From positions 1-29,516 of IMG/VR virus record IMGVR_UViG_3300042507_006554: DNA of 29,516 bases; one strand, 5' to 3'. Positions 1 to 29,516 of this stretch are shown here, piece after piece (position 1 is the first letter of the stretch; each line of letters starts with the position of its first letter). The DNA is from a virus. Under the pieces are notes generated by a model. The model did not search any database and was not told the DNA's origin. It worked only from the letters and a program-made list of their open reading frames with translations. Both the position numbers and the translations under genes were made by a program.

Positions 1-1
1 A

Positions 2-49
2 GAATTAGACGAAAGAACACAAGCTTTAAAACTTAAAATTGGAATTTAA
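2..49 (+). CDS. 3' end of an upstream gene (partial)
   Basis: A reading frame entering from the left edge ends at a TAA at 47-49. Only 15 residues (ELDERTQALKLKIGI) are visible. They are charged and fit a helical C-terminus. The product cannot be identified. It is on the same strand as everything that follows, so it may belong to the same transcription unit as the next gene. Confidence 0.5.
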   Translation, partial: ELDERTQALKLKIGI

Positions 50-85
50 TATTTTATTTCGTATATTAATCAAAAACATAATCAC

Positions 86-346
86 ATGTCTGATAAAATC
101 GCAACTTCTATAACTAATGCTCTCGCAGCTGCCAATCTAATTAATCAATTAGTAACAGGTGTAATTGACCCCACTAATAGTAAATTAGCTAGTGAAAATA
201 TCTTTGAAAGAAAAACCCAAGTTGTTCGAAACATAAGTCATCTTAAAAGACTTATGTCTCAAACATGGTTCACTAATGCTTTAAATATTGATCAATTCAC
301 AACAATTAATGACGCTATTGTAGCCGGAGAAGAATACACAGGATAA
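86..346 (+). CDS. Small hypothetical phage protein (86 aa)
   Basis: This encodes an 86-residue protein that I do not recognise. It appears mostly helical, with an alanine-rich N-terminal segment (residues 5-25) and a basic middle (residues 42-56). There is no signal peptide, no membrane helix and no cysteine. The ATG follows a short AT-rich spacer (50-85) that contains a loose relative of the late-promoter motif (ATATTTTATTT from position 49), but the match is weak. It ends 4 bases before the sulfotransferase start, so it is probably the first gene of that transcription unit. A small virion or tail-fibre accessory protein is possible from position only. I am confident the gene is real and have no function for it. 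Confidence 0.7.
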   Translation: MSDKIATSITNALAAANLINQLVTGVIDPTNSKLASENIFERKTQVVRNISHLKRLMSQTWFTNALNIDQFTTINDAIVAGEEYTG

Positions 347-350
347 AATT

Positions 351-1172
351 ATGGTAAAAAAAGTTATGTATAACAGCTCTATGCCTAGAGCAGGTTCTAC
401 ACTCATTCAGAATATTTTAGGTCAAAACCCTGATCTATATGTTACCCCTACATCAGGGGTATTTGAGTTTCTCTATAATTCTAGAGCAACATATTCAAAT
501 AGTCCTGAAGTTAAAGCACAAGATGCTGAACTAATGGAAAAAGCCTGGAAAGGTTATTGTAAAGGAGCTATTTATGGATATTTTAATAATGTTACTGATA
601 GACCTTATGCAATAGATAAATGTAGGGGGTGGGTTAGTGAATATAATTTCATTAACTTTTATGAAGAAAATCCTAAAATAATCTCTATGATTAGAGATCC
701 TAGAGCAGTTTATGCTTCTCTAGAGAAAAAATATAGAGCTAACCCACAACTCGATACAGGAGTTGCTAATTGGGGAAATCTTACAGGAACTACTACAGAT
801 AAAAGAATAATCCATTGGTCTAATACAGTACCCATTGGTCCTACTATGGATCGTCTTTATCAAGTATTATTAGAAGGTATTCACGAAAATGTTCTTTTCA
901 TCAAATTTGAAAATTTAACAACCAACCCAGATAAAGAACTAAGACGTATCTATGAATATCTAGAACTACCTTATTACAAACATGATTTTAATAATGTAGA
1001 ACAAATTACCCATGAAGATGATAAAATTTGGGGAGTATTTGGAGATCATGTTATTAAAAATAAAGTTGCCCCTGTTAAAGAAGACTTTAGAGAAATATTA
1101 GGTCCATCTGGTTGTCAATTAATTACAGACAATTATCAATGGTTTTATGAAGCTTTTGAATACAAAATATGA
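351..1172 (+). CDS. Sulfotransferase family protein
   Basis: This is a PAPS-dependent sulfotransferase of 273 residues, expected to move a sulfuryl group from PAPS to a hydroxyl or amino group of a glycan or other small acceptor in the cytoplasm. The N-terminus carries the 5'-phosphosulfate loop, PRAGSTLIQNIL at residues 12-23, right after a beta strand. The 3'-phosphate-binding segment follows at residues 111-124 (SMIRDPRAVYAS, with R115 and S123). The C-terminal part (FENLTTNPDKELRRIYEYL, residues 186-204) is also typical of the family. The length is normal, so the enzyme looks intact. The stop overlaps the next start (ATGA), which implies translational coupling with the glycosyltransferase. 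The acceptor cannot be read from sequence; a sugar added by the neighbouring transferases is the simplest guess. Confidence 0.85.
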   Translation: MVKKVMYNSSMPRAGSTLIQNILGQNPDLYVTPTSGVFEFLYNSRATYSNSPEVKAQDAELMEKAWKGYCKGAIYGYFNNVTDRPYAIDKCRGWVSEYNFINFYEENPKIISMIRDPRAVYASLEKKYRANPQLDTGVANWGNLTGTTTDKRIIHWSNTVPIGPTMDRLYQVLLEGIHENVLFIKFENLTTNPDKELRRIYEYLELPYYKHDFNNVEQITHEDDKIWGVFGDHVIKNKVAPVKEDFREILGPSGCQLITDNYQWFYEAFEYKI

Positions 1173-2074
1173 AAGTAGGTTATCAAACAAAAGATAAATA
1201 TTTAGTTTGGCATATTGAAGGAGGATTAGGTAAAAACATAGCTGCTACAGCTTTAATTTCCTCAATCAAAGAAAAATACCCAGACAGAAAATTAATCATG
1301 GTAGCTTCCTATCCTGAAGTTTTCTTGAATTTTGAAGAAATAGAAAGAGTATACCCAGTAGGAAATACCCCTTACTTTTATCAAAATTATATTGAAGATA
1401 AAGATACACTAGTTTTTAAACAGGAAGGATATTTTCAAAATGGTCACATTTCTAAACAACAACATATTATAGAAAGTTGGTGTCAAATACTAGATTTAGA
1501 ATACAAAAATCAAAAACCAGTAATAAGATTTAATTTAGTTCAAAGGAGAGTACCTAATATTTGGAGACAAGATAAACCTATAATGGTTATTCAAACTAAT
1601 GGAGGGCCTCTAGAAGATACTAAACCATATAGTTGGACCAGAGATATGCCTCCTTACATAGCTCTACAGATAATAAATCATTATCTTCCAAAATATCATA
1701 TCTACCAGGTTTGTAGAAATGAATCTCAAGTAATTCCTGGAGCTGTAGGTATATTTGATAAGATAACTAATACTGAACTTATTTCTCTTTTAGCAGTATC
1801 CGAAAAAAGAGTATTAATTGACTCATGTCTACAACACGCCGCAGCTGGGATAGGTTTAAAATCTACAGTATTATGGATAGGTACTTCTCCTAAATTATTT
1901 GGTTATGATACTCATAGTAATATAGTAGCTTTACCACCTAAGAGAAAACCAAAACTATATAATTCATATTTATTCGATTATTCATTTGATGGTTCTATGG
2001 ATCAATGTCCCTATGATGATGCAGAAGAAATATTTAACTTTAAGGAAATAATTACTACTATAGATAGAACTTAA
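1169..2074 (+). CDS. Glycosyltransferase family 9-like (heptosyltransferase-like) protein
   Basis: A 301-residue protein resembling GT-B fold glycosyltransferases of family 9 (ADP-heptose:LPS transferase-like). Visible features are a glycine-rich N-terminal loop (residues 16-25, HIEGGLGKNI) followed by an alpha helix, a strand of the form KLIMVASYPEVF at about residues 40-51, a central MVIQTNGG strand, and a C-terminal segment with LIDSCLQHAAAGIGLKSTVLW around residues 216-236. That last segment corresponds to the sugar-nucleotide-binding region where GT9 proteins read 'D(S/T)xxxHxAAA'. It starts inside the sulfotransferase stop (4-base overlap) and ends one base before the next gene. It probably adds a sugar to a phage or cell-surface glycan. 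Donor and acceptor are unknown. The family call is by motif pattern only. Confidence 0.65.
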   Translation: MKVGYQTKDKYLVWHIEGGLGKNIAATALISSIKEKYPDRKLIMVASYPEVFLNFEEIERVYPVGNTPYFYQNYIEDKDTLVFKQEGYFQNGHISKQQHIIESWCQILDLEYKNQKPVIRFNLVQRRVPNIWRQDKPIMVIQTNGGPLEDTKPYSWTRDMPPYIALQIINHYLPKYHIYQVCRNESQVIPGAVGIFDKITNTELISLLAVSEKRVLIDSCLQHAAAGIGLKSTVLWIGTSPKLFGYDTHSNIVALPPKRKPKLYNSYLFDYSFDGSMDQCPYDDAEEIFNFKEIITTIDRT

Positions 2075-2075
2075 A

Positions 2076-2666
2076 ATGGAATTAAAACCAGTTTTCCCAG
2101 TACCTACTAATATTAATCAAACTAATTATTATTGGTATCAAGAAGGTCTAAACTCAGAAGATCTAACAAACCTATATAAATTAGCTGCTACTTATCCTTA
2201 CACTAAAGGAACTATTGTAGGTAATGATGAAATTGTAGAATCTATTAGAAAAAGTAAAATCAAATGGATCCATCCAAATGATGATAGTCAATGGCTTTAT
2301 GATAAAATCATTAATATGGTTGTTGAAGCTAATAATACTATGTGGAATTTTAACCTTCATTCAGTAATAGATTCAATTCAATACACTGAATATTCTGAAG
2401 GTGGTGGTCATTATGATTGGCATATGGATATTGGTCCTGGTTCAATTAGTCATAGAAAAGTCTCTATTACAATTCAACTTTCAGATCCTAGTGAATATGA
2501 AGGTGGAGACTTAGAATTGTGGTATGGAGGTAGTATAATACAAATTCCAAAAAACAAAGGTTTAACAGTTTTATTCCCAAGCTTTTCAATGCACCGAGTA
2601 ACCCCAATTACTAAAGGTACTAGAAAAAGTTTAGTTTTGTGGGTAGGTGGCGAACATTATAAATAA
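2076..2666 (+). CDS. 2-oxoglutarate/Fe(II) oxygenase, prolyl-4-hydroxylase/PKHD type
   Basis: A 196-residue protein with a complete double-stranded beta-helix signature of 2OG-Fe(II) dioxygenases. The iron ligands are visible: H116-M-D118 (in HYDWHMD) and the distal H173 (SMHRV). R183 (GTRKSLVLW) sits where the family binds the 2-oxoglutarate carboxylate. The segment YEGGDLEL (141-148) and LFPSF (166-170) are classic in the PKHD-type/prolyl hydroxylase group. The expected reaction is hydroxylation of a protein side chain or small molecule using O2 and 2-oxoglutarate. It lies between a glycosyltransferase and a second oxygenase, which suggests it creates the hydroxyl used as a glycosylation or sulfation point, but this is inference. 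Related genes occur widely in T4-like marine phages, usually without a known substrate. Confidence 0.88.
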   Translation: MELKPVFPVPTNINQTNYYWYQEGLNSEDLTNLYKLAATYPYTKGTIVGNDEIVESIRKSKIKWIHPNDDSQWLYDKIINMVVEANNTMWNFNLHSVIDSIQYTEYSEGGGHYDWHMDIGPGSISHRKVSITIQLSDPSEYEGGDLELWYGGSIIQIPKNKGLTVLFPSFSMHRVTPITKGTRKSLVLWVGGEHYK

Positions 2667-2673
2667 TCTTAAC

Positions 2674-3258
2674 ATGCAAATATCAGCTTTTATAATTGAT
2701 GATTTCTATAGTGATGTAGACGAATTAAGAAAATTCGCTTTACAACAAGATTTTGGAATTAAAGGAAATTACCCAGGTAATAGAACAAATCCATTCCTAA
2801 ATGATTCTATGAAAGAAACTATTGAAAACATAGTATTTCCACATTATGGAAAGGTAACTTATTGGTCAGAAGAACAATATACTGGAGCATTTCAATATAC
2901 TACTTCTCGTGACCGTTCTTGGATTCATGCTGACCAAACTACTAAATGGGCAGGTGTATGTTATTTAACCCCAGATGCCCCTTTAAGTGCTGGTACTGCT
3001 TTATATAAGCATAAACCAACTGGTTTATCTATGGCTCCTAGAAAAGAAGATGGAAGTTATGATCTTGAATTATTAGATCTAATTAATAAAGATTCTCAAG
3101 ATATGACTAAATGGGAATTAGTAGATAGATTAGCAAATAAATACAATCGTTTAGTTTTATATCGTGGAGATCACTTCCATATGTCTATGGATTACTTTGG
3201 TCAAGATTTATATGATAGTAGATTATTCCAAACATTTTTCTTTGACACTGAACTTTAA
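2674..3258 (+). CDS. Second 2OG/Fe(II)-like oxygenase (DUF6445-like)
   Basis: A protein of 194 residues if started at the ATG at 2674. The longer reading from a GTG at 2647 would overlap the previous gene by 20 bases and adds a weak N-terminus, so I prefer 2674. The pattern is that of a beta-helix oxygenase distinct from its neighbour: HAD (H85, D87) as the first two iron ligands, GTALYKHKPTG downstream, and H167/H169 (GDHFHMS) as the distal ligand. R183 in SRLFQTFFF is a likely co-substrate-binding arginine. It resembles the DUF6445 group found in glycan or natural-product clusters. Two different oxygenases in tandem suggest two hydroxylation steps on one product. Substrate unknown. Confidence 0.7.
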   Translation: MQISAFIIDDFYSDVDELRKFALQQDFGIKGNYPGNRTNPFLNDSMKETIENIVFPHYGKVTYWSEEQYTGAFQYTTSRDRSWIHADQTTKWAGVCYLTPDAPLSAGTALYKHKPTGLSMAPRKEDGSYDLELLDLINKDSQDMTKWELVDRLANKYNRLVLYRGDHFHMSMDYFGQDLYDSRLFQTFFFDTEL

Positions 3259-3261
3259 TTT

Positions 3262-4512
3262 ATGTTAGTTGTAAAAAAACCTACAGCTATTCTTTATAAT
3301 TGGTATAAACAAGGTACCTTTGAACTTATCTCAGATGTTTATTTCCAAGAAAATTTAGAAGAAAAAGTTATAGTATACTCTTTACCTTATACAGGTAATG
3401 TAGAGAGTGACTTTGCTCTTTATAAACCTGACTTGATTATCTATACTCAAGAAGATATTAATATACCTCATAAATTTTTACAAGCTAGATCTTTTAAATA
3501 CTCCCAATACCCAGCTGATAATATTTTAGCTAATGATATTGTGTGTCAATCTACCTTTAGAAATAGTACCAACATACAACCTGTATTCTCAGTATTTACC
3601 CCTGCCTATAAAACCAATGAGCGTATTTTAAGAACTTATGAAAGTTTAAAAAATCAAACATTCACAGATTGGGAGTGGGTTGTGTTAGATGATTCACCTG
3701 ATGATATAACTTGGGATATTTTACAAGATTTAGCTAAAACTGATTTTAGAGTTAAACCCCATAAACTATACCCTTTAACAGGAGGTAATGTAGGTTTAGC
3801 TAAAAATAGAGTAGCTTCATTATGTAATGGTACTTGGTTAGTTGAACTAGACCATGATGATACTTTAATTAGTACCTGCCTAGAAGAATGTTATAACGCA
3901 TCTTTACAATTCCCAGACGCAGGTTTTATTTATAGTGACGTTTGTGAGTTATATGAAGATGGCCAAATGAGACATTACGACCATGATTGGTCAGGTAATT
4001 GGTACGCTAGAGAAGACAATTATTTTGATTTTGGTTATGCAGGACATACTTGGGTTGAGGCCGACAGTAAAATGTATTTAAACCACCATTATCCCGATAT
4101 TAACCCGCTGTCCATCCGTTTTAACATAAGTATGCCGAACCATGTAAGAATGTGGCGTAAAGACGTTTATAACCAAATAGGAGGCCATAGTAAATATTTC
4201 CCTGTAGCTGATGATTATGAACTTATAGTTAGAACATTTCTACATACTAAAATGATCCATGTTAAAAAGATGCTTTATTTACAATGGAACAATGGTAACA
4301 GCACAGTAGACAATAACGCTAAAGATATTAACAGAAGAGCAAGACTTATACGAGATCACTATGATAAGCAAATCCATGATCGTATATTATCATTAGGTAA
4401 ACAAGATTGGAATTGGGACAATGAATTAGGGCATTCTCAAAAATTCCAAAATAGTGCCCCTATAAGAAAATATTTTGAAGAAGAACAAGTTTTAAACTAC
4501 ATATATGAATAA
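3262..4512 (+). CDS. Glycosyltransferase family 2 with N-terminal extension
   Basis: A 416-residue protein. Residues 107-345 form a GT-A domain of family 2. FSVFTPAYKTNERI begins the fold, VVLDDSPDD (141-148) binds the nucleotide, DHDD (197-200) is the metal-binding DxD, and DDYE (317-320) is in the position of the catalytic-base region. The first ~105 residues have no GT2 signature and may bind a partner or acceptor. The function is transfer of a sugar from a nucleotide sugar in an inverting reaction; donor unknown. It starts 4 bases after the oxygenase and overlaps the following glycosyltransferase by 8 bases. A stretch near 4057-4170 uses GC-richer codons (ccg, ctg, cac, gac) than the rest of the gene, suggesting a mosaic origin. 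Confidence 0.85.
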   Translation: MLVVKKPTAILYNWYKQGTFELISDVYFQENLEEKVIVYSLPYTGNVESDFALYKPDLIIYTQEDINIPHKFLQARSFKYSQYPADNILANDIVCQSTFRNSTNIQPVFSVFTPAYKTNERILRTYESLKNQTFTDWEWVVLDDSPDDITWDILQDLAKTDFRVKPHKLYPLTGGNVGLAKNRVASLCNGTWLVELDHDDTLISTCLEECYNASLQFPDAGFIYSDVCELYEDGQMRHYDHDWSGNWYAREDNYFDFGYAGHTWVEADSKMYLNHHYPDINPLSIRFNISMPNHVRMWRKDVYNQIGGHSKYFPVADDYELIVRTFLHTKMIHVKKMLYLQWNNGNSTVDNNAKDINRRARLIRDHYDKQIHDRILSLGKQDWNWDNELGHSQKFQNSAPIRKYFEEEQVLNYIYE

Positions 4513-5650
4513 AAATAGACCTACTATTGTTTTTGCTACAATGTGCAAAAACGAAGAACACTGTATTTTAGAAACCCTAAAATCAGTTGCCCCTTATATT
4601 GATCATTGGATCGTATGCGATACAGGTTCCACAGATAAAACTATTTCTATAGTTAAAAAATTCTTTAAAGAAAAAGGTATTCCTGGAAAACTTTATCAAG
4701 ATGAATGGGTAGGCTTTGACTATAATAAAACTTTGATGATTCAAAGAGCTAAAGACAAAGCAGATTACATTATGCACTTAGATGCTGATGACCAGCTAGT
4801 AGGAGAATTTAAATTTTCTTTAGAAGAATCAGGAAAAGACGCCTACCATATCCCAGTTAGAAGAGGTAGTGCTGAATGGAAAGCTTTGATTTTATTTAAG
4901 GGTAACTATACCTGGAAATTTTGTGGTGTAGCTCATACTACTATCAAAGCTCTTGAAATTCCATCATACAATAGTGGAGACTTATCCCATTATGGGTATT
5001 ATATTTCAGGCGAAGGTATTGGTTCAAGAGCATTTGATCCTAAAAAATATCTATACGATGCTGAACGTTTGCAAAAACAATTCTGGGATACTTTAATTTC
5101 AGATCCAGATGGGTTAAATAATCGTTCTATATTTTATACAGCTCAAAGCTATATGGATTATGGAATGTATGATGAAGGTTTAAAATGGAATCGTTTATAT
5201 CTTAAAGTAAAAGATACTTGGATTGAAGAAGCATTTGAAGCTCAAATGAGAGTATCTCAATGTCTAATGGCTCTAGGAGCAGATTTAAATGAGATTATAG
5301 CTGAAATGGATAAAGCTATAGCTATATTTCCTGATAGATCTGAACCATGTGTTCATTTGGGAAGATATTTAAACCAAAAAGGACAACATGAGTTAGCTTA
5401 CAAATATCTAAAACAAGCTACTCGTAATAATATAGCTAATATTAAAAGCAAATATGTTTTATTCATTAACCAGTATTGCTACGGTAAATACATTAACGAT
5501 GAATTATCTGTAGCTTGTTTTTGGACTAATAGACTTGAAGAAGGATTTAATTATTTAAAACAAATTATTAATGATCCTGAATTTGAACCTCAACAAAAAA
5601 GACTAAATTCAAACCTTCAGCATTTTAATAATAAAATGAATGGAAACTAA
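4505..5650 (+). CDS. Glycosyltransferase family 2 with TPR-like tail
   Basis: A 381-residue protein. Its N-terminal ~200 residues are a GT2 domain of the kind often annotated as SunS-like or 'tetratricopeptide glycosyltransferase'. It has ATMCKNEEHCILETLKSV at the start, CDTGSTD (38-44) for nucleotide binding and LDADDQ (92-97) as the DxD motif. Residues ~225-340 are helical with repeat-like spacing (AIAIFPDRSEPCVHLGRYL and GQHELAYKYLKQA), consistent with one or two TPR units that could hold a protein acceptor. Such TPR-GT2 proteins can glycosylate protein side chains, so a virion protein is a reasonable but unproven acceptor. The start overlaps the previous gene by 8 bases and its end overlaps the flavoprotein by 11 bases. 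Confidence 0.82.
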   Translation: MNKNRPTIVFATMCKNEEHCILETLKSVAPYIDHWIVCDTGSTDKTISIVKKFFKEKGIPGKLYQDEWVGFDYNKTLMIQRAKDKADYIMHLDADDQLVGEFKFSLEESGKDAYHIPVRRGSAEWKALILFKGNYTWKFCGVAHTTIKALEIPSYNSGDLSHYGYYISGEGIGSRAFDPKKYLYDAERLQKQFWDTLISDPDGLNNRSIFYTAQSYMDYGMYDEGLKWNRLYLKVKDTWIEEAFEAQMRVSQCLMALGADLNEIIAEMDKAIAIFPDRSEPCVHLGRYLNQKGQHELAYKYLKQATRNNIANIKSKYVLFINQYCYGKYINDELSVACFWTNRLEEGFNYLKQIINDPEFEPQQKRLNSNLQHFNNKMNGN

Positions 5651-6827
5651 AACTTTAATTATAGGAGGGGGCATAACTGGACTTTCAGCTGCCTCCTTCC
5701 TATCTCATTCAGATTATTTAATTTTAGAAAAAGACTCTATACCAGGTGGATACTGTAAAACCACTATTAGAGGGGAGTATACCTGGGATTATTCTGGACA
5801 TTTTTTTCATTTTAATAATCCTGAAATTAAAGATTATGTCTTAGAAAACATGGAATCTGAAATGCTTCAGGTCACCAAGATAACAGACATCGACTACAAC
5901 GGTAATATAATTGACTTTCCATTTCAGTTTAACATCGATCAGTTACCGGAACAGGAATACAAAGAGTGTTTAGCAGATCTAGATAATTTAGGAGAAACAG
6001 ATTTATCTACTTTTAAGTCATTTGTAAGATCTACTTTAGGTAAAGGTATTTGTGATAAGTTCATTATCCCTTACAACGAGAAGTTATACGCTTGTGACTT
6101 AGATGAGTTGGAATATGATTCAATGGGTAGATTTTTCCCTAAAAGTAAATCTAAGTCCTACAACGATACTTTTATTTACCCAAAAGGAGGTAGTTATGAG
6201 TATATTAAGTCGGTTCTTAAAAGATTAGACAGTAACAAAATTCTACTTAATACTGAACTTCTAGAATTAGATTTAGAAAATAAAATAGCTAGAACTAATA
6301 AAGGAGATATTAAATTTGAACAATTAATCAGTACTCTACCTTTTAATAAACTTCATCCTAACCCTAAACTCTCAGCAAACAAAGTAGCTGTGTTTAATTT
6401 AGGTTTTAATAAAGGATCAGACATTAAAACTCATTGGAGGTATTTCCCAGGTAATGAAGTATTTTATAGAGTAGGATTTTACAATAACATATTAGGACAG
6501 GAAAAACTAAGTCTATATGTTGAAATCGGAGCTAACGTAGATCAAAAACTAAACGAATCTGAACTTTTAATGCAAGTTCTCGCTGATTTAGAAGATTGTG
6601 GTATAATTGAAGATGGTGTACATGAACTAGTCTCTCACCAATTTCTAACCATGAACCCAGCATATGTTCACATAACTAAAGAATCAAAAGAAATCTATAA
6701 TGAATGGTGTCAAAAATATAATCCTAAAGGAATATATTCAATAGGTCGATATGGTTCATGGACTTACTGTTCAATTGAAGATAATATTATAGAAGCTCAA
6801 CAAACAGTCAAAATTTTAAACAATTAA
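5640..6827 (+). CDS. FAD-dependent oxidoreductase, UDP-galactopyranose mutase/protoporphyrinogen oxidase-like
   Basis: A 395-residue flavoprotein. The Rossmann FAD site is clear at the N-terminus: TLIIGGGITGLSAA (residues 5-18), LEKDSIPGG (29-37) and DYSGHFFH further on. The middle PYNEKLY and YPKGGSYEYI and the late LISTLPF are typical of the amine-oxidase-like/UDP-galactopyranose mutase superfamily found in surface polysaccharide loci. It may ring-contract or oxidise a nucleotide sugar for the adjacent glycosyltransferases, or it may oxidise another substrate; I cannot distinguish these by eye. It is the last gene of the overlapping cassette. Stretches around 5865-5975 and 6036-6165 show GC-richer codons than the surrounding sequence. 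Length and domain order suggest it is intact. Confidence 0.7.
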   Translation: METKTLIIGGGITGLSAASFLSHSDYLILEKDSIPGGYCKTTIRGEYTWDYSGHFFHFNNPEIKDYVLENMESEMLQVTKITDIDYNGNIIDFPFQFNIDQLPEQEYKECLADLDNLGETDLSTFKSFVRSTLGKGICDKFIIPYNEKLYACDLDELEYDSMGRFFPKSKSKSYNDTFIYPKGGSYEYIKSVLKRLDSNKILLNTELLELDLENKIARTNKGDIKFEQLISTLPFNKLHPNPKLSANKVAVFNLGFNKGSDIKTHWRYFPGNEVFYRVGFYNNILGQEKLSLYVEIGANVDQKLNESELLMQVLADLEDCGIIEDGVHELVSHQFLTMNPAYVHITKESKEIYNEWCQKYNPKGIYSIGRYGSWTYCSIEDNIIEAQQTVKILNN

Positions 6828-6844
6828 CTAATATTTATTAACAT

Positions 6845-7093
6845 ATGGAAACAAAAGTTTTAACACAAGAAGAACTTACACAACTAAAAGATCTTCAAAC
6901 TAGACAAAATAATCTACTAATGGATTTAGGTTCAATTGAGTACCGAATGTCATTACTAGAGCAAACAAAAAATGATCTAAAATCTCAAGTATTAGAGGTT
7001 GAAAGACTAAATAGTGAATTAGGAGTTCAATTAACTCAAAAATATGGTAATGGAACTCTTAATTTAGAAACTGGAGAAATTACTATTGGGTAA
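6845..7093 (+). CDS. Small coiled-coil protein (82 aa)
   Basis: An 82-residue protein, mostly helical, with heptad spacing of leucine/methionine across residues 8-65 (LTQLKDLQTRQNNLLMDLG, then SLLEQTKNDLKSQ). The C-terminus turns to GTLNLETGEITIG, a beta-like tail. Very similar layouts are common for small hypothetical proteins located next to phage tail genes. It sits alone between the glycan cassette and the sheath gene. An AT-rich stretch just before the ATG (AATATTTATTAAC, 6830-6842) partly matches the late motif but is too close to the start to be a normal promoter for it. Function unknown. Confidence 0.65.
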   Translation: METKVLTQEELTQLKDLQTRQNNLLMDLGSIEYRMSLLEQTKNDLKSQVLEVERLNSELGVQLTQKYGNGTLNLETGEITIG

Positions 7094-7151
7094 TTTTTTG
7101 TTTGTTTAGTTATATTTAAAGGTTTTATAGATATTTTTGAAAAAAAATCAC

Positions 7152-7165
7152 ATATTTATAATAAA
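7152..7165 (+). promoter_or_regulatory. Candidate late promoter, copy 1 (sheath)
   Basis: ATATTTATAATAAA, starting 34 bases before the sheath ATG, contains a TATAAT-like core. Near-identical copies precede other virion-type genes at similar distances. No clear -35 box is visible. Function is inferred from recurrence and position. Confidence 0.6.
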
Positions 7166-7185
7166 ACTAAAAATATAACTTTGCA

Positions 7186-8889
7186 ATGGCAGAAACTTTA
7201 ATTTCACCTGGGGTATTAGCTAGAGAAAATGATCAGTCATTTATCACGCAACAACCTGTAACTGTAGGAGCAGCTATTATAGGTCCAACTGTAAAAGGTC
7301 CATACCAAATTCCTACCGTAGTTACCACTTATTCAGATTATTTAAATAAATTTGGTGGTACTTTTTTAAGTGGAGGTCAAGAATACAGCTATTTTACTCA
7401 AATTGCTGCTTACAATTACTTCCAACAAGGAGGTGAAAGCTTATTAGTAGCTAGAGTAGCTTCAGGATCGTGGTCCTCAGCAAGTGGTTCAATTACCGCT
7501 ATTAACACCACAGCTTCATTTACTTTAAAGACTATCTCTGAAGGTACTATCATGAATAGTGTAGGACCAACAGGTTCAAATGGTACTTTAGATAGTGGAT
7601 CTGCTGATAACATCAGATGGCAAATTACTAACGTAGATACTGGTTCAGGTCAGTTTAGCTTATTAATTAGACAAGGTAATGATACAACTACAGAACCAAT
7701 TGTACTTGAAACTTGGACTAACTTATCACTTGACCCAACTCAAGATAATTACATTGCTAGAGTAATTGGTGATAGTTACCAAACATATGATGCAAATGAA
7801 AATTACGTAAAAGTAGTTGGTAGCTTCCCAAATAATTCTAGATATGTTTACGTATCAACTGTAGCTAATCCTACCCCATTCTATTTTGATAATAATGGAG
7901 TGGCAAAACCTGCTCTTACACCATACATGCCTGCTACCGCTAGTGGTACATTTGGTGGTGGTTTAGGTAGTTTATTCTATGGTGGTAATGCTTTATACTA
8001 TTCAGCGTCAAATGGTACTACAAATCTTCAAGGTATAAGTGCTACTGATTATGATGAAATGATCACATTAATGTCTAACCAGGATGATTATAGATTTAAT
8101 GTAATTTCAATTCCTGGTTTAACATTACAAGACAATACAGCTCAAACAACAGCTTTAGTAAATGTCGTTCAATCTAGAGGTGATGCTATCGCAGTACTTG
8201 ATCCTAGCCCATATGATGCAAAAATTACACAAGTAATCACAGATGCTTCAGGTGTAAATAGTTCATATGCCGCCGCATACTGGCCATGGTTACAAACTAT
8301 TGATCCAGGTACTGGTCAGTTAGTATGGGTACCAGCTTCAACTATGATTCCGGCTGTATACGCGTTTACTGACAGTGTATCCGAACCATGGTTTGCACCT
8401 GCCGGAATCAATCGTGGTGGATTAGATACTGTAGTAAGAGCCGAAAGAAAACTAAGCCAAACAAACCGTAATGATCTATATACAGGTAATGTAAACCCAA
8501 TTGCAACCTTCCCAGGAACTGGTGTTGTAGTATACGGTCAGAAAACTCTACAGAAAAAAGCATCTGCACTTGATCGTGTAAATGTACGTAGATTATTAAT
8601 CGCCCTTAAGTCTTACATCTCTCAAGTAGCTAATAACTTGGTGTTTGAACAAAACACAATTGCTACAAGAAACCAATTCTTAAGCCAAGTTAACCCATAT
8701 CTTGAATCAGTTCAACAACGTCAAGGTTTATACGCATTTAGAGTAATCATGGATGATTCCAATAATACTCCAGATGTAATTGATAGAAACCAGTTAATCG
8801 GTCAGATCTATCTACAACCAACTAAGACTGCTGAATTTATTTACCTAGACTTCAACATCTTACCAACTGGAGCAACCTTCCCAGGTTAA
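7186..8889 (+). CDS. 18: Contractile tail sheath protein (T4 gp18-like)
   Basis: A 567-residue protein with the usual features of myovirus sheaths. The N-terminus starts ISPGVLARENDQS and continues to VGAAIIGPTVKGP. The central region has NVISIPGL and the long C-terminal part has AYWPWLQ, FAPAGINRGGL (around residues 404-414), NPIATFPGTGVVVYGQKTL, VNVRRLLIALKSYI and FLSQVNPYLESVQQRQGLY. Those C-terminal motifs are the conserved core of sheath proteins that form the handshake between subunits around the tube. The role is to drive contraction and push the tube through the host envelope. It has its own candidate late promoter and is followed by the tube gene, the standard order. Highly expressed genes of this kind carry C-rich codons, as is visible in its second half. 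Confidence 0.95.
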   Translation: MAETLISPGVLARENDQSFITQQPVTVGAAIIGPTVKGPYQIPTVVTTYSDYLNKFGGTFLSGGQEYSYFTQIAAYNYFQQGGESLLVARVASGSWSSASGSITAINTTASFTLKTISEGTIMNSVGPTGSNGTLDSGSADNIRWQITNVDTGSGQFSLLIRQGNDTTTEPIVLETWTNLSLDPTQDNYIARVIGDSYQTYDANENYVKVVGSFPNNSRYVYVSTVANPTPFYFDNNGVAKPALTPYMPATASGTFGGGLGSLFYGGNALYYSASNGTTNLQGISATDYDEMITLMSNQDDYRFNVISIPGLTLQDNTAQTTALVNVVQSRGDAIAVLDPSPYDAKITQVITDASGVNSSYAAAYWPWLQTIDPGTGQLVWVPASTMIPAVYAFTDSVSEPWFAPAGINRGGLDTVVRAERKLSQTNRNDLYTGNVNPIATFPGTGVVVYGQKTLQKKASALDRVNVRRLLIALKSYISQVANNLVFEQNTIATRNQFLSQVNPYLESVQQRQGLYAFRVIMDDSNNTPDVIDRNQLIGQIYLQPTKTAEFIYLDFNILPTGATFPG

Positions 8890-8904
8890 AAGTTGTAATT
8901 GATA

Positions 8905-8918
8905 ATATTTATAATAAA
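8905..8918 (+). promoter_or_regulatory. Candidate late promoter, copy 2 (tube)
   Basis: ATATTTATAATAAA, identical over 14 bases to the copy upstream of the sheath gene, beginning 31 bases before the tube ATG in the 46-base sheath-tube spacer. Confidence 0.6.
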
Positions 8919-8935
8919 ATAAATAATATAGCAAA

Positions 8936-9424
8936 ATGGCAGTATTAGACCCAAACGAAATATTTTTCACAGCGTTTGAACCAAAACAGGCGAACCGCTT
9001 CATCATGTACGTAGATGGTATTCCATCTTACACAATTAAAGCAATTTCAGCTGTTACTTTTGAACAAGGTGAAGTAGTACTTAACCACATTAACGTGTAC
9101 AGAAAGGTTAAGGGCAAAACCACTTGGTCAGATTTAACAATGACATTATTTGATCCAATCACACCCTCTGGAGCACAAGCTGTAATGGAATGGGTACGTT
9201 TACACCACGAATCTGTAACAGGTAGAGATGGTTACTCAGACTTCTACAAGAAAGACTTAACTATCGATGTTTTAGGTCCTGTAGGTGATATCGTTTCTGA
9301 ATGGGTAATTAAAGGAGCATTTATCAAGGGTGGTAACTTTGGTGAATACAACTGGGATACAGAAAACCAAGCAGTTAATATATCATTAACAATTGGTATG
9401 GATTACTGTGTATTGAACTTCTAA
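8936..9424 (+). CDS. 19: Tail tube protein (T4 gp19-like)
   Basis: A 162-residue protein of the gp19 tail tube family, whose hexameric rings stack to make the inner tube. Typical elements are FEPKQANRFIMYVDGIPSYTIKA near the N-terminus (residues 14-36), the LTMTLFDPITPSGAQAV segment, and the C-terminal GGNFGEYNWDTENQAVNI strand. The length equals that of the family (about 160). It lies immediately after the sheath, with its own promoter copy, and is closed by a strong terminator. These two genes therefore form an independently tuned high-expression unit. The short gene is complete and shows no oddity. Confidence 0.95.
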   Translation: MAVLDPNEIFFTAFEPKQANRFIMYVDGIPSYTIKAISAVTFEQGEVVLNHINVYRKVKGKTTWSDLTMTLFDPITPSGAQAVMEWVRLHHESVTGRDGYSDFYKKDLTIDVLGPVGDIVSEWVIKGAFIKGGNFGEYNWDTENQAVNISLTIGMDYCVLNF

Positions 9425-9449
9425 GAAGTTTTTTACAAAAATTAAATTT

Positions 9450-9477
9450 GAGCTTGGCTTTGCCAAGCTCTTTTTTT
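9450..9477 (+). terminator. Rho-independent terminator after the tail tube gene
   Basis: A perfect 9-base-pair stem (GAGCTTGGC at 9450-9458 with GCCAAGCTC at 9462-9470), a TTT loop and a run of seven T. It separates the sheath/tube genes from the low-copy chaperone, tape measure and baseplate genes. Confidence 0.93.
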
Positions 9478-9482
9478 ATATT

Positions 9483-9496
9483 ATATGTATAATAGA
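9483..9496 (+). promoter_or_regulatory. Variant late promoter after the terminator
   Basis: ATATGTATAATAGA matches the ATATTTATAATAAA motif at 12 of 14 positions. It lies right after the terminator and 41 bases before the next ATG, where a new promoter would be needed. Confidence 0.4.
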
Positions 9497-9523
9497 TAAA
9501 CTAGTTGTACTAAATAAAAATTT

Positions 9524-10249
9524 ATGAGCGAATTTAAAATTCCAACCGAAATGGTTGATTTACCTTCAAAAGGTTTATTATACCCAGAAGGAAATCCTTT
9601 AGCAGAAGGAAAGGTAGAAATGAAATACATGACTGCTAAAGAAGAAGATATTCTTACTAACCAAGCTTACATCAAACAAGGTGTTGTATTAGATAAACTA
9701 TTGCAATCTCTTATTGTAACCAAAATTAATTACGATGATCTAATTGTAGGTGATAAAAACGCACTTATGGTTGCTGCTCGTGTTTTGGGATATGGTAAAG
9801 ATTATGATTTTGTTTATGATGATGAATCTTACACTATAGATTTATCTACCATTGAAAACAAGCCTTTTGATGAGTCTTTAATTAAAAAAGGAATTAACGA
9901 ATTTTCTTATACCCTCCCCAATTCAGGTAATTTAGTTACTTTTAAAATTCTTACAAATAGTGACGATAAAAAAATTGATGCTGAATTAGCCGGTTTAAAG
10001 AAAATTAATAAGGATTCTTCACCAGAGTTATCTACTCGTTTAAAGTATATCATTACCTCAATTAATGGTGATAGAGAAGCTAAAACTATTCGTGAATTTG
10101 TAGATAATCATCTACTAGCTCGTGATTCAAGATTACTTAGAGAATATATTCGTCAAGTTCAACCTGATGTTGATTTAACATTTACTACAAATAGCGGTGA
10201 GGAGGTCGCTATACCAGTAAATCTTAGCTTTTTTTGGCCTGACGCCTGA
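9524..10249 (+). CDS. Tail/baseplate hub assembly protein (T4 gp26-like), possible frameshift parent
   Basis: A 241-residue protein resembling the T4 base plate protein family that includes gp26. It opens with PTEMVDLPSKGLLYPEGNPL, then VEMKYMTAKEEDILTNQAYI (about residues 31-50), the conserved core of the family, and ends NLSFFWPDA. The role is hub/tail assembly, probably as a chaperone. It sits just before the tape measure, where other tailed phages place a frameshifted assembly-chaperone pair. Its last codons contain a seven-T run (10229-10235). The +1 frame is open from 10221 straight into the next gene, so a longer fusion of about 334 residues could be made. The start follows an A-rich stretch with no clear Shine-Dalgarno site. 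Confidence 0.75.
   Translation: MSEFKIPTEMVDLPSKGLLYPEGNPLAEGKVEMKYMTAKEEDILTNQAYIKQGVVLDKLLQSLIVTKINYDDLIVGDKNALMVAARVLGYGKDYDFVYDDESYTIDLSTIENKPFDESLIKKGINEFSYTLPNSGNLVTFKILTNSDDKKIDAELAGLKKINKDSSPELSTRLKYIITSINGDREAKTIREFVDNHLLARDSRLLREYIRQVQPDVDLTFTTNSGEEVAIPVNLSFFWPDA
10221..10249 (+). other. Candidate +1/-2 frameshift window (T7 slippery run)
   Basis: In the +1 frame a TAA ends at 10220 and no stop follows until 10529, while the parent frame stops at 10247-10249. The 29-base overlap window holds TTTTTTT at 10229-10235, read as TTT TTT TGG in the parent frame. A shift here joins residue 237 to GLTPEIASQSR and then to the 86-residue downstream protein. A homopolymer sequencing error would look the same. 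Confidence 0.5.
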
Positions 10250-10268
10250 GATAGCATCACAATCTAGA

Positions 10269-10529
10269 ATGAATTTATTTACCCAAATCCACGAAATAGT
10301 ATTTCATGGTAAGGGTGGTTATGACTGGGAAACAGTTTATTCTATGCCTATATGGTTAAGGAAATTTACTTTTCATAAAATACAAGAATTTTACAGTGAA
10401 GAATCTAAAGCTGCTGAACAAGCAGGTCAAGGTAAAAACAAAACTACAGCTGTTGATTCTTCAGGCAAAATAAATACTCCGGCATTTGCCCAAGCATCTA
10501 AGCCTTTTAATAAAATGAGTTATAAATAA
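10269..10529 (+). CDS. Small protein before the tape measure (possible C-terminal part of a frameshifted chaperone)
   Basis: An 86-residue reading frame with an internal ATG at 10269. The N-terminal half (FHGKGGYDWETVYSMPIWLR, then KFTFHKIQEFY) is reminiscent of the small C-terminal domains of tail assembly chaperones, where a W-L-R-K-type helix follows a 'ydWe.v..mp' turn. The second half is low-complexity and charged. There is no Shine-Dalgarno-like site before the ATG, and the frame is open upstream through the previous gene's end. It may therefore be translated only, or also, as an extension of the 241-residue protein. It could alternatively be an independent gene started by re-initiation, since its ATG is 20 bases after the previous stop. 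Confidence 0.6.
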   Translation: MNLFTQIHEIVFHGKGGYDWETVYSMPIWLRKFTFHKIQEFYSEESKAAEQAGQGKNKTTAVDSSGKINTPAFAQASKPFNKMSYK

Positions 10530-10543
10530 AACATATTTATTTA

Positions 10544-10557
10544 ATATTTATAATAAA
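10544..10557 (+). promoter_or_regulatory. Candidate late promoter, copy 3 (tape measure)
   Basis: ATATTTATAATAAA in the 36-base spacer before the tape measure gene, identical over 14 bases to the sheath and tube copies but only 22 bases before the ATG. Confidence 0.55.
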
Positions 10558-10565
10558 TGCTTTAG

Positions 10566-13253
10566 ATGGCTGACGATTTACAAAAACAAAGAGAAGAATT
10601 AGAAAGACTTAGGAAAGAGTACGAAAAACTCACTAAGAAACCTGCTCCTTTGTTTAATACAGATAATATTAAAAATGCTAAGGCTGCGGTTGATGCTATG
10701 TCTGATGCTTTAGAAGAAGCTAAAGATAGAGCAGCAGAATTATCTGAAGGGTTTAGTGGAATAGAAGCTGAACTTAATGGCATATTAGATGAATTAGGTA
10801 AAGGTAATAGTGCTCTAGCATTAGCTAAAAAATCTATATCCTCTATAAGAGATATAGCTACAAAATTAAAATATGATGAAGCAGGTATTACTGAGCTAAA
10901 TAGAAAGCAATTATTAATTCAACAAGATAAATTAAAACAAGGACAAAAAAATTTAAAGGATCAAGCTGAAAGATTACAAAACGAATATAAATCTGGGGTA
11001 CAAGAACGATTAAATAATTTACAAAAAGAGATAGGACTTAAAAAAGCTAAGGAGCAAGTAGAGCAAGAAAAAGCATTTTTAGCATTTGCTAAAGATGAAT
11101 TTGCTTCAGTTGAACGTACTAATCGTGCACTTATAGATCGTATTAAACAAGAAGAAAGAATAGAAGAGTTAATGGGTTTAGGGGGCATTGCTCTTAAAGG
11201 AATTGAAGAATCTCTTAATAAAATAGGACTAGGTGGTTTAGCTAGTGCTTTAGGTATAGATAGTGCTTTAGAAAAAATGCGTGAACTAGCTAAAGAAATC
11301 GAAAAAGCTAGTGGTGCTACTCTTTCTTTTGCTGATAAAATAAAAGTATTAAAAGCAGGTTTTGAAGAAGTAAAAGACCAGTTAGCTGAATCTTTAACTG
11401 ATCCCCTAGCTATAGGTACTTTTTTAGCTACTCAAATTACAGATGCTATGTTATCCTTAGATAAATCTACAGGTGAATTAGCTAAAAACTTTGGTATTTC
11501 TTATGATGCGGCTGCTGGGTTATCAAGTGAACTAAACACAGCCGCTAATGCTTCATATTTACTTAACGTTACTACACAAGGTTTAACAGAAGCTTTTATA
11601 ACATTAAATAACCAGTTTGGAACTTTTGCTCAAATTAGTGAAGAAGCTTTAACTACCTTTACTAGATTAACTAAAGAAGCTGGATTATCTGCTGAATCAG
11701 CAGGTATGCTATTTAGAACTACAATATTAACTGGTAAAGAAGTAGAAGCTACAACTCAAGAGTTTTTAGGTGAAGCATCAGCTTTAGCAGCTACTAATGG
11801 TATAGCATTAAATCAAAAACAAATTCTTGAAGAAGTAAAAAATACATCTCAAGCAACTTTACTTTCTTTAGGAGGTCAACCTGCTAAAATAGCAGAAGCT
11901 ATAGTACAAGCTAAATTATTAGGTGTTAATTTACAACAAGTAGAAGGCATAGCTAGTTCTTTACTTGAATTTGAATCATCAATTTCTTCAGAATTAGAAG
12001 CTGAATTGTTAACTGGTAAACAACTTAATTTAGAAAGAGCAAGATTAGCAGCTATTAATAATGATTTAGCAACTGTAGCAGAAGAAATAGCTAAACAAGT
12101 AGGTACAGCAGCAGAGTTTACCCAAATGAACGTTATTCAACAAGAAGCATTAGCTAAATCTGTTGGAATGACTCGTGAAGACTTGGCTAAATCTTTAATT
12201 GAAAGAGAAGCATTAGTTAAACTATCAGGAGTTGAAGGTAAAACCGCTCAAGAAAGATTTAATAACTTAGTTAAAGAAGTAGGTTTAGAAGAAGCTAAAA
12301 AACGTTTAGGTGATGAACAATTAGCTAATCAGTTAGCTGGTCAATCAGTCCAAGAAAGATTTACAGCTTCTATAGAAAAATTAAAGGAAGTATTTGTATC
12401 TTTAGCTGAACCCTTAATGCCTATATTAGATTTATTCGCTCAGATAGCTGAAATAGTAGCTCCTATAGCGGGTTTCATAGGTCAAATTTTAAAATGGACT
12501 GTACAATTAGGTAAACCTCTATTGTATATTTTTGGTATTTACAAAGGTATTAAAGCAATCCAATCCGCTAACATAGCAATCAGTAGAATTTCAGCTATAA
12601 TAGAAGCAGGTAAATTAAGAACTTTACAAAATCAAGTAATAGCACGAGGTGAAGAAAATGCTATAAGTAAAATTAGTATACTTATGGCTCAAACTAAATT
12701 ATTCTTTACAAATTCTGAATATAGAGCAACAGTTTTAACTAATGCTCAAAAGGCTATAGGCAATACTATAACTAGAATTGGTAATCAATTTAAAAAAGGT
12801 GGATTAATTTATGATATAGGCGCCGCTGCTGTAAATGCTATAGCAGCTACAATGAGATTTTTAGGTAAATTTTTAGGTCCATTGGCTATCCCAGCAGCTA
12901 TTGCCGCAGGGGCTACTATAGCGGCTGCTGGTTACAAATTCTTAAAAGGTGACGACGTTGTATCAGGAGGGTATGGTAAACGCACACTACTCGCTCCTGA
13001 AGGCGCTATCCAACTAAACGATAAAGATACAGTAATAGCAGGTACAGATCTAGGAGGAGGTACTAAACAACCCTCTGGTGGTGGTTCTGTAAATATAGCT
13101 CCTTTAGTAGCCGAATTACAAGCTATTAAAACATTACTCAACACAGTATTAACTAAAGAAGGAACTATTAGTATTAACGGTGCTACTGTAGCAACCGCTA
13201 TCTACCCAGATATTCAAAGAATATCTAGATTAAAAGATTTTAAAACTCAATAA
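10566..13253 (+). CDS. Tail tape measure protein
   Basis: An 895-residue protein placed after the tube and chaperone genes, as tape measure proteins are. It fixes tail length and later leaves the tube during DNA ejection. The first ~240 residues are strongly helical and charged with coiled-coil spacing (QKQREELERLRKEYEKLTKK begins near residue 5). Residues ~619-660 are a hydrophobic stretch (LFAQIAEIVAPIAGFIGQIL, then LYIFGIYKGIKA). A second, alanine-rich hydrophobic segment spans ~769-792 (GPLAIPAAIAAGATIAAAGY); both could insert into the host membrane. A conserved-looking C-terminal piece, LLAPEGAIQLNDKDTVIAG, follows. At 0.15 nm per residue the length predicts a tail of roughly 130 nm, which is only a rule-of-thumb estimate. 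Confidence 0.9.
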   Translation: MADDLQKQREELERLRKEYEKLTKKPAPLFNTDNIKNAKAAVDAMSDALEEAKDRAAELSEGFSGIEAELNGILDELGKGNSALALAKKSISSIRDIATKLKYDEAGITELNRKQLLIQQDKLKQGQKNLKDQAERLQNEYKSGVQERLNNLQKEIGLKKAKEQVEQEKAFLAFAKDEFASVERTNRALIDRIKQEERIEELMGLGGIALKGIEESLNKIGLGGLASALGIDSALEKMRELAKEIEKASGATLSFADKIKVLKAGFEEVKDQLAESLTDPLAIGTFLATQITDAMLSLDKSTGELAKNFGISYDAAAGLSSELNTAANASYLLNVTTQGLTEAFITLNNQFGTFAQISEEALTTFTRLTKEAGLSAESAGMLFRTTILTGKEVEATTQEFLGEASALAATNGIALNQKQILEEVKNTSQATLLSLGGQPAKIAEAIVQAKLLGVNLQQVEGIASSLLEFESSISSELEAELLTGKQLNLERARLAAINNDLATVAEEIAKQVGTAAEFTQMNVIQQEALAKSVGMTREDLAKSLIEREALVKLSGVEGKTAQERFNNLVKEVGLEEAKKRLGDEQLANQLAGQSVQERFTASIEKLKEVFVSLAEPLMPILDLFAQIAEIVAPIAGFIGQILKWTVQLGKPLLYIFGIYKGIKAIQSANIAISRISAIIEAGKLRTLQNQVIARGEENAISKISILMAQTKLFFTNSEYRATVLTNAQKAIGNTITRIGNQFKKGGLIYDIGAAAVNAIAATMRFLGKFLGPLAIPAAIAAGATIAAAGYKFLKGDDVVSGGYGKRTLLAPEGAIQLNDKDTVIAGTDLGGGTKQPSGGGSVNIAPLVAELQAIKTLLNTVLTKEGTISINGATVATAIYPDIQRISRLKDFKTQ

Positions 13254-13260
13254 GTTTTTA

Positions 13261-13274
13261 ATATTTATAACAAA
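13261..13274 (+). promoter_or_regulatory. Candidate late promoter, copy 4
   Basis: ATATTTATAACAAA, one base different from the other copies, beginning 31 bases before the next ATG. It is the only such site before a run of four genes joined by overlapping stop/start codons or very short gaps (13292-19567). Confidence 0.55.
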
Positions 13275-13291
13275 ACCTTAAATTAATTAAA

Positions 13292-13576
13292 ATGGGACTA
13301 TTAGATAAATTACTAGATCCAAATGCTGTAGGTGGTACTTCACTTACTGCTTACCATGGAACTACACCTCAAATCAATCCATTAGCTACTAAGCAATCCA
13401 AATTACATGCTTTTGGAAACGAAGCAGGATACTCAGTAAATGGTAATTTTGCTAACACTGTAAGTGTTAATTTTACATCATATAATGATGGGTACAATAA
13501 TGCTTTACCACAACCATCACAGTTAGATCTTAACGGAAAAACTCCATCTAAGTACTTAGATAATCCTCCTGGGTAA
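13292..13576 (+). CDS. Small probable baseplate/tail protein (94 aa)
   Basis: A 94-residue protein rich in Asn, Gly, Ser and Thr with beta-type composition. It opens MGLLDKLLDPNAVGGTS and contains NFANTVSVNFTSYNDGYNN. There is no signal peptide or cysteine. Its stop overlaps the start of the next gene (TAATG). Position between the tape measure and the large baseplate gene corresponds to the T4 gp48/gp54 (tube-baseplate junction) region, so a virion role is likely. I do not recognise the family. Confidence 0.65.
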   Translation: MGLLDKLLDPNAVGGTSLTAYHGTTPQINPLATKQSKLHAFGNEAGYSVNGNFANTVSVNFTSYNDGYNNALPQPSQLDLNGKTPSKYLDNPPG

Positions 13577-15783
13577 TGCCATTATTGCAAATACTTACTG
13601 ACCCGCAAAACTTTAGGTTTTATGCTGGTGGTAGAGGCCATGTCTCTAACGCCACATCTTTTGGTCAGAAAAGTATACCATATGGTGATGACACTAAAGG
13701 GGGAGGTTCAAGTAATCAACCCTATATTAAATCTCCAATTCCTGAAGAATTAACAGCCAATCCATCAGATTATATTTTAAGAGGAGGTTTACTTAATAAC
13801 GCCCAAACCTCAGCTCAAGATGTTAGTAGACTAACTCAAATGTTTACTGACACTAAGTCTACTAATGGTTTATTTTTTACCTTAAAACAACAACAACTTT
13901 CAGCAACTGCTGTTAGAACTCAAGCTAGCCCATCATTTGGATTAAATGGGCAGCTTTATAACCCATTAAACACATTAGCTCAAGCTGGTGTTGTATCTCA
14001 AGGCATCCATTTAAATAAACAAGGTATAAACCCATTTGCTGAAACAGGTGCTTATGCCCAAGGAGAATATTTATATTTTAATAAAGTAAAACCTAATCCT
14101 AATGACCCCTCAGGCTCTTTAGAATCAAATCGTTTAGTTAGCTTATTTGAAGCCGTTAATGAAAACAGATCAATTAGTAACTGGAATTTTTCAGGAGTTA
14201 GTTTAAATTTAGGTGATAATAATATTTTATCATATAGAGGGGGCCCTGGTTCTGTATTAGGTGTAGGTACTACTAATATTAGATTTGCAGATCAAAGAAC
14301 AGGTAATAATAATCCCTTAAAAGTTTCTAACCCTGTTTACTTTTTAACTGGAAGTAGATGGGTAGATCGCACCCGAGGTAGTTGGATTTCTCCTGTTACT
14401 AATGGTGCTTCTGGAAAATACGAAGATTATACAGGCAAAATAGGTTCATTAATCTTCAATAATAATGGTCCTGTTATTACACCTGATGGAGGGTATACTT
14501 TTGATCCTAGCTTTGCTTATAATGTTTATAAACCTGGAACTCTTACCCCAGATACTGAAGTAACAGGTAGTCAAAAGATTTTAAAATCTGTTTTTAATGT
14601 TACTCAATCTGTAGCTGAAGGAGGTTTAAAAATAGATCCTGAAAAACCTTGGACTAAATCTCCACAATACGGTCTACCTGCTACTAATGTAAATACTCCT
14701 CAAAGTTCATCTTTTGCAAGTTCTAATACAGGCATAATTAAACGTCAAAGTGTTTATACTTATAATAAAGCTTTAATAGAAAAACCAGGTGAAGATAATG
14801 GATTTCCAACCGATGTAAATCCTCCTACTGGTAACCATTTATCTCCTAAAACACAAGATTTTAGAGCTGTATTAAGAAATAATTTAAGAGGCCAAGATAA
14901 AAAAAATGCCGATCAATCAGGGGCTACAGCTAAATCTTTAAGTTACAATATAGGAGATAATTTAACTATTGAATATAGAACTAATTTAGGAGACCCAGGT
15001 GCTAGGGAAGGTAAAAGTTATTTTTCATACACAGAAGGTGTTCAAGGAGGCGGTCGTTCAGGTCAACCCTTAGATAAAATTAATGCACTTAAAGTTTATT
15101 CTAGTAATAATGGACCTACAATTGATGGTTCCACAAATGATTTAATTGCTTTTAGAATAGGTGCTATTAATAATATTACCCCTAAAATAGTTGATTATAT
15201 ACATTTTAGAGCATTTTTAAATAGTTTTACAGATTCTTATACAGGTGATTGGAGTGGGTATAATTATTTAGGTAGAGGTGAAAAGTTTTATACTTACAAT
15301 GGATTTGATAGAAAAATATCTTTAGGTTTTACAGCAGCCGCCCAATCTAAAGAAGAACTTATTCCAATGTATAAAAAATTAAACTTTTTAGCATCAAACC
15401 TAGCCCCAGATTATAGTGGTGAATATGGTTATATGAAAGGATGTTTCGTAACTTTAACAGTTGGTGGGTATCTCTATGAGCAGCCAGGATTTATTACTAA
15501 CTTATCATACGATATGATAACGGAAATGCCTTGGGAAATTGGAATAAACGATACTACTGGGGAACAAGACCCATCAGTAAAACAGTTATCTCATATGGTT
15601 AAAATAAATTCATTTGACTTTACTCCAATTCATAATTTTATTCCATCTAAACAAGAGGTGGGGTTAGGTGAAAACAATGAAACTCTTATAGGAGATCAAG
15701 AATATATTGCTTTGGCTAATCCTAATAATGGATCTTCTAACTGGAGCTCACTTGGTAGTATAAATGCTTTATCAAATCCATGA
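13576..15783 (+). CDS. Large baseplate/tail-tube-junction protein (735 aa)
   Basis: A 735-residue protein with low-cysteine, Asn/Gly/Ser-rich composition typical of structural virion proteins. The C-terminal region (about residues 540-690) is the most conserved looking. FRAFLNSFTDSYTGDW, then GRGEKFYTYNGFDRKISLGF, KCxxTLTVGGYLYEQPGF-like strands and LSYDMITEMPWEIG form a beta-barrel pattern similar to tube-like baseplate proteins that start tube polymerisation. By T4 synteny (genes 48 and 54 follow the tape measure) it may be the tube initiator. The N-terminal 500 residues are probably decoration specific to this phage. The stop overlaps the next ATG (ATGA), so it is translationally coupled to the LysM-like gene. 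Family assignment is tentative; virion location is likely. Confidence 0.65.
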   Translation: MPLLQILTDPQNFRFYAGGRGHVSNATSFGQKSIPYGDDTKGGGSSNQPYIKSPIPEELTANPSDYILRGGLLNNAQTSAQDVSRLTQMFTDTKSTNGLFFTLKQQQLSATAVRTQASPSFGLNGQLYNPLNTLAQAGVVSQGIHLNKQGINPFAETGAYAQGEYLYFNKVKPNPNDPSGSLESNRLVSLFEAVNENRSISNWNFSGVSLNLGDNNILSYRGGPGSVLGVGTTNIRFADQRTGNNNPLKVSNPVYFLTGSRWVDRTRGSWISPVTNGASGKYEDYTGKIGSLIFNNNGPVITPDGGYTFDPSFAYNVYKPGTLTPDTEVTGSQKILKSVFNVTQSVAEGGLKIDPEKPWTKSPQYGLPATNVNTPQSSSFASSNTGIIKRQSVYTYNKALIEKPGEDNGFPTDVNPPTGNHLSPKTQDFRAVLRNNLRGQDKKNADQSGATAKSLSYNIGDNLTIEYRTNLGDPGAREGKSYFSYTEGVQGGGRSGQPLDKINALKVYSSNNGPTIDGSTNDLIAFRIGAINNITPKIVDYIHFRAFLNSFTDSYTGDWSGYNYLGRGEKFYTYNGFDRKISLGFTAAAQSKEELIPMYKKLNFLASNLAPDYSGEYGYMKGCFVTLTVGGYLYEQPGFITNLSYDMITEMPWEIGINDTTGEQDPSVKQLSHMVKINSFDFTPIHNFIPSKQEVGLGENNETLIGDQEYIALANPNNGSSNWSSLGSINALSNP

Positions 15784-16082
15784 ACAGATACCGAAATATC
15801 CCCATAATTAGAAGTACTACCAATAAACAAATGTACGCTACTTCTCGCTATCCAGAGATACCTTTATCTCCGGACGATATTTATGTTTACACTACTCAAG
15901 GGGATAGATATGATGTATTAGCATACCAATATTACACTGACTCTTCTTTATGGTGGGTTATAGCTGCGGCTAATCCTAATATAGGACTTAACTCATTAGT
16001 AATTCCTCAAGGTGTACAAATCAGAATTCCTAGCGATTACGCTAGTGTTATAACCCAATTTAATCTAATAAACAGATTATGA
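15780..16082 (+). CDS. LysM-like baseplate wedge protein (T4 gp53-like)
   Basis: A 100-residue protein with a LysM-type fold. VYTTQGDRYDVLAYQYYTDS (residues 31-50) is the LysM start, followed by LWWVIAAANPNIGLNSLVIP and QGVQIRIPSDY. The combination with 'D(R/T)YDxLAxxYYxDxxLWWxIAxAN' is characteristic of gp53/gpX-type baseplate proteins in contractile tails. It probably sits in the wedge-hub contact. It overlaps both neighbours by 4 bases (ATGA at each end). Full length is normal for the short versions of this family. Confidence 0.85.
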   Translation: MNRYRNIPIIRSTTNKQMYATSRYPEIPLSPDDIYVYTTQGDRYDVLAYQYYTDSSLWWVIAAANPNIGLNSLVIPQGVQIRIPSDYASVITQFNLINRL

Positions 16083-19000
16083 ATGTTGTCGGAGAAGCTA
16101 TTGCAGATTATGTTTCTGAACAAATTAAAGTAAGACAAAAAATATATGGTTCAGCTAATGCTACTAATAGACCATTAGCGGAAACTCTATTTCTTAATCA
16201 AAGAGTAGCTTTTGCTAAATTAGTTTCTGGAGTTAATATAGATGATGCTTCTAAACTTAGAGGAGAAATAAAAGATATTATTATACAAAATAATTTAACA
16301 GGCAATTCATTAGCATCTAAATTTATTTTATTTGCGGGTACTACTGAACGTGATACTGTTAACAATAGAAATTTATTATCTTCTGGGGTTACCCGTGATG
16401 GGTCTTCAATTAATAGGGGAGCTTATGGTTTAGGTGGGTTAGATTTTGGTTTAAAACCCATGCCTGGTATTACCTCGATAGATATTAAATCTGAAAATAG
16501 AGGTTCGTTAAGAACGGCTAATATAAAAATTAAAGCTTGGAATACTACTCAATTTGATATAATCGATCTTTTATATTTAAGATTAGGATATTCTATATTT
16601 TTAGAATGGGGTAACGTTAGTTATGCAGATAACAATGGTAAAATTGAACCAATTAACTCTTTTTCATTAGTTGATGAATTTTTAGCAGGTGGGCCTTTTC
16701 AAGGTGAAAAAATAGATCCCCAAATTCCTACTCCAGTTGAAAATACAACTACTAGTAATTCTCAAGGAGAAGCTACTATTACCGCTCTATTAGACAATAT
16801 AACTTTTCTTAGAAAACAATCAGCAGGCAATTATGATGCTTTCTATGGTAAAGTAATTAACTTTAATTGGTCTTTTGCTGAAGATGGGTCATACGATATT
16901 GACCTAGAACTTAGAAGTGTAGGTGATGTTGTCGAATCTCTTAGAATGAATGTTCTAATTAATGATACTACTCCAACAGAAGGAGAAGGAGAGTTAGAAG
17001 ACGAAGAGGATGCAATCCAATATTATAAAGATAAAAATCAATTTGGAAGAGATTTTTATAATTATATGAAATTTTTACAAAAAAATGGAGAATGGGCGTT
17101 AATTCCCGAAGGTAGTTTAGGAAGTAATGTTAATGGAGTTACTAATTCCCAATCTCGTTATTATAAAGGAAGTAGTGGAAATACAATTTTACTTAGCCAA
17201 CGATTTACGGGTTTAGCAGGTAATTACTTTTATCCTGAAGGATTATTAGAAGGAAAAGATATATTTAATTATATACGTTTTGGAGACTTTCTTTATTATA
17301 TTCAAAATAGTATACTTCCTATATATCAAAATGGTAATGATAAAACCCCACTAGTCTATTTAGATTTTGATCTTAAAACTAATCTTGCTTATTTTAATCC
17401 TTTTCAAATTAGTGCTGATCCTAGGGTTTGTGTAATTAATACTTTTGTTGATGGTGAATCTTCAACTTTTGGATATAATGGAGATCCTGAAACTTTTTTT
17501 TATGGACTTGCTGGAGAACCCTATGTAACTGATATTGAAGGTGTAAAAGTAGGTCAAATTATGAACATATACGTAAATATGCTTCATATACTACAACTTG
17601 TAGATGATAATACTACTGATGGAGAAGTTTCTTTAATTGAATTTTTAACTAATTTATGTACCGATATTTCCACAGCATTAGGAGGTGTTAATAACTTTGA
17701 ACCTTTTCTAGAGGAAGAAACTAATACTCTTAAAATAATTGACCAAACTCCTTTATCTGGAAAAGATTTAATATTACCTAAACTTGGAAAAAAATTACCT
17801 AAAGATACAACTACTATACAATTATATGGTTATAAAGTAACAGAAAATCCTGAAACAAAAGATCGATCTTTCTTAGGTAATTTTGTTAGAAATTATGGTA
17901 TAAAAACAGAACTAACTAATGCTTTTGCTACCACTGTAACTATTGGAGCTCAAGCTCGAGGTTCTGTAGTTGGAGAAAATTCTACAGCTTTATCTAAATT
18001 AAATGAAGGATTAATAGATAGAATTAAACCCCAAATAAATGATAGCCCTTTAAAATCTGATGAAAAAACCTTTAGTTTAACTACTTCTATATTTAAAATT
18101 AAGAATTCAGCAGGTGAATATCTAGATCCCTATAACCAATCTAATCTTACTGAAGAAGAAACAAAATTAGCTGAATTAGATAAAAGATTTCCTAATGCTT
18201 ATACAAATTATATTAAATTTGCAAGAAATCTAGCTAATACTCGCACTAAACCTTTACCTAAATATGATGACGGTGAAATAGATGGCTATTCTAAAGTCTT
18301 AAACAATTTTTTAAAATATTTAGAAGCCAAAGCAGCAATTACTAATAATCAATCTTCAGGAGCTGAAGGATTTTTACCTGTAAGTGTTGAACTTACTTTA
18401 GACGGAATTTCAGGAATTAAAATATATAATGGTTTAAATTTAGATACTAGATTTTTACCTTCTAACTACCCTGAAACTATGGATTTTTTAGTTACTAGTT
18501 TAAATCATAGAATAGATAATAATATTTGGACTACTAGTTTAAAAACCGTAATGGTTCCTAATAATACAGTCCAAGCTGGTGGAGATTATACTATAGCTAA
18601 GGTTTCTAAAGAAGGTTCACTTAGAGTAGGATTTGATGTTAATGGTAATCCTATTGATATTCCTAATAGAGCTTTAGATCCTGCCCCTAAAATTAATCCT
18701 AATAAGATAGGAGCAACTTCCTATGATAACTCACCTGTAGCTCGAAGTTTAGCATCTAAAGGTTATAAAAATGCTTCTATCCCCGATAAAGAACTTGTAA
18801 ATATCAATTTTGCAGTAGGAGGTAATAATAGAAAACTCCACCCAGATGCTGCTGCCGCACTCAAAGTTTGGGTAACTGAGTTAACTAATAACAAAATCCC
18901 ATACAGCATTAGTAGTGCTTATCGTGATTACAAACAACAAGCAGGCTTAGCAGCTACCCAAAGGGAAAGTGCAGCTCCTGCTGGTTCTTCTCCTCACGGG

Positions 19001-19567
19001 TGGGGTGGTGCTGTAGACTTTGGTAATCTAAAGCGATTAGTAGGAGGAAGTGTTAAGCCTATTGATAATTTAAATGGTAGAGTATCAACTAGCCCTAATA
19101 GTTACACTCTTATAGCTACAATTGGAGCTAAATATGGTTGGTATAATCCTTGGAGATTAAGTGATAATGCCGGGCAAGATGAAGTTTGGCACTTTGAATA
19201 TTGGGGTCCTCTAAACCCAACATTGCCTCAAGTTGCACCACCCCCACCAAGTGTAGCTTCAACTCAAGCTTTTGAATTTTTAGCTATGAGACTCCAACAG
19301 ATTTACAATCAACAAGATCCTGATATTTTATTTACTCCATTTAAAGGAACATTTAGTGATGATGAAAACAGCGCAGTTGTAGTTTTAAATAGATGGTTTA
19401 GAAGAGATAATATTCAAGATGAATATTTAAAACTAACTCCTCAAGATAAAAGAATTTTTGATGCTGCTTTCGCTAAACTTATAGCTGAAACTACTGGAAA
19501 TAAAAATAAAGTAACATTTAAGGCAAGTAACGGTACTAAAACATACATAATAGATTCTGACTTTTAA
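16079..19567 (+). CDS. Baseplate hub protein with C-terminal M15 (VanY-like) peptidase
   Basis: A 1162-residue virion protein. The first ~900 residues look like a gp27/gp5-type hub: GLKPMPGITSIDIKSENRG and LLYLRLGYSIFLEWG (near 130-185), and late PVSVELTLDGISGIKIYNGL. Residues ~930-1045 are an M15 D-Ala-D-Ala carboxypeptidase/endopeptidase domain. The start is LHPDAAAALKVWV. H973 and D980 (PHGWGGAVDFG) and H1038 (EVWHFEYWG) are the zinc ligands, and E1035 is the catalytic acid/base. The domain would cut peptide bonds in host peptidoglycan during entry, taking the place of the lysozyme domain in T4 gp5. A last helical ~100-residue segment follows a short proline linker (APPPPPSV). It is coupled to the previous gene by ATGA overlap and 2 bases from the next. 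Confidence 0.82.
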   Translation: MNVVGEAIADYVSEQIKVRQKIYGSANATNRPLAETLFLNQRVAFAKLVSGVNIDDASKLRGEIKDIIIQNNLTGNSLASKFILFAGTTERDTVNNRNLLSSGVTRDGSSINRGAYGLGGLDFGLKPMPGITSIDIKSENRGSLRTANIKIKAWNTTQFDIIDLLYLRLGYSIFLEWGNVSYADNNGKIEPINSFSLVDEFLAGGPFQGEKIDPQIPTPVENTTTSNSQGEATITALLDNITFLRKQSAGNYDAFYGKVINFNWSFAEDGSYDIDLELRSVGDVVESLRMNVLINDTTPTEGEGELEDEEDAIQYYKDKNQFGRDFYNYMKFLQKNGEWALIPEGSLGSNVNGVTNSQSRYYKGSSGNTILLSQRFTGLAGNYFYPEGLLEGKDIFNYIRFGDFLYYIQNSILPIYQNGNDKTPLVYLDFDLKTNLAYFNPFQISADPRVCVINTFVDGESSTFGYNGDPETFFYGLAGEPYVTDIEGVKVGQIMNIYVNMLHILQLVDDNTTDGEVSLIEFLTNLCTDISTALGGVNNFEPFLEEETNTLKIIDQTPLSGKDLILPKLGKKLPKDTTTIQLYGYKVTENPETKDRSFLGNFVRNYGIKTELTNAFATTVTIGAQARGSVVGENSTALSKLNEGLIDRIKPQINDSPLKSDEKTFSLTTSIFKIKNSAGEYLDPYNQSNLTEEETKLAELDKRFPNAYTNYIKFARNLANTRTKPLPKYDDGEIDGYSKVLNNFLKYLEAKAAITNNQSSGAEGFLPVSVELTLDGISGIKIYNGLNLDTRFLPSNYPETMDFLVTSLNHRIDNNIWTTSLKTVMVPNNTVQAGGDYTIAKVSKEGSLRVGFDVNGNPIDIPNRALDPAPKINPNKIGATSYDNSPVARSLASKGYKNASIPDKELVNINFAVGGNNRKLHPDAAAALKVWVTELTNNKIPYSISSAYRDYKQQAGLAATQRESAAPAGSSPHGWGGAVDFGNLKRLVGGSVKPIDNLNGRVSTSPNSYTLIATIGAKYGWYNPWRLSDNAGQDEVWHFEYWGPLNPTLPQVAPPPPSVASTQAFEFLAMRLQQIYNQQDPDILFTPFKGTFSDDENSAVVVLNRWFRRDNIQDEYLKLTPQDKRIFDAAFAKLIAETTGNKNKVTFKASNGTKTYIIDSDF

Positions 19568-19569
19568 TT

Positions 19570-20184
19570 ATGGCTTATTACCCTAAATCCCAAGTTAAAA
19601 CTAATTTATATGCTAATTTAGGAGAATATCTAATAGCATCTACTGGAGAACCTTACCAGGGCCCCTATTGGAAAAACTCAAAAAATGAATTTTTTACAGG
19701 TAAAACTCCTAGCGATGTTCCTTTTCAACAATTAACTCCTACTTTTGACCCAATAAATGATTTTAAATCTCCGGTCCCACAAAACCCAATATCAGAGGTT
19801 GTTACAACTGATGTTGGGTATATTTTATCTAAGGGGATTAATCTAGGAAATATTTCAAATTATCAAGCTCTTCCTAATTATATTTCAAACCCACCAACAG
19901 AACAAGATTACCAGAATGGGGAATTTAGAAGATACTTTTGTAAAAAAACAAATGAAATATTATATTTAGAGATTGATCAAACTACATATGACAATTTAGT
20001 GGGAAAAAATTCTCAATACCTATGGCAATTATATCTTCCATTTAATTTGCCTTGGCAAATAACAGGAAATAAGGAACAGGTAGCTCGTACTAATAAAAAT
20101 ATAGTTGAACTAACTTCTAAAAGACTTCAATTACCTAAATTTGGAGATTACCTAAATAATAATTACCTTAAATATTATAAGTAA
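19570..20184 (+). CDS. Hypothetical virion-associated protein (204 aa)
   Basis: A 204-residue protein starting MAYYPKSQVKTNLYANLGEY and continuing with STGEPYQGPYWKNSKNEFF and TGKTPSDVPFQQL. This opening pattern (a YxPxSQVxTNxYT stretch, then a repeated glycine-tyrosine turn) is familiar to me from small hypothetical proteins in marine phage tail clusters. There is no signal peptide and only one cysteine. It starts 3 bases after the hub gene and is likely part of the baseplate operon. Function unknown; a small baseplate or fibre-attachment protein is plausible from position. Confidence 0.7.
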   Translation: MAYYPKSQVKTNLYANLGEYLIASTGEPYQGPYWKNSKNEFFTGKTPSDVPFQQLTPTFDPINDFKSPVPQNPISEVVTTDVGYILSKGINLGNISNYQALPNYISNPPTEQDYQNGEFRRYFCKKTNEILYLEIDQTTYDNLVGKNSQYLWQLYLPFNLPWQITGNKEQVARTNKNIVELTSKRLQLPKFGDYLNNNYLKYYK

Positions 20185-20195
20185 AATGTATTTAA

Positions 20196-21464
20196 GTGTT
20201 TTGGTTAATAGAAAATAAAAGTCAATTAGACGAGTTTTGTTACAAAGGTTTTAAAGAGGCATTTGTAGAGATAGTCCCCTACTCTCCATTCATACACCCC
20301 TCCCAAAATTCTATTTGTGCCATATACATTAGACCTCTAAACGAGAGTAAGGGCTATCTTCTACCTATTTTCCATACCGAAGTAGAACAAAATTTATACG
20401 AGGATCAAGTATTCAAGTTTATAAAAAAGTTGGAGAAAATATATTGTAGAGACAAGAAAGAATTTCTACACTATTTTCCATTGCAGCAGCTTGTTGACAT
20501 CACCCTATCCTCCCCTACGTATATACGCCCTACCTCGGCACACGAATTTATCTACAAGAACTACTCTAATAGACCGGATGTAAACATACTTGTACCAATT
20601 GTTAAACACTACGAGTATTGTGAATCGCTATTTGAAGAGCTAGAACACCTAATAGATAAGCCCGTTAACGAATTTTACAACCACAAAGCAAGTTGGATGT
20701 TTTATGGCATCGAACAGGCGGGAATAACGGTAGAACCTACGTTGTTTAACCAATACTTTGATCAAGACACGGAAGGCGTCGTTTACACCCAATACAATTT
20801 TAAAACGCTAACTACACGCCCATCAAACAATTTTAATAGTATCAATTTTGCGGCGCTAAACAAAGAAAACGGGTGTAGAAAATCATTTATTCCGCGACAC
20901 GACAAACTTGTTGAAATCGATATTCGCGCTTACCACCCTACTCTTTTATCTAGGTTGGTTGGCTACGATTTTGGCAACGAGGATATTTATAGTCACTTTG
21001 CAGAAATTTATAAGTTAGATAGAAAAGATGCGAAAATCTTAACTTTACAACAGCTATACGGAGGGATTTTACCTCAATATAAAGAGCTTGAATTCTTTAA
21101 AAAAGTAAGCGCATACGTAGACGATTTGTGGGACACTTTCCAGCACCAAGGTTACATTAAATGTCCGATATCAGGATTTGAGTACCATAGAGATAAGCTG
21201 GAAAAAATGAACCCGCAAAAACTATTAAACTATTTGTTACAAAACTTGGAGACCGCATACAACGTTAGTATCTTGTGGGACGTATTTAAAATATTAAAAA
21301 ATAAAAAAACCAAATTAGTACTATATACCTATGATTCGTTTTTGTTTGATTGGGACGCCACCGAAAAAGATGAACTAAAAGCCATTATAGAAATATTTAA
21401 TCAACGCAAACTAAACATAGAAATTAAACATGGAACCAGTTATGACTTTGAACCTGCCATATGA
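20196..21464 (+). CDS. Compact family A DNA polymerase-like protein (PolA palm/fingers)
   Basis: A 422-residue protein with the polymerase motifs of the Pol I family. GIEQAGITVE (171-180) matches the start of the polymerase domain and TLTTRPSNNFNSINF (204-218) corresponds to 'TGRLSSxxPNLQNIP'. Motif A has D242 (EIDIRAYHP). Motif B has R276, K280, L284 and Y288 (in RKDAKILTLQQLYGG). Q349 aligns with the motif before C. Motif C has D380 (YTYDS). Between residues 180 and 204 it lacks the ~130-residue thumb of Pol I, and the first ~165 residues have no DxE exonuclease motif. The only available start is GTG at 20196, since a TAA precedes it in frame. It overlaps the next gene by 35 bases. It may be a repair, primer-extension or replicative polymerase with unusual processivity; activity is unproven. 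Confidence 0.8.
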   Translation: MFWLIENKSQLDEFCYKGFKEAFVEIVPYSPFIHPSQNSICAIYIRPLNESKGYLLPIFHTEVEQNLYEDQVFKFIKKLEKIYCRDKKEFLHYFPLQQLVDITLSSPTYIRPTSAHEFIYKNYSNRPDVNILVPIVKHYEYCESLFEELEHLIDKPVNEFYNHKASWMFYGIEQAGITVEPTLFNQYFDQDTEGVVYTQYNFKTLTTRPSNNFNSINFAALNKENGCRKSFIPRHDKLVEIDIRAYHPTLLSRLVGYDFGNEDIYSHFAEIYKLDRKDAKILTLQQLYGGILPQYKELEFFKKVSAYVDDLWDTFQHQGYIKCPISGFEYHRDKLEKMNPQKLLNYLLQNLETAYNVSILWDVFKILKNKKTKLVLYTYDSFLFDWDATEKDELKAIIEIFNQRKLNIEIKHGTSYDFEPAI

Positions 21465-21888
21465 TATTTATGGGGTAGACAATCCCGTAAATTTGACAGA
21501 TTTGAATAACAAGTTATTTTGTACGTTTACTACTTTGGATGACCTAGAATATCTAGTAGATTCTCTTCAAAGCAAGTATACAATAATGTACAATAAAATA
21601 TTCGTACTAGAGGTAAAAAACAACGACGAGTTCGTTTTAACATATAATATTGATCACGGAAACATTTCGAGTATTCCGGAGAACACAATCCTGGTTCACC
21701 GCAAGAAAGAATCAAATACTCTGTATACAATCAATGCATTGAACGAGCTTATCAAGAGCTTGAATGGTGGTGTAGTAGATACACGTTTCCCAATCAATTG
21801 GAACCATTATAAAAACACAATTTTGTTAACTCAGCAAAATGAATTGCGTCAATTGAAAACCAAGATTCATCAGATTATTGAACTTTAA
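21430..21888 (+). CDS. Hypothetical protein overlapping the polymerase (152 aa or 148 aa)
   Basis: A 152-residue protein from the ATG at 21430, or 148 residues from the ATG at 21442 (MTLNLPYDIYGVDN), which I consider equally possible. It is acidic to neutral and mixed alpha/beta. The C-terminal region ENTILVHRKKESNTLYTINA, then LNELIKSLNGGVVD and the basic WNHYKNTILLTQQNELRQLK form a conserved-looking helical tail. It lies with its start inside the polymerase gene, in the same transcription unit and with the same codon style, so a polymerase partner is possible. I cannot assign a family. Confidence 0.7.
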   Translation: MEPVMTLNLPYDIYGVDNPVNLTDLNNKLFCTFTTLDDLEYLVDSLQSKYTIMYNKIFVLEVKNNDEFVLTYNIDHGNISSIPENTILVHRKKESNTLYTINALNELIKSLNGGVVDTRFPINWNHYKNTILLTQQNELRQLKTKIHQIIEL

Positions 21889-21898
21889 AAAATTTAGT

Positions 21899-21912
21899 AT
21901 ATTTATAATAAA
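21899..21912 (+). promoter_or_regulatory. Candidate late promoter, copy 5
   Basis: ATATTTATAATAAA, identical to the sheath, tube and tape measure copies. It begins 30 bases before the ATG at 21929 and decides that start over the upstream ATG at 21878. Confidence 0.6.
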
Positions 21913-21928
21913 GTTAACTCTAAAGGAA

Positions 21929-22279
21929 ATGAAAGAACTAATTAGAATGAATCAAATAGCTGGCACTATTACTGAAGGTCAAGCTAGAAAGATGTTAGCC
22001 ATCTTAAATGAAAATATGGGTTCTACCCCAGAAAAGAAAAAAATGCTTTTGAGTAAAATCAAAAATCTTGTTCCTGGTCAGGAGAGAGAATTTTTAGTTT
22101 TTATGGCCGAGTCTGCAAATAGTTATGAAGACTATAGCAAATCTACTGTAAGTGAACTGCTAGATAACTTTATCGAGTTTGAAGAAGGTGAGAATGGAGA
22201 GGCATTGACTCCTGAAATCATGGATGAAGTATTAGAGACTTATATTGAAGGATTCGAAAGTGGAGACGGAACATTTTAA
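21929..22279 (+). CDS. Late-type hypothetical protein (116 aa)
   Basis: A 116-residue acidic, helical protein of unknown function. The start at 21929 is preferred over the in-frame ATG at 21878 because a late-promoter copy lies between them and an AAAGGA ribosome-binding site immediately precedes 21929. The N-terminus MKELIRMNQIAGTITEGQ has the same 'E.xRM.xLAG.ITE' pattern as the first residues of many otherwise unrelated marine phage virion proteins, so it may be a packaging or scaffold-binding tag. The rest is charged, with LLSKIKNLVPGQEREFLVFM and an acidic tail. It is closed by a terminator. I cannot assign a family. Confidence 0.7.
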   Translation: MKELIRMNQIAGTITEGQARKMLAILNENMGSTPEKKKMLLSKIKNLVPGQEREFLVFMAESANSYEDYSKSTVSELLDNFIEFEEGENGEALTPEIMDEVLETYIEGFESGDGTF

Positions 22280-22303
22280 TCTAAAAATATCTTAAAAATA
22301 AAA

Positions 22304-22330
22304 AAGCCCTCCAAAAGAGGGCTTATTTTA
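22304..22330 (+). terminator. Rho-independent terminator ending the late unit
   Basis: An 8-base-pair stem (AAGCCCTC at 22304-22311 with GAGGGCTT at 22317-22324), a CAAAA loop, then ATTTTA. An A-run precedes the stem, so it may also act on the opposite strand. It marks the border between late genes and the replication operon. Confidence 0.85.
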
Positions 22331-22332
22331 AC

Positions 22333-22363
22333 TTGGATCCCCAAAACCAGTTTCGTACATTTA
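22333..22363 (+). promoter_or_regulatory. Possible Bacteroidota-type promoter before the SSB gene
   Basis: TTG at 22333-22335 and TACATTTA at 22356-22363, separated by 20 bases, resemble the -33 TTTG/-7 TAnnTTTG promoter of Bacteroidota with the last G replaced by A. A promoter is expected here because a terminator precedes the replication operon. The match is weak. Confidence 0.3.
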
Positions 22364-22390
22364 GTTATTAATTAAAACAAGTTATAAAAA

Positions 22391-23221
22391 ATGGATTTAG
22401 AAGCAATCAAATCGCGTTTAAACGCAATGCAGAAAACCTCAAACGGTAAAGGTGGAGGTGAACGTGCCTCCCTGTTTTGGAAACCTACTGTAGGTAAACA
22501 AACAGTTCGTGTAGTACCTTCAAAGTACAATCCTACACTACCATTTAGTGAGATTTTCTTCCACTACGGAATCGATAAGCCCGTAATGGTATCTCCTATC
22601 AACTGGGGAGATAAAGACCCAATCGTTGAGTTCGCAGCTCAATTGAAAAAGACCAACGACAAAGAAAACTGGAAGTTGGCTAAAAAAATCGAACCAAAAG
22701 CTCGTTACTTTGCCCCTGTTGTAGTACGCGGCGAAGAAGACAAAGGTGTTCGTTTGTGGCAGTTTGGTAAAGAAATTTACGAGGCATTCTTGCAAATGGC
22801 AGTCGACGAGGAAGTAGGCGATTACACAGATGTAATGGAAGGTCGCGACATCAAGTTGACCACTGTAGGTCCAGAATCAACTGGTACCCCTTATAATAAA
22901 ACCACTATAGCTCCTTCAATGAAGAATAGCCCATTGGGTGATGCTGAGCAGGTTCGCTTGTGGAAAGAAAATCAACCAAATCCAAAAGAATTGTTCAAGC
23001 CATTCAGCTTTGATGAGATGAAAATCGCTCTGCAAAACTGGTTGAGCCCAGAACCCGAAGAAGGTGCTATTGTTGATGACGAGAAAGAAGTAGTAGAAGC
23101 ACCTAAAACACACTATTCAATGAACACTTCGACTGCAGCTGTAAAGCAAAGCAAGCTCGATAAGTTCGATAGTTTGTTTGATGAAGACTCTGACTCCGAA
23201 TCTGACGATTTGCCCTTCTAA
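22391..23221 (+). CDS. 32: Single-stranded DNA-binding protein (T4 gp32-like)
   Basis: A 276-residue protein with the gp32 layout. An N-terminal basic region (residues 1-30, IKSRLNAMQK) for cooperativity is followed by a core with KQTVRVVPSKYNPTLPFSEI and FHYGIDKPVMVSPINWG, and a C-terminal acidic tail (FDSLFDEDSDSESDDLPF) for binding partner proteins. It coats single-stranded DNA during replication and recombination and recruits the helicase and recombinase encoded downstream. It contains no cysteine, so the zinc-binding module of T4 gp32 is absent. It starts a compact operon; the next gene begins 2 bases later. The acidic tail and gene order make the assignment solid. Confidence 0.9.
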   Translation: MDLEAIKSRLNAMQKTSNGKGGGERASLFWKPTVGKQTVRVVPSKYNPTLPFSEIFFHYGIDKPVMVSPINWGDKDPIVEFAAQLKKTNDKENWKLAKKIEPKARYFAPVVVRGEEDKGVRLWQFGKEIYEAFLQMAVDEEVGDYTDVMEGRDIKLTTVGPESTGTPYNKTTIAPSMKNSPLGDAEQVRLWKENQPNPKELFKPFSFDEMKIALQNWLSPEPEEGAIVDDEKEVVEAPKTHYSMNTSTAAVKQSKLDKFDSLFDEDSDSESDDLPF

Positions 23222-23223
23222 TT

Positions 23224-24303
23224 ATGGCTAAGAAACGTAGTGAATCACTTTCAGCAGCAGTGTCTGCTGAGATCAAGGCTGGGTTCAGTCTTGACAAATT
23301 TAAAGAGAAGAAAGGACTTGCTGGTTCTGTAAAATTCAAACCACAACAATGGGTCCCGCTTTCACCAGCGTTTCAAGAAGTAACAAGTGTGCCCGGTATT
23401 CCAACCGGCCACATTGTTCTTCTTCGAGGTCACAGTGATACAGGCAAAACTACTGCGCTTATTGAAGCAGCAGTTAATGCCCAAAAATCAGGTATTCTAC
23501 CTGTGTTTATCATCACTGAGATGAAATGGAACTGGGAACATGCTACCCAAATGGGCTTGCAAATCCAGGAAATGGTTGATGAAGAAACTGGCGAGATCCT
23601 AGATTACAAAGGATTCTTCTTGTATGCTGACCGCGAAACTATCCACACTATCGAGGATGTAGCAGCTTTTATCTTGGATCTACTTGATGAACAGAAAAAA
23701 GGCAATCTACCATATGATTTGATGTTCTTGTGGGACTCAATTGGTTCTGTGCCTTGTGAGTTGTCTATTACCTCTAAAAAGAACAACAACGAATGGAATG
23801 CCGGTGCCATGTCTACCCAGTTTGGTAATGGTGTAAACCAGAAAATCACATTGTCACGTAAAGAATCTTCAAAATATACCAACACTTTGGTTTGTATTAA
23901 CAAGGTTTGGACTGCAAAACCAGAAATGCCTATGGGTCAACCAAAGTTGATGAACAAAGGTGGTTTTGCGATGTGGTTTGATGCAACATTCGTAATCACA
24001 TTTGGTAATATCGCAAATGCTGGTACAAACAAGATCAAAGCCATCAAGGATGGCAAGCAAGTAGAATTTGCTAAACGTACAAACGTTCAGATCGATAAAA
24101 ACCACATCAATGGTATTACCACAAAAGGTAAAATTATCATGACGCCTCACGGATTCATTGATGATACAGATAAAGCCCTTAAAGAATATAAGGACTCGCA
24201 TGCCAAAGAATGGAGTAAAATTCTTGGCGGAGGAGATTTTGCTATCGTAGAGGAAGTTGATACCTTCGAGCCAGCAGAAGTATATACACAAGAACCGGAA
24301 TAA
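23224..24303 (+). CDS. uvsX: UvsX-like RecA-family recombinase
   Basis: A 359-residue RecA-fold ATPase. The Walker A loop is GHSDTGKTT (residues 69-77) and Walker B is LMFLWDS (166-172, D171). SVPGIPTGHIVLLRGHSD preceding the loop is typical of T4-like UvsX, and the C-terminal part is acidic (EEVDTFEPAEV, then EPE). It promotes strand exchange and recombination-dependent replication, loading on gp32-coated DNA. It begins 2 bases after the SSB gene and its end precedes the 5' nuclease directly (TAA then ATG). The length agrees with phage UvsX proteins (about 350-390). Confidence 0.92.
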   Translation: MAKKRSESLSAAVSAEIKAGFSLDKFKEKKGLAGSVKFKPQQWVPLSPAFQEVTSVPGIPTGHIVLLRGHSDTGKTTALIEAAVNAQKSGILPVFIITEMKWNWEHATQMGLQIQEMVDEETGEILDYKGFFLYADRETIHTIEDVAAFILDLLDEQKKGNLPYDLMFLWDSIGSVPCELSITSKKNNNEWNAGAMSTQFGNGVNQKITLSRKESSKYTNTLVCINKVWTAKPEMPMGQPKLMNKGGFAMWFDATFVITFGNIANAGTNKIKAIKDGKQVEFAKRTNVQIDKNHINGITTKGKIIMTPHGFIDDTDKALKEYKDSHAKEWSKILGGGDFAIVEEVDTFEPAEVYTQEPE

Positions 24304-25344
24304 ATGGATACAAAAGATTTACTATCACTCCTAAACAATGTAGTTGAGGAGAATGACACAGAATCCCTTAATAAGCATGACCGCGTTCTTTTAATTGACG
24401 GACTAAATCTATTTTTCCGTAACTTTGCAATGCTGAATTTCGTCAATGAAGACGGGGTTCACGTAGGGGGTTTGGGTGGATTTCTTCGCTCGCTAGGAAC
24501 TTTAGTAAATCGAATTAACCCAACTTCGGTTTATGTAGTATTCGATGGAGTTGGTTCTACGGTTAACCGTAAGAACCTTCTCCCCGAATACAAATCAAAT
24601 CGCAATCTAACTCGAATCACAAACTGGGATATTTTCGAAAATCTGGACGACGAGCACGCCGCTAAAATCGACCAAATTGTCCGTTTAATCCATTATTTAC
24701 AGTGCTTACCTGTCAAAACCGTATCACTCGATAAAGTAGAAGCTGACGACATTATAGCGCATTTAGCAATGAAATTATCTAGCGACTATGGTTCAAAAAC
24801 ATTCATAGTTTCTAGCGATAAGGATTTCATTCAGCTTGTAAACGAAAATATTATTGTGTATCGTCCCATCGAAAAGGATTATTACACAACAGATACAGTG
24901 GTTGAAAAATTTGGTATACCTGCTTCAAACTTTATCTTGTATAAAGTGCTTATGGGAGATAATTCCGATAAGGTCCCAGGTGTAAAAGGTTTAGGCGAGA
25001 AAAAATTACTTAAATTGTTTCCTGAACTAGCTGAACGTACTCTAACCCTTGAAAATATCTTTGAAATTAGCGAAGCTAAACTCAAAGAAAATATCATATA
25101 TGCTCGAGTATTGGATTCGCAAGAGCAACTTGAAAAAAACTACAAAATCATGAATCTACATAATCCTATGTTAGATGATATTGAAAAAGAATTTCTTGAC
25201 ACTCTTATCGAATATCCATTACCTGAACTTGATACCATAGAATTTCTTAAGTATTATCACGAGGATGGTTTGAAACACCTAATCAAAAACATTGATTACT
25301 GGGTTCAAAACACATTTAAAGATATAATTAGTTATAATAAATAA
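24304..25344 (+). CDS. 5'-3' exonuclease / RNase H-like flap nuclease
   Basis: A 346-residue PIN/FEN-superfamily 5' nuclease. The metal-binding acidic residues are visible: D32 (LLIDGLNLFF), D81 (VVFDG), E146-A-D148-D149 (KVEADDI), D172 and D174 (SSDKDF), D219 and D222 (MGDNSDKVPG). A helix-hairpin-helix-type DNA-binding segment VPGVKGLGEKKLLKLFPEL follows at 224-242. It removes RNA primers and flaps from lagging-strand fragments, the role of T4 RNase H. The last ~100 residues are a helical tail that may bind the SSB. It directly abuts uvsX (no gap) and lies 5 bases before the helicase. The long N-terminal leader (residues 1-26) is acidic. Confidence 0.9.
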   Translation: MDTKDLLSLLNNVVEENDTESLNKHDRVLLIDGLNLFFRNFAMLNFVNEDGVHVGGLGGFLRSLGTLVNRINPTSVYVVFDGVGSTVNRKNLLPEYKSNRNLTRITNWDIFENLDDEHAAKIDQIVRLIHYLQCLPVKTVSLDKVEADDIIAHLAMKLSSDYGSKTFIVSSDKDFIQLVNENIIVYRPIEKDYYTTDTVVEKFGIPASNFILYKVLMGDNSDKVPGVKGLGEKKLLKLFPELAERTLTLENIFEISEAKLKENIIYARVLDSQEQLEKNYKIMNLHNPMLDDIEKEFLDTLIEYPLPELDTIEFLKYYHEDGLKHLIKNIDYWVQNTFKDIISYNK

Positions 25345-25349
25345 GTTGT

Positions 25350-26708
25350 ATGACGCTTACAAACATCAATCAATACGGACCTGGTTTTCAGGTCAAAGTA
25401 TTAGCTGCGCTTTTGAGCCACAAAGAATTCCTGATCAATATCCACGATATTATCAGCGAGGAATACTTTGAATCCCAAGCACACAAGTGGATTATCAAAG
25501 AAATCCTTAAATATTACGACAAATACCATACAACCCCATCTCTAGAAGTACTTAAAGTAGAACTTAAAAGACTACAAAACGAAGTACTTCAAATTGCAGT
25601 TAAAGAACAACTTCGCGAAGCATATAAAGAATCAGATGATTTGGCTTATGTTGAAGAAGAGTTCTCTGCATTTTGTAAAAACCAGATGCTTAAAAAAGCA
25701 TTGCTTCAATCAGTAGATTTGCTACAAGCCGGAGATTACGATTCAATCAAATACATGATCGAATCCGCTATGAAAGCAGGTCAAGATAAAAATTTAGGCC
25801 ATGAATACAATAAAGATGTTGAAACACGTTATCGCGAAGAACACCGAATCGCTATTGCAACTCCTTGGGGTGAATTCAATCAACTCCTTCAGGGTGGTCT
25901 CGGAAATGGAGATTTTGGTCTTATATTTGGTAATCCAGGAGGTGGTAAATCTTGGGCGTTAATCGCTTTAGGAGGCGAAGCCGTCAAAATGGGTTACAAC
26001 GTAATCCACTACACTCTTGAATTAGGTGAAGATTATGTTGGCCGTCGATATGACTCTTTCTTTACCAATATCCCAGTAAATCTGATCTCTGCTCACAAAG
26101 ATAAAGTAGCAGAGGTTATGGATAAGCTACCAGGTAAGCTAATCATCAAAGAATACGCGCCAGGTAAAGCATCCATATCTACGCTTGAATCTCACATTAA
26201 AAAATGTATAGATTTAGATTTCGCACCTGACATGATTATTATCGACTATGTAGACCTTCTTCGCTCAAAGAAAAACAATCGCGAACGTAAAGAAGAGATT
26301 GATGATATTTATGTTGGCACTAAAGGATTAGCACGAGGTCTTAACCTCCCAGTATGGAGCGTCTCACAGGTAAACCGCGCCGGAGCCAAAGACGACATTA
26401 TTGAGGGCGATAAGGCAGCTGGATCATATGATAAGATTATGATCACAGACTTCGCTGCATCCTTGAGTCGCAAACGACAGGACAAGGTTAACGGAACGGG
26501 AAGATGGCACATTATGAAAAACAGGTACGGAATGGATGGACTAACTTATGGCGCAAAGATAGACACCTCAACAGGTCACTTTGAGATAATTTCCGACGAT
26601 GAACTTGAATCAATCACCCCAGCCGAAACCAAGTCAAGTTTTGGACAAGTCACAGATTCTGAAAAGGATCAACTACGACAACACCACAACTTTTTCTTAA
26701 ACTCTTAA
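25350..26708 (+). CDS. 41: Replicative DNA helicase (DnaB / T4 gp41-like)
   Basis: A 452-residue DnaB-family helicase. The N-terminal ~150 residues are the helical domain that normally binds the primase. The motor domain shows Walker A GNPGGGKSW (194-202), a preceding LLQGGLGNGDFGLIFG, the TLELGEDYVGRRYDSFF segment, Walker B MIIIDYVDLL (295-304, D299), and the SVSQVNRAGAKD motif with arginine finger downstream. It unwinds the fork as a hexamer. It lies in the replication operon between the 5' nuclease and NrdB, as an early or middle gene. Its length fits gp41 (about 450-475), shorter than host DnaB. Confidence 0.93.
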   Translation: MTLTNINQYGPGFQVKVLAALLSHKEFLINIHDIISEEYFESQAHKWIIKEILKYYDKYHTTPSLEVLKVELKRLQNEVLQIAVKEQLREAYKESDDLAYVEEEFSAFCKNQMLKKALLQSVDLLQAGDYDSIKYMIESAMKAGQDKNLGHEYNKDVETRYREEHRIAIATPWGEFNQLLQGGLGNGDFGLIFGNPGGGKSWALIALGGEAVKMGYNVIHYTLELGEDYVGRRYDSFFTNIPVNLISAHKDKVAEVMDKLPGKLIIKEYAPGKASISTLESHIKKCIDLDFAPDMIIIDYVDLLRSKKNNRERKEEIDDIYVGTKGLARGLNLPVWSVSQVNRAGAKDDIIEGDKAAGSYDKIMITDFAASLSRKRQDKVNGTGRWHIMKNRYGMDGLTYGAKIDTSTGHFEIISDDELESITPAETKSSFGQVTDSEKDQLRQHHNFFLNS

Positions 26709-26723
26709 TTAATTAACCCCACA

Positions 26724-27710
26724 ATGGCAAAGAAATCAAATCTGTTGCATGAGAGGATTGTCTACAAACCTTTCGAATACCCACAAGCTTACGAATACTG
26801 GCTTAACCAACAACAAGCGCATTGGTTGCATACTGAAGTTCCTATGATGTCTGATTTAAATGATTGGAATGCCAATCTAAGCGAATCAGAAAAAAACATC
26901 ATCGGTTCAATTCTAAAAGGATTTGCTCAAACAGAAACTATTGTAAACGACTACTGGAGTGGATTGGTTACTAAATGGTTCCGTAAGCCTGAAATAATTA
27001 TGATGGCGACCACATTTGGTGCTTTCGAAACAATTCACGCTGAAGCCTATTCTCTACTCAATGAAACACTTGGCCTTGATAATTTCTCAGAGTTTCTCGA
27101 AGATGAGTCAACTATGGCTAAGATTGAAAATCTTATGGTGGTTAGGGATAGCTTCAATGGTGAAAAAGATCTCCATGAGATTGCTAAGAGTCTTGCCATC
27201 TTCTCAGCTTTCACAGAAGGTGTTAACCTATTCTCTTCGTTTGCTGTTTTACTGTCATTTAAATTACGTAACAAACTTAAAGGAGTTGGACAAATTGTAG
27301 AATGGTCTATCCGAGATGAGTCAATGCACTCAGAAGCAGGTTGCTGGTTATTCAGAACACTACTTCAAGAAAATCCACACCTCAAAACCAAAGAACTAGA
27401 AGCAGCAATCAACGAAGCAGCTTTGTTGTCTCTTAAACTTGAACTTGACTTTATTGATAAAGTATATGAGTTGGGTGATTTGGAAGGATGTTCAAAGTAC
27501 GACATGCAAAACTTTATCAAAAATCGTGTCAATACTAAATTAGGCGATTTGGGTTATAATCCAATCGTTACTGATATTGACATGACTGCTGTTGAACGTA
27601 TGAAATGGTTCGATGCACTTTCAGGAGGTAAACAACACACGGACTTTTTCGCAAACCGAGTTACTAACTATTCTAAAGGACACATGCAATGGGACGAAAG
27701 TATCTTTTAA
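26724..27710 (+). CDS. nrdB: Ribonucleotide reductase class I small (radical-generating) subunit
   Basis: A 328-residue R2-type protein. It carries the dimetal site: E71 (QTETIVNDYW), E102 and H105 (FETIHAEAY), E165 (FTEGVNLF), E199 and H202 (RDESMHSEAG), with the radical-position tyrosine Y109. The first ligand is Glu where E. coli and human R2 use Asp. It pairs with a NrdA large subunit (not in this window) to make dNTPs for replication. The tail DFFANRVTNYSKGHMQWDESIF contains the conserved NY(S/A)K segment and the C-terminal peptide that binds NrdA. The last 22 bases are shared with the next gene in another frame. The shorter length matches compact R2 proteins of Bacteroidota. Confidence 0.93.
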   Translation: MAKKSNLLHERIVYKPFEYPQAYEYWLNQQQAHWLHTEVPMMSDLNDWNANLSESEKNIIGSILKGFAQTETIVNDYWSGLVTKWFRKPEIIMMATTFGAFETIHAEAYSLLNETLGLDNFSEFLEDESTMAKIENLMVVRDSFNGEKDLHEIAKSLAIFSAFTEGVNLFSSFAVLLSFKLRNKLKGVGQIVEWSIRDESMHSEAGCWLFRTLLQENPHLKTKELEAAINEAALLSLKLELDFIDKVYELGDLEGCSKYDMQNFIKNRVNTKLGDLGYNPIVTDIDMTAVERMKWFDALSGGKQHTDFFANRVTNYSKGHMQWDESIF

Positions 27711-29281
27711 TTCTAGCCCTACTATTTAGTACATTTTCTTTACTGGGAAGTCACCTCTCTGGGGGTGACATCCAGTATCGTTACATAGGTGATTCAACAG
27801 GAGTAGCTCGTCACTATAAAGTCATACTACGAGTTTATCGAGATATAACAGGTATAGCAATGCCTACAACTGATGCTGTAACTATCAGCTCAGGATGCTA
27901 TGCTAACATAAATGTACCCATGACTCTTACTCCGGGTTCAGGATTAGTAGCTCCAACTTTATTTGACTGTGTTATACCTGGCCCGACTACAAAAACACTA
28001 GAGGTTTACCTTTATACCGGCTATGTTATTTTACCCGGTAACTGCTCCGATTATAGATTTTGGTACGATAATTGCTGCAGACCAGGAGGTATCAACAATA
28101 TAAACGGATCAAACGGTGCTTTTGGTAACGATGGATTCTATTTTGACGCTAAACTAGATAATGCAACTCAAGGTCAAAATTCATCTCCTGTATTTGTAAG
28201 TGAACCTGTTAGAGCATTTTGCGTAGGCAATCCTTTCAACTGGAAACAGACAGTAATAGAAGCTAATGGAGATTCTGTTGTATATTCTTTAATAAATTGC
28301 CGAGAAGGTGCTTATCCAACTCAAACAGATATTCCATTTGATGCAGGTTGGTCAGCTACCTCTCCTGTTACTTCAACTTATTTTAACATCAATCCTGGTA
28401 CAGGTCTAATCTCATTTTTACCTACTCAAGTAGAAATTGATGTTTTATCTGTTTTAGTAGAGGAGTGGAGATTCGATACTCTATATGGGGTTTGGTACCA
28501 AGTAGGAAGTGCTAGTAGAGATATGATGATATCTATTTCTCCAAATTGCAATCCTATAGCAACACAAGGTGTTCAATATGATCCTACATTATACCCAGTT
28601 GACACCCTAACCGCATATCCATTTCTAAAAGTAGGCTGTTGTGATACTACATTTACCCTAAAATTTCATATTAAATTAGACTGTTATTCAGTCAATAATC
28701 AAGATTTTAGAATAACTGGTCCAGATGGGCAACCAAGAGCAATTACTAATATTTCAGCTAATTGTGATGTAAATGCTGAAACAGATTCACTCACAATTCA
28801 TATTCCGTTTAAATTGGGGATGAATGGTAGATATTTCCTTTATAGTAAAAAAGGATTAGATGGTAATACACTAATCAATAAATGTGGATTACCAATGGAT
28901 GAATTTGATACAATAGTACTTATTGTGGATGATTGTCCTCCTCCCCCACCCCCACCACCTCCCATTGATACAATTGATGATATAAGAAATGGTGATGAAC
29001 CTGAACCTACCCCTCAACCCCTTCCAGTTGTCATCCCTAACGTGATGTCTTCTAATAATGATAATGTAAACGATTTTCTTAAAATTAAAAATCTAAACAC
29101 TTGGAGAACTAATAAGTTAACAATATATAATAGATGGGGGAGAGTAGTATATGAAAAATTTGATTATAATAATGATTGGGATGGGTATAATGTTCCTGCA
29201 GGAGTTTACTACGGTACTTTGGAAGTAAATTTTGAAACCCAACATGAAGTTCATATATTTAACGTAACAATTATAAAATAA
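27689..29281 (+). CDS. Secreted protein with T9SS type B (CHU_C / gliding-motility-associated) sorting domain
   Basis: A 530-residue exported protein. Residues 1-21 are a signal peptide (MGRKYLLILALLFSTFSLLG, positive start then hydrophobic core). SHLSGGDIQYRYIGDSTGVA opens a large beta-rich, cysteine-containing domain of a type common in secreted Bacteroidota proteins. A linker of eight or nine prolines (about 417-425) leads to an acidic/proline spacer. The C-terminal ~80 residues match the type B sorting domain: IPNVMSSNNDNVNDFLKI, then LTIYNRWGRVVYEKFDYNN and DWDGYNVPAGVYYGTLEV. In Bacteroidota this domain sends cargo through the type IX secretion system to the cell surface or medium. Its start codon lies inside nrdB, so it belongs to the phage operon. 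It could act in superinfection exclusion or host-surface change; function is inferred. Confidence 0.88.
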   Translation: MGRKYLLILALLFSTFSLLGSHLSGGDIQYRYIGDSTGVARHYKVILRVYRDITGIAMPTTDAVTISSGCYANINVPMTLTPGSGLVAPTLFDCVIPGPTTKTLEVYLYTGYVILPGNCSDYRFWYDNCCRPGGINNINGSNGAFGNDGFYFDAKLDNATQGQNSSPVFVSEPVRAFCVGNPFNWKQTVIEANGDSVVYSLINCREGAYPTQTDIPFDAGWSATSPVTSTYFNINPGTGLISFLPTQVEIDVLSVLVEEWRFDTLYGVWYQVGSASRDMMISISPNCNPIATQGVQYDPTLYPVDTLTAYPFLKVGCCDTTFTLKFHIKLDCYSVNNQDFRITGPDGQPRAITNISANCDVNAETDSLTIHIPFKLGMNGRYFLYSKKGLDGNTLINKCGLPMDEFDTIVLIVDDCPPPPPPPPPIDTIDDIRNGDEPEPTPQPLPVVIPNVMSSNNDNVNDFLKIKNLNTWRTNKLTIYNRWGRVVYEKFDYNNDWDGYNVPAGVYYGTLEVNFETQHEVHIFNVTIIK

Positions 29282-29283
29282 TA

Positions 29284-29516
29284 ATGGCTACTCATAAAAC
29301 TTTACTTATACCTCTAGTTGAAGAAATTTTACTAAAGGAGATTGGAGAAGCAAATATTCCACCTTTAAAATGGACTAAAGTATCTCCAATCAAATATAAA
29401 TTTTTGGTTGACATAGGTGATTTTACTGAAATGGTAACTGTAGAATTTGACCAATTTGAAGACGAACATAAGCAATTCTACCTACCTCAGAAATATAGAA
29501 ATCTAGAAAATATATA
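29284..29516 (+). CDS. 5' part of an unknown gene (runs off the window)
   Basis: An ATG 2 bases after the secreted-protein stop opens a frame that remains open to the window end (at least 77 residues). The visible start MATHKTLLIPLVEEILLKEI is helical, followed by a beta-like KYKFLVDIGDFTEMVTVEFD stretch. I do not recognise the family. Close spacing places it in the same transcription unit. Confidence 0.65.
   Translation, partial: MATHKTLLIPLVEEILLKEIGEANIPPLKWTKVSPIKYKFLVDIGDFTEMVTVEFDQFEDEHKQFYLPQKYRNLENI

Follow-up and report, generated by a model that had tools for sequence, protein, structure and literature searches.

Why would a phage carry, overlapping its ribonucleotide reductase gene, a gene for a protein that ends in a sorting domain of the bacterial type IX secretion system (T9SS)? 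Bacteroidota phages are abundant, and little is known of what they change in the cells that they infect. The stretch of DNA analyzed here as a whole (the window) is a 29,516-base IMG/VR record from a contractile-tailed phage, as indicated by a tail sheath gene assigned with PHROGs. The phage is related to immuto, with 73% identity in nrdB and replication genes in the same order. The gene in question, to which we gave the family name SBX, lies in a genuine phage genome, in that tail sheath, gp32-like, exonuclease, DnaB-like, and nrdB genes are found in the same window.

The SBX gene and its junction with nrdB

The features of the locus, in window positions, are as follows.

26724..27710, + strand: nrdB, class I ribonucleotide reductase beta subunit (PF00268, 219 bits; phrog_86; 73% identity to nrdB of Flavobacterium phage immuto)
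27675..27680, + strand: Shine-Dalgarno-like AAAGGA within nrdB, 8 nt upstream of the SBX ATG (direct sequence reading)
27689..29281, + strand: SBX, candidate T9SS type B cargo gene, 530 aa, ATG start (relatives in 38 viral contigs)
27689..27748, + strand: putative signal peptide, residues 1–20 (MGRKYLLILALLFSTFSLLG; n- and h-region, hydropathy, aligned relatives)
27741..27777, + strand: predicted RNA hairpin in the SBX coding start, in copies at nrdB (−21 kcal/mol, z −3.5 in the window)
27749..28588, + strand: N-terminal Cys-rich beta domain, residues 21–300, the most conserved part (alignment; dN/dS 0.05–0.13; AlphaFold2 mean pLDDT 80)
28589..28936, + strand: second beta region, residues 301–416, with mosaic divergence between phages (dN by region)
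28937..29023, + strand: proline-rich linker, residues 417–445, replacing a middle region of about 150–200 aa in long phage and bacterial forms
29024..29278, + strand: type B T9SS sorting domain (CHU_C), residues 446–530 (PF13585, 67.2 bits)
29284..29514, + strand: next open reading frame, truncated at the end of the window (its homologues, weak DUF6934, at the nrdB–nrdA junction in L057, L066, and L067)

The first-pass annotation had described an open reading frame at 27689–29281 starting inside nrdB, and this description was exact: the frame lies on the plus strand, opens with ATG, encodes 530 residues, and overlaps the last 22 bp of nrdB in a different frame. In the window, SBX codons 1–7 (MGRKYLL) are drawn from the final bases of nrdB. 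Copies at the nrdB junction generally take their first residues, MGRK or MGR, from the last nrdB codons read in the other frame, so that nrdB provides both the start codon and the charged beginning of the signal peptide. SBX copies at other genome sites mostly have an MKK- or MKR-type start.

The overlap had also been put forward as an argument against assembly contamination, together with a search for the same gene beside nrdB in Bacteroidota phage genomes. That search found the same arrangement in seven other contigs (L002, L003, L005, L008, L009, L011, and L112), in which SBX begins 22–25 bp inside nrdB; the overlap is not an artefact. In the nrdB-overlap contigs, nrdA lies downstream of SBX wherever the contig extends far enough, and nrdA is also next after SBX in L007 and L197, which are cut on the nrdB side. 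Ten SBX relatives were obtained in the first search and 38 viral contigs in total, and the recurrence of the layout in independent contigs rules out chance or mis-joining.

The nrdB-junction copies that were folded share the predicted hairpin at the coding start, with z values between −3.5 and −5.7. Over nine copies, 96.9% of cells are paired, and there is one two-sided compensatory change; the shuffle control is only mildly in favor of the hairpin, the copies are similar to each other, and the SHLSGGD codons predispose to its core. The 25-nt core occurs in eight viral contigs, and these are the contigs whose SBX copy lies at the nrd junction. It is missing in the two folded copies from another site (L004 and L006), and L010 folds differently. 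Rfam gave no match in the window.

Architecture and sorting domain of SBX

The first-pass annotation had read the product as a signal peptide, a cysteine-containing beta domain, a poly-proline linker, and a sorting domain, and each of these elements was recovered. Residues 1–20 look like a signal peptide, with a charged n-region followed by a hydrophobic core (12-aa KD mean hydropathy of 2.4), and both features are present in all aligned SBX copies as judged by hydropathy only. We infer cleavage before SHLSGG, which leaves 14 cysteines in the mature part. The linker begins with nine consecutive prolines (residues 417–425).

The C-terminal domain (CTD) matches CHU_C (PF13585) at residues 448–516 of 530, with 67.2 bits and an E value of 1.4e-18 against a profile cut-off of 27. 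The proposed motifs NRWG, WDGYN, and PAGVYYG are all present, and NRWG, WDG, and GVYYG are seen in the CTD alignment. With the type B profile TIGR04131, the window protein scores 32.7 bits, just below the cut-off of 35, and L008 scores 32.3 bits; the orthologues in L002, L004, and L010 exceed this cut-off, with 45.0, 41.4, and 40.9 bits, respectively. The shortfall in the window is probably due to a worn TPNGDG motif, which reads SSNNDN. Five motifs (A–E), conserved within the final 100 residues, are necessary in the type B signal of F. johnsoniae (PMC12618676). CHU_C scored above its cut-off in 10 of the 12 records searched; of the other two, one has a truncated copy and one is immuto, which is without SBX. 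Among the 38 SBX relatives, 35 have the CTD and the other three end at contig ends, meaning that every copy not interrupted by a contig end bears the domain.

Neither PHROGs nor a sequence search of the PDB helped to classify SBX, the former giving no match and the latter nothing meaningful. A fold search returned many Ig-like and S-layer matches with E values of about 1e-6, for which the TM score over the query was below 0.2 and the rmsd large, so that they indicate the fold class only.

Pairwise Nei–Gojobori estimates of dN/dS for residues 21–300 range from 0.05 to 0.13, with several dS values above 1 and thus saturated; at the level of these codon comparisons, they show purifying selection on SBX. 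The CTD varies more between copies than the N-terminal domain does. Residues 301–416 are out of step with both neighboring regions in several pairs (dN of 0.05, 0.33, and 0.07 for L003–L007), which suggests that modules were exchanged here. Taken together, anatomy and selection support well the view that SBX is a phage-encoded protein built for export.

Origin of SBX and putative exported cargo in related phages

Bacterial homologues were found at 27 loci in Flavobacteriales-type assemblies, mostly labeled Schleiferiaceae or Cryomorphaceae, with 37–53% identity by tblastn; the set derives from one pattern scan, and nearer bacterial relatives may be missing from it. Like SBX, the CHU_C proteins of Schleiferiaceae and Cryomorphaceae combine an N-domain with the SHLxGGDIQY motif and a CHU_C domain, and in the pairs compared, identity over residues 20–416 is about 43–61%. 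Unlike SBX of the window, the bacterial forms are mostly 720–767 aa long, have an extra middle region, and are chromosomal, in a recurring setting that by reading runs asnS-like, sigma-54-like, homologue, uvrC-like.

The N-domain tree, built from 10 phage and 19 bacterial rows, groups all phage copies in one clade (100/100) nested in the bacterial family, with a gene of the Schleiferiaceae MAG McBI.9 as sister. Extending the tree to 27 phage rows gave a consistent picture: the long phage forms (684–717 aa, with a middle region as in the bacterial proteins) are basal and paraphyletic, and the short form is one clade (100/99). Among the sequences sampled, these topologies show a single host-to-phage origin of SBX. 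On the same phylogenetic grounds, the long, host-like form is ancestral, and the short form has a single origin and came into use at the nrdB–nrdA junction afterwards. Copies at the nrdB site occur only within the short-form clade, where they are mixed among short copies from other sites, so SBX has changed sites more than once. The L010 genome is 68% identical to the window in SBX, 54% in nrdB, and 35% in the tail sheath over the aligned part, values that point to a transfer of SBX between phage lineages.

The nrdB–nrdA junction was surveyed in 80 nrdB relatives, some of them nearly identical, of which 77 had readable sequence after nrdB. nrdA follows nrdB directly in 59 of the 77, and a cargo gene lies between the two in 18. 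These cargoes are SBX (six), an Endonuclease_NS protein with a signal-peptide-like start (seven), DUF6934-like genes (three), and, by eye, a SHLLGG protein of 400 aa whose tail looks like type A and which has no family match (one) and a lipoprotein-like gene (one). The DNA/RNA non-specific endonuclease is seen, for instance, at L059:5508-6128 and L074:1136-1732, and the same type lies after nrdA in immuto (L012:9935-10513).

Elsewhere in related phages, other type B proteins were found in G041, G012, G057, and G013 and type A proteins, cohesin proteins among them, in immuto, G001, and G013; the type A protein of G001 has relatives in 15 further viral contigs. These come from 50 surveyed records, many of them short fragments in which absence says little. 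A different type B CTD protein of 422 aa lies between tail-tube-like and baseplate-like genes, by reading, at L142:475-1743 and L143:475-1743. Tentatively, and with rather more doubt than belief, the nrdB–nrdA junction may be an interchangeable cargo site common to Bacteroidota myophages, from which, along with other sites, different Sec- and T9SS-exported proteins would be displayed on the infected cell or released from it, as a general program of host-surface remodeling through the host T9SS; the hairpin may tune the nrdB copies.

The novelty implied by the first-pass annotation did not hold, since phage T9SS cargo is already known. Cryophage, described in 2020, encodes type A cargo, for which its authors proposed hijacking of the host system and possibly superinfection exclusion (PMC7468147), and T9SS sorting domains have been noted in BACON-containing gut phages of Bacteroidetes (PMC6949934); UniProt also has phage entries named “Gliding motility-associated C-terminal domain.” Like SBX, the Cryophage gene products have a T9SS C-terminal signal, but it is a type A CTD carried by endoglucanase, GH39, and PA14 proteins, and the genome is a circle of 76 kb (PMC7468147), whereas SBX is a type B beta protein without a recognized enzyme domain in a myophage nrd operon. 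The BACON phages share T9SS sorting domains in phage genes with SBX and differ in having BACON repeats near head genes and in belonging to a different family (PMC6949934). Our searches, made in open-licence papers, turned up no account of phage type B cargo. SBX is thus a type B variant of phage T9SS cargo, with a wider and better documented distribution.

A tblastn search with whole SBX against 50,697 named phages gave no matches. The CTD of L010 alone matched two huge phages (LR756502 and LR745206), which, like SBX, have a C-terminal type B-like domain on large proteins; unlike SBX, the passengers are other, repeat-rich ones (by reading), and the genomes are of 635–642 kb. In these phages of 642 and 635 kb, the domain ends the proteins at L136:1258-6270 and L137:3775-6273. 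Immuto (MW353176), related to the SBX phages and itself without SBX, has a cohesin-domain protein that likewise combines a signal-peptide-like start with a T9SS CTD, but the CTD is of type A, the passenger is different, and the gene is placed after nrdA. This protein (L012:12691-13422) scores 45 bits with TIGR04183 (cut-off 23), and its annotation is silent on the sorting domain. As immuto is cultured and has this type A cargo gene, it offers a laboratory handle on the idea of T9SS hijacking.

Export route and possible function

Type B CTDs take cargo to the cell surface via PorP/SprF (PMC9143113; PMC12618676), and PorP-like proteins have been proposed as anchors for such cargo (PMC9143113). 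Type B signals of F. johnsoniae depend on a PorP/SprF shuttle, and three orphan substrates have one in common (PMC12618676). The earlier suggestion that the phage would use the host's own export machine agrees with the gene contents found in homologue-bearing bacteria and in phages. PorP/SprF is present in two to five copies in each of eight genomes of the bacterial homologue's lineage and SprA in all seven searched; PorP/SprF was absent from ten phage records searched, with no linked cognate shuttle gene, and SprA from three.

Because no PorP/SprF was found in the phage records searched, SBX would be an orphan type B cargo relying on host shuttles. We consider it likely that SBX rides the host T9SS in this way to the surface of the infected cell; the actual export and display we infer. 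On this reading, a myophage whose host is probably a member of the Flavobacteriales carries a gene, captured from the host lineage, for a Sec-exported surface protein. SBX would be translated together with nrdB during infection, cross the inner membrane by Sec, and fold in the periplasm. The SprA translocon of the host would then export it, a host PorP/SprF shuttle would take it as an orphan substrate, and SBX would end up displayed on the surface of the infected cell. Points against export are that a type B signal normally depends on its cognate shuttle (PMC12618676), which the phages do not appear to encode, that the identity of the window CTD to bacterial homologues is only about 40% (47–48% for some long phage forms), and that the window protein falls slightly short of the TIGR04131 cut-off. 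F. johnsoniae does have type B substrates that are orphans, so a linked shuttle does not define the class, and lacking one does not keep SBX out of it. Given how widespread this captured surface protein is, its type B tag makes phage use of the host T9SS in infection testable, and since the phages carry no shuttle, SBX could supply phage-derived signals for studies of type B shuttle specificity.

For the benefit to the phage, we can offer guesses, ranked as a surface change first, adhesion second, a shuttle decoy third, and a virion part fourth. Masking, exclusion, and aggregation, as proposed in the first-pass annotation, are guesses of the same kind. A role as a defence gene was rejected, as PADLOC gave no match for SBX. 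The first guess is plausible, though we hold it with somewhat less than even confidence: an altered surface, through superinfection exclusion or receptor masking, would keep rival phages or progeny from adsorbing to an already infected cell.

Alternatively, SBX could help infected cells or lysate to stick to particles or to each other in the style of a host adhesin, with no phage exclusion involved. SBX does descend from a host surface-protein family, and type B CTD proteins include adhesins (PMC12618676), but no adhesin domain was recognized in SBX and its fold matches are generic Ig-like ones (TM below 0.2 over the query), so we regard adhesion as unlikely. A decoy is more doubtful still. 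Here, the main effect of the CTD would be to compete for the translocon or for PorP/SprF shuttles, of which there are few; fewer type B adhesins of the host would then be displayed, and gliding or receptor exposure would stop. The phages lack a shuttle of their own, and type B CTD fusions over-produced in F. johnsoniae were secreted only with a co-expressed shuttle, whose supply thus appears limiting (PMC12618676). A pure decoy needs no passenger, however, and in SBX it is the N-terminal domain that is most conserved (dN/dS 0.05–0.13), while the CTD varies more.

Least expected among the four ranked roles, and improbable in our view, is a structural role in the virion. SBX would decorate the tail or capsid or form a fibre, with a signal peptide and a CTD that either are remnants or serve in assembly. 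Virion proteins often contain Ig-like beta domains, SBX has fold matches to phage Ig proteins, and G013 and G057 have a different type B CTD gene among tail-like genes, by reading. Against this, SBX sits in a nucleotide-metabolism operon between nrdB and nrdA and overlaps the former, signal-peptide-like starts are retained across the copies, and PHROGs holds no match. The N-terminal part is somewhat richer in G+C (0.37) than the CTD (0.31), but the same junction in seven other contigs, which led us to reject an assembly chimera, the purifying selection, and the spread over 38 contigs leave next to no room for a chimera or a functionless passive hitchhiker.

Further genes in these genomes may be noted. 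Upstream of the tail sheath, window positions 351–6827 encode a sulfotransferase, a 2OG-Fe(II) oxygenase, a DUF6445 protein, two family-2 glycosyltransferases, and a flavin amine-oxidoreductase-like protein, a cluster that looks like a glycan-modification set. At 16079–19567, a 1162-aa protein has a VanY D-alanyl-D-alanine carboxypeptidase domain at residues 918–1043 and is possibly a tail-associated cell-wall enzyme. In relatives, an adjacent pair of tail-sheath-like genes was observed at G013:C1:62013-66226 and G012:C1:141667-145128.
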